Shown piece after piece: positions 1-64,000 of a DNA stretch of 64,000 bases (within the stretch, counting starts at the first letter, position 1; each line of letters opens with the position of its first letter). The stretch is from contig NC_008048.1 of the NCBI RefSeq assembly GCF_000013985.1, forward strand, positions 1 to 64,000. The letters are read 5' to 3'. The DNA is from Sphingopyxis alaskensis RB2256 (lineage in GTDB: Bacteria; Pseudomonadota; Alphaproteobacteria; Sphingomonadales; Sphingomonadaceae). The translations under genes were made by a program, and so were the position numbers. The notes below the pieces were generated by a model that had not been told where the DNA came from, ran no database searches, and saw nothing but the letters and a program-made list of their open reading frames with translations.

Positions 1-124
1 ATGATTCGCATCTTTTCGGGCCGCTTGTCCCGGATGGCCCGCCTGTGCCCGGCGCAGGCGACGAATTGGCGCGTGGCGGCTGCCCGATACGTCGGCGCGC
101 GGGGATTACAGGGGGCGGCACGGC

Positions 125-1534
125 GTGACAGAGAGCGGCAATCGGCATGGGCAGAATGCAAGGGACGGAGCAGTGAGCGGTGATGCCGCAGCGCTCTGGC
201 CGCGCGTCGCCGAGGGCCTGCGCCGCGACCTTGGCGCCCGCACCTTCGATCATTGGCTCAAGCCCGTGCGCTTCGCCGACTATTGCGCGCTGTCGGGCGT
301 GGTGACGCTGGAGACCGCGAGCCGTTTTTCGGCGAACTGGATCAACGAACGCTTCGGTGACCGGCTCGAACTCGCGTGGCGGCAGCAATTGCCTGCGGTA
401 CGCAGCGTCAGCGTGCGCGGCGGCGTGGCGGCGACCGAGCGCGCCGCAACGCTGGCCTCGGTGCCACTTCCCACGTTCGACGCGCCGGCCGCTCCCGCGG
501 CCAACCCCGCGCTGCTCGGTTTCGACCCGCGGCTGTCGTTCGACCGCTTTGTCGTCGCGCGCTCGAACATCCTCGCCGCCAACGCCGCGCGCCGGATGGC
601 GATGGTCGAGCGGCCGCAGTTCAACCCGCTCTATCTCTGTTCGGGCACCGGGCAGGGCAAGACGCATCTCCTGCAAGCGATCGCGCAGGATTATGCCGCC
701 GCACACCCGACCGCGACGATCATCCTGATGTCGGCGGAAAAGTTCATGCTCGAATTCGTCGGCGCGATGCGCGGCGGCGACATGATGGCGTTCAAGGCGC
801 GGCTGCGCGCCGCCGATCTGTTGCTGCTCGACGATCTGCAATTCGTTATCGGCAAGAATTCGACGCAGGAGGAACTGCTCCACACGATCGACGACCTGAT
901 GACGGCGGGCAAGCGCCTTGTCGTCACCGCCGACCGTCCGCCTGCGATGCTCGACGGGGTCGAGGCGCGGCTCTTGTCGCGCCTGTCGGGCGGGCTCGTC
1001 GCCGATATCGAGGCGCCCGAGGATGATTTGCGCGAACGCATCATCCGCCAGCGGCTCGCCGCGATGCCGATGGTCGAGGTGCCCGACGATGTCATCGCCT
1101 GGCTGGTCAAGCATTTCACGCGCAATATCCGCGAGCTCGAGGGCGCGCTCAACAAGCTGCTCGCTTATGCCGCGCTCACCGGCGCGCGCATCGACCTCAT
1201 GCTCGCCGAAGACCGGCTTGCCGAAAATGTCCGCTCGGCGCGCCCGCGCATCACGATCGACGAGATCCAGCGCGCGGTGTGCGCGCACTACCGGCTCGAC
1301 AGATCGGACATGAGCTCGAAGCGCCGCGTCCGCGCGGTCGCCCGCCCGCGTCAGGTCGCCATGTATCTGGCGAAGGAACTCACGCCGCGCTCCTATCCCG
1401 AAATCGGGCGCCGTTTCGGTGGCCGCGACCATTCGACGGTGATCCACGCCGTGCGCACGGTCGAGGCGTTGCGCGTCGCCGACAGCGAACTCGACGCCGA
1501 AATCGCCGCGATCCGGCGCAGTCTCAACAGCTGA
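125..1534 (+). CDS. dnaA: Chromosomal replication initiator protein DnaA
   Basis: DnaA binds 9-mer boxes at the origin and, in its ATP form, melts the DNA to start replication. The 469-residue frame has the short N-terminal domain I (LWPRVAEGLRRDLGARTF from about residue 24), a short linker, the AAA+ core with Walker A GTGQGKTH near 174-181 and Walker B LLLLDD near 232-237, and the C-terminal box-binding signature GGRDHSTVIHA near 438-448. The start is GTG at 125, after a purine-rich stretch. A second GTG at 173, preceded by AGGGACGGAG, would still leave domain I whole and is a real alternative. It stands alone on the plus strand and faces the rpmH-to-engB cluster. DnaA boxes at its 3' end suggest an origin or autoregulatory site close by. 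Confidence 0.97.
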   Translation: MTESGNRHGQNARDGAVSGDAAALWPRVAEGLRRDLGARTFDHWLKPVRFADYCALSGVVTLETASRFSANWINERFGDRLELAWRQQLPAVRSVSVRGGVAATERAATLASVPLPTFDAPAAPAANPALLGFDPRLSFDRFVVARSNILAANAARRMAMVERPQFNPLYLCSGTGQGKTHLLQAIAQDYAAAHPTATIILMSAEKFMLEFVGAMRGGDMMAFKARLRAADLLLLDDLQFVIGKNSTQEELLHTIDDLMTAGKRLVVTADRPPAMLDGVEARLLSRLSGGLVADIEAPEDDLRERIIRQRLAAMPMVEVPDDVIAWLVKHFTRNIRELEGALNKLLAYAALTGARIDLMLAEDRLAENVRSARPRITIDEIQRAVCAHYRLDRSDMSSKRRVRAVARPRQVAMYLAKELTPRSYPEIGRRFGGRDHSTVIHAVRTVEALRVADSELDAEIAAIRRSLNS

Positions 1535-1576
1535 TCCACAGGTCCGTCCCGAGGGTTATCCACGGGACTATCCACA
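1532..1576. promoter_or_regulatory. Cluster of three DnaA-box-like 9-mers at the dnaA stop codon
   Basis: TGATCCACA (1532-1540, overlapping the dnaA stop), TTATCCACG (1556-1564) and CTATCCACA (1568-1576) all lie in the same direction, with starts 24 and 12 bases apart. Each differs by one base from the consensus TTATCCACA. Such phased clusters are typical of origins or of DnaA-titrating sites. Whether this is oriC cannot be told from sequence alone. Confidence 0.6.
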
Positions 1577-1614
1577 GCGCGCGGCGGTCATGCGGGCAGT
1601 CATCGTCCAGCCTT

Positions 1615-1641
1615 GTCATCCCGGATCAAGTCCGGGATGAC
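1615..1641. repeat. Short dispersed palindrome (hairpin)
   Basis: GTCATCCCGGA and TCCGGGATGAC form a perfect 11-bp stem around the loop TCAAG, between the convergent dnaA and GST genes. It has the form of the small intergenic palindromes common in sphingomonad genomes and could act as a terminator for both sides, though it lacks a long T run. Confidence 0.7.
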
Positions 1642-1681
1642 GATGAAGACATGGCTGCTTCCGGTCGAAAGCGGCCCCGCG

Positions 1682-2353
1682 CTATCCCTCGACCGGCCCC
1701 TCGAACTTCTCGATCACCCAGTCCTCGGCCTGTGCGCCGCCGATCCATTCCTGCATGTGCGGGTGGCTGATCACCGCCTGTGCATAGGGCAGGGCAAAGC
1801 GGGGCAGCGGGATCGAGTAAGTGATGAAGCGCGTCACCACCGGCGCGAACATCATGTCGGCCGCCGACCAGTCGCCGAACAGATAGTCGCCTTCGCCGCC
1901 GAACCGCGCGCGCGCTTCGGCCCAGATCTGGAGGATGCGGATCACGTCGGCCTGCACTTCGGGGGTGAGCTCGGCGGCGGGATAGATGCGGCGGATGTTC
2001 ATGCTGTGCTCGCGGCGCAGCGCCGCAAAGCTCGAGTGCATTTCGGCCGCCATCGACCGCGCCATCGCGCGCGCCGCCATATCGTCGGGCCAGTATCCGC
2101 GCGTCCCGCCGGTCTTTTCGTTGAGATAGTCGATGATCGCCAGGCTGTCCCACACGACGATGTCGGCGCCGTCCCACAGGATCGGCACCTTGCCGCCCGA
2201 CGGCGCGAACTCGTCGCCCTCGCGCCGCTGGTTCCACTCTTCGTTGTAGAGCGGGACGGTGACCTCCTCGAACGGCAGGCCGCTGTGCCTGGCGGCGAGC
2301 CAGCCGCGCAGGCTCCAGCTCGAATAGGCCTTGTTGCCGATAAAGAGTTTCAT
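1682..2353 (-). CDS. Glutathione S-transferase family protein
   Basis: A 223-residue cytosolic GST-fold protein. The N-terminal thioredoxin-like half begins MKLFIGNKAYSSWSLRGWLA, with serines where the glutathione-activating residue usually sits, and contains the glutathione-binding segment KVPIL...DSLAIIDYLNE (roughly 55-80). The rest is the all-helical C-terminal domain. GSTs conjugate glutathione to electrophiles or isomerise substrates; the substrate here cannot be told. It stands between palindromic repeats and is separated from engB by a repeat block, so it is probably its own transcription unit. Confidence 0.85.
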   Translation of the reverse strand: MKLFIGNKAYSSWSLRGWLAARHSGLPFEEVTVPLYNEEWNQRREGDEFAPSGGKVPILWDGADIVVWDSLAIIDYLNEKTGGTRGYWPDDMAARAMARSMAAEMHSSFAALRREHSMNIRRIYPAAELTPEVQADVIRILQIWAEARARFGGEGDYLFGDWSAADMMFAPVVTRFITYSIPLPRFALPYAQAVISHPHMQEWIGGAQAEDWVIEKFEGPVEG

Positions 2354-2361
2354 GCCAATCC

Positions 2362-2545
2362 TCCTCCCTCCCCCTTGACGGGGGAGGGTTGCGCAGACTT
2401 GCCAGCTTGCTGGCTAGTCGAAGCTGGGAGAGGGTGATGCGAGCCCGTGGCTCGCCGCGGCCCGGCGGGCCGCTTCCCCCTCTCCAGGTTACGGTAGCGG
2501 ACCAGTCCGCAACCTTCACCATCCTCTCCCGCAAGGGGAGAGGAT
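2362..2545. repeat. Intergenic palindromic repeat block
   Basis: Two GC-rich hairpins flank this block: a 9-bp stem CCCTCCCCC/GGGGGAGGG (2366-2388) and a second one made of CCTCTCCC/GGGGAGAGG (2523-2543). The inner part carries further pyrimidine-rich segments (CCCTCTCC) that recur at 5253-5412. It has no coding potential and resembles a composite REP-like element. Confidence 0.65.
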
Positions 2546-2548
2546 CAT

Positions 2549-3208
2549 CTATAATTCCACCGCCTCCAGCACCGCGGTGCGCAGTTCGGCGATCCCCATG
2601 CCTTTCTCGCTGCTCGTCGCAATCACCTCGGGGTGCGCGGCGGGGTGTTTGCGCGCCTCGGCCTCGGTCGCGGCATGGACGTCGGCGAGCGCGCTCGCCT
2701 TGATCTTGTCGGCCTTGGTGAGCACGAGGCGGTAGCTCACCGCCGCGGTGTCGAGCATTTCGAGCACATCGCGGTCGACATCCTTGATGCCGTGGCGGCT
2801 GTCGATCAGCACCAATGTGCGTTTCAGCACCTGCCGTCCGCGGAGGTAATCGTTGATCAGGAAGCGCCATTTCCTGACGACATCCTTCGGCGCCTTGGCA
2901 AAGCCGTAACCGGGCATGTCGACGAGGCGGAACACCGGCGGTTCGCCCACGTCGAAATAGTTGAGTTCCTGCGTGCGTCCCGGCGTGACCGAGGTGCGCG
3001 CGAGGCCGTTGCGGTTGGTCAGCGCGTTGAGCAGCGACGATTTGCCGACGTTCGATCGACCCGCAAAGGCAATCTCCGGCACCGACGGCACAGGCAGATG
3101 CTGAAGCGCGGGCGCCGATTTCAGGAAGGCGATCGGGCCTGAAAACAGCTTGCGCGCGCGCTCCGCCCGTTCGGGATCCGCACCGGGTTCGAGTTCGATC
3201 TCGCTCAC
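2549..3208 (-). CDS. engB: Ribosome biogenesis GTP-binding protein EngB/YsxC (YihA)
   Basis: A 219-residue Ras-like GTPase needed for late assembly of the large ribosomal subunit. All G motifs are present: GRSNVGKSS (G1, residues 50-58), the TPGRTQ segment (G2), DMPG (G3, 97-100), TKAD (G4, 164-167) and SSEKG (G5). The start is GTG at 3208, which overlaps the yidC stop by four bases (GTGA); the frame is open further upstream, but that part is the yidC gene read in another frame. The overlap implies translational coupling to yidC. Confidence 0.93.
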
Positions 3209-4959
3209 TTCGCCGGCGCCGCCTTCAGCGCCGGGAACTTGCGATACATCCACTGCTGCTGCCCGATCGACAGGATATTGTTGGTGATCCAGTAAAGCAG
3301 CAGGCCCGCCGCGAAGGGCGCCATGATGAACATGAACAGCCACGGCATGATCTTGAACACCTGCGCCTGCACCGGGTCGGCGGGGGCGGGGTTCAGACGG
3401 AACTGCAGCCACATCGTCACGCCCAGGATCACCGCGAGCAGCCCGATCGCCAGGATCGACGGCGGGGTGAAGGGCAAGAGGCCGAAGAGGTTGAGGATGT
3501 GCAGCGGATCGGGCGCCGACAGATCCTTGATCCACAGGATGAACGGTTGGTGGCGCATTTCGATCGCCAGCATCAGCACCTTGTACAGCGCATAGAAGAT
3601 CGGGATCTGGATGACGATCGGCAGGCAGCCCGCGAGCGGATTGATCTTCTCGTCCTTATAGAGCTTCATCAGCTCCTGCTGCATCCTGGGCTTGTCGTCC
3701 TTGTAGCGCTCCTGCAGCGCCTTCATCTTCGGCTGGACGACGCGCATCTGTGCCATCGACGAAAACTGCCGGTTGGCGATCGGGAACATCAGCAGGCGGA
3801 TGATCAGCGTCAGCGCCATGATCGCGAGCCCGAAATTGCCGACCTTCTCGAACAGCCAGTGGAGCAGCTTGAAAATCGGCACCTCGAAAAACTCGAACCA
3901 GCCCCAGTCGATCGCGTTCGACAGGCGGGTGATGCCCTGGTCGTCCTGATAGGTTTCGAGAATCTCGACTTCCTTGGCGCCCGCAAAGATGCGGCTCGTC
4001 GCCGTCAGTTGCTGGCCCGGCGCGACCTGCGTAAAATCACGCGCGAACAAGGTCTGGTAATTGTTCGTCGCAGGCGAGCTGATCGCCGCGGTCACGCGTT
4101 CGCCCTTCGCCGGGACGATCGCGGCGAGCCAATATTTGTCGGTGAAGCCCAGCCAGCCTGCCGAAGTGTAGCGCACGCTGCGGTTCGGCGCTTCCTCGAG
4201 GTCGTCATAGTCGATGTCGAACACCGACTTGCCGTCGAGATAGCCGGTCGGCCCGACATGGATCGTCCAGCTGTCGACCTCGTGCGGGTCGGTCGGCTTG
4301 CCGAGGCGGTCGATGAGCGCAAAGCTGCTGAGCGACACCGGCGCGGTGCCGGCGTTCACCACCGTCTGCTTCGCGGTGATCAGGTAATTGGCGTCGATGC
4401 TATATTCGATGCGGAAGGTCTGGCCGGTCGTGTTCGTCCAGCTCAGCGTTACCGGGGTGGTCGGGGTCAGCTTCGTTCCGTTCGCAGTCCAGACGGTGCC
4501 CGCGCCCGGAAGCTGAATGCCCTGCGCCGTCCAGCCGAGGCTGGCAAAATAGGCGGCGGGGGTGCCGCCCGGCGCGAACAGCCGCACCGCGGGCGAGTCC
4601 TTCTTGATCGTCTGGCGATATTTGGTGAGCGTGATGTCGTCGATGCGCGCGCCGACGAGGTTGATCGAGCCGCGGATTGCCGGGGTTTCGATCGGGATGC
4701 GCTGCCCTTCGGCGAGCACGACGTCGACCGGGCGGATCGCCTGCGCCGCCGCGGGGGTGGCCGCCGTCGGGGCGGGCAGCGCGCTCGGCTGGCCCTGCGC
4801 CGTGGGCGCGGTCGCGGGCGCGCCGTTGGCGCCGGCGACGGTCTTGGTCACATCGGGCTGGTCGGGGGTCGGGAAAAACCGCTCGGCGACGAAGTTCCAG
4901 CCGATCAAAATCGCCACCGACAACAGGATTGCCGCGATCAGGTTACGCTTGTCGTCCAC
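3205..4959 (-). CDS. yidC: Membrane protein insertase YidC
   Basis: YidC inserts and folds inner-membrane proteins, alone or with SecYEG. The 584-residue protein has the usual Gram-negative layout: an N-terminal membrane segment (residues about 6-25, [23 protein letters not shown]), a linker rich in Ala, Pro and Gln, a large periplasmic beta domain, and a C-terminal five-helix core containing [25 protein letters not shown] and the [21 protein letters not shown] hairpin. It lies between yidD and engB in the conserved ribosomal-protein-L34 cluster. Confidence 0.97.
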
Positions 4960-5005
4960 GCTCTTCGATCTCTCTTCGTCTCAAAAATGTCGGGGGATGC
5001 GGGCA

Positions 5006-5218
5006 CTAAGGCACCGGGTCGTAGCCGTGACCGCCCCAAGGATGGCAGCGCAATAGCCGCTTTGTCGCGATCCAGCCACCCTTGATCGCGCCATGGCGCC
5101 GAAGCGCGACGATCGCATATTCGCTGCACGACGGCGCATAGCGGCAGGTCGGCGGCAGGACGCGCGACGGGCCCAGCTGCCAGGCGCGCGCGATCAGGAT
5201 GAGCAGGCGGGCGATCAT
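5006..5218 (-). CDS. yidD: Membrane protein insertion efficiency factor YidD
   Basis: A 70-residue amphipathic protein thought to help YidC-dependent insertion. It shows the family signature PTCRYAPSCSEYA (about 23-35), with its cysteines, and the C-terminal HPWGGHGYDPVP. It is 46 bases upstream of yidC and separated from rnpA by a repeat block, which is an uncommon interruption of this otherwise compact cluster. Confidence 0.95.
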   Translation of the reverse strand: MIARLLILIARAWQLGPSRVLPPTCRYAPSCSEYAIVALRRHGAIKGGWIATKRLLRCHPWGGHGYDPVP

Positions 5219-5252
5219 GCGGGAAGCCCTGCTAGAAGCTGCGAAACGTCCT

Positions 5253-5412
5253 GCCCTCTCCCCTTCAGGGGAGAGGATATGGAGGCTTGGCGCGCAGCGC
5301 CTAGCCGGAGCTGGAGAGGGGGTTGCGTCACGAGCGGTTGTTTCCCTCTCCAGGCTTCGCTAGCTCCTCGCTGAGCAAGCTGCGCTATCCTCTCCCCTTC
5401 AGGGGAGAGGAC
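5253..5412. repeat. Intergenic repeat block with two copies of one palindrome
   Basis: The same 22-base palindrome, CCTCTCCCC TTCA GGGGAGAGG in form, occurs at 5255-5276 and again at 5389-5410. Between them are CCCTCTCC and GGAGAGGG segments in opposite directions. It splits yidD from rnpA and looks like a REP pair of the same family as 2362-2545. Confidence 0.7.
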
Positions 5413-5438
5413 GACCGGCAGGAACGGGGAGCGGCGAT

Positions 5439-5777
5439 TCATCGTGCGAGCTTCTTCGCCGCGCGCTTCAATGCCGAATCGAGCTGCTCGCCAAGCTCGG
5501 CAAAGGCGATGTCGTTGGCGCCGGGGCGACCGATCAGCACATGGTCGGCGCCGGCGATCCCCGATTCGGGAAGCAGTGCCCGCGCGAGTTCGCGAAAGCG
5601 GCGCTTCATCCGGTTGCGCGTGACCGCGTTCCCGACCTTCTTGCTGACGGTATAGCCGATGCCCAGCGCGTCGGAATCGTCGCCGCGCGGGCGGACGAGC
5701 AGGACAAAGCCGGGCATGGGAAAGCGAAGGCCGCGGTTGGCGGCCAGAAATTCGCTGCGTTTGTTAAGCGTTCGCAC
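5439..5777 (-). CDS. rnpA: Ribonuclease P protein component RnpA
   Basis: The protein subunit of RNase P, which binds the catalytic RNA and the 5' leader of pre-tRNA. From GTG at 5777 the protein has 112 residues, begins VRTLNKRSEFLAANRG, and contains the RNR motif region NAVTRNRMKRRFRE (about 50-63). The frame stays open upstream through rpmH and beyond, but that is rpmH read out of frame; GTG 5777 is the first good start, 29 bases after the rpmH stop. It is co-transcribed with rpmH, as in most bacteria. Confidence 0.92.
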   Translation of the reverse strand: MRTLNKRSEFLAANRGLRFPMPGFVLLVRPRGDDSDALGIGYTVSKKVGNAVTRNRMKRRFRELARALLPESGIAGADHVLIGRPGANDIAFAELGEQLDSALKRAAKKLAR

Positions 5778-5806
5778 CAGACGCGCTGGCGGCGAAGCGT
5801 CGGCGG

Positions 5807-5941
5807 TCAGGCCGACAGCTTCTTGCGGCCGCGGGCGCGGCGGGCGGCCAGAACCTTGCGACCGCCGACGGTGGCCTTGCGGGCGCGGAAGCCGTGACGG
5901 CGCTTGCGCACGAGGCGGCTCGGTTGATAGGTGCGCTTCAT
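5807..5941 (-). CDS. rpmH: 50S ribosomal protein L34
   Basis: The 44-codon frame starts [20 protein letters not shown] and ends GRKKLSA, matching the near-invariant length and sequence of bacterial L34 (usually 44-46 residues). ATG is at 5941 and TGA at 5807-5809. It heads the rpmH-rnpA-yidD-yidC-engB cluster on the minus strand. Confidence 0.97.
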
Positions 5942-6042
5942 CGCGGTTTTCCCTAGATCTCGTCAAATGCTGCAACAGAAAAGGGCCGCCAAGCGTGGGC
6001 GGCCACCGTTGGGGGCGCGGATAAGCAAGAGTCGGCCCAAAG

Positions 6043-6351
6043 TCAATCGCCATCTGGCGTTTCCGGCGCGCGGCGCGCACGCCGCCGCGCGGCGCTGACG
6101 CGGCGCATAACCCGGTCGGTCCATGCGCCATAGCGGGGGTGCCGCCACTTGAAGCGGACATAGACGCGCTTCGCCCACGCGCTGTTCTGAAGGCAGAGCA
6201 TCAGCCCCAGCGGAAAGACGATCAGGAAACCCGGCCCCGGCAGCGGCCCGATCGCGATTCCGACGAGCATCAGCAGCACGCCGAGCGCGAACAAGGCCGT
6301 GCGCACCTGCGCATTCGACCGTAATCGCTGGTAGAGGCTCCGCTTTGCCAT
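6043..6351 (-). CDS. Small membrane protein, PGPGW-type
   Basis: A 102-residue protein with a hydrophobic stretch (about 18-55, ALFALGVLLMLVGIAIGPLP then GFLIVFPLGLMLCL) containing the GPLPGPGF motif of the putative transmembrane PGPGW family, followed by a basic, arginine-rich tail (RRVSAARRRARRAPE). It probably forms a two-helix hairpin in the inner membrane with its tail in the cytoplasm. The function of the family is unknown. Confidence 0.75.
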   Translation of the reverse strand: MAKRSLYQRLRSNAQVRTALFALGVLLMLVGIAIGPLPGPGFLIVFPLGLMLCLQNSAWAKRVYVRFKWRHPRYGAWTDRVMRRVSAARRRARRAPETPDGD

Positions 6352-6558
6352 GGGGGCGATGTGGGGGAGACGGCGGCGTGTTACAAGACTAAAGCAGTTG
6401 CCGTGCCGCCGCGACGCACCATCATTCTCCCCGGTCGGGCGGTTTTTTCGAACGCTTCGGCGGGCGCGGCCCCGATCGACGGAACGATCGGTTCAGGCCG
6501 CTGTTGTCCGTCATGTAGGCCCTTCGCGGGCGCTTCGCATTGCTGCCGGAGAGAGAGA

Positions 6559-6693
6559 ATGAAAAGGATTCTGACGATTTTCGCCATTAGCGGTTCGATA
6601 TTGTTTCTGTCTGCGTGCAACACCGTTGAAGGCGCGGGAAAAGATATTGAATCGGTCGGCGACTGTGCCGACGGCGTCAAAGGCAATTGTTAG
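6559..6693 (+). CDS. Entericidin-like small lipoprotein
   Basis: The 44-codon frame starts at ATG 6559 behind a GGAGAGAGAG ribosome site. It has a signal peptide ending in the lipobox LSAC (Cys20), and the mature part NTVEGAGKDIESVGDC is typical of the entericidin A/B family. In enterobacteria these are small membrane lipoproteins linked to stationary-phase lysis or envelope stress; in alphaproteobacteria the role is not known. It is on the plus strand, alone, behind a 200-base leader. Confidence 0.88.
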   Translation: MKRILTIFAISGSILFLSACNTVEGAGKDIESVGDCADGVKGNC

Positions 6694-6734
6694 GGTCAGC
6701 ATGCCCGGCGCGCGACGCGCCCTGGCGGTGATAG

Positions 6735-7511
6735 TCAGTTGAGCGCGACAAACCGCGCCATATCGTCGCGGGTCAGGTAACGCACCTCGTCGAATGGCGT
6801 CGCATTGGTCAGCGCGTAAAATTCGCGCGCCTTCGCGGCGTCCATGCCCATTTCGCGATAAAGGGCGATATAGTCGGCGTGGACTGGATCGTTCGCCGGA
6901 TAGTCGTTCGCCTCGCGCCCATATTCGTCGGCCCAGCTATGCACGCCGAACTCGGCGTCGGGCGCCGCGCGGCGCGTGGCGCCGGCGAGCCACAGCTCGA
7001 CCGCGCCCGAGCGGATCGAGCCGCCCGCGGGCACCACGGTTTCCAGTCCCGCGCGGCGGATCGCGCGCGCCAGCGCCAGATTGGCGTCCTCGTCGAGGCT
7101 GCCGGGGCAGTCGATCATCTCGATCCTCTTCAGCCCCGGAAAGGCGGCGAGCATCGCGGCGAACTGGCGCGGGGTCGCCGAAGTGACGTCGCCCGCCATC
7201 CGCGCCGTTGCGGCGTCGATCACCGAAAAGGGACCGAAGCTCGCCTTCGCCTGTCCCGGCGTCGCGAGCGTGGCGGTGGGCGCATAGCGCCGCGTCGCCG
7301 CGAACGCCTCTTCCTCGGCCAGCGCTTCGTCATCGAGGAGCGCCGCATCCTCCTCGATATAGCCCAAGTCATCGTCGCCCGCGTCGGCATGGGTCCATGT
7401 CACCGTCGTGGTGACGACCGTGACCCGCTGTGCCTGCGCGGGCGCGAACGCCAGCACCGCGGCGAGCGCGGCGACGATCAGCGTGCGCAGCAGGGCAGAC
7501 GGCGAAGCCAT
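6735..7511 (-). CDS. Secreted ClpP/crotonase-fold protein (COG3904-like), function unknown
   Basis: The 258-residue protein has a signal peptide (LIVAALAAVLAFAPAQAQ, cleavage near residue 28), an acidic low-complexity stretch (about 42-68), and then a domain like the predicted periplasmic ClpP-fold proteins. A serine in GGSIRSGAVELWLAGATRR (about 164-182), a histidine in FGVHSWAD, and the downstream HADYIALYREMGMDA helix are placed like the catalytic Ser and His and the dimer helix of that fold. Whether it is an active peptidase is not known. The family assignment is by motif recall and is moderate. Confidence 0.6.
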   Translation of the reverse strand: MASPSALLRTLIVAALAAVLAFAPAQAQRVTVVTTTVTWTHADAGDDDLGYIEEDAALLDDEALAEEEAFAATRRYAPTATLATPGQAKASFGPFSVIDAATARMAGDVTSATPRQFAAMLAAFPGLKRIEMIDCPGSLDEDANLALARAIRRAGLETVVPAGGSIRSGAVELWLAGATRRAAPDAEFGVHSWADEYGREANDYPANDPVHADYIALYREMGMDAAKAREFYALTNATPFDEVRYLTRDDMARFVALN

Positions 7512-7590
7512 GCCCCAGCCTTCGCGCGCCCGCGATGACCAATTGGCAAAGCGGCAGCGTCAGCGCCGCGTTAACCCCGTTGCGGGACGT

Positions 7591-8253
7591 TTAATCGCGG
7601 TCGGGCGCGCCAAGCGGGAAGAAAGCGCGATAGGGACGTGCTTCCTCGATACAACGCGCGACGCTGGGCCGTGCGTTCAGACGCGCACGATACGCACGCA
7701 CCCTGACATGGCGCGGATCGATCGGGTGAACCCAGTCGGCATAGAAAAGCGCGGGCGCCGCGGCGCAGTCGGCCAACGAAAAGCCGTGCGGCGTGGCCCA
7801 GCCGTCGTTGGGCAGCCTGGTCTCGAGCCAGCCATAGGCTTTTTCGAGCAGATCGCGCGCGCGCTCGACGCGGGCAAGATCGGGCGTTGCCGTGATGAAC
7901 GGCAGATATTCGGCGACCACGGCCTGAAAACGCGCCTGAAAATGATTGTCGAATATCCGGTCCAGAAACCGCACGTCGAGCGCCACCTTCGGATCGGCGG
8001 CAACCATGCACGGTTCGGGGACAATCTGGTCGAGATACTCGATGATGATGCTCGATTCGAACAGCGCCTGCCCGTCATGGACGATCAGGGGAAACTGTCC
8101 CACCGGCCAATGGGCCCGCAGTTCGTCATAATGAGTGAAGGGGGCTTCGGTTTCGAGTGCGCGATAGTCGAAATCGATACCCTTTTCGTACAGCGCGATC
8201 AGTGCCTTCCACGTGTATGAAGAGAAGGGGTGGCCATAGAAGATCAGGGTCAT
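7591..8253 (-). CDS. Glutathione S-transferase family protein
   Basis: A 220-residue GST. The N-terminal domain starts MTLIFYGHPFSSYTWKALIALYEKGIDFDY with a serine pair as likely glutathione-activating residues, followed by GQFPLIV and the FESSIIIEYLD helix. The C-terminal domain is helical. ATG at 8253 overlaps the preceding membrane-protein stop (ATGA), so the two are translationally coupled. It is the last gene of the array that begins with the TetR gene at 15043. The substrate is not predictable. Confidence 0.87.
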   Translation of the reverse strand: MTLIFYGHPFSSYTWKALIALYEKGIDFDYRALETEAPFTHYDELRAHWPVGQFPLIVHDGQALFESSIIIEYLDQIVPEPCMVAADPKVALDVRFLDRIFDNHFQARFQAVVAEYLPFITATPDLARVERARDLLEKAYGWLETRLPNDGWATPHGFSLADCAAAPALFYADWVHPIDPRHVRVRAYRARLNARPSVARCIEEARPYRAFFPLGAPDRD

Positions 8254-8702
8254 CGACGTTCCTTTCGCTTCATCCAGGCGAGCGGCCAGCCGACGAACAT
8301 GATATGTGGCAAGAGCGCGATCAGCCCCTGCGCGGGGTCGGCGGGCGGAAAGGGCGATCCGAAGCGCAGCGGCAGCACGACGGCGTTCATCACGAGGTAG
8401 AGCAGCAACCCATAGAGCGTCCCCGTCAGCCACCACGGCCATAGGGTGAGCGCGTTCCAGCGCCGCGCGACGAAAAACCATGCCGCGACCATCGCGCCCA
8501 TGATCGCGAAATGCGTCGCCAGCCCCGCCGCGGCGCCCACGGCGCCCCAGTCCCGCGCAGCGTCGCCGAACGGCCCGCTCGCCACGCCGCGCAACATGCC
8601 CGGCACGGTGCCGCCCTGAAGTACGCTCGATACCGCCGCATAGACGATGTCGAGCGTGCCACAGAGCGCCCAGGCGAAGAGCGCGGGACTACGCCGCGCC
8701 AA
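8250..8702 (-). CDS. Small integral membrane protein
   Basis: The 150-residue protein has about four hydrophobic segments (ALFAWALCGTLDIVYAAVSS, AAGLATHFAIMGAMVAAWFFVA, WWLTGTLYGLLLYLVMNAVVL, GLIALLPHIMFVGWPLAWM) and a basic C-terminus. I do not recognise a named family. It overlaps its neighbours at both ends (14 bases with the VOC gene upstream, 4 bases with the GST downstream), so it belongs to the array operon. Confidence 0.75.
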   Translation of the reverse strand: MARRSPALFAWALCGTLDIVYAAVSSVLQGGTVPGMLRGVASGPFGDAARDWGAVGAAAGLATHFAIMGAMVAAWFFVARRWNALTLWPWWLTGTLYGLLLYLVMNAVVLPLRFGSPFPPADPAQGLIALLPHIMFVGWPLAWMKRKERR

Positions 8703-9192
8703 CGGCTTCGCCCCGCACCGCGGCCTCGATCGCCGCGATGTCGATCTTTTTCATCGTCATCATCGCCTCGAACGCGCGCTTGGCGGCGGCCTTGTCGCTG
8801 CTCGTCGTCGCTTCGATCAGGACGCGCGGGGTAATCTGCCAGCTCACGCCCCATTTGTCCTTGCACCAGCCGCACATGCTTTCCTGCCCGCCATTGCCGA
8901 CAATCGCGTCCCACAGCCGGTCGGTTTCCTCCTGCGTGTCGGTGTGGACGATGAAGGAAAAGGCCTCGCTATGCTTGAAGATCGGTGGGCCGTTGAGGCC
9001 GAGGCACGGCGTGCCGAGCAGCGTGAACTCGACGGTCAGCACATCGCCTTCCTTGCCGCCCGGCGTGTCGCCGGGTGCGCGGTGGACGGCGCCCACATGG
9101 CTGTCGGCAAAGGTTTCGGCATAGAAACTGGCCGCTTCCTCGGCGTCGCCTTCGTACCAGAGGCATAGGGTCAGGGGGGGCTTGCTCATCAT
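8689..9192 (-). CDS. PhnB-like VOC-superfamily protein
   Basis: A 167-residue VOC-fold protein of the PhnB/3-demethylubiquinone methyltransferase-like type: PPLTLCLWYEGDAEEAASFYAETF at the N-terminus, then LTVEFTLLGTPCLGLNGPP and the conserved MCGWCKDKWGVSWQITPRVL region. A GTG and two ATGs lie together at the start; ATG 9192 is chosen because AGGAG is 4-5 bases upstream. The family includes metal-dependent glyoxalase- and dioxygenase-type enzymes, and no reaction can be assigned. Confidence 0.85.
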   Translation of the reverse strand: MMSKPPLTLCLWYEGDAEEAASFYAETFADSHVGAVHRAPGDTPGGKEGDVLTVEFTLLGTPCLGLNGPPIFKHSEAFSFIVHTDTQEETDRLWDAIVGNGGQESMCGWCKDKWGVSWQITPRVLIEATTSSDKAAAKRAFEAMMTMKKIDIAAIEAAVRGEAVGAA

Positions 9193-9227
9193 CACTCTCC
9201 TTCATATTGCCTGGGGGGTATGGGGGG

Positions 9228-10031
9228 TCAGCCTTTGCGCGGCCCAACAAAGCCGATCGCCGCGCCCTGCGGGTCGATGGCGTTCATCGCATATTCGCCG
9301 CCCGGTATTTCCATCGGTTCGTTGGTGATCGTCCCGCCGTTCGCGGCGACCGCACCCCGCGCGCGGTCGATGTCGTCGACGCCGATGTAAAAGGTCCACG
9401 TCGGCGCGGGGATCCCCTCCATCAGCGGCATCACCGCGCCAATCATGTCGCCGCCGTGCTGGAGGAAGCGATATTGGCCAAGTTCGCCCATATCCATCGC
9501 GCCTTCCTGTCCCCAGCCGAAATGCCGCTGATAGAATGTGATCGCGGTGTCGGGTTCGCTCGTCGCCAGTTCGTTCCAGCGTATATGCTGCGCCTCGGTC
9601 ACCGAAAAAGCGTCGGCAACCTTGTCGGGTTCGCCCTCGGGCGGAATCGGATTCATGATGTAAAAGGGCGCGCCCTGCGGATCGGCGACCATCGCGATAC
9701 GCCCGACGGGCAGGTCGTGCGCCGGCATGTGTACGGTGCCGCCGTCGGCGGTGATCGCTGCGACCGCCGCATCGACGTCGGGGGTGTAAAGATAGCCGAG
9801 CCAGCCCGGCCGCGCGCCGCCCGCGATCATGTCGGCATTGAGCGCCAACACGCCGCCCGCGTTACCGCCATTCGTGCGGACGATCATCCGGTAATCGACG
9901 CCGCCGGGCGCGCCGGGGTCGCTGTGCGCCGCGATCGTCCAGCCGACAACCGCGCCGTAAAAGCGCGCCGCGCCGTCGGGGTCGCTCGTCATCAGTTCGT
10001 ACCAGATGAAGCTGCCTGGGGGATTGGTCAT
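9228..10031 (-). CDS. Two-domain VOC (glyoxalase/bleomycin-resistance-like) protein
   Basis: The 267-residue protein contains two VOC modules: residues about 1-125 (FIWYELMTSDPDGAARFYGAVVGW ... VADPQGAPFYIMNP) and about 140-265 (IRWNELATSEPDTAITFYQRHFGW ... IDPQGAAIGFVGP). Each has the typical start F/WxE L followed by the AxxFYxxxxGW helix. Such pseudo-dimers form a single metal-binding cavity in glyoxalases and resistance proteins. It sits in the TetR/GST array, which suggests a role in handling reactive aldehydes or xenobiotics, but the substrate is unknown. Confidence 0.87.
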   Translation of the reverse strand: MTNPPGSFIWYELMTSDPDGAARFYGAVVGWTIAAHSDPGAPGGVDYRMIVRTNGGNAGGVLALNADMIAGGARPGWLGYLYTPDVDAAVAAITADGGTVHMPAHDLPVGRIAMVADPQGAPFYIMNPIPPEGEPDKVADAFSVTEAQHIRWNELATSEPDTAITFYQRHFGWGQEGAMDMGELGQYRFLQHGGDMIGAVMPLMEGIPAPTWTFYIGVDDIDRARGAVAANGGTITNEPMEIPGGEYAMNAIDPQGAAIGFVGPRKG

Positions 10032-10070
10032 CCTTCTTCTCCTTGCAAAAGCCTGTTCCGAAATGCAGCC

Positions 10071-10370
10071 TCAGGGCCGGTAGAAGCGCAGCGGCCTGGT
10101 GTCGGAGCGCGCCATCTGCCCGCGCGCCTCGAGGTCGAGCTGGACGCCCTTTTGCCACCAGCCGGCCTTGGCCCCGCCGGGGAACAGCACCTCGGGGAGC
10201 AGTGGCAGCAGGCGCTCCTTGATCTCGGCGGCGGTCAGGCCGGGCGCTTCGGTGGGCACCACCGTCAGCATCGCATCGCGCATCGCCTCATATTTCACGC
10301 GCTCGACCCGCACGACATGGTTCGGGCTGTTGACGTTCAGCATGTCGACGCGGTCGTTGGTCCTGCCCAT
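10071..10370 (-). CDS. Conserved hypothetical protein
   Basis: A 99-residue soluble protein starting at ATG 10370 (MGRTNDRVDMLNVNSPNHVVRV). A TTG further up would overlap the preceding GST. It contains YEAMRDAMLTVVPTEAPGLTAAEIKERLLPLLPEVLF, which looks like a small winged-helix-like helical unit, and ends in GWWQKGVQLDLEARGQMARS. I do not recognise a function. It lies 2 bases after the GST stop and is certainly in the same operon. Confidence 0.7.
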   Translation of the reverse strand: MGRTNDRVDMLNVNSPNHVVRVERVKYEAMRDAMLTVVPTEAPGLTAAEIKERLLPLLPEVLFPGGAKAGWWQKGVQLDLEARGQMARSDTRPLRFYRP

Positions 10371-10372
10371 CG

Positions 10373-11044
10373 TCAAGCCCTCGCCCCGTCGGCGTCGGCG
10401 GCCACCGCCTCCAGCGCCGCAAATGCCGCAGCGATCGTCACCGGCGCCCTGGGCCGCGCGTACATGCGGTCCAGAAAGGCGCGGAGCGCCGGGGCATCGT
10501 CCAGCAGCGCTTCCTCGCGCGCCCAGTCGAGCGTGAAGGCGGCGTTGAAATCGGCCACCGTCAGCGCGTCGCCGACCAGGACGTCGCGCCCCTGCATATG
10601 CTGTTCGAGCACTGCAACCATCCGTGCGGCGTCGCGCTTCGCCAGCGCGATTTCGGCCTCCGACTTTTCCTCGGGATCATAGATGAAATTGTGGAGCGCG
10701 ATCCGCCACAGCGGTGCCTCGATCTCGGTCATCAGGAAGAACAGCCAGTGATACATGCGGCCGCGATCTTCGGCAGTGGCGGGGATCAGCCCGCCGCCGG
10801 GGAAGCGTTCGCCATATTTGTCGGCGAGATAGAGCTGGATCGCCGCCGATTCGCTGACCACCATGGCGCCATCGACGAGCACCGGCAGCTTGGCGGCGGG
10901 GTTGAGCGCCATAAAATCGGGCGTCAACTGTTCGCCCGCGCCGAGGTCGATCGGGATGATCTCGTGCGGCAGGTCGAGTTCATTGAGCAGCCAGATCGCG
11001 CGCAGGGCGCGGGTCGGCGGGGTTCCGTAAAGTTTGATCATCAT
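10373..11044 (-). CDS. Glutathione S-transferase
   Basis: A 223-residue GST starting at ATG 11044 (MMIKLYGTPPTRALRAIWLLNEL) with a strong AGGAGG site just upstream. It has the NPAAKLPVLVDG loop and the SESAAIQLYLADKYG glutathione-binding segment, then the helical domain with LVGDALTVADFNAAFTLDW (N-capping motif). Its N-terminus resembles the theta/beta-like bacterial GSTs. It is part of the TetR-led array. Confidence 0.9.
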   Translation of the reverse strand: MMIKLYGTPPTRALRAIWLLNELDLPHEIIPIDLGAGEQLTPDFMALNPAAKLPVLVDGAMVVSESAAIQLYLADKYGERFPGGGLIPATAEDRGRMYHWLFFLMTEIEAPLWRIALHNFIYDPEEKSEAEIALAKRDAARMVAVLEQHMQGRDVLVGDALTVADFNAAFTLDWAREEALLDDAPALRAFLDRMYARPRAPVTIAAAFAALEAVAADADGARA

Positions 11045-11092
11045 TGTTCCTCCTGATCCGCTCCATGGCTGCGCCACAGGGGGATGACCGCA

Positions 11093-11815
11093 TCACGCCT
11101 CGACGATCGGGACGAAGCCGCCATAGATCATGCGCCTGGCGTCGAAGGGGCGCTCTTCTTCGGGGCCGGGGTTCATCCGCTCGTCGGCCATCACCCTTTC
11201 CCAGCCGCTGTCGCGCGCTTCCCTGCTGGGCCATTCGACCCAGCTGAACACGACGGTCTCGCCGTCCTTTTTGTGCGCGGCGCGGGCATAGTCGGTGATC
11301 TTGCCGTCGGGGACGTCGTCGCCCCAATTTTCAACAACGCGCGTGGCGCCATGTTCGATGAATATCTCCGACGCCATTTTCGCCATCGCGCGATAGCGGT
11401 CCTTGTTGGCATCGGGGACGGGGGCGACAAAGCCGTCGACATAGCCGGTGGCGCCGGTGCCGCGATCGTCGAGGATCGTTTCGAAACCGCCGACGATCAT
11501 CCGCTTGCCGTCGAACGGCATGTCGCTACCCATCTGTTGCATCCGCGGGTCGGACATGATCCTTTCATTGGCGGCATCGCGCACCTGCTTGTCGGGATAT
11601 TCGAACCAGCTGAACACGACGGTCTCGTCGGCCTTCGCCTGCACCGCGCCCTTGAAATCGTTGACCTTGCCGTCGGGCACGTCATCGCCCCACGCCTCGA
11701 CCATCCGCGTCACGCCAAACTCCCTGAACAGCGGCGCCGCATCGGCGGCGTGCCTGCGATAGGCGTCCTTGTTGGCGGTCGGCACCGCGACCACAAATCC
11801 TTCTACATAGGTCAT
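11093..11815 (-). CDS. Tandem DUF1428 protein
   Basis: The 240-residue protein is an internal duplication. MTYVEGFVVAVPTANKDAY at residue 1 recurs as GYVDGFVAPVPDANKDRYR near residue 124, and each half goes on through FGVTRMVEAWGDDVPDGK / HGATRVVENWGDDVPDGK, VVFSWFEYPDK / VVFSWVEWPSRE and the DGKRMIVGGF / DARRMIYGGF end. Single-domain DUF1428 proteins are about half this size and adopt a dimeric ferredoxin-like (EDD/ABM-type) fold. The fusion probably makes a covalent dimer. The function is unknown. Confidence 0.88.
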   Translation of the reverse strand: MTYVEGFVVAVPTANKDAYRRHAADAAPLFREFGVTRMVEAWGDDVPDGKVNDFKGAVQAKADETVVFSWFEYPDKQVRDAANERIMSDPRMQQMGSDMPFDGKRMIVGGFETILDDRGTGATGYVDGFVAPVPDANKDRYRAMAKMASEIFIEHGATRVVENWGDDVPDGKITDYARAAHKKDGETVVFSWVEWPSREARDSGWERVMADERMNPGPEEERPFDARRMIYGGFVPIVEA

Positions 11816-11848
11816 CGTCTCTCTCCTTTCGGGGGCAGGAAACTGTAA

Positions 11849-12523
11849 TCAGGCAGGCGGACCCGCCTCTTCACGGAACGCGGCAAGCTGCGCGTCGAGC
11901 GCACGTCGAAAGGCAGGCCGTGCCAGGCATCGGTCGAGATAGGCCTGGAGCCGCGGCTGTTCGGCGATCAGTCCCGCCTCGACGGCTTCGCGCAGCACGG
12001 TCGCCATCGCAATGTCGGCGACGGTGAAGTCGCCGGTCAGATAGGGTTTGTCGCCCATCGCGTCGTTGAGACGGCCGAGCCGGCCACGAATGAAGTCGAT
12101 CAGGCCGGGGCGGCGGAGCTTCGCCCATTCCTCGTCCTTCGAGAAAATATCGACATTGCCCAGTTCGAACAGCATCGGTTCGACGCTGTTATAGGCGGCG
12201 AACAGCCAGGCGAGTGTGTTGGCGCGGCCCTGCGCATCGCGCGGCATCAGCCGTTCGTCCTTTTCGGCGAGGTGAAGCAGGATCGCGCCGCTTTCGAACA
12301 AACGGATGCCGCCGTCGTTGAGCACCGGCACCTGCCCCCAGGGCTGGAACAGGAAATGGTCGGCGGGGCGGTTGACCGCGCTGATCAGATGCTCGGCATA
12401 ATCGAGGCCGATTTCCTCGCATGCCCAGCGCGGGCGCAGGTCGCGGACAAAGCCGCGCGCGAAATCGGGAACCCAGTCAAAGGCAGTGAGCACGATGGCG
12501 GCGTCGGGGTTGATCGGCATCAT
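11849..12523 (-). CDS. Glutathione S-transferase family protein
   Basis: A 224-residue GST. The start is ATG 12523 with AAGGAG upstream (MMPINPDAAIVLTAFDWVPDFARGFVRDLR). The N-terminal domain has GQVPVLNDGGIRLFESGAILLHLAEK, and the C-terminal domain has KPYLTGDFTVADIAMATVLR. The tryptophan/proline replacement near the usual catalytic residue (FDWVPDFARG) points to a divergent class. It is in the TetR-led array, between the hydrolase and the DUF1428 gene. Confidence 0.88.
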   Translation of the reverse strand: MMPINPDAAIVLTAFDWVPDFARGFVRDLRPRWACEEIGLDYAEHLISAVNRPADHFLFQPWGQVPVLNDGGIRLFESGAILLHLAEKDERLMPRDAQGRANTLAWLFAAYNSVEPMLFELGNVDIFSKDEEWAKLRRPGLIDFIRGRLGRLNDAMGDKPYLTGDFTVADIAMATVLREAVEAGLIAEQPRLQAYLDRCLARPAFRRALDAQLAAFREEAGPPA

Positions 12524-12545
12524 TTCTCTCCTTGGGGACGGGGTG

Positions 12546-13529
12546 TCAGAAAAAGCCTTCGGGCATTGGCGGCATGGCATCGTCCAGAAAGGCGATGGCC
12601 TGTTCCGCGATCGTGGGGGCTTCGGCCATAACGCCGATGTGCGATGTCGCGGGCAGGATCGACAGGCGCGCCTTGGGTGGCTGGGTCATGAACCCCTGCG
12701 TTGCCGTTGCGATGTCGGCGCCGCCACGCAGCTTGAACAGCTTGATCGCGTGCTCGAATGTGATGCCGTCGGCGTCGCCCAAAATGATCATCGTCTTGCC
12801 CGGAATCGCGCGCAATTGTGCGTCGCTATAGGCGAAGGGCGTCGAATCGATGTGCTTGATCGCCGCGACCAGGTCGGGAAAGGCGTCGGGGGTTGGCGAC
12901 AGCCGTTTATACTCGGTCTCCATCGGGGTGCCGGCGAACATTTCGGGGGTCATTTTGGCGATGCCCTCCAACACTTCGGGAACCCACCCGTCGAGCCTGG
13001 CGGCGCCCGAAATGATCACCTGTTTGCCGACGCGTTCCGGGTGGCGCACCGCCATCGCGATCGCGGTGCTGCCGCCCATCGAATAGCCCAGCACATCGGC
13101 GCGTTCGACGCGCAGCGACGCGAGGACGGCGGCTGCATCGTCGGCCATCTGGTCATAGCTGAACGCACCGCCGACCTTGCCGGTGCGGCCGTGGCCGCGT
13201 GCGTCGATGGTGATGACGGGGCGCGATGCGACAAAGGGGGTGACGAAGGGTGCCATCGCTTCGCCCGACATGAACGCGCCGTGCAGCACCAGCAACGGCG
13301 TCTGCTTCGATGTCGGGTCGCCATGCACCGCATAGGCGATGCGCACGCCGTTGACCGTCGCATGCCCCGTCCTGGCGGCGCTGGCCGATGCGGTGGTCGT
13401 TGCGGGCTGTTGGGCATATGCGGGTTGGGGCAGCGCCGCGACGACGGCGGCGCTGGCCAGCAGGGCGAGCGCGGCGGCGACGCCCGAATGGCGGCGACGG
13501 AAAATCCGGGGGGGAGAAAAACCTGTCAT
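12546..13529 (-). CDS. Secreted alpha/beta hydrolase
   Basis: The 327-residue protein has an N-terminal signal peptide (about residues 12-40, AALALLASAAVVAALPQPAYAQ) and an alpha/beta-hydrolase domain: oxyanion region LLVLHGAFMSG, the TIDARGHGRTGK loop, nucleophile elbow GYSMGGS, an acidic residue around ILGDADGI and the catalytic-histidine region ATSHIGVM. It is similar in form to haloperoxidase- or esterase-like hydrolases. The substrate is unknown. It is the only clearly exported enzyme of the array. Confidence 0.88.
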   Translation of the reverse strand: MTGFSPPRIFRRRHSGVAAALALLASAAVVAALPQPAYAQQPATTTASASAARTGHATVNGVRIAYAVHGDPTSKQTPLLVLHGAFMSGEAMAPFVTPFVASRPVITIDARGHGRTGKVGGAFSYDQMADDAAAVLASLRVERADVLGYSMGGSTAIAMAVRHPERVGKQVIISGAARLDGWVPEVLEGIAKMTPEMFAGTPMETEYKRLSPTPDAFPDLVAAIKHIDSTPFAYSDAQLRAIPGKTMIILGDADGITFEHAIKLFKLRGGADIATATQGFMTQPPKARLSILPATSHIGVMAEAPTIAEQAIAFLDDAMPPMPEGFF

Positions 13530-13558
13530 GGATATAATCCTCTATAGTTTGACGAAGC

Positions 13559-13777
13559 CTAGCTTCGTTTGCCTTTGATGAAGGCGACGACCGACATGGC
13601 GTGGCCGTGGCCCAGGCCGTAATCGGCCTTCAGCCAGTCGATCACCGCACCGGCCTTGACCCCGGGCGCGAGGCCCGCGTCGTCGGCCAGGCCCTTTTGC
13701 GTCGCCTGTGCCCGCAAATCATCGGCGGATTGGCCCGTTTTGGTCCGAACATTGTCGAGATAGGCTTGGAAGGACAT
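13559..13777 (-). CDS. DUF4287-type small protein
   Basis: The 72-residue protein starts MSFQAYLDNVRTKTGQSADDL and ends DWLKADYGLGHGHAMSVVAFIKG, the pattern of the DUF4287 family, small helical proteins often found beside VOC and DUF1801 proteins. No function is established. It is 29 bases upstream of the hydrolase gene in the same direction. Confidence 0.8.
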   Translation of the reverse strand: MSFQAYLDNVRTKTGQSADDLRAQATQKGLADDAGLAPGVKAGAVIDWLKADYGLGHGHAMSVVAFIKGKRS

Positions 13778-13850
13778 GCAAGCGGCCTTTCGGGCTGCGG
13801 GGGTAAACAGGCGATGGCGAGACAGGGAGAGCGCGCCATCGCCTGCCGGG

Positions 13851-14285
13851 TCAGGCGGCGGCTTCGGCGGGTTCGCCGGCGGGGATCGCGGCGGGGTCCA
13901 TCCACATCACTTCCCAGATGTGGCCGTCGGGGTCTTCGAAGCTGCGGCCGTACATGAAGCCGAAATCCTGCGTCGGGGTCGGGTCGGCCTTGCCGCCCGC
14001 CTTGACCGCCTTGTCGACCTGTCCGTCGACTGCCTCGCGGCTGTCGGCCGAAACGCAGAGCAGCACCTGCGCGGTCGTGCGCGCGTCGGGGATCATCTTC
14101 GACGTGAAGCTCGCCCATTTTTCATGGCTGAGCAGCATGACGTGGATCGACCCTTCCTCGACGACCATGCAGGCGGCGGTCTCGTCGGTGAAGGCGGGAT
14201 TGTTGACCGCGCCGACCGCCTCGTAAAAGGCCTTCGATCTGTCGAGGTCGGTGACGGGCAGGTTCACGAAAATCATCCGGGGCAT
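13851..14285 (-). CDS. VOC-family (glyoxalase-like) protein
   Basis: A 144-residue single VOC module: RMIFVNLPVTDLDRSKAFYEAVGA at the start, MLLSHEKWASFTSKMI in the middle and FGFMYGRSFEDPDGHIWEVMWMD at the end, which carries the usual metal-ligand Glu. It belongs to the extradiol-dioxygenase/glyoxalase superfamily. It is the second gene of the array, 71 bases after the TetR gene. Confidence 0.87.
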   Translation of the reverse strand: MPRMIFVNLPVTDLDRSKAFYEAVGAVNNPAFTDETAACMVVEEGSIHVMLLSHEKWASFTSKMIPDARTTAQVLLCVSADSREAVDGQVDKAVKAGGKADPTPTQDFGFMYGRSFEDPDGHIWEVMWMDPAAIPAGEPAEAAA

Positions 14286-14356
14286 CGTCTTTCTCCTTTT
14301 CTTGGGGGGATCAGGTCAGCGCGATCGGCGCGCCGGGGCAATTATGTGGGACATCA

Positions 14357-15043
14357 TCATGCGGCGCTCCGTTCGAACAACATGGCGACATAGCGCTTCA
14401 GATGGGTGACGCTCTCGCGGGCGATCGCGGGGGCATTCGCGGACTTGGCGAGGATGAACGATCCTTGCAGCACCGCCTGGACGTGGCGGGCAAGGCCGAT
14501 GGCGCTGACGCCTTCGGGCCTGCCATGGCGGTCGAACGCCGCCTCGATGTCGGGGACGAGCGCTTCGCAATAGGCATTGAGGCTCGCTTCGCACGCTTCG
14601 CGGATCGCGTCGCTCGTCGCATAGGCTTCCTGCACCATCGTGCCGACGAAGCAGGTATATTCCTCGGTCGGACCGCTCAGCATCGACAGGCGGAAATCGA
14701 TATGGCCGAGCAGGCGATCGAGCGGATCGTCGAGCCGAGTATGCGGCGGCAGCTCGAACAGCGGCCGCGCGCGGTCGGTCCAGCCCTCGGCGGCGGCGAC
14801 GGCGAGCGCCTCCTTTGACGCGAAATGGTGGAAAAAGGCGCCCTTGGTCACGCCCGCGGCGGCGCAGATCTGGTCGACCGTCGTTGCCGCATAACCCTGT
14901 CGCCGCACCAGCTGATGTGCCGCCGCGATCAGCGCCGCGCGGGCACTGCCGCGCGGGGCGCGGCCAGCCGAGGTGCCGCCGCCCGCCCGGGGGGCGGAGC
15001 GGGCGACGGCGTCGGGGGAAGGGGGCGTCTGATTCGTCGTCAT
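14357..15043 (-). CDS. TetR/AcrR-family regulator, NemR-like
   Basis: The 228-residue regulator has an N-terminal helix-turn-helix (ARAALIAAAHQLVRRQGYAATTVDQICAAAGVTKGAFFHHF, about residues 28-68) and a ligand domain with TCFVGTMVQEAYATSDAIREACEAS. The cysteine in TCFVG is placed like the redox/electrophile-sensing cysteine of NemR-type regulators (GCLxGN). ATG 15043 is chosen because the in-frame ATG at 15055 lies inside the predicted -10 box. It heads a minus-strand array of GSTs and VOC proteins and probably represses itself and them in the absence of electrophiles. The effector is an inference. Confidence 0.88.
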   Translation of the reverse strand: MTTNQTPPSPDAVARSAPRAGGGTSAGRAPRGSARAALIAAAHQLVRRQGYAATTVDQICAAAGVTKGAFFHHFASKEALAVAAAEGWTDRARPLFELPPHTRLDDPLDRLLGHIDFRLSMLSGPTEEYTCFVGTMVQEAYATSDAIREACEASLNAYCEALVPDIEAAFDRHGRPEGVSAIGLARHVQAVLQGSFILAKSANAPAIARESVTHLKRYVAMLFERSAA

Positions 15044-15050
15044 GCGAATC

Positions 15051-15079
15051 GACATACCGACTGGTTGGTATGTTGTCAA
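15051..15079 (-). promoter_or_regulatory. Promoter with TetR-type operator in its spacer
   Basis: Read on the minus strand, TTGACA (15079-15074), a 17-base spacer and TATGTC (15056-15051) make a near-consensus sigma-70 promoter. A 20-base near-palindrome, CATACCGACTGGTTGGTATG on the plus strand (15053-15072, eight of ten positions symmetric), covers the spacer and most of the -10 box. The expected transcription start falls about one base before ATG 15043, so the mRNA is nearly leaderless. Confidence 0.8.
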
Positions 15080-15205
15080 ACACCCGAGCGACCCCACGCT
15101 ACGCGGCACCTTCGCCAACTTCCGAAAAAGACTCGACCTTTCCGCCGCTTCGCCTAAGAAGGCCTCGGAACAAAGGGGGCACATCGTGCTGTTCCGGGGG
15201 AGCAA

Positions 15206-16714
15206 ATGGTCGCAATCGTCTCAACCGCCGCCTATCTCGGCATCGAGGCCCGCGGGGTCGAGGTGCAGTGCCAGATCACGCCAGGCGTTCCGCGCTTCGT
15301 CCTCGTCGGCCTGCCCGACAAGGCGGTCGGCGAAAGCCGCGAGCGCGTCCGCGCCGCGATCGCCGCGATCGGCCTGTCGCTCCCGCCCAAGGTCATCACC
15401 GTCAACCTCTCGCCCGCCGACCTGCCCAAGGAAGGCTCGCACTATGACCTGCCGATCGCGCTCGCGCTTCTGGGCGCGATGGGGGTGATCGATGCCGAAA
15501 CGCTGGCGTCGTACGTCGTCGTCGGCGAACTCGGCCTCGACGGGCGCGTTGCCGCCTCGCCCGGCGTGCTGCTCGCTGCGCTCCACGCGGGCAGCGTCGA
15601 GCGCGGCCTCATCTGCCCCGCGGCGCAGGGCCCCGAAGCGGCGTGGGCGGGCAATGTCGAGGTGATCGGCGCGCCCGACCTCCTGTCGCTGCTCAACCAT
15701 TTCAAAGGCAATGCCCTGCTTCCGCCGCCAGTGCCGGGCGAAGTCGCGGCGCCGGCGCGCGGCGCCGATCTCGCGCAGGTGAAGGGGCAGGAAACCGCCA
15801 AGCGCGCGCTCGAAATCGCCGCGGCGGGCGGACACAACCTTTTGATGTCGGGCCCGCCGGGCGCGGGCAAGTCGCTGATGGCCGCCTGCATGCCCGGCAT
15901 ATTGCCCGAGCTGACCCCCGCCGAGGCGCTGGAGGTGTCGATGATCGCCTCGGTCGCCGGACAGCTCGACGGCGGGCGGCTGGTACGCGCGCGGCCGTTT
16001 CGCAGCCCTCACCATTCGGCGTCGATGCCCGCGCTCGTCGGCGGGGGTCTGCGCGTGCGGCCGGGCGAGGTCAGTCTCGCGCATCTCGGCGTATTGTTCC
16101 TCGACGAGCTGCCCGAGTTTCAGCGCGGGGTGCTCGATTCGCTCCGCCAGCCGCTCGAAACGGGCGAGGTCAGCGTAGCGCGCGCCAATGCGCATGTCAC
16201 CTTTCCCGCGCGCGTCCAGCTCGTCGCGGCGATGAACCCGTGCCGCTGCGGCCATCTTGGCGACCCCGCGCTCGCGTGCAGCCGCGCGCCGCGCTGCGCC
16301 GCCGATTATCAGGCGAAATTGTCGGGGCCGCTGCTCGACCGCATCGACCTGCACGTCGAGGTACAGGCGGTGAGCGCCGCCGACCTCACCCTGCCGCCCC
16401 CCGCCGAAGGCAGCGCCGAAGTCGCCGCACGCGTCGCGGCGGCGCGCGATGTGCAGACCCGGCGCTATGCGGAGCTCAGGGCGCGCACCAATGCCGAAAT
16501 CGACGGCGAATTGCTCGAAGCGGTCGCGATGCCTGACGAAGCCGGGCGCAAGCTGCTCGCGCAAGCCGCCGAGGCGATGCGGCTGTCGGCGCGCGGCTAT
16601 ACGCGAATCCTGCGCGTCGCGCGGACGATCGCCGACCTTGCGGGCTCCGAAACCGTTGGTCGCATCCATATCGCCGAGGCGCTGAGCTATCGCCGCCAGG
16701 CACCGAGGAATTAG
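15206..16714 (+). CDS. comM: ComM/YifB-family Mg-chelatase-like AAA+ ATPase
   Basis: The 502-residue protein has an N-terminal Lon-protease-like fold domain (about 1-170, TPGVPRFVLVGLPDKAVGESRERVRAA), then the Mg-chelatase AAA+ core with Walker A MSGPPGAGKS (about 213-222), LGVLFLDELPEF as Walker B, and the zinc-finger-like MNPCRCGHLGDPALACSRAPRCAADY. ComM is a hexameric helicase that extends branch migration during natural transformation. The start is ATG 15206. A long open frame on the opposite strand over this gene is a codon-bias shadow. Confidence 0.95.
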   Translation: MVAIVSTAAYLGIEARGVEVQCQITPGVPRFVLVGLPDKAVGESRERVRAAIAAIGLSLPPKVITVNLSPADLPKEGSHYDLPIALALLGAMGVIDAETLASYVVVGELGLDGRVAASPGVLLAALHAGSVERGLICPAAQGPEAAWAGNVEVIGAPDLLSLLNHFKGNALLPPPVPGEVAAPARGADLAQVKGQETAKRALEIAAAGGHNLLMSGPPGAGKSLMAACMPGILPELTPAEALEVSMIASVAGQLDGGRLVRARPFRSPHHSASMPALVGGGLRVRPGEVSLAHLGVLFLDELPEFQRGVLDSLRQPLETGEVSVARANAHVTFPARVQLVAAMNPCRCGHLGDPALACSRAPRCAADYQAKLSGPLLDRIDLHVEVQAVSAADLTLPPPAEGSAEVAARVAAARDVQTRRYAELRARTNAEIDGELLEAVAMPDEAGRKLLAQAAEAMRLSARGYTRILRVARTIADLAGSETVGRIHIAEALSYRRQAPRN

Positions 16715-16723
16715 GGCGCGGAC

Positions 16724-17023
16724 GTGGAGGCGATCGATTTCGAGAGCGCAATCATCGAATGGCGCGGGCCGGCGCCCTTCCTGTTCGCTGCCATCCCCGA
16801 CGAGCATGTCGGTGCTCTTCGCCATGCCGCGATGACGGCGAGCTATGGTTGGGGCGTGGTCCCGGTCGCGCGCGTTGGCGCGACGCAGTTCACAACCTCG
16901 CTCTTTCCGCGTGACGGCGGCTATCTGTTGGCGATCAAGCTCGCCGTGCAGCGCGCCGAAGGGGTGGGGCCTGGCGATCGTGTCGCCGTGTCGCTCCGTG
17001 TCGGCCGCGACGGCAAATGTTGA
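16724..17023 (+). CDS. DUF1905 domain protein
   Basis: A 99-residue protein starting at GTG 16724, 9 bases after comM. It matches the small beta-barrel DUF1905 family: FESAIIEWRGPAPFLFAAIPDEHV, YGWGVVPVARVGATQFTTSLFPRDGGYLLAIKLAVQR and the closing GDRVAVSLRVG. No molecular function is known. It is probably co-transcribed with comM. Confidence 0.82.
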   Translation: MEAIDFESAIIEWRGPAPFLFAAIPDEHVGALRHAAMTASYGWGVVPVARVGATQFTTSLFPRDGGYLLAIKLAVQRAEGVGPGDRVAVSLRVGRDGKC

Positions 17024-17077
17024 AGAACGCCGCGCCATGGTAAAGATTTCCCAAGGATTTGGTGGGATAGCGCGGCG

Positions 17078-18832
17078 ATGACTGGGGGATGCTCTCCTCT
17101 CGCGACGCGCTGCGGTCGGCTCTGGGGCCTGCTTGGCCTCATGCTGCTCACCATGCCCGCGACACCCGCGCAGGCCCGCGCGCTCGACGTCGAGCGCGAC
17201 CTGTGCCACGCGGTGAGCGGCACCGCGCTCGGCGACGATGCGCTGCCGCGCCTGCGCTTTGCCTGCCGCGGCACCCCCGATGATTATCAGAAGCAAAGCC
17301 TGTGGCTCCGCACCACGCTCGACGAGCGGCCGGTGCAGGGCGGCCTGGCGCTGATGCTGCACAATTCGCGCTTCGACCGGCTGGCGGTCGGCTTTTCCTA
17401 TGCCGACGGCACAACACGCTGGCAGCGGGTGCGCAGCGGCGATTTCGGATCGCACTGGCGCGCCGGCGGGCAGATCCTGTTCGATGCACCCCCGCGCGCT
17501 GTGCCGGTAACGGCCGTGACGATGCGTTTCGATGGCCTTGCCGCGCACCAACTTGTCCGCGCGCGCATCCTCCCGGCGGATGAGGCAGGGGTGCAGGCCT
17601 CGGGCATGGCCGCGGCGATCGGCGCTGCGCTGACGCTGCTGCTCGTCAGCGGCATTTACAGCCTGTCGCTCGCGGTTGCGGTGCGCCGCCAATATCTCGC
17701 CTGGCAAGCGGGGTGGTCGGCGACGATGCTGCTATGGGGCACGCTCTGGTCGCAGGCGCACCTGGCGCTCCTGCCGACGATGGCCGGGACGGCGACGGCG
17801 CAAATCTGCACCTTTCTTGCCTGTCTTGCCATTGCGGTGGCGACGGCGAGCGCCGTCACCGCGGTCGAGCGCGGCCGGGGCGTGCGGGGCCTCAGGATCG
17901 TCGCATTGCTCCTTGGCGTCGGCGTCGGTCTGGCGGGCATCCCGCTCGCGCTGATCCGCCGCGGCGACCTCAGCCTGCTCGCCGACCTGTTGGGCTTCGC
18001 CATCCTCGCCGACCTGATCGTCGTGGCGATCTATCTCGCGCTGGCGTGGCGGCGCGGATCGGTCGAGGCGCGCGACTTTCTGGCGGCGTGGGGGCTGCCG
18101 ATGGCGGTGCTGGCGTTCATCCACATCGTCGACGTCAACAAGGACTTCTGGGGCGGCGGCTCGCAATTCGTCATGCTGGTCGCCGCGACCTGGCAGGCGC
18201 TCTGGCTGGCCGCCGCCGCCACGCGCCGCCTCGCGCAGCTTCGGATCGAGCGCGACCATGCCCGCGATGCCGAGGCACGGGCGCAGACGCTGGCGCGCCG
18301 CGACCCGCTCACCGGCCTTGCGAACCGGCGCGGCTTCATCGACAGCGTCACCCCGCTGCTCGACCGTGCACGCGTCGGCAATCTGCCCGCGGCGCTGCTG
18401 CTCGTCGATATCGACCGCTTCAAGTCGATCAACGACATCCATGGTCACGAGGCGGGCGACGCGGTGCTGTGTACGATCGGACAGCGGATCGAACGCTGGG
18501 AAGGGCCGATGTGTACCGTCGCGCGGCTGGGCGGCGAGGAGTTCGGCCTGCTGACGATCGGCATGGAGGGTATTGTCCTCAGCCGTTTTGCCGAGAGCAT
18601 CCGGCGCGGCCTTGCCGACTGCGACCATAGTGTCATCGTCGGCGACCGACCGGTGACGGCCAGTATCGGCGTCGCCGAAGTGCGTCCGGCGTGCGATTTC
18701 AAGCAGCTCTATCGCGTCGCCGACGAAGCACTTTACGACGCCAAGCGCGGCGGCCGCAACAGGGTCATCGTCCAGCGGTACCGCGACGGACCGCCGCGCG
18801 CGCCAAGCCGCGAGATCGTGCTGTTGAAATAG
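17078..18832 (+). CDS. Membrane-bound diguanylate cyclase (7TMR-DISM-like sensor, GGDEF)
   Basis: A 584-residue protein: signal segment (LLGLMLLTMPATPAQA), a periplasmic sensing domain (about 35-180), seven or so membrane helices (about 185-385, starting AAAIGAALTLLLVSGIYSLSLAV), a short coiled linker (RIERDHARDAEARAQTLARRDPLTGLANRRGF) and a C-terminal GGDEF domain. The active-site signature is GGEEF within ARLGGEEFGLL, an active variant, and DIDRFKSINDIHGHEAGD carries the metal and substrate residues. It makes c-di-GMP in response to an unknown external signal. I see no RxxD inhibitory site directly before GGEEF. Confidence 0.9.
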   Translation: MTGGCSPLATRCGRLWGLLGLMLLTMPATPAQARALDVERDLCHAVSGTALGDDALPRLRFACRGTPDDYQKQSLWLRTTLDERPVQGGLALMLHNSRFDRLAVGFSYADGTTRWQRVRSGDFGSHWRAGGQILFDAPPRAVPVTAVTMRFDGLAAHQLVRARILPADEAGVQASGMAAAIGAALTLLLVSGIYSLSLAVAVRRQYLAWQAGWSATMLLWGTLWSQAHLALLPTMAGTATAQICTFLACLAIAVATASAVTAVERGRGVRGLRIVALLLGVGVGLAGIPLALIRRGDLSLLADLLGFAILADLIVVAIYLALAWRRGSVEARDFLAAWGLPMAVLAFIHIVDVNKDFWGGGSQFVMLVAATWQALWLAAAATRRLAQLRIERDHARDAEARAQTLARRDPLTGLANRRGFIDSVTPLLDRARVGNLPAALLLVDIDRFKSINDIHGHEAGDAVLCTIGQRIERWEGPMCTVARLGGEEFGLLTIGMEGIVLSRFAESIRRGLADCDHSVIVGDRPVTASIGVAEVRPACDFKQLYRVADEALYDAKRGGRNRVIVQRYRDGPPRAPSREIVLLK

Positions 18833-18851
18833 CGCGCCGCGATGCTGGCGA

Positions 18852-19319
18852 TCAGAGCGAAGCCGCCTTGTTTTCGACCACCTCGAGCGGTGGCGGCGCC
18901 TTGGCCGCCATCGCGCCATGGCGGCGGTGCGACAGCTTGCCGTCGACCTTGCCGCCATTTTCGATGGTGATCGTTTCGTAGGTCACGTCGCCGGTGATCC
19001 GCGCGGTGGCGTGAACGATCAGCGTCTTGGCCTCGATCGATCCGTCGAGCAGGCCCGCGATCTTTGCCGTTTCGGCGGTCACCGCGCCCTTGATCTCGCT
19101 CGCCTCGCCCTGGACGAGGTTGGCGCATTTGAGGTCGCCCTCGATCTTGCCGTCGACGTGCAGATCGACGCTTGCCGCCACATTACCGGTGACGACGACG
19201 TCCGACCCCAGGATCGAGAAGGTCGTGTGGCGCGCGCCCGTCGCCATCTTAGCGGTCACCGCGGGCGGCAGCGACGGAGACGACTCGCTGTCGTGCGTCG
19301 TTTTTGACTTCGAGAACAT
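18852..19319 (-). CDS. Bactofilin (polymer-forming cytoskeletal protein)
   Basis: The 155-residue protein has a disordered N-terminus followed by the right-handed beta-helix core of bactofilins: FSILGSDVVVTGNVAASVDLHVDGKIEGDLKC, then repeats of the form GxVTAETAKIAGLLDGSIEAKTLIVHATARITGDV. Bactofilins polymerise without nucleotide and localise cell-wall enzymes. Its 5' end overlaps the 3' end of the M23 peptidase gene by 71 bases in another frame, a conserved pairing consistent with bactofilin placing the peptidase. Confidence 0.93.
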   Translation of the reverse strand: MFSKSKTTHDSESSPSLPPAVTAKMATGARHTTFSILGSDVVVTGNVAASVDLHVDGKIEGDLKCANLVQGEASEIKGAVTAETAKIAGLLDGSIEAKTLIVHATARITGDVTYETITIENGGKVDGKLSHRRHGAMAAKAPPPLEVVENKAASL

Positions 19320-20427
19320 CGGCTTTGGCCTCCAGGAAGCGGCGCGGATTGACCGCGACGCCGTTCAAACGGACTTCGAAATGCAGGTGGCTGCCGGTCG
19401 ACCGGCCGGTCGAACCCATCTTGGCGATCTGCTGCCCCGCGGCGACCTTGACCCCCGCCCTGGTCGTGAACCCCGACAAGTGGGCATAGCGCGTCATGAT
19501 GCCCTGACCATGATCGACTTCGACGACATTGCCATAGCCCGACTTGACGCCGACAAAGCTGACGCGGCCCGGCGCGGCGGCAAGGATCGGCGTGCCGATC
19601 GGGCCGCGGAAGTCTACGCCCGCGTGCATCGCGCCGGCGCCGGTGAAGGGGTCGCGGCGATAGCCGAAGCCCGACGACATCATCAGAACATTGGCGGGAT
19701 TGCCCGACGGCACCGCGACGAGCGTGCGTTCGAGAACTTCCATGCGGAACAGCGCACCATCGAGCGCGGCGAAGCTGGCGCCGAGCGCCTTGGCCTGACC
19801 CCCGCGGCCACGAAAGGGAATGAAGGGACCGCCGCGACCGGCCGCGGCGTTGCGCACCAGCGTGTCGGGGTTGAGGCCAAGAGCTGCAACCGCGGTTTCG
19901 GCTTTTGCGACACGGTCCTTGACGGCGCCGAGCAGGCGTGCGGCAAAGGCCTCCTGCCGCGCTGCGAGCCGCGCCAGCACTTGTGCTTCGGGCGGCAGGT
20001 TCGGGTCGATCGCGCTCGTCTTGACGGGTTCGGCGGGCGCGGCGTCCGACGTATGCGTTTTTTGGGCGGCGGTGGCCATGTCGGCCGGATCGATGCCGAA
20101 ATGACTTTCGGCGACGCTTTCAAGCAGCGCCTGTCGCTCTTCGAGATCGGCGGCGGTTTCGGCGACGCGGTCGCGATATTTGGCGATGCGCGCCTCGGAC
20201 GCGGCGGCGGCGGCTTTCTGCGCCGCAACCGCCGCGCGTTCGTCGGCGGTGAGCAGCTGGTTGACGAGCACGGCAAGCGTTGCGCCCGCCCAGGCGAGCA
20301 GCACCAGCCCGGCGATCAGCGCGACGCGTTTCTGCCAGAGGGCGCTGACACGCAAGAAACGGACGTGGCCGTGCGTGCGAACGAAGATTTCATGGTCCTG
20401 AAACAGCGCGTTAAAGCGCTGGCGCAC
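19249..20427 (-). CDS. M23-family peptidoglycan endopeptidase (bactofilin partner)
   Basis: From GTG 20427 (VRQRFNALFQDHEIFVRTHGHVRF) it has 392 residues: a short cytoplasmic part, one membrane anchor (VALIAGLVLLAWAGATLAVLVNQLL), a periplasmic coiled coil, and a C-terminal LytM/M23 domain. Zinc-binding motifs are HAGVDFRG (HxxxD) and HLHFEVR (HxH), with GYGNVVEVDHGQG between. The frame stays open to ATG 20613, but the added 62 codons look non-coding. It cleaves peptide cross-links in the wall, probably under bactofilin guidance. Confidence 0.9.
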   Translation of the reverse strand: MRQRFNALFQDHEIFVRTHGHVRFLRVSALWQKRVALIAGLVLLAWAGATLAVLVNQLLTADERAAVAAQKAAAAASEARIAKYRDRVAETAADLEERQALLESVAESHFGIDPADMATAAQKTHTSDAAPAEPVKTSAIDPNLPPEAQVLARLAARQEAFAARLLGAVKDRVAKAETAVAALGLNPDTLVRNAAAGRGGPFIPFRGRGGQAKALGASFAALDGALFRMEVLERTLVAVPSGNPANVLMMSSGFGYRRDPFTGAGAMHAGVDFRGPIGTPILAAAPGRVSFVGVKSGYGNVVEVDHGQGIMTRYAHLSGFTTRAGVKVAAGQQIAKMGSTGRSTGSHLHFEVRLNGVAVNPRRFLEAKADVLEVKNDARQRVVSVAAARGDR

Positions 20428-20649
20428 ATCGCGCAGGCCCGTTGGTTTCGACGACAAGTGGCGACCCCATCTTGTTTGTTTTTGGAGCCCTCCGCCCCGA
20501 TTGATGCGCGCCTTAACAGGCCGAACGGACCCAGGCGAATCTTTGGGCGCCGAGTCGGGGTGAGTCGAAACCAACGCGCGGTGAACGGTGTCAACACGGC
20601 GGAACGCTGCCAATCTGGCGCGAAATGACGTGCGAATCGGCGGCTTATA

Positions 20650-20686
20650 TTGACGGCTTGCTTACCAATTTTGGCTAGGGGTAAGC
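20650..20686 (+). promoter_or_regulatory. Possible promoter and inverted repeat before the methyltransferase-like gene
   Basis: TTGACG (20650-20655) could be a -35 box. GCTTACC (20660-20666) and GGTAAGC (20680-20686) form a 7-bp inverted repeat with a 13-base spacer that ends one base before GTG 20688 and includes the ribosome-site-like AGGGGTAAG. It could be a regulatory hairpin that hides the start. The call is weak. Confidence 0.35.
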
Positions 20687-20687
20687 G

Positions 20688-22094
20688 GTGCATATCATGG
20701 CCGAATCCGCTCCGATCCGCGCTGCCGAGGCGGCCAGCGATCCCGTCGTCCCGGCGCCCGCGCGCCCGCGTTCGGCGGTCAGCGCGGGGGTCGGCCTGGT
20801 CGGGCTGGCCGGTCTTTTGACCTATTTGCTGCTCGCGCGCTTCGCGCCCGAGGTCGCCGCCTTTCTGGGGATCGACTGGGGCGACCGGGGGCCGATGAGC
20901 GGACCCAATTCGGCGGTCGCCAGCGTGCTCGCCTGCGGCGTGCCGATGGTGCTCTGGTCGGTGTTCGTCGACAAGGTGCACCGCAATCCGTCGACAGGGA
21001 TCGACTGGGCGCTGCGGCGCCCATGGCGCGACACACTCGACATCAGCCTGACCAAGCTCGCCGGGCTGTGGGCGACCTGGGGGCTGATCGCGCTGATCTA
21101 TGGGACGATGCGCTATTATTGGGAGGGCAATTACGCCTTTTCGATGAACCTGCTGGAGCGCGTCGCGCCGTGGCTGCTCCTTGTCTCGGTGCCCTATATG
21201 CTGTGGCTCGACCGCCGCATGATCGAGCCGCGCGACGGTTGTTACCAATTCGGGCGCTGGCTGATCGCGCCCGGCAAACCCGTCGATGGCCGCGCGATCG
21301 GCCATCATCTGCGCGCCTGGGCGGTGAAGGGTTTTTTCACCGCCTTCATGCTGTCGATCGTGCCCGGCAATTTTTCGGCGCTCGTCACCGTGCCGATGGC
21401 CGAGGTGCTCGCGAACCCCTATCTGACCGGCATCTGGGCGATCAATCTCCTCTATCTCGTCGACGTCCATATCGCGACGGTGGGCTATATACTGACCTTG
21501 AAGCCGCTCGACGCGCATATCCGCACCGCCAACCCCTATGGCATGGCGTGGGTCGCGGCGCTCGTCTGCTATCCGCCCTTCATCCTGATGAGCGGCGGGC
21601 CGCTCGATTATCAGGTCCATGGCGCTGACTGGGGGCATTGGCTCGCGGGGCATGACGGCCTGCTGGTCCTCTGGGGGGCGGTGCTGGTGCTGCTGACCGC
21701 GGTTTACAGCTGGGCGACGATGGCGTTCGGCATCCGCTTTTCGAACCTGACGCACCGCGGCATCATCACCCACGGCCCCTATGCCTTCACGCGCCATCCC
21801 GCCTATGTGGCGAAAAATCTGACCTGGTGGATCGGCGCGCTGCCCTTCCTTGTCACCGCGGGCGGCTGGGTCGAGGCGGCGCGCAATGTCGTGCTGCTCG
21901 GCCTTGTCAGCGGCATTTATTACTGGCGCGCCAAGACCGAGGAAAAGCATCTGCTCGGCGATCCGGCCTATGTCGCCTATTGGAACTGGGCACAGGCGCA
22001 GGCGCCGGTACCGCGGCTGATCGCGAAACTGACGGGGCGGGCGCGCCCGTTGGTCCGGCTGGAACCCGACGCGCGGGTGGGGCCGGTGGCCTAG
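20688..22094 (+). CDS. Multi-pass membrane protein with C-terminal isoprenylcysteine/phospholipid methyltransferase-like domain
   Basis: The 468-residue protein has roughly ten hydrophobic segments. The C-terminal 130 residues show the ICMT/NnrU-type signature ITHGPYAFTRHPAYVAKNLTWW and later YWRAKTEEKHLLGDPAYVAYWN, which bind S-adenosylmethionine in membrane methyltransferases. The N-terminal half is larger than in ordinary ICMT-like proteins (about 200 residues). GTG 20688 follows AGGGGTAAG; ATG 20697 is the alternative. The methyl acceptor is unknown. Confidence 0.75.
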   Translation: MHIMAESAPIRAAEAASDPVVPAPARPRSAVSAGVGLVGLAGLLTYLLLARFAPEVAAFLGIDWGDRGPMSGPNSAVASVLACGVPMVLWSVFVDKVHRNPSTGIDWALRRPWRDTLDISLTKLAGLWATWGLIALIYGTMRYYWEGNYAFSMNLLERVAPWLLLVSVPYMLWLDRRMIEPRDGCYQFGRWLIAPGKPVDGRAIGHHLRAWAVKGFFTAFMLSIVPGNFSALVTVPMAEVLANPYLTGIWAINLLYLVDVHIATVGYILTLKPLDAHIRTANPYGMAWVAALVCYPPFILMSGGPLDYQVHGADWGHWLAGHDGLLVLWGAVLVLLTAVYSWATMAFGIRFSNLTHRGIITHGPYAFTRHPAYVAKNLTWWIGALPFLVTAGGWVEAARNVVLLGLVSGIYYWRAKTEEKHLLGDPAYVAYWNWAQAQAPVPRLIAKLTGRARPLVRLEPDARVGPVA

Positions 22095-22107
22095 CGCGCC
22101 GCTCCAA

Positions 22108-22200
22108 GATCCTCCCCATCGCAAGTCGATGGGGAGGATCATCGAGGGACGCTCTCCACCCCAAAGCGGCACCCCTCCCCATCGCCGGGCGACGGGGAGG
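22108..22200. terminator. Bidirectional terminator/palindromic repeat
   Basis: A perfect 14-bp stem (22108-22121 against 22127-22140, loop CAAGT) lies between two convergent genes. A second, weaker hairpin of similar composition, CCTCCCC...GGGGAGG, lies at about 22173-22200. The position suits termination from both sides. It also belongs to the dispersed palindrome family seen elsewhere in the window. Confidence 0.6.
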
Positions 22201-22211
22201 TTGCCGGGCCT

Positions 22212-24476
22212 TTAGAACTTCACGCCCGCCTCGACGCCCCAGATGCGGGGTTCGTTGACATAGCTCGTCAGGTTGTTGAAATCGATGCCGCCGGTCGGCG
22301 ATTCATCGTTGGTGATGTTGCGCACAAAGGCCGCGACGTCGAAACGGTCGGTGCGGTAGCCGACGCGCAGCCCGCCCTCGATCATCTTGTCGTCCGAGAA
22401 CTCGACCGACTGATAGAGGAAGAACTGCACCTTCGACCGGTAATACCAGTCGGTGAAGGCATAGATGGCGCCGTCGCCGACGGGGATTTCATAACCCGCG
22501 GTCGCATTCAGCGTCCACTTGGGCGACTGCGGCAGCTGGTTGCCGTCGATCGAGAAGATGCCGGGGCTGCCCGGCCGCTGCGGGTCGAGCACCGTGCACG
22601 GCGTCGCCGAACCACAGCCCGCGACAAAAGCGTTGGCATCGTCGATCTCGGCGACGTTCCACGCGCCGCCCACGCTGAAGGTCAGCCCGCGCGCAGGCGC
22701 CGCCTGCAATTCGGCCTCGATCCCATGGCCCTTGGCATCGACGTTGAGCAGGCTGGCGACGTTCGCCGTGCCGCCGACCGCGGTCAGCTGAAGATCCTTG
22801 GTATCGAAATAATAGCCGGTGAGGTTGAAGCGGACGCGGTCGTCGAGGAAGGCGGTCTTGATCCCCGCCTCATACGACATCGTTTCTTCCTGATCGGCGG
22901 TCGAAATCACGCGCGAGAAGGTCAGGCGGCCCTGCACCGACGGCGCGCGATAGCCGCGCGCAACGCGGGCGTAGAACGTCACGGCGTCCGACGCTTCCCA
23001 GGTCGCGCTGGCGTCCCATGTCAGCAGCTTGCCCTTGACCCTCGCGCTTTGGGGCGGGACCGGCGTGTTCGGATTGACGACGAAGATCGGGCGCGTTTCG
23101 ACCGGGCGCGCCGCGACGAAATCGCGCGTGTCGTGGTTGTAGCGCGCGCCGGCCTGAAGCGTCAGGCCGCCCTCGAAGGCGTAATTGACCGAACCGAAGA
23201 TGCCATAGGCTTCGCTGTCCTGCCGCTGCACCGCGATCGCCGCAGGGGCTGCGTCGGTCGGACCGCCGAAATCGAAGCTGGTGATGTCGAGCCCTTCGTC
23301 GAAATAGAAGGCGCCGAACTGGTAACCGAGCCCGCCGCTGTTGTTCGAGGCGATGCGGATTTCCTGCGTGAACTGGTCGAGGCTGGGCACATTGTCCTGG
23401 CTCTGCGCCGCGAAGGGAATCAGTCCGGGACCCGATACGGGCAGGAATACCGCGCCGAAGCCGCCGTCGATGTCGCCGCGGCTCTTGAAATTGCCGTTCC
23501 AGTAGGAGGTGATCGAATAGGCGGTCACCGCGCCGAAATCATATTCGAGGTTCAATGCGGCATTATAGGTGTTGAGCTTCTGGAAATTGATTCCGTCCTG
23601 CCACACCTTGTCGCGCTCGAACGCGGTGTCCGCGCCGCCGAGGCCGACAAGGCGGTTGCTGCCCGGCAGCTGCGTATTGGCGCGGAAGATGATCGCCGAG
23701 CCGTCGAAGACGCGAACCTGCCCGGTTACGCGACCGGTAAAGGGGCCGTTTTCATATTGCAACTGGAGCCGCGCGGCGATGTCGTCATAGCCGCCGAGAT
23801 CGTCCTTTGCGGTGGTGGCGATATTGTCGACCCAGTCGTCGCGATGCTGATAGAGGCCCGAGAGGCGCACCGAAAAGCCATTGTCGTCGGCGGCGCCCGC
23901 CGCGACTTCGACCTGGCTGGTGCCGTAACGGCCATAGCTGGCGCGCGCATAGCCGCCGGTCTTGCCGGGCTTGACGGTGTCGAACTTGACGATGCCCGCG
24001 GGGGTGTTGCGGCCGAAGAGCGTGCCCTGCGGCCCGCGCAGCACCTCGACGCGGTCGAGGTCGAAGATCGGAAAGCCTTTCAGGATCGGGTTTTCGAGCA
24101 CGACCTCGTCGTAAACGAGACTGACCGGTTGCGAGGCGTTGAGGTCGAAGTCGGTGTTGCCGAGGCCGCGGATATAGAAGCGCGGAAAGGAGCGGCCATA
24201 GGAGCTTTCGATGTTGAGGCTGGGGACGCGGCCCGCGAGCGCGCGGATGTCGGCGCCGGTCGAGGTGATCGCGCCCAGCGTGTCGCCCGACAATACGCTG
24301 ACCGACACCGGCACATCCTGCAGGCTTTCCTCGCGGCGCTGCGCCGTGACGACGATGTCGCCAAGGCCGCTGCCTTCTTCGGCGGCGACGACCGAAGCCT
24401 CCTGTGCGGCGGCGGGGGCGACCGCGGCGGCAGCGAGGGCGACGCTCATGGCAAGGGCGGAAGGAAGATGGCGCAT
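22212..24476 (-). CDS. TonB-dependent outer-membrane receptor
   Basis: A 754-residue receptor starting at ATG 24476 (AAAGGA seven bases upstream). It has a signal peptide (MRHLPSALAMSVALAAAAVAPAAAQ), the TonB box/plug start GDIVVTAQRREESLQDVPVSVSVLSG, the plug end VLRGPQGTLFGRNTPAGIVKF, and a 22-strand barrel ending in the aromatic-terminal pattern (GVEAGVKF). This plug type (IVVTAQRREESLQDVP) is the large sphingomonad family whose ligands are often unknown. No substrate gene lies beside it, since a repeat element separates it from the PepSY gene. Confidence 0.9.
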   Translation of the reverse strand: MRHLPSALAMSVALAAAAVAPAAAQEASVVAAEEGSGLGDIVVTAQRREESLQDVPVSVSVLSGDTLGAITSTGADIRALAGRVPSLNIESSYGRSFPRFYIRGLGNTDFDLNASQPVSLVYDEVVLENPILKGFPIFDLDRVEVLRGPQGTLFGRNTPAGIVKFDTVKPGKTGGYARASYGRYGTSQVEVAAGAADDNGFSVRLSGLYQHRDDWVDNIATTAKDDLGGYDDIAARLQLQYENGPFTGRVTGQVRVFDGSAIIFRANTQLPGSNRLVGLGGADTAFERDKVWQDGINFQKLNTYNAALNLEYDFGAVTAYSITSYWNGNFKSRGDIDGGFGAVFLPVSGPGLIPFAAQSQDNVPSLDQFTQEIRIASNNSGGLGYQFGAFYFDEGLDITSFDFGGPTDAAPAAIAVQRQDSEAYGIFGSVNYAFEGGLTLQAGARYNHDTRDFVAARPVETRPIFVVNPNTPVPPQSARVKGKLLTWDASATWEASDAVTFYARVARGYRAPSVQGRLTFSRVISTADQEETMSYEAGIKTAFLDDRVRFNLTGYYFDTKDLQLTAVGGTANVASLLNVDAKGHGIEAELQAAPARGLTFSVGGAWNVAEIDDANAFVAGCGSATPCTVLDPQRPGSPGIFSIDGNQLPQSPKWTLNATAGYEIPVGDGAIYAFTDWYYRSKVQFFLYQSVEFSDDKMIEGGLRVGYRTDRFDVAAFVRNITNDESPTGGIDFNNLTSYVNEPRIWGVEAGVKF

Positions 24477-24633
24477 GACCTGTCCTTTTCGAAAGTGAAG
24501 CGGGTAGGTAGACAATTTTCCCGCCGTTGCCGCGCACGCGCCGCACGGTCAACGCCCGAGCGCCGCGCCGCCGTCGTTCGTGTCAGCAGTGTTGCCCAAT
24601 TGCTGCACTTTCGGGGCGATGCGGGAGGCGGGT

Positions 24634-24743
24634 TAGAGCGGCGTGCTGTATATCCTCCCTGTGGCCGACGGCCATGGCGAGGGGGACCCGCCGCAAAGCG
24701 GTGGTGGGGAGGGGGGTGCAATCGAGCGCCAATCGCCGCTCTA
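24634..24743. mobile_element. Small terminal-inverted-repeat element (MITE-like, IS630-end-related)
   Basis: TAGAGCGGCG at 24634-24643 and its exact complement CGCCGCTCTA at 24734-24743 bound about 110 bases without a gene; with flanking bases the match grows to 14 bp (GGGTTAGAGCGGCG). The left end continues TGCTGTATATC, which is the same as the left end of the IS630-family remnant at 30531. It fits a non-autonomous element inserted at a TA. It fills most of the otherwise gene-free stretch 24477-24778. Confidence 0.6.
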
Positions 24744-24778
24744 ACCCCCGCTTACCAACCCAACGCAGCCTTTTGCGC

Positions 24779-25867
24779 CTAGGCCGAAGCCAGCGCTGTC
24801 TTCTTTGCTGCGCGCTTCGCCGTTTTCGGCCGCCTGAACCAGAAGGTCCATACCGCGAGGCTGCCAAGCAGCGTCAGCGAAAGTCCCGAAACCGTCAGCA
24901 AGCTGCGCCATGCCCAGCCGCCGACCCTCGACGCATGGAGCGGGAAGGCCATGTTGAACGCCTGCGCCCCCGGCGGCATCGCGAGCGCATCGCGCGCGCC
25001 CAGCACGTCGCCGGTCGCGGCGTCGAACCACAGGGTCGTGCGACCATTGGGGAGCCATTCGGCGGGCTGTTTCATGCGCAGGCTGATCGGGTCGCCATCC
25101 TTGCGCGGCAGGCTGAGGATGCGGAACTCGGCGTCGGGGAAGCGGCGGTGCGCTTTGGTCAGCATCGCGGTGTAATCGGGCTTTTCGGCAAGCGGGCCAC
25201 CCATGTATTTCGGCAGATCGAGCGCCTTCGCGGTTTCGGCGGGCGATCCGAAGGGGGCGACCACCCCCAGGGCGAACGGGCGGAAGATCATCATCGTGCC
25301 GGTGACGATCGAAATCAGCAACAAGGGCGCGGCGACGATGCCGAGGTCGCGGTGGTGCATCAGGACCGACGGGCGGCTCATCCTTTTGGGCCACAGGCGA
25401 AGCTGGAAAGTCCGCCGTGTGCGCCACCACAGGATGACGCCGCTGATCACGAAAAACAGCCCTGCAAGCCCTGCGACGCCGATCACCCATTCGCCATTGT
25501 CGCCGACGAAGAGATGGTGGTGGAAATCGAAGAGCCAGAGTTCGGGCCGCTCCCACTGGCTCGCCCAGCGCGTGACAATCTCGCCCGACTGACTGGCATA
25601 GGCGCCCGCACCTTCTGCGAGCCGCAGTTGGTGCAGCCCGAAGCGTTCGTCGGCATAGATGATGCCCTGCGTCCCCTGTGCCGCCATCAGCTTTTCGGTG
25701 GCCGCGGCGACGGTGGCAAGATCGCCTCGCAGCGGATCGCCCGCGCCCGGCACGCCGATCCACAGATGCTCGTAAAGCAGGATCGTGCCCGACAGGCCGA
25801 GCAGCGCGAGCACCAGGCCGATGAGCCCCCCCGTCCAGCGGTGCAGCGTGTCGAGCAGTTTCATCAT
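24779..25867 (-). CDS. PepSY-domain membrane protein (iron-uptake-associated reductase type)
   Basis: The 362-residue protein has the PepSY_TM architecture. An N-terminal helix with LLDTLHRWTGGLIGLVLALLGLSGTILLYEHLW is followed by a periplasmic PepSY region, WLFDFHHHLFVG, the pair of helices GLAGLFFVISGVILWW and RTFQLRLWPKRMSRPSVLMHHRDLGIVAAPLLLISIVTGTMM, and a last helix. Histidines in HRW, FHHHLF and MHHRD may bind haem. Such proteins next to siderophore receptors are thought to reduce ferric siderophores. It starts directly at the stop of the receptor gene upstream. Confidence 0.85.
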   Translation of the reverse strand: MMKLLDTLHRWTGGLIGLVLALLGLSGTILLYEHLWIGVPGAGDPLRGDLATVAAATEKLMAAQGTQGIIYADERFGLHQLRLAEGAGAYASQSGEIVTRWASQWERPELWLFDFHHHLFVGDNGEWVIGVAGLAGLFFVISGVILWWRTRRTFQLRLWPKRMSRPSVLMHHRDLGIVAAPLLLISIVTGTMMIFRPFALGVVAPFGSPAETAKALDLPKYMGGPLAEKPDYTAMLTKAHRRFPDAEFRILSLPRKDGDPISLRMKQPAEWLPNGRTTLWFDAATGDVLGARDALAMPPGAQAFNMAFPLHASRVGGWAWRSLLTVSGLSLTLLGSLAVWTFWFRRPKTAKRAAKKTALASA

Positions 25868-28018
25868 TTAAAAGCGATAATCCCAGCCGAGCGTGAAGGT
25901 GCGGCCGCGCCCGGCAAAATTGAAGAAATTGTCGGTCGGCCGCTGGGTGTCGCTCGCGTAGCTGATATATTGCCGGTCGAACAGGTTCGACACCGCGAGG
26001 CTCACCCCGCCGAGGCTGGTCTGATAGCGGACGATCGCATCGGTCAGATTGTAGCCCTCGAAATCGTTGCGCGCGTCGCGGTTCGGGCCGCGGAAGGTCC
26101 GCGCCAGATAGAATTGCGTCTGCACCCGCGCCGACAAGGGACCGTTCGCATAGGCCGCAGCGAGGTTCAGCCGGTCGGGCGAGATGTTCGCGCCGTCGAG
26201 GTCGGTTTCGACCAGCCCGTCCGCGTCATCGTCGAACTGGCCGACGATATGCGCATAGCCCGCCGACAGCGTCAGCCCGTCGATCGGCATCTTGACCGCC
26301 AGGTTGATTTCCAGCCCCTCGATTTCGACGCGCTGGCGCTGGACGTCGAAAATGCCGTCGGGACGCGCGATGAGCAATTGCCCCTTCTTGCTCGACGACC
26401 AGAAATAGGTCGCGCTGGCGTCGAGCGGGCCGCGCTTCACCTCGACGCCCAGCTCGCGGTTGTTCGAGACGATGGGCGAGATGTCGAGGAAGCTGTCGAT
26501 GTCGACGCCGGGGGTGCGCACCGCGCGCGTGATGCGGCCGACGTCGGGCACCGTATATCCCTCGGCATAGCTCGCATAGGCGCGGATGCCGGGCATGGGC
26601 TCGACGATGACGCCGCCGTTCAGCAGCACGTCGTCGAAGGTCGGGCTGCCGCCCGAAACGAAGGTGCGGCCCGCGGAGGCCAGCGTCGTGTAATCGTCGA
26701 TGCTGATCTTCACATTTTCGTAGCGCACGCCGCCCGCGAGGCGGACGAGCCCGCCCGCAAGCTGGAGGTTCGCCTGGCCGAAGGGCGCAAGGCTGCGAAA
26801 ATCGGTCGGCGGAACCCAGACGCGGTCGGTCGCGATCAGCCGCTGCTCGGTCGAATCCCACAGCGCGTCGAAGCCCGCGATCAGCGTCAGCGCCTCGAGC
26901 CCCGGCACGGCGCGCTCATAGCTCAGCTTGCCGCCATATTTGCGGCTGCGGTTCTGTGACTGGTCGAACAGGGTGCCGATGGGGGCGATCGCCGCGTCCT
27001 GAAAGGTCGCGATCGGATTGGGTTCGCCGCCGAAGGTGTCGCGGCTGCGGTTCCAGAAAATCTGGCTGATGAAATTGCCGCCGCCCAAATTGCTGTCGGT
27101 CAGCGACAGCGAGACGCTTTCGGTGCGGTTCGTGGCGGGGACGCCCGGCGGCGTCCCCGGCCGTGCGCTCGTCGGCAGGCCCGCGGCCTTGTTGCCCGCG
27201 ACCGCGGCATAGTCGCCGTCGCCTTCCAGCTCGAAGCGGCTGGCGATCAGGTCGAGCCGCATCGTGTCGGTCACGGCGTAACCAAAGCGGCCGAACAGCG
27301 AGAGCGTCTCCGAATCCTGCGTCTCGCCCTGCGTCAGGTTGATGCCGACGCGGCGGCCCTCGCCGTCGAAAAAGACGCCGCGGCGTTCCCAGGCGGCGCC
27401 GACCGAGGCGTCGAAGCGCCCCGCCTTGTACTGGACGAGGCCCGCGACCTTGCCGCCCATGCCTTCGTCGGAAAAATCATTGTCGGCGCTCGCCTGAAGC
27501 AGCGCGCGGCCCGAAACGCCTTCGTCGGTCGGCGCGCCGACCGTCACCTGGTTGACGATGCCGCCGGTGCCGCCGATCCCCTGCAAGGCGTTCGATCCGA
27601 AGATCAGTTCCACCCGATCGACGAAAAAGCCGTCGATGGTGAAGCCGTCGCGGCTGCCGTCGCGCAGCGGGGTCGATTGCGGGATGCCGTTGATCGCATA
27701 GAGCGGCGAGCGCCCGCGCAGCGTTTCGCCCGCGCCCGACAGCTTCTGCCGCGTCGGCGAGAAGCTGGGGCTGAGGGTCGCAACCGCGTCGGTGACCGAA
27801 CCGGCAATCGCGATCTGCTGGTCGAGCGCATCCTTTTCGATGATGTCGATCGTCAGCGGCAGCGCGTTTGGCGGCAGGATGGTGCGCGCGGCGGTCACGA
27901 TGATCGTTTCGCCCGCGTCCCCCGCCAGCGCTTCGTCGACAGGCGGCGCGTCCTGCGCCAGTGCGGGGAAGGGAAGCGCGCCCGAAAGCAGGGCGGCGGC
28001 GAGCCATTTGCGATTCAT
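25868..28018 (-). CDS. TonB-dependent receptor (probable siderophore or haem-type)
   Basis: A 716-residue receptor starting at ATG 28018 with AGGAG six bases before it. Signal peptide (MNRKWLAAALLSGALPFPALA), plug start ETIIVTAARTILPPNALPLTIDII, plug end IFGSNALQGIGGTGGIVNQVTVG, barrel, and C-terminal TLGWDYRF with final Phe. The adjacent PepSY reductase gene, with no gap, argues for iron-siderophore uptake. I see no obvious Fur box in the 203-base divergent promoter region, but did not exclude one. Confidence 0.9.
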   Translation of the reverse strand: MNRKWLAAALLSGALPFPALAQDAPPVDEALAGDAGETIIVTAARTILPPNALPLTIDIIEKDALDQQIAIAGSVTDAVATLSPSFSPTRQKLSGAGETLRGRSPLYAINGIPQSTPLRDGSRDGFTIDGFFVDRVELIFGSNALQGIGGTGGIVNQVTVGAPTDEGVSGRALLQASADNDFSDEGMGGKVAGLVQYKAGRFDASVGAAWERRGVFFDGEGRRVGINLTQGETQDSETLSLFGRFGYAVTDTMRLDLIASRFELEGDGDYAAVAGNKAAGLPTSARPGTPPGVPATNRTESVSLSLTDSNLGGGNFISQIFWNRSRDTFGGEPNPIATFQDAAIAPIGTLFDQSQNRSRKYGGKLSYERAVPGLEALTLIAGFDALWDSTEQRLIATDRVWVPPTDFRSLAPFGQANLQLAGGLVRLAGGVRYENVKISIDDYTTLASAGRTFVSGGSPTFDDVLLNGGVIVEPMPGIRAYASYAEGYTVPDVGRITRAVRTPGVDIDSFLDISPIVSNNRELGVEVKRGPLDASATYFWSSSKKGQLLIARPDGIFDVQRQRVEIEGLEINLAVKMPIDGLTLSAGYAHIVGQFDDDADGLVETDLDGANISPDRLNLAAAYANGPLSARVQTQFYLARTFRGPNRDARNDFEGYNLTDAIVRYQTSLGGVSLAVSNLFDRQYISYASDTQRPTDNFFNFAGRGRTFTLGWDYRF

Positions 28019-28221
28019 TATCAACTCCTGTTCGGCAGTGGCCGCTAGTGCGACACATTCGCAAAGGCAAGGGGAATCGTGCGGAGGCAAGATGCATGGG
28101 CCGCTTGCGGACATTGGCTTCGCCGCGATGACCGACAAGCCGACGCCCGGTCCACGGTGACGTCGCGACCTCGCGGGACAAGGGGTGACGCCGCGCGCCG
28201 TTCCGCGCTATCACCCTGGCC

Positions 28222-30534
28222 ATGCGGGAAAAGGAACTGCGCTTCGCCCTCATCTGCTATGGCGGCATCAGTCTTGCCGTCTACATGCACGGCGTCACCA
28301 AGGAAGTGTGGCGGCTCGCCGCCGCGTCGCGGGCCTTTCACGACGGCGGGGCGATCGGCGGCACGGGTGCGGTCTATCGCGACCTGCTTGGTGCGATTGC
28401 GGCGCACGGCAATGTGCGGCTGCGCGTCTTTACCGACATCGTCGCGGGCGCGAGCGCGGGGGGGATCAACGGCATCTTCCTCGCGCGTGCGCTGGCGACC
28501 GGCGAATCGCTCGATCCGCTCACCGACCTCTGGCTCGACAGCGCCGACGTCGACAATCTGCTCGACCCCGACGCACGGCCGCTGTCGAGAATGACAAAGT
28601 TCTGGGCGGTGCCGATCGCCGGCTGGGCGATGAAACGGCGCGGCAACAGCATCGACCGGACGGTGGGCGAAGCGGCGCAGGACGAGGTGCGCGCCAAGCT
28701 TTCGCGCTTCGTGCGCGCGCGCTGGTTCGAACCCCCCTTTGGCGGCGAGACCTTCTCGCACCTGCTGTTCGACGCCTTTGCCGCGATGGACGCGGCGCCG
28801 CGCGGGCCGGTGCTGGTGCCGGATGGCCAGCCGGTCGACCTGTTCGTGTCGGTCACCGATTTTGCCGGGCACAGCGTCCCGCTTGCGCTCAACAGCCCGC
28901 CGCGCGTGACCGAGAACGAGCATCGGCTGATCCTGCATTTTCGCGAGGACGGCCGGACGGGCAAGCGGCTCGACGATGTGCCGGGGCTCGCGGCGGCGGC
29001 GCGTGCGACGGCCAGCTTTCCCGGTGCCTTCCCGCCCTTCACGCTGCGCGAAATCGACCGCGTGCTCGAAAAGCGCGGATTGGATTGGCCCGGCCGCGAC
29101 GCCTTCGTCCGCGCGCAATTGCCGCGGGGCGAGGCGGGCGATGCGGCCGACCGCGTGCTCATCGACGGCTCGGTGCTCGCCAACGCGCCCTTTCGCCCCG
29201 CGATCGCGGCGCTCAAGCAGCGCCCCGCGCGGCGTGAGATCGACCGCCGCTTCGTCTATATCGACCCCAAGCCCGACTTTCGTTCGATCAGCTTCGGCAG
29301 GCCCGGCGACGCTGCCGACAGCGACGACCCGCGGTTGCCGGGTTTTGTGCCGACCATCCTCGGCGCATTGTCCGAAATCCCGCGCGAACAGCCGATCCGC
29401 GACAATGTCGAGGTGATCGAGGGCATGTCGCGGCGCATCCGGCGGATGCAGCATATCGTCGATGCGATGAAGGTCGAGGTCGAGGAACAGGTCGCGGCGC
29501 TGTTCGGCACGACCTTTTTCCTCGACACGCCGACGCTTGCGCGGCTCCGGAAATGGCGCGCGAAGGCGCAGGAACAGGCCGCGGCGCGCGCGGGTTTTGC
29601 CTTTGCGCCCTATGGTCACCTCAAATTGTCGGCGGTGGTCGAGGAACTGGCGCGGCTGATCGACCGGCTGCTCCCTGCCGAGGGCGCAATTCATCGCGCG
29701 AACCGGCGCCTTGCGCTGTGGGACGAGGTGCGCGCACGCGGGCTCGACCGGATTTCAGGGAAGAAGGGGGCGGGGGCGAGCGGCGATGCGATCGCTTTTT
29801 TCCGTACCCACGACCTTGGCTTTCGTATCCGCCGTCTGCGTTTCCTCGGTCGCGAGCTCGACACCGCGGTCGAGGCGAAGCGCGACGCGCGCGACCCCGC
29901 GTGCGACGCAATGCGCGACGCGATCTTCGCGGCGCTCGGCCTCTATCTCGACCGGCAGGGCGACGCCTGGCTGGCCGACCTCGACCTCCCCGCCGACGCC
30001 GGGCCGGGCGACTGGATCGACGCGATCGCGGCACGCCGCGACCTCGCCATCGTCGACAGCGAGGCCGACGCGCTGATCGCCGCCGGGCTCGCCGCGATGC
30101 CGAAGGACGACCGCCGCGTGCTGCTGCTCGCCTATCTGGGCTATCCCTTTTACGACATCGCGACCCTGCCGCTGCTCCAGGGCGAGGGGTTCGACGAATA
30201 TGACCCGATCAAGATCGACCGCATCTCGCCGTCCGACGCGACTGCGATCCGCAGCGGCGGCGCGGCGGCAATGTTGAAAGGGATCGAGTTCAACAGTTTC
30301 GGCGCCTTCTTCAGCCGCGCCTACCGCGAGAATGACTATCTATGGGGCCGCCTCCACGGCGCCGACCGGCTGATCGACATCGTGGCGTCGAGCGTGACCG
30401 GCGAGGGCGCGCTGCCCGCTGCGGAGCTTGCGGCGATGAAACGTCGCGCGTTTCACGCGATCCTCGATCAAGAGGAAAAGCGGTTGCCGAAGGTTGCGGC
30501 GTTGATCGCGCAATTGCGGCAAGAGATTGGCTAG
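28222..30534 (+). CDS. Patatin-like protein (large patatin-related family)
   Basis: The 770-residue protein has an N-terminal patatin phospholipase domain: ALICYGGISLAVYMHGVTKEVWRL (oxyanion part), serine elbow GASAGG within TDIVAGASAGGINGIFLARAL (about 73-92), and the catalytic Asp in LIDGSVLANAPFRPAI. The long C-terminal part matches the large patatin-related group with a DUF3376-type region. It probably hydrolyses acyl lipids at the membrane. The stop codon TAG is supplied by the terminal repeat of the downstream IS630 remnant, so the true C-terminus may have been altered by that insertion. Confidence 0.85.
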   Translation: MREKELRFALICYGGISLAVYMHGVTKEVWRLAAASRAFHDGGAIGGTGAVYRDLLGAIAAHGNVRLRVFTDIVAGASAGGINGIFLARALATGESLDPLTDLWLDSADVDNLLDPDARPLSRMTKFWAVPIAGWAMKRRGNSIDRTVGEAAQDEVRAKLSRFVRARWFEPPFGGETFSHLLFDAFAAMDAAPRGPVLVPDGQPVDLFVSVTDFAGHSVPLALNSPPRVTENEHRLILHFREDGRTGKRLDDVPGLAAAARATASFPGAFPPFTLREIDRVLEKRGLDWPGRDAFVRAQLPRGEAGDAADRVLIDGSVLANAPFRPAIAALKQRPARREIDRRFVYIDPKPDFRSISFGRPGDAADSDDPRLPGFVPTILGALSEIPREQPIRDNVEVIEGMSRRIRRMQHIVDAMKVEVEEQVAALFGTTFFLDTPTLARLRKWRAKAQEQAAARAGFAFAPYGHLKLSAVVEELARLIDRLLPAEGAIHRANRRLALWDEVRARGLDRISGKKGAGASGDAIAFFRTHDLGFRIRRLRFLGRELDTAVEAKRDARDPACDAMRDAIFAALGLYLDRQGDAWLADLDLPADAGPGDWIDAIAARRDLAIVDSEADALIAAGLAAMPKDDRRVLLLAYLGYPFYDIATLPLLQGEGFDEYDPIKIDRISPSDATAIRSGGAAAMLKGIEFNSFGAFFSRAYRENDYLWGRLHGADRLIDIVASSVTGEGALPAAELAAMKRRAFHAILDQEEKRLPKVAALIAQLRQEIG

Positions 30535-30846
30535 AGCGGCGTGCTGTATATCTGATTCAACCTGTTGGCTGGGCAGAAGGCGGGCAGCGATGAGCCGAAC
30601 CTGTTCGATTGATCTTGGGGAGCATGTGGTTGGTGCGATGGCGTCGGGCGCATCGGCACGGGCCGCTGCGGCGCAGTTTGGGGTCAGCGTCGCGACCGCT
30701 CTGATCGAACAGGCCTTCGCCAAGCTCAAGACGTCCTGCGAAAGACAAACGAACGATCCGTCGATACAAGTTGGAAACGCGCCGGTCTGCTCGCCGCCTT
30801 CGCACCAAACGAATGCGCAAACTATCTCGGGAACGACCGGTACGCT
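30531..30846 (+). pseudogene. IS630-family transposase remnant (internal deletion and frameshift)
   Basis: After the end CTAGAGCGGCGTGCTGTATA, a frame from ATG 30590 encodes MSRTCSIDLGEHVVGAMASG and ARAAAAQFGVSVATA, the N-terminal helix-turn-helix of IS630 transposases. It then jumps directly to LIEQAFAKLKT, which belongs near the C-terminus, so the whole catalytic DDE core is missing. A shift of frame follows, after which SWKRAGLLAAFAPNECANYL, typical of the IS630 tail, can be read. It is non-functional. The flanking genes on both sides end against it. Confidence 0.8.
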
Positions 30847-31545
30847 TCAATCCAAGACGATCACGCCCTCGCCGCGAAGCGCCGCCTCCATGCGTGCAGC
30901 GGCGGCGTCATAGACACGCTGTTTCAGCCCGGTCGTCACCGCGTCGGGTGCGCGGTCCGGATGGCCGCCGGCGAAGGGCGGCGCGGGATCATATTCGATT
31001 GCGAGCTGGATCGCCTGCGCCACCGCCGCTCCTTTCAGTCTGGCGATCAGCGTCAACGCAAAATCGAGCCCCGACGTAACGCCGCCACTCGTCACGATCT
31101 GTCCATCCTCGACGACGCGGCCCGGTTGATGTTCGGCACCGACCAGCGGCAGCAAATGCGTATAAGCCCAATGTGTCGTCGCGCGTTTGCCCGCGAGCAG
31201 CCCCGCGCGCCCGAGCAGGAAGGCGCCCGTGCAGACGCTTGTGACCCATGCGGCGCGCGCGGCCTGCCGGGCGATGAAATGAATCGTCGCGGCATCACCC
31301 AGCGCCTCGGCGACGCCATGCCCGCCCGGCACGCACAAGATATCGGCCTGCGGCGCAGAGGCGAAATCGTGCGTCGGCACGATTGCAAAGCCGCTGTCGG
31401 TCGCGATCGGGGCAAGGCTGGAGGCGGCCCCTGCGACAACCGCGCCCGGCATCCGGCTCAGCGCTTGCGCGGGCGCGGTGAAATCGAGCTGGGTGACGCC
31501 GGGAAACAGCAGGAAGACGATGTTGGTGGCCGACATGTCGGTCAT
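30847..31545 (-). CDS. DJ-1/PfpI-family protein, isonitrile-hydratase-like
   Basis: The 232-residue protein of the GATase1-like superfamily starts ATNIVFLLFPGVTQLDFTAPAQAL and contains ILCVPGGHG and the nucleophile elbow WVTSVCTGAFLLGRAGLLAGKRATTHWA, which places the catalytic cysteine (about residue 104) as in isonitrile hydratase (SVCTG...RATTHW). No AraC helix-turn-helix domain follows, so it is the enzyme-type member and not a regulator. The natural substrate is uncertain. Its 3' end abuts the IS630 remnant. Confidence 0.85.
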   Translation of the reverse strand: MTDMSATNIVFLLFPGVTQLDFTAPAQALSRMPGAVVAGAASSLAPIATDSGFAIVPTHDFASAPQADILCVPGGHGVAEALGDAATIHFIARQAARAAWVTSVCTGAFLLGRAGLLAGKRATTHWAYTHLLPLVGAEHQPGRVVEDGQIVTSGGVTSGLDFALTLIARLKGAAVAQAIQLAIEYDPAPPFAGGHPDRAPDAVTTGLKQRVYDAAAARMEAALRGEGVIVLD

Positions 31546-31689
31546 CGGATGGTCCTTCGCAGATCATGGATCACCCAGGCGCGCGGCTGGAGGCCAAAAG
31601 GGTCCGCCCTGCTTGCCGACAGGACTCCATCCTCAAGCGTCAGTTGCGGGGCGCGTCAAGGATAGCGCGGCGCGGATGCGGCGGGAAGC

Positions 31690-31890
31690 CTATTTGTCCG
31701 TGCCGTCCCCGGCGGCGCCATTTGCGGCGCCGCCGCTGTCCCGGCTTTCGAGCATCGCCGCCGCGTCATCGAGCGCCTTGGCTTCGCTGATCGTTACCCC
31801 GCCCGGGCCGGGTTCGTTGTCGGTGCGGCTGCAACCAGGGGCGAAACCGAACAAGGCCAATGCCATGATCACCATCGATTTTTTGCCCAT
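31690..31890 (-). CDS. Small lipoprotein, function unknown
   Basis: The 66-residue protein has a signal peptide (MGKKSMVIMALALFGFAPGC) whose lipobox-like FAPGC gives Cys20 as the lipid site, then a short polar mature part rich in Gly, Ala and Asp (GGVTISEAKALDDAAAMLES). I do not recognise a family. It is downstream of the Ala-rich lipoprotein gene, separated by a terminator. Confidence 0.65.
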   Translation of the reverse strand: MGKKSMVIMALALFGFAPGCSRTDNEPGPGGVTISEAKALDDAAAMLESRDSGGAANGAAGDGTDK

Positions 31891-31904
31891 CGCTCTGCTC
31901 CCAT

Positions 31905-31937
31905 GAAAAAGGGCTCCACCCTTGCCGGATGGAGCCC
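31905..31937 (-). terminator. Rho-independent terminator of the 31966-32262 lipoprotein gene
   Basis: GGGCTCCA (31911-31918) pairs with TGGAGCCC (31930-31937). On the minus strand the hairpin is followed by TTTTT (AAAAA at 31906-31910). It lies 28 bases after the stop of the gene at 31966. Confidence 0.85.
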
Positions 31938-31965
31938 CATATCAGCCCGAAGGCGAAGCGACGAC

Positions 31966-32262
31966 TTACTGCTTGTCGTTGGCTTCGGCCTTGGCGGTTT
32001 CTTCGGCGACCTTGTCGCCAGCAGCTTCGACGGCGTCGCCGGCAGCGTTCACCGTGCCTTCGACAGCGTTGCCCGCGTCGTCGGCGGCTTCGGCCGTCGC
32101 GGCGGCGGCATCGGCGGCGCCTTCGGCCATGGCCTCGCCCGCGGCTTCGACATCTTCGCCGGCCGATGCGGCGGTGTCGGCGGCCGCGTCCTGGGTCTGT
32201 TCCGAACAGGCGGCGAGGCTGAAGGCCGCGGCGGCCATCGAAGCGATAATGATCTTGCGCAT
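31966..32262 (-). CDS. Alanine-rich small lipoprotein
   Basis: The 98-residue protein has a signal peptide with lipobox (MRKIIIASMAAAAFSLAAC, Cys19), then a low-complexity mature part made of Ala with Asp, Glu, Gly and Thr (DAAADTAASAGEDVEAAGEA...). The pattern predicts a long amphipathic helix, as in Lpp-like or late-embryogenesis-type proteins. It is similar in composition and plan to the gene at 32447, so the two are probably duplicates. The function is unknown. Confidence 0.75.
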   Translation of the reverse strand: MRKIIIASMAAAAFSLAACSEQTQDAAADTAASAGEDVEAAGEAMAEGAADAAAATAEAADDAGNAVEGTVNAAGDAVEAAGDKVAEETAKAEANDKQ

Positions 32263-32374
32263 GGGTTTCCTTTCGAATGCAATGGCCACCGGGGCCATGG
32301 GGTGAGACCTAACGACCGATCCGCAGCTTGGCAACCACGGTGCTGCGCCGTGCCGATGGTCAGGGCGCGGCCCG

Positions 32375-32412
32375 AAAGAAAAAGAGGCTGTCGGCGAACC
32401 GACAGCCCCTTC
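32375..32412 (-). terminator. Rho-independent terminator of the 32447-32764 lipoprotein gene
   Basis: A perfect 9-bp stem GGCTGTCGG/CCGACAGCC (32386-32394, 32399-32407) with loop CGAA is followed on the minus strand by a T-rich run (AAGAAAAAGA at 32377-32385 on the plus strand). It lies about 35 bases after the stop. Confidence 0.88.
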
Positions 32413-32446
32413 TTCGTTCATCAGCCGATAAAAGCCTGAAAGAAAA

Positions 32447-32764
32447 TTACTTCTTGGCTTCTTCCATCGCGCCCTTGGCGGCGTCGGTCGCTTCCTTGGC
32501 GGCGTCCGCAGCTTCGGCGGCCTTGTCGGCGGCCGTGGCGGCGTCGCCGGCAGCGGCGGCATCGCCCGCGGCGTCGGCGGCGTCGCCCGCAGCGGCGGCC
32601 GCGTCGGCAGCGCCCTCGGCCGCTTCCATCGCACCATCAGCCGCGCCTTCAACGGTCGCGGCGGCGTCATCGGTGGCAGCTGCGTCGTCGGCAGCCTTTT
32701 CAGCGCAGGCGGCGAGGCCGAGCGAAGCGGCGAGGACGAGCGACAGCGTGATCGATTTTTTCAT
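32447..32764 (-). CDS. Alanine-rich small lipoprotein
   Basis: A 105-residue protein with a signal peptide and lipobox (MKKSITLSLVLAASLGLAAC, Cys20) and a mature region of repeated DAAA/AADAAG units (AADDAAATDDAAATVEGAAD...) ending AKGAMEEAKK. It is a probable paralogue of 31966-32262. It is expected to be an envelope lipoprotein with a helical, alanine-faced rod. It is transcribed divergently from the ArsR-methyltransferase gene. Confidence 0.78.
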   Translation of the reverse strand: MKKSITLSLVLAASLGLAACAEKAADDAAATDDAAATVEGAADGAMEAAEGAADAAAAAGDAADAAGDAAAAGDAATAADKAAEAADAAKEATDAAKGAMEEAKK

Positions 32765-32956
32765 GTGGGAATACCCCTCTCAATTGAACTGACCGACCGG
32801 CACAGGAACGGATCGATCCCGAAAAATGCCAATCGCGCGCAGAATTACCGTCTCGCCAAAAGGCGTGCAACGACCTTTTTGTCTCGTTCCCCGCCTTTCA
32901 TCGCAATCGGTCGATGGTCTGCGCGCGCAGCGCGGAAATCGCGGGATGAGACTTGG

Positions 32957-32985
32957 TTGACCAGATATAAAGAAAGCTTTATATG
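32957..32985 (+). promoter_or_regulatory. Promoter with SahR-type palindromic operator
   Basis: TTGACC (32957-32962), a 17-base spacer and TATATG (32980-32985) form a good sigma-70 promoter. The spacer and -10 box hold a perfect 8+8 inverted repeat, ATATAAAG AAAG CTTTATAT (32965-32984). Transcription would start within about a base of ATG 32993, again a nearly leaderless mRNA. It is the likely operator of the ArsR-type gene that follows. Confidence 0.82.
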
Positions 32986-32992
32986 ATGATTG

Positions 32993-33979
32993 ATGAGCGA
33001 GCTGATCGACATTTGCCGGGCCTTGGCCGATCCGACCCGCTTGCGAGTCGTGGCCTTGCTGCGCGAGATGGAACTGGCGATCGGCGAGTTGGCGGTGGTT
33101 CTGGACCAGAGCCAGCCGCGTGTTTCCCGCCACGTCCGCATCCTGGTCGAAGCGGGGATCGTCGAGCGGCGCCGTGAGGGAAGCTGGGTATTCCTGCGCA
33201 TCGTCGCGGATGGGCCGATCGCCGCAATCATCGCGCAAGCGGACAAATGGCCTTTTTCTGCGCGCGAAATGCGCGTGATCGCGCATGATGCGCGTCGCCT
33301 TGCGGCGGTGCGCGCCGAACGCGCGGCAGCGGCCGCGCGATATTTCGCCGAACATGCTGCCGAATGGGATGCCATTCGCTCACGCCATGTCGCCGAAAGC
33401 GAGGTCGAAGCGGCGATGCTGGCGATGATGCACAACCGCCGCCTTGGCCACCTTCTCGACATCGGGACGGGAACCGGGCGGATGGCAGAGATTTTTGCTC
33501 CGACCGCGCGCCGCATCACCGCCCTCGACCGCAGCCCCGAAATGCTGCGGATCGCCCGCGCCAAGCTCGAAAGACAGCCGGTGCCCGTCGACCTGATCCA
33601 GGGCGATTTTCTGGAGTTGCCGGTGGGGGACGCGAGCGTCGACAGCATCGTCATTCATCAGGCGCTGCATTTTGCGCACGAACCCGATCGCGTGATCGCG
33701 GAAGCGAGCCGGGTGCTGCGCGGCGGCGGCCACCTGCTGATCGTCGATTTCGCGCCGCACGAGGATGAGGAATTGCGCACGCTTGCCGCGCACGCCCGCC
33801 TCGGCTTTTCGGACGCGCAGATCCGCGGCTGGTTCGCCTCGGCGGGCCTGCTGCTCGAAACCACACAGACGCTCGAAGGCGGGAAGCTGGCCGTCAAGCT
33901 CTGGCTCGGACGTCGCCGGAGCGACCAGGATCAACCCCCCGTCAGCGACGGCGGACCGACGAAAAGGCTTGCTGCATGA
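32993..33979 (+). CDS. ArsR-family regulator fused to a methyltransferase domain (SahR-like)
   Basis: A 328-residue protein with two domains. Residues 1-90 are an ArsR winged helix (LIDICRALADPTRLRVVALLREMELAIGELAVVLDQSQPRVSRHVRILVEAGIVERRREGSWVFL) without an obvious metal-binding cysteine box. Residues about 140-300 are a class I methyltransferase fold (HLLDIGTGTGRMAEIFAP, ALDRSPEMLRIARAKL, GDFLELPVGDASVD). SahR-type regulators sense S-adenosylhomocysteine and control methionine-cycle genes. Its stop overlaps the metF start (ATGA), so regulator and target are one operon. The start is ATG 32993; a TTG at 32990 is less likely. Confidence 0.87.
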   Translation: MSELIDICRALADPTRLRVVALLREMELAIGELAVVLDQSQPRVSRHVRILVEAGIVERRREGSWVFLRIVADGPIAAIIAQADKWPFSAREMRVIAHDARRLAAVRAERAAAAARYFAEHAAEWDAIRSRHVAESEVEAAMLAMMHNRRLGHLLDIGTGTGRMAEIFAPTARRITALDRSPEMLRIARAKLERQPVPVDLIQGDFLELPVGDASVDSIVIHQALHFAHEPDRVIAEASRVLRGGGHLLIVDFAPHEDEELRTLAAHARLGFSDAQIRGWFASAGLLLETTQTLEGGKLAVKLWLGRRRSDQDQPPVSDGGPTKRLAA

Positions 33980-34914
33980 CCGCGAATCTCGACGCGCTGG
34001 CGGAAGCGCGCCGCGCGGCGGCGTCGCCGTTGTTCGCCAATCTCGACGGCGACGTCGGCGTCAGCTTCGAGTTTTTCCCGCCGAAGTCGGAGAAGATGGA
34101 GGCGCAGCTGTGGGATACGTTCCGCACGCTCGAACCGCTGGCCCCCAGCTTCGTCTCGGTCACCTATGGCGCCGGTGGGTCGACCCGCGAGCGCACCCAT
34201 GCCACGGTCGCGCGCATCGCGGCGGAGAGCCGGGTGCCGCCCGCGGCGCACCTTACCTGTGTCGAAGCCTCGCGCGCCGAAATCGACGAGGTGGCGCGCG
34301 CCTATTGGGATGCGGGCGTGCGCCATATCGTCGCGCTGCGCGGCGACGTTCCGGGCGGCGGACCCTATCGCGCGCACCCCGACGGCTATGCCAATGCGGT
34401 CGAACTCGTCGCGGGGTTGAAGGCGATCGCGCCGTTCGACATCTCGGTCGCCGCCTATCCCGAAGTGCATCCCGATGCCGATTGTCCACAGTCCGACCTC
34501 GACAATCTGAAGCGCAAGCTCGACGCGGGTGCAAACCGGGCAATCACGCAATTCTTCTTTTCGCCCGACAGTTTCCTCCGCTTTCGCGACACCGCGGCGG
34601 CGGCGGGAATCGACGCGCCGATCATCCCCGGTATCCTGCCCGTGTCGAACGTGTCGCAGACGCGGCGGATGGCGGACATGTGCGGTACCGCGATCCCCGC
34701 GTGGATGGTGTCGCTGTTCGATGGGCTCGACGACCACCCGGCGGCGCGCCAGCTCGTCGCGGCGACGGTCGCCGCCGAAATGTGCCGCCGCCTCTATGCA
34801 GGGGGGGTGCGCGATTTCCATTTCTACACGCTGAACCGCGCCGAACTCAGCTATGCCATTTGTCATTTGCTGGGGCTGCGGCCAGTATCGACATTGAAGG
34901 ATCGGGCAGCATGA
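33976..34914 (+). CDS. metF: 5,10-methylenetetrahydrofolate reductase
   Basis: The 312-residue FAD-dependent TIM-barrel enzyme reduces methylene-THF to methyl-THF for methionine synthase. Visible family motifs are VSFEFFPPKSEKME (about 28-41), SVTYGAGGSTRERT, HLTCVEASRAEI, ALRGDVPGG, VAAYPEVHPDA and AITQFFFSPDSFLRF. It overlaps its neighbours by four bases at both ends (ATGA), so regulator, metF and the first metH gene are translationally coupled. Confidence 0.96.
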   Translation: MTANLDALAEARRAAASPLFANLDGDVGVSFEFFPPKSEKMEAQLWDTFRTLEPLAPSFVSVTYGAGGSTRERTHATVARIAAESRVPPAAHLTCVEASRAEIDEVARAYWDAGVRHIVALRGDVPGGGPYRAHPDGYANAVELVAGLKAIAPFDISVAAYPEVHPDADCPQSDLDNLKRKLDAGANRAITQFFFSPDSFLRFRDTAAAAGIDAPIIPGILPVSNVSQTRRMADMCGTAIPAWMVSLFDGLDDHPAARQLVAATVAAEMCRRLYAGGVRDFHFYTLNRAELSYAICHLLGLRPVSTLKDRAA

Positions 34915-35978
34915 CATCGTCATTGGCCAGCAGCGCGCGCGACGCGCTGAAAGAGGCGGCGAAGCAGCGCATCCTCATCAAGGATGGGCCCTTCGGTACC
35001 GCCTTTCAGCATCGCAACGCCTATGTCGGCGTCGACGGGGCCGAACACGGCCTGTCGATCGATCCGCGCGGCAACGGCGATTATCTCAACCTGGCGCGGC
35101 CCGATATCGTTGCGGACATCATGCGCGACTATCTTGTCGCGGGCGCCGATATTATCGCAACCAACACCTTCAGCGCGAATCGCATCAGCCAGGCCGATTA
35201 TGGCGCCGAGCATCTGGTGGCCGGGATCAATCTGGCCAGTGCGCGCCTCGCCCGCCGCGAGGCCGATGCGATGCAGCAAAAGGACGGCCGTCGCCGCTTC
35301 GTCGCTGGCGCGGTCGGGCCGACGAACAAGACGCTGTCGCTGTCGCCCGACGTCAACAATCCGGGTTTTCGCGAGATCGACTTCGACGAATTGAAGGACG
35401 TCTATCTGGAACAGGTGGTCGCGCTGGCCGAAGGCGGCGCCGATTTCATCCTGATCGAGACCATCTTCGACACGCTGAATGCGAAAGCCGGGATCGCCGC
35501 GACGCTGGAAGCCGAAGCGGCGTTGGGGCGCGAACTGCCGCTGATGATCTCGATGACCCTGACCGACCTGTCGGGCCGCAATCTGTCGGGGCACACGGTC
35601 GAGGCCTTCTGGTATGCGGTGCGTCATGCAAAACCGATGACGATCGGGCTCAATTGCTCGTTCGGCGCGGCGCAGCTGCGCCCGCATGTTAAGGTTCTGT
35701 CGGACATCGCCGATGCGCTGGTGATGGTCTATCCCAATGCGGGCTTGCCGAACGAGCTTGGCGAATATGACGAGCTGCCCGAGACGACAGCCGAACTCGT
35801 CCGCGAATGGGCCGAGCATGGGCAGGTCAATATCCTCGGCGGCTGCTGCGGTTCGACGCCCGACCATATCGCGGCGATGGCGAAGGCGGTCGAGGGGCTG
35901 GCGCCGCGCCAGGTGCCCGAGGTGCCGGTGCGGACGCGGCTGGCGGGGCTGGAGCCATTCACGATGGCGGCCGCCTAG
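34911..35978 (+). CDS. metH: Methionine synthase, homocysteine-binding module (split MetH, part 1)
   Basis: A 355-residue protein equal to the N-terminal homocysteine S-methyltransferase domain of MetH. It has [41 protein letters not shown] and the zinc-binding Cys sites: GLNCSFGA and the CysCys pair in [17 protein letters not shown] 34911 overlaps the metF stop. The remaining MetH domains are in the next gene, so the enzyme is made as two chains, as in many alphaproteobacteria. Confidence 0.95.
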
Positions 35979-36098
35979 TCCCCCTCCCGCTTGCGGGAGG
36001 GGTTAGGGGAGGGGCTGTCCCTGTCCGACGGCGCCGCCCGAGATTTGAAACAGACCCTCCCCCGACCCCTCCCGCAAGCGGGAGGGGAGAAGAGAGCC
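35979..36098. repeat. Palindromic repeat block between the two metH genes
   Basis: CCCCTCCCGCTTGCGGGAGG (about 35981-36000) and CCCTCCCGCAAGCGGGAGGG (near 36066-36087) are two self-complementary repeats of one family in an otherwise gene-free 122-base gap. The second lies just before the ATG at 36101. Inside an operon they may lower expression of the downstream gene or protect the mRNA end. Confidence 0.75.
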
Positions 36099-36100
36099 CG

Positions 36101-38722
<2,622 letters not shown>

Positions 38723-38747
38723 GGCGCTCTAGCCATTAATTCCGATC

Positions 38748-38780
38748 GGCGCGCCTGTCCGAAAGCGAGACAGGCGTGCC
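38748..38780 (+). terminator. Hairpin after metH, probable terminator
   Basis: A 12-bp stem (38748-38759 against 38769-38780, one G-U pair) with a 9-base loop lies 26 bases after the metH stop. The following bases GTTAAC are not a T-run, so termination may be inefficient or Rho-assisted. Confidence 0.55.
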
Positions 38781-38832
38781 GTTAACCAGCTTCGCGAACG
38801 ACCGCCGTGCCGAAGGGCGCTATACGGCACGC

Positions 38833-39786
38833 ATGATCCGATCGCTCCTTCGTCGGCCGCTGCTGCCGCTGCTCGCTCTTCCATTGCTGCTCGCACCGGC
38901 GCCGTTGCCTGCGCAAAGTGGCGGCGCGCCCTATCACGTCGATGGTCGTGGTTTTACGCGCCTTCAGGACGCCGTCGATGCGATCGGCGAGGGCGAGGGG
39001 ACGATCCGCATCGCGGCCGGCTATCATCGCGACTGCGCCGTACAGACCGCGGGCCGCATCGCCTTTGTCGCGTCCGAACCCGGACGCGCGATCTTCGATG
39101 GCGTGACGTGCGAGGGCAAGGCGGCGCTGGTGCTGCGGGGGCAGGGCGCGCGCGTCGACGGCCTTGTGTTCCAGAATATGCGCGTCCCCGACGGCAATGG
39201 TGCGGGCATCCGGCTGGAGACGAGCGACCTTGACGTCGTGAACGCGATGTTCCGCAACAGCGAACAGGGCATTTTGACCGCCGACGATCCCGAGGCGGCG
39301 TTGACCATCGACCGCTCGACCTTTTCGCGGCTCGGCCGCTGCGATCGCGGCCTCAGCTGCGCGCACAGCGTCTACACCGGCCTCTATGGCCGCGTGACCG
39401 TCACCCGCGCCCGCTTTGAAAAGGGCAGCGGCGGCCATTATCTGAAAACGCGCGCGGCCCGCGTCGATGTGAGCGACAACAGCTTCGACGACACGCAGGG
39501 CACCGGCACCAATTATATGATCGACCTGCCATCCGGTTCGACCGGGCGGATTATAGGCAATCTGTTCGTGCAGGGGCGCGACAAGGAAAATTATTCGGCC
39601 TTCATCGCGGTCGCGGCCGAAGAGCGCAAGAATCCGTCGCGCGGCCTCGTCATCGAAGGCAATCGCGCCAGCCTGCCCGCGGGGATGGGCCGCCGATCGG
39701 TGTTTGTCGCCGACTGGAGCGGCGAGGCGCTGGCGATCGGCGCGAACGAGCTGGGCGCGGGGCTGGCGCGTTTCGAAAAGCGGTAG
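38833..39786 (+). CDS. Secreted right-handed beta-helix protein
   Basis: The 317-residue protein starts at ATG 38833 (MIRSLLRRPLLPLLALPLLLAPAPLPAQ, a clear signal peptide). The mature part consists of short beta-coil repeats such as AALVLRGQGARVDGLVFQNMRV, NGAGIRLETSDLDVVNAMFRNSEQGI and ARVDVSDNSFDDTQGTG, as in the parallel beta-helix (pectate-lyase-fold/NosD-like) families. It could bind or cleave polysaccharide; no catalytic set is recognised. It is convergent with the YbjN gene, 2 bases apart. Confidence 0.75.
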   Translation: MIRSLLRRPLLPLLALPLLLAPAPLPAQSGGAPYHVDGRGFTRLQDAVDAIGEGEGTIRIAAGYHRDCAVQTAGRIAFVASEPGRAIFDGVTCEGKAALVLRGQGARVDGLVFQNMRVPDGNGAGIRLETSDLDVVNAMFRNSEQGILTADDPEAALTIDRSTFSRLGRCDRGLSCAHSVYTGLYGRVTVTRARFEKGSGGHYLKTRAARVDVSDNSFDDTQGTGTNYMIDLPSGSTGRIIGNLFVQGRDKENYSAFIAVAAEERKNPSRGLVIEGNRASLPAGMGRRSVFVADWSGEALAIGANELGAGLARFEKR

Positions 39787-39788
39787 GC

Positions 39789-40295
39789 TTATGCCTCGCC
39801 GCGCGTTTCGATCAGCGAGGCGGCGAGCGCTTCTGCGGGGGTCTTGCCGCCCCACAGCACGAACTGAAACACCGGATAAAAGCGTTCGCATTCGTCGATA
39901 GCGCTTTCGACCAGCGTTTCGGTGAGGTCGAGTGGCAGCGCAGCATCGGCGCCGAGCAGCATCCCGTGGCGATAGAGGATGGTGCCGCTGTTCGACCACA
40001 GCTCGAAATGGCCGAGCCACAATTGCTCGTTGATCATCGCCAGCGCCTCGTGCGCGACGGCGCGCTTGTCGTCGGCCACGCGGATGTCGGGAAAGGCGAG
40101 GAGCTGGATCACCCCATCGTCGGCGCGCCACACCGCGCGCAGTTCGTATGTCGTCCAGCTGCCCTGCGCGGTCGCGACAATCTCGTCCTCGCCGACCATC
40201 TCGTGCGGCCAGTCGTGCGCGGCGAAATAGGAGGCGAGCATATCCATCGGCGCCGCGTCCTGACCGTCATCATCTTCGTAAATATCGTCACTCAT
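39789..40295 (-). CDS. YbjN-domain protein
   Basis: The 168-residue acidic protein has an N-terminus rich in Asp and Glu (MSDDIYEDDDGQDAAPMDML) and the YbjN/sensory-transduction-regulator fold seen in many alphaproteobacteria: YFAAHDWPHEMVGEDEIVATAQGSWTTYELRAVWRADDGVIQLLAFPDIRV, then INEQLWLGHFELWSNSGTILYRHGMLL. It resembles the type III secretion-chaperone-like fold. The cellular role is unclear. Confidence 0.85.
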   Translation of the reverse strand: MSDDIYEDDDGQDAAPMDMLASYFAAHDWPHEMVGEDEIVATAQGSWTTYELRAVWRADDGVIQLLAFPDIRVADDKRAVAHEALAMINEQLWLGHFELWSNSGTILYRHGMLLGADAALPLDLTETLVESAIDECERFYPVFQFVLWGGKTPAEALAASLIETRGEA

Positions 40296-40345
40296 AGGCG
40301 CGCTTTAGCGAGTGTTTGGTCGGGTGGCGAGTCATCGACGCAAAA

Positions 40346-40435
40346 CGTCGCCCCCGCGCAGGCGGGGGCCGCCATCGGCCTTTTCCTGCGCCGCCAAGTA
40401 AACCGACAGCGGCCCCCGCCTGCGCGGGGGCGACG
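40346..40435. repeat. Pair of perfect 27-bp inverted repeats
   Basis: 40346-40372 and 40409-40435 are exact reverse complements, each itself palindromic around GCGCAGGCGGGGG, with a 36-base spacer. This is the GC-rich intergenic repeat found in many copies in sphingomonad genomes. It may terminate the flanking minus-strand genes. Confidence 0.75.
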
Positions 40436-40436
40436 A

Positions 40437-40757
40437 TTACGCCTTGGGTGCTGCTTTCGGCTTCGCGGCAGGCTTCGTCGCGGACTTGGTCGCAGCGGCA
40501 GGCTTGGCAGCAGCCTTCGCCGCGCCCTCCAGCTTGTCGAGCCGCGCTTTCAGCGCTTCGGCTTCGGCGCGCGCGGTGGCCGCCATCTGCTTCACCGCCT
40601 CGAACTCCTCGCGGCTGACGAAATCCATGCGACCGACAAACTCCTTCGCGCGCTCGCGCATCGCGGCTTCGGCTTCGCGTCCGGCGCCCGCCACCGTCCC
40701 GGCAATGCCGTTCACCATCTTGGCGAGGTCGTCGAAAAAGCGGTTTTCGCTCTGCAT
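40437..40757 (-). CDS. ubiK: UbiK-like accessory factor (BMFP domain)
   Basis: The 106-residue protein starts MQSENRFFDDLAKMVNGIAGTVAGAGREAEAAMRERAKEFVGRMDFVSREEFEAVKQMAATARAEAEALKARLDKLE, the pattern of the membrane-fusogenic BMFP/UbiK family: an amphipathic helix followed by a trimeric coiled coil. In enterobacteria UbiK helps the ubiquinone-synthesis complex. The C-terminus is a disordered Lys/Ala/Pro tail (KPAAKPKAAPKA). The open frame extends upstream to 41036, but only ATG 40757 fits the family. Confidence 0.85.
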   Translation of the reverse strand: MQSENRFFDDLAKMVNGIAGTVAGAGREAEAAMRERAKEFVGRMDFVSREEFEAVKQMAATARAEAEALKARLDKLEGAAKAAAKPAAATKSATKPAAKPKAAPKA

Positions 40758-40792
40758 CTCTGATATTCCTTCGTCGGGGACACCCCTTGCCT

Positions 40793-41344
40793 TTAGCCTA
40801 TCTGGGTGGTCGCGGCGGCGGGGACAAGGGTTTCGGCGCCGGGATTGCGCTGGTCGATCTGGAAATTGAGGATCGCGGCAAAGCTCAGCCACGCCATATA
40901 CGGCACCAGCAGCCACGCCGCGGCCTTGCGGATCGGCGCAAAGGCAAAGGCGGTGGCAATCGACACCATCAGGATGAAGATGATGAGATAGAGCGCGTTC
41001 GTCACCTGATGCTGGCCGAAAAAGAGCGGCGACCATGCGAAATTGGCGATCAGCTGGACGAAGAAGAGCAGCAGCGCAAAGCCGCGCCCCTTTGCACCGC
41101 GCGCGTGGAGAATCATCGCGAGCGACAGGCCGAGCATGATGTACAGGATCGGCCAGACGATGCCGAACACCCAGCCCGGCGGGGTGATCGCCGGCAGGTC
41201 GAGCGCGGCGAACCAGCGATTGTCATAACCGCTGTTCGAAAGGATGCCCATCAGGCTGCCGATGAGGACGATGGCGGGAACGGTGACGAGCGCCCAGCGG
41301 AGGTAGGACATGCGAAGCTGGCCCGGCGTTGCGATTTCGGTCAT
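40793..41344 (-). CDS. tspO: TspO/MBR family tryptophan-rich sensory protein
   Basis: The 183-residue integral membrane protein has five helices and the conserved TspO features: PPGWVFGIVWPILYIMLGLSLAMI, FVQLIANFAWSPLFFGQHQ and AAAWLLVPYMAWLSFAAILNFQI. TspO binds porphyrins and steroids and is linked to tetrapyrrole and oxygen control. The start is taken as ATG 41344, with a G-rich site before it; GTG 41362 is an alternative. Confidence 0.92.
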   Translation of the reverse strand: MTEIATPGQLRMSYLRWALVTVPAIVLIGSLMGILSNSGYDNRWFAALDLPAITPPGWVFGIVWPILYIMLGLSLAMILHARGAKGRGFALLLFFVQLIANFAWSPLFFGQHQVTNALYLIIFILMVSIATAFAFAPIRKAAAWLLVPYMAWLSFAAILNFQIDQRNPGAETLVPAAATTQIG

Positions 41345-41405
41345 GTCGGCAATATCCCCCACCGGCGAATCCGTTGCATGTGTCTCGCGATTGTGCGGCG
41401 CAGCG

Positions 41406-42146
41406 TCAACCCGCTCGCTTGATCGCCGCGATCAGGAACTCGACATTGCCTTCGGGGCCGGTGATCGGGCTTTCGACCAGATCGACCACGTCCCAGCCTT
41501 TGCCGGTAAGCCAAGCGCGCACGTCGGCGCAAACACGCGCATGAACGGCAACGTCGCGCACGACGCCTTTCTTGCCGACCTCATGGCGTTCGGCCTCGAA
41601 CTGCGGCTTGATCAGCGCGACGAGACGCGCTCCGGGCCCGGTGAAAGACATCGGCACCGGCAGCACCTTCGACAGCGCGATGAAGCTGGCGTCGCAGACG
41701 ACAAGGCTGACGGGTTCCGGAATATGCTTCGCGGTCAGGATGCGCGCGCTCGTCTGTTCGTGGACGATGACGCGATCGTCCTGCCGCAATTTCCACGCGA
41801 GCTGGTTGGTGCCCGAATCGACCGCATAAACGCGCGCCGCGCCGCGGCTCAGCAGCACGTCGGTGAAACCGCCGGTCGATGATCCGACGTCGATCGCGAC
41901 CGCGCCGGTGACGTCCCAGCCCAGATGGGAGAGGGCATGGTCGAGCTTGATCCCGCCGCGCGACACCCACGGATGGTCGCGGCCCTTCACGCTCAGCGCG
42001 GCATCGGCGGCGATCTGCTGCCCCGCCTTGTCGATCTTGCGGTCGCCGACGAAGGCCAGTCCCGCGAGGATCAGCGCCTGCGCGCGCGTCCGGCTTTCGG
42101 CCAGGCCGCGGTCAACGAGCAGCTGGTCGGCGCGGACCTTCGCCAT
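41406..42146 (-). CDS. tlyA: TlyA-family rRNA methyltransferase
   Basis: The 246-residue protein starts with an S4 RNA-binding domain (VRADQLLVDRGLAESRTRAQALILAGLAFVGDRKIDKAGQQI, residues about 4-45) and continues with an FtsJ-like methyltransferase domain containing AIDVGSSTGGFTDVLLSRGAARVYAVDSG (SAM site) and LIKPQFEAERHEVGKKG. TlyA methylates ribosomal 16S and 23S rRNA on ribose 2'-O; the old name haemolysin is misleading. ATG 42146 has GGGAGAA upstream. Confidence 0.93.
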   Translation of the reverse strand: MAKVRADQLLVDRGLAESRTRAQALILAGLAFVGDRKIDKAGQQIAADAALSVKGRDHPWVSRGGIKLDHALSHLGWDVTGAVAIDVGSSTGGFTDVLLSRGAARVYAVDSGTNQLAWKLRQDDRVIVHEQTSARILTAKHIPEPVSLVVCDASFIALSKVLPVPMSFTGPGARLVALIKPQFEAERHEVGKKGVVRDVAVHARVCADVRAWLTGKGWDVVDLVESPITGPEGNVEFLIAAIKRAG

Positions 42147-42158
42147 CACATTTCTCCC

Positions 42159-42250
42159 GTCATTGCGAGGAGCGAAGCGACGAAGCAATCTCCAGCTATC
42201 GGCAAGGCAGGGCGATAGCGGGAGATTGCTTCGCTGCGCTCGCAATGACG
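42159..42250. repeat. Dispersed inverted repeat (REP-like)
   Basis: The left arm CGTCATTGCGAGGAGCGAAG continues to CGAAGCAATCTCC (42159-42192), and the right arm (42221-42250) contains GGAGATTGCTTCG and CGCAATGACG, its near complement. The spacer is about 28 bases. The ATTGCGAG...AAGCAATCTCC motif is a frequent repeat of this bacterial group. Confidence 0.75.
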
Positions 42251-42261
42251 ACCAAGGGCGA

Positions 42262-44328
42262 TCACTTGGCCCCAACCTTATCGATCAGCATTCCCGGCGT
42301 CAGGATCTGCGGCAAAATCTCGGGTTTATCCGCGCCCGGCGCATACCAGAGGTAGAGCGGCACGCTGTTGCGGCCGTGCTCGGCCAGCGTGCGCGTGATG
42401 ACCGGATCGCCGTTCGTCCAGTCGCCGACCAGCGTGACGACCCCCGCCTTGTCGAACGCTGCCTGCACAGCTGCGCGGTTGATCGCGCCCGCCTCGTTCG
42501 CTTTACACGACAGGCACCAGTCGGCGGTGAAATAGACAAAGACCGGTTTGCCCGACGCGCGCGCCTTGGCGAGTGCATCGGGGGAGAAGGTTGAGCCGCT
42601 CCCCTCGGCGGTGCGTTCGGCCCTCGCCACCTCGGCGACCGTGGCGCCAAGGCTGACGGTAAAGAGCAGACCGGACGCAATCAGCAGCCACGATCGCCGG
42701 TCGCCGCGCTGGATCGCGCCATAGTGGGTGAGCAGCACGAGCGCCATGGCGACCGCGACCGCCGGCCAGATAAGCTGGTCACCGTTGCCGAGCTGGCGCC
42801 AGAGGAGCCAGACCAGCGCGAGCGTCGTCAGTCCCATCGGCAGCGCCATCCAGCGGCGAAACCTGCTCATCCACGGCCCCGGCTTGGGCAGGCGATTCCG
42901 GAGCGCGGGGACAAAGCCGATCGCGAGGAAGGGCAAGGCAAGCCCCAGTCCGAGCCCGCCGAAAACCGGCAGCGCGGCCCATGCGGGCAGCGCCAGGGTC
43001 GCGCCGAGCGCCGCGCCGAGCAGTGGCCCGCTGCACGGTGTTGCGACAAAGGCGGCGAGCGCGCCGGTCCAGAAACCGCCCGCTGCGCCGCCCTGATCCG
43101 CAAGCGCCTGACCGCCGCTGAACGAGGGCAGTTCGTAGAAACCAAGCAAATTGAGCGTGATCGCGAGTGCAAGGAGCAACAGCGCGAGCACGCTCACCGG
43201 ATGCTGAAGCTGGAATGCCCAGCCGACCTGCTCGCCCGCCGCGCGCAGCGCGAGCAAGGCGCCGCCGAGCAGCAGGGCGGTGAGGATGGCGCCGGCGGTA
43301 TAGGCCAGCGCCTCGATTCTTGCTGTCCGCGCGTCGCCGCCCGACCGCGCAAGGCTTAGCGCCTTCAGACTCAGAATCGGAAAGACGCAGGGCATCAGGT
43401 TGAGGATCAATCCGCCAAGAATTGCGCCGCCGAACGCAGTCCAGAACAGCCCCATGTTTATGCCCGCCGCGTCCGTCGCAACGGGTTCGCCCGCGGCGGG
43501 CACCGGGCCCGGCACGAGCCTCAGCGACAGGCCGCGTCCCTCGCCGGTCCTGAGCAATGCCGTCACCGGCCCTTCGCGGGCCCCCTTGGCGGACGTCTCG
43601 ACAATGATGTGGTCGCCGCGGCGGCTGAAACGCTGCGGCGCGGCATAGTCGATGACATCCTGCGTTTCGACGAACAGATGCGGCGCGTCGATCGCGACGC
43701 TGGCGGGAAGCGGAATGGCGAAACGCACGCTGCCGCCGCGGCGCTCCCAGCGACCCGCGCGGTCGAGCGGCTGGGGCAGCAGGGCGCGCCAGCCGTCGAA
43801 GCGCGCGCGCGCTCCGGCGGGAATCGTCCCGTCGCCCGCGGTCAGCTCGACCGAGATCACCGCGCGTTCGGGAACGCACACCTTGTCGGTGCAGGCCAGC
43901 CAGTTGGCGACGCCCGACAGGGTGAGGTCGCTGCCCGGCGCGACCGACCGGTCGACGCGGAGTTCGGCGAGCAACGCATAGGGATGCTCATAGACATGGT
44001 TCATCATGCCGAAGAGAATCAGCGCGTCGGGCACAGGGTAGCGAAAGGGGGCGACGCTCACGCCGTCGGGCAGGTTCCACTCGACCGTCAGGCCGAACCC
44101 CGCGTCGCCGCCATTGACCCAATAGCCGTGCCAGGGCTTTTCGGGCGTCATCGTCAGCGCCAGCGTCGTCGTGCCACCGGGCGCGGGCATCGCCGATTCG
44201 GCGACCAGTCGCGGCGAGATGTGCGTCGCCTGCGCCCGCGCCGGACCGGCGGCCAGCAACAGGGCGGCGAGCAGGGCGGCCAGCGCCCGTCCGATGCGTG
44301 TCACAAAAGCCTCACTCGCCAATTTCAT
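42262..44328 (-). CDS. DsbD/ScsB-family protein-disulphide reductase
   Basis: The 688-residue protein has three modules: an N-terminal periplasmic beta domain after a signal peptide (IGRALAALLAALLLAAGPARAQ), an eight-helix membrane core with the redox cysteines in LMPCVFPILSLKALSLARSG and FVATPCSGPLLGAALGATLA, and a C-terminal thioredoxin-like domain with the active site ADWCLSCKANE. It transfers electrons from cytoplasmic thioredoxin to the periplasm. The N-terminal domain, with CTDKVCVPE, is like ScsB/DsbD alpha domains. The start is ATG 44328. Confidence 0.9.
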   Translation of the reverse strand: MKLASEAFVTRIGRALAALLAALLLAAGPARAQATHISPRLVAESAMPAPGGTTTLALTMTPEKPWHGYWVNGGDAGFGLTVEWNLPDGVSVAPFRYPVPDALILFGMMNHVYEHPYALLAELRVDRSVAPGSDLTLSGVANWLACTDKVCVPERAVISVELTAGDGTIPAGARARFDGWRALLPQPLDRAGRWERRGGSVRFAIPLPASVAIDAPHLFVETQDVIDYAAPQRFSRRGDHIIVETSAKGAREGPVTALLRTGEGRGLSLRLVPGPVPAAGEPVATDAAGINMGLFWTAFGGAILGGLILNLMPCVFPILSLKALSLARSGGDARTARIEALAYTAGAILTALLLGGALLALRAAGEQVGWAFQLQHPVSVLALLLLALAITLNLLGFYELPSFSGGQALADQGGAAGGFWTGALAAFVATPCSGPLLGAALGATLALPAWAALPVFGGLGLGLALPFLAIGFVPALRNRLPKPGPWMSRFRRWMALPMGLTTLALVWLLWRQLGNGDQLIWPAVAVAMALVLLTHYGAIQRGDRRSWLLIASGLLFTVSLGATVAEVARAERTAEGSGSTFSPDALAKARASGKPVFVYFTADWCLSCKANEAGAINRAAVQAAFDKAGVVTLVGDWTNGDPVITRTLAEHGRNSVPLYLWYAPGADKPEILPQILTPGMLIDKVGAK

Positions 44329-44413
44329 GCTCCGTCTGCGGCCGTTCGCCGTTCGAAGGCTTGCCATATAGGCGGCTTTCGTCGAGAGGACAGCCCGCGC
44401 TGACACCCGCCCG

Positions 44414-46099
44414 ATGGAGACGCCGCCCGTGAAGCTCAAATATCCGATCGCCGCCCTTGTGGGTGCGCTTTGCCTTGCCGGTGCCGGAACCACGGTCGCG
44501 CAGGAGGCGGCGCCCGCCGCGCGCCGCGCGACCGCCGCGATCCAGGCCCCCAAACTGCTCGTCGTGATCGCGGTCGACCAGCTGTCGGCCGATCTCTTCG
44601 CCGAATATCGTGGCCGCTTCCGCGGCGGTCTTGCGCGGCTCGCAACGGGGGTCGTCTTTCCCTCGGCCTATCAGGCGCACGGCGCGACCGAGACTTGCCC
44701 CGGCCATTCGACGATCCTGACCGGCAGCCACCCCGCGCGCACCGGCGTCGTCGCGAACAATTATTTCGACCTGTCGGTCGCGCGCGCCGACAAGCGCGTC
44801 TATTGCGCCGAGGACGAAACGGTGCCGGACACCAGTTCGGGCAGCGGCAAATATGCGCCGTCGGTCAAGCATCTGCTCGTCCCGACGCTCGGCGATCTGA
44901 TGAAGGCGCGCGATCCGCAGGCGCAGGTCGTGTCGGTCGCGGGCAAGGACCGCGCCGCGATCATGATGGGCGGGCACCGCGCCGACGAGACGCTGTGGCT
45001 CGCGCCCACCGGCCTCACCAGCTATCGCGGTAAGGCGCTGTCGCCGACTGCCGAGCGCGCGGCTACGGTGATCGCCGCGGCGATCAACCAGCCGCGCGGG
45101 CCGCTGACGCTGCCCGCCGAATGTGCGGCGCAGGATATTGCGATCCCGCTCGCGAACGGCGCGTCGGTCGGCACCGGGCGAATGGCGCGCGATGCGGGCG
45201 ATTTCCGCCGCTTCCTGGCCTCACCCGAAGCCGATGGCGCGGTGCTTGCGACCGCCGCCGCGCTGCGTCAGGCGCGCCGGATGGGCCAAGGCAGCGGCAC
45301 CGACCTGCTGATCATCGGCCTGTCGGCGACCGATTATGTCGGGCACGGCACGGGGACCGAGGGCAGCGAAATGTGCCTGCAACTCGCTGGCCTCGACCGC
45401 GAGCTTGGCGATTTTCTTGCGCGGCTCGATGCGACCGGGATGAACTATGCCGTCGTGCTGACCGCCGATCATGGCGGGCACGACCTCCCCGAACGCAACC
45501 GCCAGAATGCGTGGCCCGACGCGCAGCGCATCGACACGGCGCTGGACCCCGAGGCGCTGGGCAATGAGGTAGCCGAAAAGCTGGGCCTGCCGCAGCCTTT
45601 GCTCCATGGCGAGGGCGGCGACTATTATCTCTCGAAGGCCCTGACCGCTGCGCAGCGCAAAGCCGCGCTTGCCGAGATATTGCCGCGCCTGCGCGCGCAT
45701 CCGCAGGTCGAAATGGTCGCGACCCGCGACGAACTGGCGGCGCATCCCATCTCCAGACGCGCGCCCGATATGTGGAGCGTGATGGACCGGCTGCGCGCTT
45801 CCTTTCACCCCGACCGGTCGGGCGATTTCATCGTCGCGCTCAAGCCCCGCGTCACCCCGATCGCCGAACCGGGCGTGGGCTATGTCGCGACGCACGGATC
45901 GGTGTGGGATTATGACCGCCGCGTGCCGATGATCTTCTGGCGCAAGGACCTTGCCGGGTTCGAGCAGCCCAATGCCGTGATGACGGTCGACATCATGCCG
46001 ACGCTCGCGGCACTGATCGGCCTGCCGGTCGATGCGGGCGCCATCGATGGCCGCTGCCTCGACCTGGTTTCGGGTCCGGACAGCAGTTGCCAACAATAA
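44414..46099 (+). CDS. PafA/SPAP-type alkaline phosphatase
   Basis: The 561-residue periplasmic metallo-phosphatase has a signal peptide (KYPIAALVGALCLAGAGTTVAQ). The nucleophile region is GATETCPGHSTILTG, where the Thr before CPGH takes the role of Ser in E. coli PhoA, as in the Sphingomonas SPAP and PafA enzymes. Metal-ligand motifs are VIAVDQLSAD (Asp), SATDYVGHGTG and LTADHGGHD. It is broad-range, hydrolysing phosphomonoesters. It has no pho-type box that I can confirm. GTG at 44429 is an alternative start. Confidence 0.92.
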   Translation: METPPVKLKYPIAALVGALCLAGAGTTVAQEAAPAARRATAAIQAPKLLVVIAVDQLSADLFAEYRGRFRGGLARLATGVVFPSAYQAHGATETCPGHSTILTGSHPARTGVVANNYFDLSVARADKRVYCAEDETVPDTSSGSGKYAPSVKHLLVPTLGDLMKARDPQAQVVSVAGKDRAAIMMGGHRADETLWLAPTGLTSYRGKALSPTAERAATVIAAAINQPRGPLTLPAECAAQDIAIPLANGASVGTGRMARDAGDFRRFLASPEADGAVLATAAALRQARRMGQGSGTDLLIIGLSATDYVGHGTGTEGSEMCLQLAGLDRELGDFLARLDATGMNYAVVLTADHGGHDLPERNRQNAWPDAQRIDTALDPEALGNEVAEKLGLPQPLLHGEGGDYYLSKALTAAQRKAALAEILPRLRAHPQVEMVATRDELAAHPISRRAPDMWSVMDRLRASFHPDRSGDFIVALKPRVTPIAEPGVGYVATHGSVWDYDRRVPMIFWRKDLAGFEQPNAVMTVDIMPTLAALIGLPVDAGAIDGRCLDLVSGPDSSCQQ

Positions 46100-46116
46100 A
46101 TGAAGACCAGGGGATC

Positions 46117-46947
46117 ATGACGAAGAGATTGAAGGATTTTCAGGGCCGGATGCTGCTGGTCGGGTGCGGCAACATGGCCGGCGCGATGCTCGATCGCTGG
46201 CTGGCATCGGGGCTGGGCGCGGACCGCGTTGCGATCGTCGATCCGCTTGCCGCGCCGCGCGAGGGCGTCGTTCAGTTCGCGTCGCTTGCCGAATGGTGCG
46301 CCGCGGGCGGCGGCGCCGACTGGATCATGCTGGGCATGAAGCCGCAGCAGCTTGGCGAGGTGGCGGGCGACCTTGCCGACGTCGTCACCGGCGACACGCA
46401 CCTCCTCTCGATCCTCGCGGGCGTTTCGCTCGCCGACCTTGCCGCGCGCTTTCCGGCTGCAAAGGCGCAGGTGCGTATCCTGCCCAATCTCGCCGCGCGC
46501 ATCGGCGCGGGCGTGTCGGCGGTGGCGAGCAGCGGCGAGGCCGACATGGCGGCGGTCACCGCATTGCTCGACCCGCTCGGCACCATTGTCGCGCTGGCTG
46601 ACGATTCGACGATGGACCTCGTCACGGCCTTTACCGGAAGCGGTCCCGCGTTCGTGTTTCGCCTGATCGAATCCTATGCGGCGGCGGGCGAGCGGCTGGG
46701 GCTGTCGGCGGAGGACGCGCTCAAACTTGCCACCGCGACCTTCGGCGGCGCCACCGCGCTGCTCGCCGACAGCGGCGAAAAGCCCGGCACGCTCATCGCA
46801 CAGGTGGCGAGCAAGGGCGGCACCACACAGGCGGGGCTCGACGTGCTCGACAGCGACGGCCAGCTCGCCGCGCTGCTCACCAATGTCCTGCGCGCGGCGC
46901 GCGATCGCGGGCGCGAGCTTGCCGAGATCGCACGCGGCGAGGGCTGA
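46117..46947 (+). CDS. proC: Pyrroline-5-carboxylate reductase
   Basis: The 276-residue NADPH-dependent enzyme performs the last step of proline synthesis. The Rossmann motif is LLVGCGNMAGAMLDRW (about 12-27), followed by WIMLGMKPQQLGEVAGDL and the dimer-helix signature FTGSGPAFVFRLIESYAAAG, with VASKGGTTQAGLDVLD as the active-site helix. ATG 46117 follows AGGGG. It is 17 bases after the phosphatase gene. Its stop is one base before the IS-end relic at 46948. Confidence 0.95.
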   Translation: MTKRLKDFQGRMLLVGCGNMAGAMLDRWLASGLGADRVAIVDPLAAPREGVVQFASLAEWCAAGGGADWIMLGMKPQQLGEVAGDLADVVTGDTHLLSILAGVSLADLAARFPAAKAQVRILPNLAARIGAGVSAVASSGEADMAAVTALLDPLGTIVALADDSTMDLVTAFTGSGPAFVFRLIESYAAAGERLGLSAEDALKLATATFGGATALLADSGEKPGTLIAQVASKGGTTQAGLDVLDSDGQLAALLTNVLRAARDRGRELAEIARGEG

Positions 46948-46966
46948 TTTACAGCACGCCGCTCTA
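46948..46966 (-). repeat. Solo IS630-type end between convergent genes
   Basis: On the minus strand, TAGAGCGGCGTGCTGTAAA is the same as the left end seen at 30531 and 24634 apart from the last bases. It supplies the TAG stop of the MarR gene (46964-46966) and lies directly behind the proC stop. No transposase sequence is next to it. Confidence 0.65.
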
Positions 46967-47476
46967 ACCGGCCTCCTTCCCCAGCGTCGCGATGCGGCGC
47001 CGGTCGCGCGGCGGGACCAGCGCCTCGCTGACCTGCCAGAAACCCGTCACCGCCTGTTGCCCGGCATGGGTATAGGCGCGGCTCATGGCGTCGCGCAGCG
47101 CGCCGAACAGCTCGCGCTCTGCGGCGCGGCCGGCGTCGGTCAGCCGCAGTTCCTTGGCGCGGCGGTCGCGATTGCCCGGCCGCGTCGCCACCAGGCCGCG
47201 CGCTTCCAGCTCCTTCACCACGCGTCCCAGCGATTGCTTGGTGATGCCGAGCAATGCCAGCAGGTCCGAAATCGTGAGCCCCGGCTGGCGCGCGATGAAA
47301 TAGAGCGCGCGATAATGCGCGCGTCCGAGCGCCTTTTCGGCGAGCGGCGTGTCGATCGCGCGCCAAAGCGAGGCATGGGCGAAAAAAAGAAACTCGATGC
47401 CGCGGCGCACCTCTTCCTCGCGCAAGAAAAGGGCAGAGGCGGCGGGAACTTGTGAAAGAAAATTGTCATCCGGCAT
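46964..47476 (-). CDS. MarR-family transcriptional regulator
   Basis: A 170-residue winged-helix regulator starting at ATG 47476 (MPDDNFLSQVPAASALFLREEEVRRGIEFLFFAHASLW). The DNA-binding part is PGLTISDLLALLGITKQSLGRVVKELEARGLVATRPGNRDRRAKELRLTDAGR (about 62-116), with the DRR wing. It is divergent from ilvE (76 bases apart), which it may control. The last codons and the stop come from a mobile-element relic. Confidence 0.92.
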   Translation of the reverse strand: MPDDNFLSQVPAASALFLREEEVRRGIEFLFFAHASLWRAIDTPLAEKALGRAHYRALYFIARQPGLTISDLLALLGITKQSLGRVVKELEARGLVATRPGNRDRRAKELRLTDAGRAAERELFGALRDAMSRAYTHAGQQAVTGFWQVSEALVPPRDRRRIATLGKEAG

Positions 47477-47552
47477 GGTCGCTACCGTTGCGCGCCGCGC
47501 CGGTCTTTGGCAAGAGGCGCGCTCCATAAACCGCCAACAACAGGTGTTTTTG

Positions 47553-48638
47553 ATGTCCGCTCCCGCCTTCGCCCGTCTGCCCCATCCCAGTCCCGTGGCC
47601 GATGACGTACGCGCGGCGGCGATCGCCGATCCCGCGTTCGGGCGGGTGTTCACCGACCATATGGTGTCGATTCGCTATACCGAAGGGCAGGGCTGGCACG
47701 ACGCACAAGTCATGCCGCGCGGGCCGCTGACGCTCGATCCGGCGACCGCGGTGCTGCATTATGCACAGGAAATCTTCGAAGGGTTGAAGGCTTACCGGCT
47801 CGACGATGGCTCGATGGCGCTGTTCCGCGTCGAGGCCAATGCCGCGCGCTTCAACGCCAGCGCGCGCCGCATGGCGATGGCCGAGCTGCCCGAGGAGTTG
47901 TTCATTGCCGCGGTAAAGGAAGCCGTCGCCGCCGACGCGCACTGGTTCCCGCCGGTCGATGGCGGCGCGCTTTATCTGCGCCCTTTCATGTTTGCGAGCG
48001 AGGTGTTCCTGGGCGTCAAGCCCGCGTCCGAATATCAGTTCCTCGTCATCACCTCGCCCGTCGGCAATTATTTCAAGTCGAGCGCCCCCGCGATCTCGCT
48101 CTGGGTGTCGGAGGATTATACCCGCGCCGCGCCGGGCGGGACGGGGGCGGCGAAATGCGGCGGCAATTATGCCGCGAGCCTGATCGCGCAGCGCGAAGCC
48201 ATCGCCAAGGGTCACGATCAGGTCGTTTTCCTCGACGCCGCCGAGCATCGCTGGATCGAGGAACTGGGCGGCATGAACATGTTCTTCGTCTTTGATGACG
48301 GCAGCCTCGTCACCCCGCCGCTCACCGGCACGATCCTGCCCGGCATCACCCGCGACGCGATCATCACGCTCGCGCATGACGCGGGCCTCACGGTGCGCGA
48401 GGAAGCCTATGCGATCGACCAGTGGCAGGCCGATGCGGAGAGCGGCAGACTAACCGAAAGCTTTGCCTGCGGCACCGCGGCAGTGGTTACGCCGGTCGGC
48501 AAGGTGACGCGCGGGGAGAAGAGCTTCACCATCGGCGCGGGTGGTCAAGGCCAGGTCACCGAAATGCTGAAAGCGAGGCTCGTCGATATCCAGCGCGGCC
48601 GCGCCGCCGACCCCCATGGCTGGGTGACGCGGATCTGA
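47553..48638 (+). CDS. ilvE: Branched-chain-amino-acid aminotransferase
   Basis: A 361-residue fold-type IV PLP enzyme making Val, Leu and Ile from their keto acids. Visible motifs are TAVLHYAQEIFEGLKAYRLDDGS (about 60-82), ALYLRPFMFASEVFLGVKP, GTGAAKCGGNYAASLIAQ with the Schiff-base lysine, and EELGGMNMFFVF with SFACGTAAVVTPVG near the end. The start is ATG 47553. It is next to tRNA-Gln. Confidence 0.95.
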   Translation: MSAPAFARLPHPSPVADDVRAAAIADPAFGRVFTDHMVSIRYTEGQGWHDAQVMPRGPLTLDPATAVLHYAQEIFEGLKAYRLDDGSMALFRVEANAARFNASARRMAMAELPEELFIAAVKEAVAADAHWFPPVDGGALYLRPFMFASEVFLGVKPASEYQFLVITSPVGNYFKSSAPAISLWVSEDYTRAAPGGTGAAKCGGNYAASLIAQREAIAKGHDQVVFLDAAEHRWIEELGGMNMFFVFDDGSLVTPPLTGTILPGITRDAIITLAHDAGLTVREEAYAIDQWQADAESGRLTESFACGTAAVVTPVGKVTRGEKSFTIGAGGQGQVTEMLKARLVDIQRGRAADPHGWVTRI

Positions 48639-48695
48639 CGCGCGCCGCCTTGCCATTGATGGCGCGGACGCTATAGACGCGCTCGCACCGGCCGT

Positions 48696-48770
48696 TGGGG
48701 CGTAGCCAAGCGGTAAGGCAGCGGTTTTTGGTACCGCCATGCGCAGGTTCGAATCCTGCCGCCCCAGCCA
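48696..48770 (+). tRNA. tRNA-Gln (anticodon TTG)
   Basis: The 75-base sequence folds as a cloverleaf. The acceptor stem TGGGGCG pairs with CGCCCCA, the D arm lies around AGCCAAGCGGTAAGGCA, the anticodon stem is GCGGT/ACCGC with loop TTTTGGT and anticodon TTG at 48728-48730, and the T arm is GCAGG TTCGAAT CCTGC. The discriminator G is followed by an encoded CCA. Its 3' end is the likely attachment site of the adjoining island. Confidence 0.97.
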
Positions 48771-48883
48771 GCCGGTGCTGTGCCTCAGCCAAGGGACGGA
48801 AAACCCCAGGTTTCTCCCTTAACTGAGCAAGGCCGACCATCGCAGTGGCATCAATTGCTACCAGTGGGTGGAGCCAGTGCCTG

Positions 48884-50962
48884 ATGCCAGCAATCGAAAA
48901 TGTGAACCGTCGCGGGGCCACCTACTGGTGGCGTCGCCGGGTGCGCTTCGTTGGACGGCTTGAACGTCCTATAACCATCGTAACAACGGTCAGCCTTTTG
49001 ACGAAGGACCAGTCGGTCGCGCGACGGCGCGCGGTCGCGATGACCAGCCGAAGCGAGGTTGTGCGAATGAGCTTATACGAACGGATCGAGCAGGAAGGAC
49101 TGACCAGCGAGCAGGTGAACCATCTCTTTCGAGAGGAGATGGTGCGGTATCGCAACATGCTGGCGCATCAGTTGGCGGTGATCGAGAAGGACGGTGAGGG
49201 CAATGTCACCGCTCGCTTCCACCAGATGCTCTCGATCTATGCAGCGTTTAACGGCGATTTCATCGCAAATGGCTTCGACGACTATATGGGCATCGATTAC
49301 ATCGGGTCATTCGACAAGCGCTTTCCGTCGCTGGACGAAGAGGCCCGCGCCAATCTTTATGCGATGCTTTCCCAAGCCGGCGATGTTCCCGGCAATTTGC
49401 TGAATGAGGCAAAGGCATTGCTGGAGCGGCTCGGCATCGAGCCAGCGGCTGACCGAATCGAAATTGCCCGGCAGGTCATGTGTGGGGCACGGTTGACGGC
49501 CGCGGCAACCTACGACAGCCCCGAGGTTCGGGCGATCGAACACAGCTTGGCGCTGATGAACGCGCTCGGGCGAGCGCCTCTGCAGACTTCGATGCCTCCC
49601 CCGATCTCCGCCCCTGCGCCTCCAAACGCGTGGAACGCCAGCACCATTGTGCCTGCGTCAGCGTCGACACTCACCGATGTGCAGACCCATTATGCCACCC
49701 TTAGCCCGGTGCAGGCAGTAGAAAAATATATGGAGCTGAAACCAAAGGCGCGCGGACGGGAAGATGCGCCGGTCCTGGCCGAGGGTGCGAACCCCAAAAA
49801 GCGCAAGTCGCAGCCGAAGGTCTGGGGCGCCAGCCAGAAGCGCCAGTTCAAGGCCGCGCCCTTTCTGTTCGGCAAGTCAAATAATGGCAAGGCCATGGCA
49901 GCAACATGCCAGGAAGACCTGAACCAGTTTTACGACCTGTTGAACCGGTTACCGTCGTCGCATCATAAGTCGCCTCGACACGAAGCGATGTCGCTGGAGG
50001 AAATTTGCAGCGAGGCGCTCGATCGTCTTACTGAAGAAGAGGAGCGCGGCGAAGAAATCTCGTTCGCGATTGGCCTCGACGTAGGAACCATCAATCGTCA
50101 TTTCGCCAACCTCAAGAGATTGTGTGCGTGGCTTGCGACGAAAACGCCAATGGCGCCTCTCGATTTTTCAGATTTTATCCTCGATGAGGACGACAGGGAC
50201 GAGCGCGACGAGCGCGACCCCTATACGATTGCGCAGGGTGAAGAATTGTTTCGTCTCGGCATCTGGACCGGCGGTACGGGCGTCGATTTGCCTCAGCGTT
50301 TGTCCGTGACGCCGGGAGGCTCGATTTGGCACGACGCAGCCTATTGGGTCATGCCGCTGGTCTGGTATTCAGGTATGCGGCGCGAGGAAGCTTGTAAGCT
50401 TTTGGTCGATGATATCGGCGAAGAAGACGGTATCTTTTTTGTCAACATCAGGAAAACTTCTGCGGGCGGCGTCAAGAACGCGACCAGCGTTCGTAAGATT
50501 CCTGTTTGCGAAGAGCTGCGTCGCTTGGGCTTCATGCATTATGTCCAAGCCATGAAGGAAGCTGGCGAGCAGTACCTCTTTCCAGAAATCCAACCCGGTC
50601 GCACAGGGCGTGCGCTGGGAGATGTATTTTTCAAAAATATATGGCTTCACATTAAGCCACGTCTGAAACTCGTAAAGCCGGGACAGGCGGTTCACAGCGG
50701 TCGGCATATGGTCAGCACTGAATTGAAGATGTTGCAGACATTCGAAGAATTTCGGTCGGATCTTCTCGGTCAGAAGCATGGCGGCGAAAATGCCAACCGA
50801 TACGCGAGCGCCACACGCCTCCAGATCCTGCTTGATGTCGTGAACCAGATACCCAAAGTGACCGCCCATCTGCAAGATACCGTAGAAATCCGGTTGCTAC
50901 CCGTTTGCATGCGCGGCGCGCGGCCAACTCGCGAGAGCGCCGGGCGGCGCAAGCGCGGTTGA
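48884..50962 (+). CDS. Tyrosine-type site-specific integrase
   Basis: A 692-residue recombinase from ATG 48884 (MPAIENVNRRGATYWWRRRVRF; the Arg-rich N-terminus is typical of DUF6538-like integrases). The catalytic domain has Arg in WYSGMRREEACKLLV (about residue 499), a Lys candidate in KTSAGGVKNATSVRKIPV, HSGRH at 604-608 (His, Arg, His) and the nucleophile Tyr at about 640 (ENANRYASA). It is long, with a mostly helical central part. It lies 114 bases behind tRNA-Gln and probably integrates the island there. Confidence 0.9.
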   Translation: MPAIENVNRRGATYWWRRRVRFVGRLERPITIVTTVSLLTKDQSVARRRAVAMTSRSEVVRMSLYERIEQEGLTSEQVNHLFREEMVRYRNMLAHQLAVIEKDGEGNVTARFHQMLSIYAAFNGDFIANGFDDYMGIDYIGSFDKRFPSLDEEARANLYAMLSQAGDVPGNLLNEAKALLERLGIEPAADRIEIARQVMCGARLTAAATYDSPEVRAIEHSLALMNALGRAPLQTSMPPPISAPAPPNAWNASTIVPASASTLTDVQTHYATLSPVQAVEKYMELKPKARGREDAPVLAEGANPKKRKSQPKVWGASQKRQFKAAPFLFGKSNNGKAMAATCQEDLNQFYDLLNRLPSSHHKSPRHEAMSLEEICSEALDRLTEEEERGEEISFAIGLDVGTINRHFANLKRLCAWLATKTPMAPLDFSDFILDEDDRDERDERDPYTIAQGEELFRLGIWTGGTGVDLPQRLSVTPGGSIWHDAAYWVMPLVWYSGMRREEACKLLVDDIGEEDGIFFVNIRKTSAGGVKNATSVRKIPVCEELRRLGFMHYVQAMKEAGEQYLFPEIQPGRTGRALGDVFFKNIWLHIKPRLKLVKPGQAVHSGRHMVSTELKMLQTFEEFRSDLLGQKHGGENANRYASATRLQILLDVVNQIPKVTAHLQDTVEIRLLPVCMRGARPTRESAGRRKRG

Positions 50963-51176
50963 CACCATGTCGGACTAAATATCGAATAGTCGCTGGGTGG
51001 CTAAGCCATCGTTTACGGCTGCTATGCGCCCGGATTGCGCCATTTAGCGACTCCTTGGGCGATCCCGAAAGCCGCCGTTCGTTCAGTGGCCGAATCCAAT
51101 TTACCTACTCTGACAACTGGCCCATCATGGTTCGATCTCTCTAATAGCGACCGGCATCTTGGCCTCATCGCCAGAA
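50963..51176. other. Gene-free stretch between integrase and SbcC-like gene
   Basis: A relatively AT-rich segment of 214 bases between the convergent integrase and SMC-like genes. No reading frame with family resemblance and no clear hairpin is visible. Confidence 0.5.
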
Positions 51177-54100
51177 TTACGCAGCTGCGATGACGGCTAT
51201 TTCAGCGTCAAGCCGATGCAACGTGAAGCCATCGTCGCCGAGTGTCCTCCGCGCCAAATCGACGATATGTTCGTGGTGCGTGAAGACAATGACCTGAGTC
51301 CGTCTCGAAATCGCTCCCAATGCGCTCAACATGGACGCCGACCTCGGCTCGTCGGCAGTTATCAGGATGTCGTCGCAGATGAAGGGCATTCCCCCTGCCG
51401 CGCGCTCGTCGATTGAAGCCAGGCGCAGCGCCAGATAGAGCTGATCCCGCGTTCCTTCGGACATCCCATCGACCCCAACGCGCTCCCCGCCCTGCCGCAG
51501 GCCAACCATTCTGGGCTGATCGTCTGCACCATAGTCAAGGCCGAGCCCAGCGAAAGATCCATGGGTCATCTCCTGAAACAACGACCCTGCGCGAGCGATC
51601 AGTGGCCCCTGGCTTTCCGCTCGATGCTTGCCGATCAGCCAGCGCAGCATGGCGGCTGTCGCGGCGGCGCCGACGTGGCGCTCGGCCGCGTCGAGCAGCG
51701 CCGCTTCAATTTCCTTTACGCGCTGCTGCGCATCCGCTGCCAAGGTTTCGGTTGCTGCATTGTCGTGCGCAAGTTCGGATTCGCGAAGCACCTTCCCGAT
51801 TGCCTCGCGCTCGGCCCCTATTTCATGCTGCCGGTCCGCAATCGCCTCCAGCTCGGCAGTTGCTTCGTCCGCACCGATCACGGCGACGTCGGCAGTCAAC
51901 TCCTCGACGCTCCTGCCGCCGCTAATCTCTACAAGATCGTTCAACGCGGTTTGCCGCGCAGTGCCCAGCGCAATCGAATGCGTGCTCGTCGCGATGGCTG
52001 GCAGCAATGCCGCCTCCTCGGTGATATCGCCTATGCCGAGCAGCTCTGCGACGACCGCGTTTGCCGCGGCCGCGCGCGCCTCGGATTCCTGAATTCCGGC
52101 CTGTGCCGCGATAATATCCTCGCGGGCTCGCTCAACCTTTAGTTTTTCGGCAAGCCCGGCCTTTAGCGTCAGTGTCAGCGCGTGCACGTCCTCCGAATGG
52201 CGGGTAGGCGCGTCATGTCCAACCGCGGCAAAAAGAGTGTTGGCATCCGCCTCGAACGCGTCGATATCCTTTTTCATTCCGTTGATCTGGCGCCGCAGCC
52301 CGTCCGCCGTGGCGATTTCGGCAGCGACGGCTTCGGTCGCTTCGATTGCATCGGAAATCGCGGGGTCGCCGGCGTCCTCGAGCAATCCGGCTTCGACCAT
52401 CAAAGCGCCACGGTCCTCGTCGAGGACGGCACCGCGCGAAACAATCTCGCGCTCCTCCCGCGCCAGCTCGTCAAGCGTTGTTGCTACACCCGCCATCACA
52501 ACATTGGCGGCCGCACGCAGCCTGTCCGCCACCTCCAGCGCCGATAGACGCGCTTTGGCGGCACGCACGGCGTCCGCCAACTCCATCTCTGCCTCGATTT
52601 GAAATCCTGCCGCGGACGAGATCTGCGCTAATTTAGTCAGCGCCGCGGCCGCAGTTGCTTTGAGCCGGTCGAGGCCAGTCTTTGCGGCGGCCTGTTCCTC
52701 AAAGGCCTCGAGCACGCGCTCACGGCTCGCTCGCCACGCCGCGAGCGCCGCCGGCGGGAGCACGAGGCCGAGCGGTGCCAGCAGGCTCGCCCAATCTGCT
52801 TTAGCCTCCTCTAAGGCCGCTTCGGCCTCTTCGACGAGGAGCCGATTGGCTTGGTGAAACGCGTCGGCTTCGGCCGAAGTGGTGCGGGCAAGCAGAAGTT
52901 CAGCGATACGATCTGCTTCCGCGTCGCGCCGATCGGCGACTGCGTCCGCGCGCTCGACTGCGAGAGACAGCGCGACTCCGGCATCCTCGTCACCGGGCTC
53001 GCGCGGCCGGGCGAGGCGTCCCCGGACATCCTCTACGGCACTGTCGCGTAGCTCGCGCGCCGCGAGAACGGCTTCTGGTGTTGGGAGATCCCCCGCAGCC
53101 GACAAGCCGGCAAGGCGCGCCGTCGCTTTGACGCTGGCTTCGCTCGAGTTGGAAATGGCCAACTTGGCCTGGGCCAGTTGCGCGTTGGCAACTTCAATCC
53201 GGGCCTGATGTTCGCTAACTACAACATCCACGGGCAAGGACATCGTTCCGAGCCCGTCAATTTCTCCCGCCCAAGGGGAAAGACTGGCGCGCTCGATCTG
53301 CATTCGGCGCTCTGCCCGGATCAACCGTTCTTCTGCACTCGTCACCCGCTCCGCGAAGTCAGCGGGGACCGCAGTAATTGCATCCGTCAGCCCGGCCAGC
53401 TCGATGGGGGGCGGCAATGCTGCTAGGTCGGTTTCCGCCTTGGCTTTGGCCAGTGCCGCTTCACTCAGGGCCAAGCTCAGGCGGACGCGCCGCTCCGCCA
53501 GCGCGCGTCGGTCTTGCAGATACTCGCGTGCGCGCTTGCGCCATCCCGCCGATGGCAAAGCGGCACCAGCCGGTAAGCGCGCCTCGGAGCGGGCGGTTTC
53601 GATACGCGCCTCGGACCGCTCAAGCTCGCCGGTTCGGCGCGCGATATCCGCCACTGCCTTTTCGACCACAGGCCGTCGTTCCTCAAGTGCTTCGGCCCGC
53701 TCCCGTTCAGCAAGCAGCAGCTCGGGAAGTGTGATTGACGACAAGACATTCTTTGCCCTGTCCAACTGGATGCTATGCTGATTCTGGAGTTCCTGCGCCG
53801 TATTGCGATTTGCGATGGCTGCATTGAGCCGGGATGCGGCATCGGCGGGAAATAGCTTGATGTCGCCCAACGCCTCGAGTTCGGCGTCGATTTCGCCAAT
53901 GCGCGCCAAAGGCGCCCGCGCCCGATTGGTCCTTTCTAGTGCAGCGGCCCGTGTCGCAAGCTCGCGACTTTCAACCTGCAATTCGGATCGTTGTTCACCA
54001 GCTCGTCGCTCGGCGGCGATAATCGCACTCCACGCGCTGTCCGTCAGCGCCGACGAACGGACAATCGCCTGGGCTTCGCCCCGCTCTCGCATCAGCCGGT

Positions 54101-54644
54101 TGACGGGTGGAATCTGGGCGTTGGGCTTGAAGAGTTCGCCCGCAACCCGTTCGAGGCGGGCCAACTCCGCACCGACAACACTCAGCCCGCTGCCGGCCTC
54201 GAGAACAAGGCGCGCAGCGTCGTCTTTGCCCTCCAGAATCGCAAGGCCGCCGGACCGGAGTTTCTGGTGATCGAGACCGTACATTCGCTCGAAAGTCGTC
54301 CGGTCTATCCCGCCGAGAAAAGGAACCAGGATGTCCTCGGGGAGCGCAGTTCCGTCGGTGGCAAGCAGGGTGTTGCGGCTACCCTTGCGGCGAGTGATCT
54401 CTACCACACTGCCTTGATGCTCCAGAACCGCGCGAATGCGAAGCTCTCCATAGTCAAAGCGCCAGCCTTGCGCCGTTTGCGCATGAATTCCGAACAGCAG
54501 ATCGCCAATTGCCTCTAGCATGGTCGACTTGCCGGCCTCGTTGGGCCCCATGACGAGATGAAGATCCGGCCGCCCCGGCCCGAACGTGACGACGCGATCC
54601 GCAAAACCGCCATAGCGGACCAGATCGAGCAGCTGGAATCGCAT
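51177..54644 (-). CDS. Rad50/SbcC-like (YhaN-type) ATPase
   Basis: A 1155-residue SMC-like protein. The N-terminal half-ATPase MRFQLLDLVRYGGFADRVVTFGPGRPDLHLVMGPNEAGKSTMLEAIGDLLFG carries Walker A GPNEAGKST (33-41). Long coiled-coil arms (about 180-480 and 560-1000) follow. The C-terminal half-site has the ABC signature MSEGTRDQLYLALRLASI and Walker B PFICDDILI, then TADEPRSASMLSALGAISRRTQVIVFTHHEHI. The AAG variant of Walker A is that of the YhaN/AAA_27 group. It overlaps the phosphoesterase gene by one base, so the two probably form an Mre11-Rad50-like nuclease complex acting on DNA ends. Confidence 0.88.
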   Translation of the reverse strand: MRFQLLDLVRYGGFADRVVTFGPGRPDLHLVMGPNEAGKSTMLEAIGDLLFGIHAQTAQGWRFDYGELRIRAVLEHQGSVVEITRRKGSRNTLLATDGTALPEDILVPFLGGIDRTTFERMYGLDHQKLRSGGLAILEGKDDAARLVLEAGSGLSVVGAELARLERVAGELFKPNAQIPPVNRLMRERGEAQAIVRSSALTDSAWSAIIAAERRAGEQRSELQVESRELATRAAALERTNRARAPLARIGEIDAELEALGDIKLFPADAASRLNAAIANRNTAQELQNQHSIQLDRAKNVLSSITLPELLLAERERAEALEERRPVVEKAVADIARRTGELERSEARIETARSEARLPAGAALPSAGWRKRAREYLQDRRALAERRVRLSLALSEAALAKAKAETDLAALPPPIELAGLTDAITAVPADFAERVTSAEERLIRAERRMQIERASLSPWAGEIDGLGTMSLPVDVVVSEHQARIEVANAQLAQAKLAISNSSEASVKATARLAGLSAAGDLPTPEAVLAARELRDSAVEDVRGRLARPREPGDEDAGVALSLAVERADAVADRRDAEADRIAELLLARTTSAEADAFHQANRLLVEEAEAALEEAKADWASLLAPLGLVLPPAALAAWRASRERVLEAFEEQAAAKTGLDRLKATAAAALTKLAQISSAAGFQIEAEMELADAVRAAKARLSALEVADRLRAAANVVMAGVATTLDELAREEREIVSRGAVLDEDRGALMVEAGLLEDAGDPAISDAIEATEAVAAEIATADGLRRQINGMKKDIDAFEADANTLFAAVGHDAPTRHSEDVHALTLTLKAGLAEKLKVERAREDIIAAQAGIQESEARAAAANAVVAELLGIGDITEEAALLPAIATSTHSIALGTARQTALNDLVEISGGRSVEELTADVAVIGADEATAELEAIADRQHEIGAEREAIGKVLRESELAHDNAATETLAADAQQRVKEIEAALLDAAERHVGAAATAAMLRWLIGKHRAESQGPLIARAGSLFQEMTHGSFAGLGLDYGADDQPRMVGLRQGGERVGVDGMSEGTRDQLYLALRLASIDERAAGGMPFICDDILITADEPRSASMLSALGAISRRTQVIVFTHHEHIVDLARRTLGDDGFTLHRLDAEIAVIAAA

Positions 54645-55894
54645 CAGGCATCTACGCTTAGCGAAGCTTCGACGGCTCGCTTTGCCGCCGCGAGCAGGGA
54701 GTTACCATCCCGCGCGCTTGCTGCGGCCAATAGCGGTGCAAGATCCGCATCAATCGTGCCAGCAGGCATCTTGCCGACAAGCGGCGCGACCGCATCCTCC
54801 ACCGCGCGCAGACAATCCGGATCGGCCAATGCGCCATTCAGCAGTTCGATCAACTCAGGCGGAAGCCCCCGAGTAGCGGCGTCTTCACTGCTTTCAACCT
54901 TAACCCTTTCGATCCACAAACTCTCCGACACGGTCATGGCGCGCGCGCCGACTTCCGCGTTAAACCAATCCGGATCGGCGAGCAGTTTGTTTTGGAGGCC
55001 GCCAGAGGTCTTCACGTGAAGGCGTACCGCCGTCGGTCGGTCGCCCGCGCCTGCGATGGCTTCTTGGAGCACACCGCCGATGCCGGAGAGAAGCTCGTGC
55101 ATGTCGCTCGCCTGTCGCCCGTCGAACTCCGGCCGAGCCCATCGCACTTCGTCACACGCGCGGTGTTCGACCGACCGCACGACGCCTTCCTCCACTCGAA
55201 CCACCATGGCACCCTTGACGCCGGTCTCCCTGACATTCCGGCCCTGGGTATTGCCTGGATAAACGATGTGCGGATGCTCGGAGCGGATTGATGCATCATG
55301 GACATGGCCAAGCGCCCAATAGTCATGTCCCGACGCCACGAGCTCGCCGACGGAGCAGGGCGCGTAGCGCGCATGATCCGGATGCCCTTCAAGCGCGGTG
55401 TGAAGCACCGCCAAGTTGAACATCCCGGTGACCGGCGGACAATATTCAGCTGCGATATTCTCGAGGGTCGCTACATCCTTGTAGCTTCGGCCGTGCAGCG
55501 CGACTCCGAGATCCTCGAACAGGACGGTCTCGCACTTCCGATTGGAGAATCCGAAAACGCCTTCCGGCATGGTCAAATGGCGGGTAATCCGGCTTTCGGC
55601 ATCATGATTTCCGAAGGCGATGGCGACGCGAATGCCCGCTCGCGACAGCCGCGCAAACTGGGAAACCGCAAACTGCCCGGTCGACTGATCCTTCCAGGTG
55701 CCGTCGTAGAGGTCGCCTGCGACGACGACAAATGCGGCCCCCTCCGCGATGGCCAGATCGACGACATTCGCAAGGGCGCGCCGGGTCGCGTTGAGGGCCA
55801 GACCGCTAAAGGCTTTGTCCCGCTTCGCCAATCCGCCAAGCGGGCTGTCGAGATGAACATCGGCCGCGTGAACGAAAGTAAAGGTTCCTGTCAT
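54644..55894 (-). CDS. Mre11/SbcD-like metallophosphoesterase
   Basis: The 416-residue calcineurin-like phosphoesterase starts at ATG 55894 (MTGTFTFVHAADVHLDSPLGGLAKRD). Metal-binding motifs are all present: DVHLD (motif I, 12-16), VVAGDLYDG (II), AFGNHDAES (III), AVLHTALEG (IV) and LGHVHDASI (V, GHxH). A C-terminal extension (about 280-416) is likely the partner-binding region. It overlaps the Rad50-like gene downstream. Similar pairs in bacteria (YhaO/YhaN, SbcDC) cut double-stranded DNA ends and hairpins. Confidence 0.9.
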   Translation of the reverse strand: MTGTFTFVHAADVHLDSPLGGLAKRDKAFSGLALNATRRALANVVDLAIAEGAAFVVVAGDLYDGTWKDQSTGQFAVSQFARLSRAGIRVAIAFGNHDAESRITRHLTMPEGVFGFSNRKCETVLFEDLGVALHGRSYKDVATLENIAAEYCPPVTGMFNLAVLHTALEGHPDHARYAPCSVGELVASGHDYWALGHVHDASIRSEHPHIVYPGNTQGRNVRETGVKGAMVVRVEEGVVRSVEHRACDEVRWARPEFDGRQASDMHELLSGIGGVLQEAIAGAGDRPTAVRLHVKTSGGLQNKLLADPDWFNAEVGARAMTVSESLWIERVKVESSEDAATRGLPPELIELLNGALADPDCLRAVEDAVAPLVGKMPAGTIDADLAPLLAAASARDGNSLLAAAKRAVEASLSVDA

Positions 55895-55993
55895 TTTTTT
55901 GAACTTCTTCAATATTGCGGAGGTCTTATCATCGATTCATACATCTTAGTCAGGATCTCCACTTCTAGATAGCGGCCCGTCCTTCGGACCATA

Positions 55994-57361
55994 TCAGCAA
56001 TTGTCGCACGGCTGGAATCCGGGATTGTGCACCAAGGGTACGGAACTGGGCACCGCCCGCCGGGCTTCGAGGGCTCGCAGGTCGAGATCCACTACCGCAT
56101 CGGGCCGCTCGCCGTGCAGGAGCTTGAGGATTTGACCGAACATCAAGGCGCCCGCCACGCCCCCGACAAACGGCGCGCCTACCGCTGTTCCGGCTAGAAG
56201 GGCCAAGCCACAATCATCGACGCCGCTTTCGCGCAGGCGCTGATATCCCGGCATATTTCCCGCGGTCGCGACGCCTGCGGCCGCACCCGCCTTCCACAGT
56301 TCCGCGGCGGCTCGCTGCGAGGGAAAGCTGTGCAGGCGAACCGCTCTGAAGTCGCTCGCCGTTCGACCTATTCCTGCTTCGATCACCAATTCGAACCGAG
56401 GGAGTTCGAGCTGAGTGCGTGCCAGCGCATTGTCCACACCGCAGATCAGAACCGATGGATCGTCTGAGCGGCGGCTAAAGGCGCCGTCGAACGGACGCTC
56501 GATGATGGAGGTCGCGAAGCCGAGATTCTCCAGCAGAGCCGCAACCGTACGGGTCTTGCGGCCGGTGGTTTCAGGACGAGTCAGAATCGATGTGCTCGCG
56601 GTCGAGCCGGTGACGACATCGGTGTCTTGCAGAACCAGCTTCACGCTTGCCCGGTCAGAATAGGGGCTCATCGCCAGCGTCCACAGAAAGGCTTGGCCGA
56701 GATGCCCCAGCCCAAGCACCCAGAGATGATTGGGTAGCACCGAAACCGGCGGCCCGTCGCTTGCAGGCGAACGCCAGTCCTCATCCCCGTCCGGCCGCCA
56801 GATCGAAAGCCCATGGTCGCGGCAACCGGCGCCGATTTCGTCCCGCAGCATGGCGAATATTTCCGCGGCGGCCAAAGATCCGGCTAGCACCGCGGCCGCC
56901 GCGACTGTCTCCTTTTCATCCAGCCTGGAACCGCCGAGCGGAACGACACCGCCTCGCCATCCGGCAAAGGTGATTTGACAGCCGCCGCGCTCCGCCGGGG
57001 TGGTCGCGCTGCCCAAGAGTACGACGGGTGTCTCCTCGGCCAAGTCTGCGGTCGCGCCACCGAGCATTTCGACCGCGGATGCCAGGCTGTCTCCGTGCCA
57101 AGGTGCGAGCAATGGAACATCCGCGATCCCGGAGACCGTCACCCCGCCGAGCGCAAAGCGTGATGCGATATTGACGAATGTCAGCAACGCGATCTGGTGA
57201 GCGATGCTCTCCGTTACCTCCGGCCCGGCCGCAATGTGCGCTCGATAGCCGCGCAGGCGAGCCATTGCGGTCTCGGGACAGGATGCGTCGCCAAGGTCGA
57301 GATCGAGTTTGGCCAGCCGATTGAAGCCATCGAGGAAGGCAGTGAAGTCGCTGTGATGCAT
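55994..57361 (-). CDS. bilD: E1-like (ThiF-fold) ubiquitin-like-activating enzyme, BilD-like
   Basis: A 455-residue protein from ATG 57361. The second half is a ThiF/E1 adenylation domain: VLGLGHLGQAF nucleotide loop (215-225), VLQDTDVVTGSTASTSILT (240s-261), LICGVDNALARTQLE, and the catalytic-cysteine region DDCGLALLAGTAVGAPFVGG with Cys384. The first 200 residues form a family-specific N-terminal domain. It is predicted to adenylate the C-terminal glycine of the ubiquitin-like protein and carry it as a thioester. It is the last gene of the four-gene operon, 13 bases after the JAB gene. The E1 fold is clear; the bil name rests on context. Confidence 0.85.
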   Translation of the reverse strand: MHHSDFTAFLDGFNRLAKLDLDLGDASCPETAMARLRGYRAHIAAGPEVTESIAHQIALLTFVNIASRFALGGVTVSGIADVPLLAPWHGDSLASAVEMLGGATADLAEETPVVLLGSATTPAERGGCQITFAGWRGGVVPLGGSRLDEKETVAAAAVLAGSLAAAEIFAMLRDEIGAGCRDHGLSIWRPDGDEDWRSPASDGPPVSVLPNHLWVLGLGHLGQAFLWTLAMSPYSDRASVKLVLQDTDVVTGSTASTSILTRPETTGRKTRTVAALLENLGFATSIIERPFDGAFSRRSDDPSVLICGVDNALARTQLELPRFELVIEAGIGRTASDFRAVRLHSFPSQRAAAELWKAGAAAGVATAGNMPGYQRLRESGVDDCGLALLAGTAVGAPFVGGVAGALMFGQILKLLHGERPDAVVDLDLRALEARRAVPSSVPLVHNPGFQPCDNC

Positions 57362-57374
57362 CGAAACGAACCCT

Positions 57375-57854
57375 TCAAAAGGTGATGCCGCGCCAACCCG
57401 CTTTGGGCGACGGCAGGGAAATCCAGTTGCCGGCACCGAGATGGCGATAGACGCCGACACCGCGAAGGTTGGTCGCCGAGCGGGCGAAGGCGGGAATGAT
57501 GAGAGCTGTATGCCCCTTGATCGCGATCATCGGGTACGCGCGGTCGGAGTCGCTCTGCCCGGCGCTGCCGGGATGCGTGTGCACGTCTGCGAGCACTTCC
57601 AATCCCCTTACGCCACAGCGGTCCCACACCTTGCCGAGCGCTTGGCCCGAAAGATGGACATGGCCTCGCGACAATGCGTCAGGATCGATCTCATCGTAGA
57701 AGACGAAGTCCGTGACGACGCCCGGCCCGGAATGGCGATGTCCCAGCAGGAACGCACCGCTTTCGCGGATACCGCGACCCCGCCGGCGCAGCTGACCTAC
57801 AAGGCGCCACCAGCCGAGCCAGGACAGGCGAAAGGAATCAGCCGACGATACCAT
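57375..57854 (-). CDS. bilC: JAB/JAMM-type deubiquitinase-like metallopeptidase, BilC-like
   Basis: The 159-residue protein carries the full JAMM zinc site: Glu31 in GIRESGAFLLGH, His92 and His94 in VHTHPGSAGQSDSD, and Asp104 with Ser101 (HxH-x7-SxxD in form). The MPN core is complete with small extensions. ATG 57854 overlaps the E2-like gene by 17 bases. In BIL-type systems the DUB trims the ubiquitin-like protein or removes it from targets. The protein has one free cysteine (Cys80) and no extra domain. Confidence 0.88.
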   Translation of the reverse strand: MVSSADSFRLSWLGWWRLVGQLRRRGRGIRESGAFLLGHRHSGPGVVTDFVFYDEIDPDALSRGHVHLSGQALGKVWDRCGVRGLEVLADVHTHPGSAGQSDSDRAYPMIAIKGHTALIIPAFARSATNLRGVGVYRHLGAGNWISLPSPKAGWRGITF

Positions 57855-58296
57855 GATAGCCTCGCATGTTGAGTAACCGATGCACTTCGGCGAGGTACTG
57901 GATGAGACCGACATCCGGCCTCCAGACTAGGTGCGGATATTGCGTCGGCCAGTCGTGGTGACCGGTCAGTGAAATCCGGTCGAGGGGCATGTAAAGCGCC
58001 CGGCCATCCTGCCAGTCCCTTCGGAACACGCTGGCAAACGCGACATCGCCGATTGGCCATTTGTCCAGCGCCAGGATTGCCCCGGTGTCCGGGTCCCAGA
58101 GCCCTCCGGTCGGGGACGCCGCGGGATAGCCGGTAAAATCGAGGCGCAGATGGAACAGGCGGCCGTCACGGGCGGTGACATCGAACATTCCGTGAGGCCA
58201 TTCGAGGGTTCGCAGCGCCCATCGATTGCGTGCGGCGCCCTCCAGAAAGGGCGCCGCGGCAATGTCGCGCTCGAAGATGACGCGGTCCGGAGTCAT
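57838..58296 (-). CDS. bilB: E2/UBC-fold-like protein without any cysteine, BilB-like
   Basis: The 152-residue protein lies between the ubiquitin-like and JAB genes, in the slot of the E2 in bilABCD. Fold hints: LRLDFTGYPAASPTGGLWDPDTG (about 50-72) resembles the E2 beta-meander (YPxxPPxxxF), and DWQDGRALYMPLDRISLTGHHDW (95-117) falls where E2s carry their HPNV...GxxCLD active site, with Trp126 in LVWRP following. The expected Cys position reads LYMPLDR, and the whole frame has no cysteine. It is therefore either a non-catalytic or atypical E2-like protein. The assignment is by context plus weak similarity. Confidence 0.6.
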   Translation of the reverse strand: MTPDRVIFERDIAAAPFLEGAARNRWALRTLEWPHGMFDVTARDGRLFHLRLDFTGYPAASPTGGLWDPDTGAILALDKWPIGDVAFASVFRRDWQDGRALYMPLDRISLTGHHDWPTQYPHLVWRPDVGLIQYLAEVHRLLNMRGYHGIVG

Positions 58297-58297
58297 C

Positions 58298-58759
58298 TCA
58301 GCCGTTGATGCGGTCGGAGGGGACGAGATCGAAGGCGACGGCGCAAGTCTTGGGCTGCGCCAGCGAGCCCACATGGGTTGCCTCGTCCGGCCGCTCGGTC
58401 GTGCCGGCGAGCTGCAGCGACAGCTCGACGGCATCGGCCGGGTCGATATCCAACTTCTTTTCGGCGCGGCGCTTGATCTTCTTGAGGGTCGTGCCCGGGG
58501 TGAAGCCGTGCTCGAACGCCTTGCCGGCATAGCGCACGGTCACTTCGATCTGCTTGCACCGGTTATGATGGACGAAAATGCTGCCGCCCTCGACCTTATG
58601 GTCCGCGGCGATCGGCTCGTCGCCGTCTTCGAGGAAGAGGTGGCCTGCGCCGAACACTTCGTCGAGCTTGCGCTTGATATGAGCGAGATCGAAGCTCTCG
58701 GCCTTCTGGTGCTGGACTTCGAGGCTTCCGCCCCGCTTGATGAAGATGTCGATGGGCAT
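58298..58759 (-). CDS. bilA: Two-domain ubiquitin-like protein (ISG15-like), BilA-like
   Basis: The 153-residue protein consists of two beta-grasp-like units. Residues 1-68 run from MPIDIFIKRGGSLEVQHQKA to GGSIFVHHNRC, with repeated strand patterns. Residues 70-153 contain IEVTVRYAGKAFEHGFTPGT followed by KKIKRRAEKKLDIDPADAVEL, ending VAFDLVPSDRING with a C-terminal glycine (Gly153). A two-domain ubiquitin-like protein encoded upstream of E2-, JAB- and E1-like genes is the hallmark of anti-phage BIL operons. The first gene of the four; the gap to the E2-like gene is one base. Confidence 0.75.
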   Translation of the reverse strand: MPIDIFIKRGGSLEVQHQKAESFDLAHIKRKLDEVFGAGHLFLEDGDEPIAADHKVEGGSIFVHHNRCKQIEVTVRYAGKAFEHGFTPGTTLKKIKRRAEKKLDIDPADAVELSLQLAGTTERPDEATHVGSLAQPKTCAVAFDLVPSDRING

Positions 58760-58842
58760 CGTATGACTCCGTTGATCGACCGGGCAGGAACGCCGGTCTC
58801 AACAAGTCATCGTTGGCTCACCCGGAAAACGTCTGATCCTTG

Positions 58843-61800
58843 TCAGGCGGTCTCGGCCCGGCCGACCGCCGGGCAGGCGACGAAATGGGGGCAACGTCCG
58901 CAGACGCGCATTGCCGGTTTCGCCGGGAGAGCGCCTTTGTTGATCGCAGCTAGGATAGCCGCCGCCGCTTCGACGTCACCGGCGGCCTTGTCGTCCTGCC
59001 GCTTGACTGGAACTGTTGCACCGTCGGTGACATGCCCGATCGTGACGGAGACGTTCGGGCCGAATGTATGACGCGCCGCCGCCAGCAATAGTCCCGCCGT
59101 CAGATCGTTGCCGGTCTTCGAACGAACGCGGCCCGCTTCGAGAAAACGTATCTCTGTGCCGGCCGCCGTGGATCGGACCAGGGGCGCGGCGACGGTCAGC
59201 AGGCCGCCGTTTATGGGCAACTCGATCTGCGAATAGCCCGGCGAGTCGAAGCCGCTCATCAGGCGCCCCAGCGCCGCCGCCCGCCCAGCCGCATGCGCAA
59301 GATAGTCGGCAGCCAGTCCGTGCTCGGCTGGACCGCGAATGGCCCAGATTTCGCCAAGCAGCACCTGGAGCCTTTCCTCCACTCCCGGCCCCGACACTTC
59401 GGTTATTCGATCGACGAGCGCATAAAGCACCCCCGAGGTCTTCAGATAGGGCGTTTCGTGCCGGCGGCCCTCAACGCCAAAAAAGCGGCGATAGGCGATG
59501 CGAAGCGGGCAGCTGTCAAAGTCCCGAACATCGAACAGGTTGATCCGGTCGGTCGAGATCGGCGAGAGCGGGGAACCTGCCGCTCCGGCGGCTGTCGCTG
59601 CGGCTGGCAAATGGCGGCGTTCCAGCGCTCCGAGCCGTCCCAGAAACGGCGAAGGTTTGCGACCCCGCACGTTCGCCAGCTCGCTGTGATAGAGGCGCAG
59701 ATGGTCTTCGGCCCGGGATATGGCGACGAAGAACAGGCATTCCTCCTCCTCGAGATGACCCTCGCGCGTTTCGGGTTCTACAAGCCCCGGCGGAAGCGGG
59801 CTGTCGTCGCGCCGGAACGCGCCCGGCAGGCACTGATCGTGTAGGCCAACCACATGGACGGCCGGAAACTCCAGCCCCTTCGCGCCGTGTATGGTCATTA
59901 GGCGGACGGCGTCCGCATCGGCGCCGAGCGTTGCATCCCGCAAGTCTCGATCATCCGCCAGCAATACCGTGCTTCGCATGCGCTTGAGCGCTCGGGCCGG
60001 TGTCAGCGGCTGGCCACCCAGCTCGCGCTGATCGAGAAACCCGAGCAATGCCAATAGAGCTGCGCGGGACAGCGATCCGGAGGCGTCGGGAGCAACTGCT
60101 AGGTCGCGCAGATAGTCGGATCGATCGAGCAACCAGCTCGCCGCCACTTCGAACGCCGGGGTGAACTGGTCGAGCCCCGCCATTTGCAGGCCCAGCTGTT
60201 CGAGCGCTTCGCCACCTGTCGGGCTCATGCCTGTCAGGGTCGATGCGGTCGCGAGCAAGGAAAGCAGCGGCACCCGGGCCGCCTGCGCGGCTCGCACGAT
60301 AACACCGATGTCACTGGCGCCGACCCCGATCTCGCGAAGGGCCGCCACGCGAACGAGCGCGCCGCCATTCGCTTCGGCCAGCAGAGCAATGACTGAGAGC
60401 AGGTCCCGCACTTCCTCGCGCTCGAAGAAGCTGCCGAGATGCGTAGTCGCAATCCCGTGTTCGGCAAGGATACCGGCTACAATATCAAGGCGGTTGTTGG
60501 TCGGGGCGAGAACGGCTTGCTGCGACAAGGGGACGCCGGCCTGCTTGAGGGAAGTGATTTCGGCCGCCAGCAACTCTCCTTCGCACCGGTCATCGAGTCC
60601 GACGAGCAAGCGGGTTGCGCTCCCAGGCTCCTCCCGCGCGGATTTAGCATTATAGGCGAGCCCGTTTTTCCCGGCGCGCATGTCTCTGGCGAAGCCTCGG
60701 CCAAGCCCGACAATATGCTCGGTCGAGCGATAATTGCGGTCGAGAGGGAGCCGTTTGCCTCCGGAAAAATCGCGCTCGAACTGGGCCATGTTCGCCGATG
60801 ACGCGCCGCGCCAGCGGTAGAGCGATTGCCGGGCGTCGCCGACGACCCAAAGACGTGCACCTTCCCGATACAATTCCATCAACAGCCGCGCGCTAGCGCG
60901 ATTGACGTCCTGATACTCGTCAACCAGCACCATTGAATGGCGTTGAGCCACCTGAGCACGCACGCAATCATTGCGCATCATGAGGAGCGTCGGCAACATG
61001 ACGAGGTCGCCGAAATCGACAGCGCCGGCCTTCCCCAACGCATCGGCATAAATTTCGTAGACTCGTGCGGCCTCGCACGCTCGTTCGGCCACCTCGACCT
61101 GCTCTGCGCTCACGGCTGCCGCCAGCGCTTCCCGGGCACGCCGTGTAAACTCGGCGTGCGTGACAAGTTCGTCTTTCGCGCGCGAGATGGCCGAGAGGAT
61201 CTTCACGAGGCCCTGATCCGGATTGCGCAGATCATGATAATGGTTGAGCCCCATCAAGGGCAGCTGGTCCTCAAGCAGTTCGATCGCCTGTGCCTTGTCG
61301 ATGAGCTGAACGTTGCTGGGCAGGTCCAGCAATTCGTAATAGCGGCGGATGAGATCCAATCCGAAGGCATGGAACGTGCCGATCCACATATCGGCGGCAG
61401 CGTCAGGCCGGGCGGTGGCAATACGGTCCGCGAGTTCACCGGCCGCCTTATTCGAGAAGGTCAGCGCAAGAATTTCATTCGGCACGGCCTCGTCGAAGTC
61501 GAGCAGGTGCTCGATCCGCTTTACGAGTGTCCGCGTCTTGCCCGAGCCCGGGCCGGCTTCGAGTAGCAGCGCCGGATCCGCGAATCCCGCGGCGGCCTCC
61601 TGGCTGTCATCGCGCCCAAACTTCGGCTTTTGCGCATTGACGGTAGGAGCCGAGGCATCGGGTCCCAGCAGGCTGTCGAACAACTGACGGCGCACGAGCG
61701 GAACGGGCAGTTCGAGCAGCTGCGCGATGCTGCCTGCGCCTAGCCGCTCAACCAAGAAAAGCTGCCGCGCGAGCGCACGCGGCAGCAGCAACTCGCGCGC

Positions 61801-62181
61801 GAAGACATTGGCCTGGAGTTCACGCCTTTCGCGCGGTCCATAGGCTTCGACCCGCGATAAAGCACGCGAGGTACCAGCGTCCGGATTCGGGCCCGTACAA
61901 TTGTCTTGAGGACGGTGCAGTTTCAGATGCCCAAGCTCGTGAGCGACAAAAGCGGCTGCCTCGGCATCCGAAACATCGTTGCGAACATAAATGGAGCACC
62001 ACTCGCGAAGCAGTTTGGCATCGCTGGTCCCGATCACCGGATCGCCGGGAGGAACCGGCTTGATGACAAATCCTTCGGCGGCGGCGGCCGATTTGACGGC
62101 AGCGGGTCCGGTCGCACGCCCGGCGATCTTGGCTTCGCGAAGCGCGCGTGCATGAAGCCGAGCAAGGTCGAACGCCGCCAC
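58843..62181 (-). CDS. ImmA/IrrE-type metallopeptidase fused to a UvrD-like helicase with C-terminal RecB-like region
   Basis: A 1112-residue protein from GTG 62181, 4 bases after the preceding stop. Residues 1-165 are an ImmA/IrrE zinc peptidase (AAFVAHELGHLKLH, HExxH at 81-85, and ERRELQANVFARELLLP). Residues 200-790 are a superfamily 1A helicase: Walker A AGPGSGKT (209-216), LVDEYQDVNRAS, VVGDARQSLYRWRG, RLMTIHGAKGLEFPAV and VAISRAEDHLRLY. The C-terminus has FDSCPLRIAYRRFFG and the cluster RVCGRCPHFVACP typical of RecB/Cas4-like Fe-S nucleases, but the acidic-plus-lysine nuclease centre is not obvious. The role is inferred: DNA sensing or unwinding coupled to proteolytic release of a regulator. 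Confidence 0.88.
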   Translation of the reverse strand: MAAFDLARLHARALREAKIAGRATGPAAVKSAAAAEGFVIKPVPPGDPVIGTSDAKLLREWCSIYVRNDVSDAEAAAFVAHELGHLKLHRPQDNCTGPNPDAGTSRALSRVEAYGPRERRELQANVFARELLLPRALARQLFLVERLGAGSIAQLLELPVPLVRRQLFDSLLGPDASAPTVNAQKPKFGRDDSQEAAAGFADPALLLEAGPGSGKTRTLVKRIEHLLDFDEAVPNEILALTFSNKAAGELADRIATARPDAAADMWIGTFHAFGLDLIRRYYELLDLPSNVQLIDKAQAIELLEDQLPLMGLNHYHDLRNPDQGLVKILSAISRAKDELVTHAEFTRRAREALAAAVSAEQVEVAERACEAARVYEIYADALGKAGAVDFGDLVMLPTLLMMRNDCVRAQVAQRHSMVLVDEYQDVNRASARLLMELYREGARLWVVGDARQSLYRWRGASSANMAQFERDFSGGKRLPLDRNYRSTEHIVGLGRGFARDMRAGKNGLAYNAKSAREEPGSATRLLVGLDDRCEGELLAAEITSLKQAGVPLSQQAVLAPTNNRLDIVAGILAEHGIATTHLGSFFEREEVRDLLSVIALLAEANGGALVRVAALREIGVGASDIGVIVRAAQAARVPLLSLLATASTLTGMSPTGGEALEQLGLQMAGLDQFTPAFEVAASWLLDRSDYLRDLAVAPDASGSLSRAALLALLGFLDQRELGGQPLTPARALKRMRSTVLLADDRDLRDATLGADADAVRLMTIHGAKGLEFPAVHVVGLHDQCLPGAFRRDDSPLPPGLVEPETREGHLEEEECLFFVAISRAEDHLRLYHSELANVRGRKPSPFLGRLGALERRHLPAAATAAGAAGSPLSPISTDRINLFDVRDFDSCPLRIAYRRFFGVEGRRHETPYLKTSGVLYALVDRITEVSGPGVEERLQVLLGEIWAIRGPAEHGLAADYLAHAAGRAAALGRLMSGFDSPGYSQIELPINGGLLTVAAPLVRSTAAGTEIRFLEAGRVRSKTGNDLTAGLLLAAARHTFGPNVSVTIGHVTDGATVPVKRQDDKAAGDVEAAAAILAAINKGALPAKPAMRVCGRCPHFVACPAVGRAETA

Positions 62182-62185
62182 CTGC

Positions 62186-62770
62186 TTACTCTTCCCTCCA
62201 TCTCCGCTTGAACGCCTCGGGAATATCTGAGCGCGCCAGCGCGGTGGAAAACTCCTCGTCTCCACCATCATCGGGCTTTCCGGTGTTACGGTTCTCCGCA
62301 AGTGTCAGGCCCTCGCCCGCCTCGCCTCTGAAAAAGTCCGCCACCGCTCTACGCGAATAACCGAGCAGATCCGCAATATCCTGCGTGCAACGCGACTGCA
62401 TCCCACGCAAGCGGCGCTGCGCCAACCGGATGAGGAAATCGCGGTCGCGCAAGACTGGCTCGATCGCCAACCAGGTTGCCGGCTTCAGGAGCATCGCCGC
62501 CGCGTCGGGCTTGGCGGTTCGGACGCGTGCAACTTCGCCCAGATAGAAACTCTGGAGCCTCAATACTGCCGCTTGTGCGTCCTCATCGAGTTCGAGGGAC
62601 TCGGGCTCAAGTGTGGCGGCCGCCGTCTCAACCGCGGCACGGGCCGTCAAATGGCTGAACAATTGATCGAGTTCGTCCGGACCGAGCTTGTCCACTAGTT
62701 CGGGGTCCCAGGCGCCGCTGACGATATAGTCTTCGGCCAGTCTGCCGAGGTTTGGATTGATATTTTTCAT
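62186..62770 (-). CDS. Hypothetical protein with predicted helix-turn-helix
   Basis: The 194-residue protein is acidic and mainly helical (NPNLGRLAEDYIVSGAWDPELVDKLGPDELDQLFSHLTAR). The segment CTQDIADLLGYSRRAVADFFRGE (about 128-150) looks like a helix-turn-helix. No family is recognised. ATG 62770 overlaps the upstream stop (ATGA), and the stop lies 4 bases before the ImmA-UvrD start. It could be the substrate or the partner that the peptidase controls. Confidence 0.6.
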   Translation of the reverse strand: MKNINPNLGRLAEDYIVSGAWDPELVDKLGPDELDQLFSHLTARAAVETAAATLEPESLELDEDAQAAVLRLQSFYLGEVARVRTAKPDAAAMLLKPATWLAIEPVLRDRDFLIRLAQRRLRGMQSRCTQDIADLLGYSRRAVADFFRGEAGEGLTLAENRNTGKPDDGGDEEFSTALARSDIPEAFKRRWREE

Positions 62771-63480
62771 GACGTCTTCTCCGCGAGCGCCGATTTGAGC
62801 ATGCGCCCGAATTCAGTCTTGAGATTGGCCAATGTGCTGCGCGGGATTCCGGTCAGCCGGACGAGGTCATTCGGCGCCTCGGGCGCATCGATCGGCAATT
62901 CATTCAACATTAGCAAAAGGAATAATCGGCGCTTTTTCTCGGTGGGAATGCGCACCTCGGCGAAGGCCGCAAGGGCGGCTCGGCGTGCGATCTCATGGGC
63001 TTCTTCGCCGTCGTCGCCCCGATCGTGATCTTCGGGCAATACCAAGCTGCGCGATCGGTGGCGCTTGAACAGATGCCGATACGCATCGGCCGCCCGACGC
63101 CGCAATTCACGCTCGAAGGTCGCCTCCCACCAGTCGACCCCGTCCTGTTCGGCGAGCTCAGTTAGGAATGTCTGCATGGTCTCTTGGACCACATCTTGGC
63201 CGTCAACGCCCATCCGGGCGTAGATGCCGCGTACATATTCGTAGGCGCGCGCAATTAGGAGCGTGCTGAGGCGGGTGCTGCTGTCATCGTCTCCCTCAGT
63301 TCGATACCGGCGAACGAGTCGAACCAGCGCCGCTGACGGGAGATAACCGCTAGCCGTCCGGTCCTTGATCCTCGCCGCCGTCAAAATCTCTTGCGCGGAC
63401 AGATCCTCCGCCCAGTCCAGCGCTTTGCGCACGAAGCCGGGATGACGCGGTGCCTCTGGATCGACGGTATCCTCTTTCAC
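62767..63480 (-). CDS. Sigma-70-like (ECF-type) protein, first gene of the defence array
   Basis: The 237-residue protein from GTG 63480 has a sigma-region-2-like part (IARAYEYVRGIYARMGVDGQDVVQETMQTFLTELAEQ, about 74-110, then AADAYRHLFKRHRSRS) and a C-terminal region-4-like helix-turn-helix (NELPIDAPEAPNDLVRLTGIPRSTLANLKTEFGRML). The similarity to extracytoplasmic-function sigma factors is in pattern and not certain. It would be the regulator of the whole minus-strand array. It sits behind an inverted repeat and a 500-base gene-free leader. Confidence 0.6.
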   Translation of the reverse strand: MKEDTVDPEAPRHPGFVRKALDWAEDLSAQEILTAARIKDRTASGYLPSAALVRLVRRYRTEGDDDSSTRLSTLLIARAYEYVRGIYARMGVDGQDVVQETMQTFLTELAEQDGVDWWEATFERELRRRAADAYRHLFKRHRSRSLVLPEDHDRGDDGEEAHEIARRAALAAFAEVRIPTEKKRRLFLLLMLNELPIDAPEAPNDLVRLTGIPRSTLANLKTEFGRMLKSALAEKTS

Positions 63481-63533
63481 GCCAGTGTTCCTAACTGTTG
63501 AACGTCCGGAATCTCATTCGATTTGTCACTAGG

Positions 63534-63585
63534 AAAAGCTCTGAACTATTTTTCGGGCGCTCGACTCGGCCGCTTCAGAGCTTTT
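63534..63585. promoter_or_regulatory. Perfect 12-bp inverted repeat upstream of the defence array
   Basis: AAAAGCTCTGAA (63534-63545) and TTCAGAGCTTTT (63574-63585) are exact reverse complements with a 28-base spacer. It lies 53 bases upstream of the GTG of the sigma-like gene. It may be an operator for a dimeric regulator or an mRNA hairpin in the leader. A promoter further upstream was not identified with confidence. Confidence 0.6.
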
Positions 63586-64000
63586 GAGGAGACGTCCCGA
63601 AATCACTCTTTATATACCATCATTGACATTTAAGAATGCCGCGCGCCGCTACTATCGCGCCTCCATGAAGCGTTGAAAACTTCATCGAAACTTGGCATTA
63701 TCGACGTATTCTAGGAATACATTCTCGCATCCCGCCGCTCCACGGTTTGTTCGCCTCGATCTTCGAAACCCAACACTTCGTTTCTGATTGCCTAACGATC
63801 TCGCAGGCAATTGTAACGAAAATCCCCGTAAGTTACGGTTCGAATTCTGAAGCCAGCTGAACGAAGGCCCCGCGCGACCGATTGACCAATCGGAGGGCGA
63901 ATGTAGCGGCGACGGCTGTCGAGACGGCGGATGTTCATTAGGTCGAGGACGAAGCCGATGATGGTGAGTGCACAACATGACTGAGCCTGCTCCAACGCGA
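63586..64000. other. Gene-free leader region of the island array
   Basis: A 415-base segment that is AT-richer than the genes around it, with runs such as CTCTTTATATACCATC. A short perfect palindrome, CCGTAAGTTACGG, lies at 63826-63838. Two small open frames here on the minus strand have no family resemblance and no start context, so they are not called. Confidence 0.5.

Follow-up and report, generated by a model that had tools for sequence, protein, structure and literature searches.

BIL (bacterial ISG15-like) operons are the closest described relatives of the locus studied here. The operon of Collimonas sp. OK412 is described in a passage of a second-hand account as acting against phages and tagging virion proteins (PMC11364771). 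A structurally studied BilB carries a CEHH motif with Cys138, according to a section of a review (PMC11354881). A bacterial E1-E2-Ubl complex is available as PDB 8tz0/8tyz, and we infer that the E2 of 8tz0 is the BilB with Cys138. A second group, the polyUbl operons of class 6e, has an E2-like domain that has already been called inactive and lacks Cys, as stated in part of PMC1779556. For control, the precedent is the CapP/CapH pair, which governs immune and Bub operons; CapH is an HTH repressor and CapP an M78-type protease activated by ssDNA, and the same part of that source also names CapW and CapK with CapS (PMC13373217).

The window (the whole stretch of 64,000 nucleotides analysed, from Sphingopyxis alaskensis RB2256) was found to carry four adjoining genes of this kind.

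bilA, 58298-58759, minus strand: 153 aa, ends in DRING; full-length PADLOC BilA match, 145.7 bits
bilB, 57838-58296, minus strand: 152 aa; full-length PADLOC BilB match, 167.6 bits; Pfam DUF7665, 206.7 bits
bilC, 57375-57854, minus strand: 159 aa; full-length PADLOC BilC match, 186.4 bits; PDB 8tyx_B BilC, E 2.4e-11
bilD, 55994-57361, minus strand: 455 aa, E1-like; full-length PADLOC BilD match, 474.7 bits

An earlier note on this DNA had named the genes a BIL operon, and the family name was right, because the PADLOC matches are full-length for all four products, BilA, BilB, BilC and BilD, with scores well beyond chance. The close packing it described was recovered with the listed starts (a gap of 1 base between bilA and bilB, a 17-base overlap of bilB and bilC, and a gap of 13 bases before bilD), as were the BilC zinc site (Glu31, His92, His94, Ser101 and Asp104) and the GLGHLG loop (from residue 217) and Cys384 of BilD. 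Its assignment of BilB as an E2-like protein was borne out by an E2/UBC fold. The A-B-C-D order on a single strand, the glycine end of BilA, the UBC fold, the JAMM zinc site and the E1 loop with its Cys are thus all those of a BIL operon. The note's BIL reading stands as to gene content, order, folds and E1/JAMM residues but fails as to an ordinary E1-E2 relay, as the catalytic Cys expected in BilB is missing. The four-gene unit is likewise real but too narrow, since the conserved unit is wider and comprises seven genes, with its upstream limit at 63480. Both the Cys loss and this upstream continuation had been overlooked. By gene content the operon is filed as a Cys-less-E2 variant and not as a canonical BIL, because BilB has no Cys and Leu105 occupies the site. 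Judged from sequence, we consider it fairly probable that the locus is a BIL-family conjugation operon of a Cys-less-E2 subtype standing behind a dedicated three-gene switch.

The three additional genes lie between bilA and position 63480.

ORF237, 62767..63480, minus strand: sigma-factor-like, first gene of the trio; NCBIfam sigma70-ECF, E 0.0022, below cut-off
ORF194, 62186..62770, minus strand: HTH-like; conserved C-terminal motif in the family alignment
M78-UvrD, 58843..62301, minus strand: fusion of Peptidase_M78 and UvrD helicase; Pfam M78 7.2e-8, UvrD-helicase 2.1e-60

Numbered from the TTG at 62301, M78-UvrD has HELGH at 121, which with the Pfam M78 match marks an M78/ImmA-type protease with HExxH, GPGSGKT at 250 and a C-terminal CGRCPHFVAC at 1134; judged by eye against its relatives, the protein probably begins near 62181 instead. 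Of the 86 loci with enough upstream DNA (a figure that includes both L025 and L109, which repeats the plasmid of L025), 76 have a helicase-gene homolog immediately before bilA, and 73 of these 76 homologs have HExxH near the N-terminus. Two of the other ten loci, L050 and L105, have a shortened copy further away. Among 110 loci, homologs of ORF194 occur in 75 and of ORF237 in 71; the helicase gene follows the ORF194 homolog directly in 72/75, and the ORF237 homolog directly precedes ORF194 in 69/71. Eighty loci are the best 80 of 255 by similarity, so that counts from them are no census. In ten genomes with a strong ORF194 match, which exclude weaker matches (E 5e-5 to 9e-4; 9 and 10 of them, in partly shared genomes), the trio fronts a ubiquitin-like operon every time (3 BIL, 7 polyUbl). 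Three short DNA matches to the helicase gene were found in plasmids, two (L148 and L150) within a trio with a multiubiquitin operon and the third (L149) in DNA that carries no annotation.

Sigma70_r4_2 was matched by 16 of 28 ORF237 family members (best 1.6e-8) and Sigma70_ECF by 4 of 28, both at E up to 0.1. ORF194 gave weak Xre-like signals and weak fold hints, and its structure-library matches were too weak for naming a fold; HTH_31 was matched by 2/37 members of its family (E up to 0.1; best 3.5e-5) and not by the ORF194 of the window. ORF194 is a candidate repressor or anti-sigma factor and a candidate target of the M78 protease. Annotated HTH and ImmA/IrrE genes adjoin bilA in three relatives that have no helicase gene, on the same strand as bilA in L017 and divergent from it in L028 and L030. 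L017 is the Paraburkholderia caffeinilytica operon, with Tyr at the BilB site; that operon was reportedly among those tested by Millman in 2022. The three conserved upstream genes look like a built-in switch of the operon's own.

A promoter-like element of two parts is common to the upstream regions of bilA and ORF237.

Promoter-like element before bilA, 58807..58835, minus strand: ends 47 bases upstream of the bilA start
The same promoter-like element before ORF237, 63514..63543, minus strand

With L109 left out, the element was counted in 37 of 102 bilA upstreams, 32 of 71 ORF237 upstreams and 1 of the 104 stretches before bilD that served as controls; the figure in mononucleotide shuffles was 0.1-0.3. 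It is the best match between the bilA and ORF237 upstreams in all seven loci whose BilB has Leu at the site, and the pattern is absent from most of the polyUbl loci checked.

M78-UvrD might instead act on DNA as a second effector and be no more than a companion of BIL. The protein has a full SF1 helicase and, at its C-terminus, a CxxC..C motif, it matches the Gabija GajB models of PADLOC, and its relative in L126 has a PDDEXK_1 match. We nevertheless consider an effector unlikely, since the helicase gene adjoins the HTH-like gene in nearly all loci having the latter (the 72 of 75 above), an HTH and an ImmA/IrrE gene take its place next to bilA in the three BIL loci described above, and the same trio fronts a different type of ubiquitin-like operon.

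BilB of the window contains no cysteine in its 152 aa, and in the alignment its Leu105 stands at the position of the Cys in the conserved LYxPCDR motif, while the flanking Y102, P104, D106, R107 and H113 are retained. Over 106 aligned BilB sequences the catalytic-Cys column holds Cys in 88 (L109 included), Leu in 7, Trp in 4, Tyr in 2, Ala in 2 (one of them, L105, a frameshift artefact) and Ile, Ser and Val in 1 each; the weak and divergent L013 and L014 were left out of this alignment, and L008, L015 and L082 have no BilB. In a tree computed without L109 the seven Leu rows form a single clade (SH-aLRT 99) with Leu in every member, and when the tree is rooted on the Trp/Ile rows this clade falls among Cys rows, by branches with SH-aLRT values of 98, 61, 83, 42 and 49. 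Two overlapping genome samples, both including the genome of the window, gave 11 confident BilB, namely 6 with Cys, 3 with Trp, 1 with Ile and the window's own with Leu; 4 weak matches (L008, L013, L014 and L015) were not counted. As the E2-like protein of the window has no catalytic Cys, the known BIL mechanism is not transferable to it unchanged.

Loss of the E2 active site could mean that this lineage has a conjugation pathway that is defunct or becoming so. BilB is devoid of cysteine in L016 and L036 as well as in the window, and in L016 the ORF237 homolog is shortened (156 aa) and is followed by a gene annotated as an IS256 transposase. Such decay seems quite doubtful, because Leu is shared by seven of seven genomes of Sphingomonadales and Hyphomicrobiales with all four bil genes open in each, and because BilA to BilD are all 65-70% identical between the window and L016. 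Alongside the E2 Cys loss, both the JAMM site and the glycine of BilA have been kept, as has the E1 cysteine, the Cys384 column being Cys in 95/95 full-length BilD compared (five loci with a non-Cys BilB, L006, L007, L011, L012 and L027, lie outside the 95, their BilD being cut or short), and the BilB site is occupied by Trp, Tyr or Ile in other lineages. The dN/dS estimates (NG86/YN00) were mostly saturated; values were obtained for bilB between the window and L016 (YN dN 0.21, dS 2.73) and for one other pair, bilD between the window and L036 (NG 0.28/1.38). An otherwise ordinary BIL, in which BilB uses another nucleophile or its Cys was misplaced by the alignment, is very unlikely, given the lack of any cysteine in the window's BilB and the Leu in all seven members of the clade. 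Helpers of the UEV type exist in eukaryotes, and BilB could be such a helper for a Cys-bearing E2 encoded elsewhere and serving BilD, which is the most improbable of these readings as the genome has only one BilB and no UQ_con or Prok-E2_B match, though the latter null does not show absence because no control genome matched either.

BilA is expected to have two beta-grasp domains, and A3, the profile built for its family, hits (poly)ubiquitin chains in PDB. In the window G153 is its last residue, with no tail after it. Four of the seven BilA in the Leu clade carry tails of 2-3 residues after NG (NGSI, NGSGE, NGGW and NGCQ), so that trimming by BilC seems to be still needed for these four.

The best reading is a switch, triggered by DNA damage or phage, that would drive a Cys-less-E2 BIL variant. 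The helicase part may sense ssDNA or DNA ends arising from phage replication or DNA damage, whereupon the M78 protease would be turned on and would cut the HTH-like ORF194. The sigma-like ORF237, once freed, would use the twin elements to transcribe both bilABCD and the operon to which it belongs. BilC would trim BilA where needed and could also remove it, and BilD would adenylate BilA and carry it on Cys384. As BilB cannot form a thioester, BilD is proposed to hand BilA directly to a target lysine, with BilB as a non-catalytic adaptor docking BilD and target, a role modelled on E2 variants of the UEV/RWD type. The target would be a part of the phage virion, by analogy with Collimonas OK412.

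The locus lies in an apparent island with the following features.

tRNA-Gln, 48696-48770, plus strand: apparent integration site
Tyrosine-integrase-like gene, 48845-50962, plus strand: Pfam Phage_integrase, E 2.8e-4, below cut-off

The GC content drops there from about 0.69 to 0.57-0.65. A search of the contig's first 104 kb for direct repeats of the tRNA end region gave none of 14 bases or more, and the far end of the island is accordingly not fixed. Horizontal spread, as the earlier note proposed, is supported by relatives of BilB in 22 plasmid records, the nearest being on a Sphingorhabdus plasmid. Phage records held no BilD relative at E 1e-5. Two kinds of downstream gene (51177-55912), SbcD-like and YhaN-like, were weighed as possible core members and rejected: an SbcD relative was found in 3/110 loci only, many of the 110 being short, directly downstream of bilD on the same strand in L016 and L105 and on the other strand in L063. 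No SbcD- or YhaN-like gene follows bilD in L032, L034, L035 or L036, and the contig of L033 ends too early.

If this reading is true, bacterial ubiquitin-like immunity gains a specific trigger, and the Leu clade is a natural test of the need for the E2 cysteine in tagging. More broadly, and as a tentative proposal that falls somewhat short of probable, BIL and polyUbl operons may share a portable dedicated switch. In it, DNA damage or phage DNA would be sensed by a protease fused to a helicase, an HTH-like inhibitor would be destroyed, and the private sigma factor so released would fire twin promoters; the clade of the window would skip the E2 thioester chemistry, passing the tag from E1 directly to the target with a pseudo-E2 as guide.

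Compared with the known systems, the locus matches Collimonas sp. OK412 in its four genes and in their order, with BilD, BilC and BilA 42%, 45% and 37% identical, but OK412 BilB carries the motif Cys (residue 113 by count) that the window BilB lacks. Upstream of the OK412 operon the helicase gene was represented by no more than a 473-aa remnant, and none of the ORFs listed matched the ORF237 or ORF194 profile. Since this studied operon seems to keep a remnant only, the switch may have been missed. Phage defence and virion tagging by the window operon would be expected solely by analogy with OK412. As in CapP/CapH, a protease gene and an HTH-like gene stand side by side ahead of an immune or ubiquitin-like operon; unlike the stand-alone CapP, the protease of the window forms one protein with a UvrD helicase, and the locus has a sigma-like gene besides, neither of which is mentioned in the relevant part of PMC13373217. 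In polyUbl class 6e, Multi_ubiq, Prok-E2_E, JAB-E1 or DUF6791-ThiF, and DUF6527 replace BilA-D, and the window does not belong there, its BilA having no Pfam match at all and hence no Multi_ubiq. The word "helicase" is absent from the main text of Iyer et al. 2006 (PMC1779556). The same trio precedes class 6e operons in all 7 of the genomes examined and on 2 plasmids, and, if the proposed reading is true, the trio would mark further ubiquitin-like operons for discovery.

The four genes that an earlier note on this DNA had read as a bilABCD operon kept all their coordinates, gaps and residues when the sequence was read again. Their similarity to known BIL proteins was likewise borne out: the PADLOC models for BilA, BilB, BilC and BilD each cover a single gene almost end to end, and at E 1 the four proteins drew no match from any further PADLOC family. 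In Pfam, BilB belonged to DUF7665, BilC matched Prok-JAB just over the cut-off, BilD matched ThiF below threshold and BilA gave no match; NCBIfam had no name for any of the four. The window's BilC matched the solved BilC in PDB entry 8tyx, and the best PDB match of a BilA-family profile from ten relatives was a poly-ubiquitin chain (E 2.6e-19), di-ubiquitin chains following at E 4e-4 and weaker.

Judged by gene content across relatives, the BIL operon extends beyond bilABCD, and plasmid relatives repeatedly carry the same gene set upstream of bilA. The window has three such genes:

62767-63480, ORF237, sigma-like
62186-62770, ORF194, HTH-like
58843-62301, M78-UvrD fusion (helicase gene)

Among loci that extend 3.3 kb or more upstream of bilA, 76 of 86 have an M78-UvrD homolog immediately upstream of it on the same strand (gaps 50-249 bp), and 73 of these 76 contain HExxH within the first 350 residues. 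Iterated profile searches placed ORF194 in 75/110 loci and ORF237 in 71/110; ORF194 is followed by the helicase gene in 72 of its 75 loci (exceptions L026, L042 and L104, L numbers denoting relative loci), and ORF237 immediately precedes ORF194 in 69 of 71. From record titles, the loci come from Proteobacteria, Planctomycetes, Chloroflexi, Acidobacteria and Candidatus Manganitrophus. Sigma-70 region 4 was matched by 16 of 28 ORF237-family members, at E up to 0.1. The ORF194 family has a helical core, HTH-like in appearance, and few, weak database matches. Annotated HTH and ImmA/IrrE genes adjoin bilA in three helicase-less relatives, on the same strand in L017 and divergently in L028 and L030. 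Sphingorhabdus sp. YGSMI21 (L016:2479-4176) has a short ORF237 homolog of 156 aa, separated from the ORF194 homolog by an IS256 transposase gene. Directly downstream of bilD (window 51177-55912) is a gene pair for a YhaN-like AAA_27 ATPase and an SbcD/Mre11-like nuclease, found likewise in Sphingorhabdus L016 and in L105, and on the other strand in L063; it is absent downstream of bilD in L032, L034, L035 and L036 (the L033 contig ends early).

An unsupervised count of spaced tetramers upstream of bilA and of ORF237 ranked the same pairs first or close to first before both genes, TTTC-N19-CGAT, TTCC-N18-CGAT and TCCG-N17-CGAT (24-26 of 85 thinned rows before bilA, 22 of 70 before ORF237, where AAAA-N15-TTCC led with 23 rows); the best pair in three mononucleotide shuffles reached only 4-6. 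The form TT[TC]CGG?-N16/17-CGAT occurred in 37/102 bilA upstreams, 32/71 ORF237 upstreams and 1/104 control stretches before bilD, with 0.1-0.3 in shuffles; in the loosest N16-18 form the control also rose, to 8/104, against 42 (bilA) and 35 (ORF237). Of 71 loci, 37 carry the loose form ahead of both genes. In the window the element lies at:

58835-58807, minus, promoter-like element before bilA
63543-63514, minus, promoter-like element before ORF237

In the clade of seven loci to which the window belongs (Leu clade, see below), the spacer is about seven bases shorter by eye, and in 7/7 loci a comparison of the two upstreams gives the element as its best 28-base match, 71-81 and 66-76 bp ahead of the respective starts, each single match being only modestly above shuffles. 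A short pattern from the window's two sites had no further exact match in its own genome, and two mismatches gave two more sites (reversed control, three). The two-part form and spacing are consistent with an alternative-sigma-factor promoter, and ORF237 is therefore the natural candidate for the sigma factor acting at this putative element.

The trio is common to BIL and a different ubiquitin-like operon type (polyUbl), as judged from ORF194-alignment matches at E <= 5e-11 and two plasmids. Such matches occurred in ten distinct genomes, from overlapping samples of 385 genomes (class) and 398 genomes (phylum); the whole trio precedes bilABCD in three (the window's own genome, G764 and G731) and directly precedes a polyUbl operon in seven. 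By Pfam, the two polyUbl loci scanned, L126 and L127, both encode Multi_ubiq, ThiF and DUF6527, to which L127 adds Prok-E2_E and Prok-JAB, and L126 DUF6791; the other five were identified by blastp to these two, the weakest being L142, where this comparison revealed no DUF6527. The plasmids, of Agrobacterium pusense (L148) and Cereibacter azotoformans (L150), were assigned from annotation and profile matches to ORF194 and ORF237. Loci of this kind are L126, L127, L141-L145, L148 and L150; in most polyUbl loci the promoter-like pattern was not recovered. Conversely, no ORF194 match was obtained in L128 and L129, both BIL genomes from the class sample. PDDEXK_1 matches the C-terminal end of the helicase fusion in L126 (5837-9238); judged by eye, neither this protein nor the window's seems to have kept the nuclease motif.

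At the catalytic-cysteine column of the E2-like BilB (LYxPCDR motif) the window has Leu105, and loss of this cysteine is, from the sequences compared, a clade property rather than a sequencing error. Leucine is shared by Sphingorhabdus sp. YGSMI21 (L016), a Sphingomonadales MAG (L036), Methylobacterium jeotgali (L032), a Methylobacteriaceae MAG (L033), Microvirga zambiensis (L034) and a Rhizobiales isolate (L035). The seven rows form one group (SH-aLRT 99) in a BilC+BilD tree of 105 rows, made by a quick method without inferring the root; rooted on the Trp/Ile rows, the group nests among Cys rows, with mixed inner-branch support. Non-Cys residues in other lineages are Trp (4), Tyr (2), Ile, Ala, Val or Ser. 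Of the 11 confident BilB in two genome samples that were chosen independently of this position, 5 have no cysteine there (window, three Trp, one Ile).

The remaining chemistry is kept. The E1 cysteine is present in all 95 full-length BilD compared, 12 of which pair with a non-Cys E2 (frameshifted L105 left out); a pattern search recovered the JAMM site in 100 of 106 BilC and inspection by eye in the remaining six, and BilA retains its C-terminal glycine, bare or with a short tail. Eight residues past the E1 cysteine (BilD residue 392, window 56186-56188) the Leu clade has Thr in 7/7, whereas 75 of 81 Cys-type rows have Lys/Arg; this may reflect shared descent alone, because the Leu-type rows are one clade.

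The sequence-derived portion of a proposed mechanism consists of its parts and how they are conserved, loss of the cysteine, and the twin elements. The helicase part of M78-UvrD would sense DNA and the M78 part would cut ORF194, setting ORF237 free, upon which both units would be fired; BilD would activate BilA, which would pass directly to its target with BilB as adaptor, so that virions become tagged. According to PMC13373217, protease-repressor logic is established for CapP-CapH.

BIL itself is already known. The open-access literature searched, with the primary BIL papers outside its scope, yielded neither an account of a Cys-less BilB nor one linking the M78-UvrD/sigma/HTH trio to BIL or polyUbl. 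Inactive E2-like domains are already described in polyUbl operons (PMC1779556), DNA-damage regulators for Bil (CapK+CapS) and Bub operons (PMC13373217), and tagging of the central tail fibre for Collimonas OK412 (PMC11364771, PMC12948488). This studied BIL differs from that of the window: no more of the helicase gene than a C-terminal remnant was seen upstream (L094:6010-7431), and the ORFs listed there included no match to ORF194 or ORF237; because that gene is a truncated remnant, the OK412 operon seems to have lost its controller.
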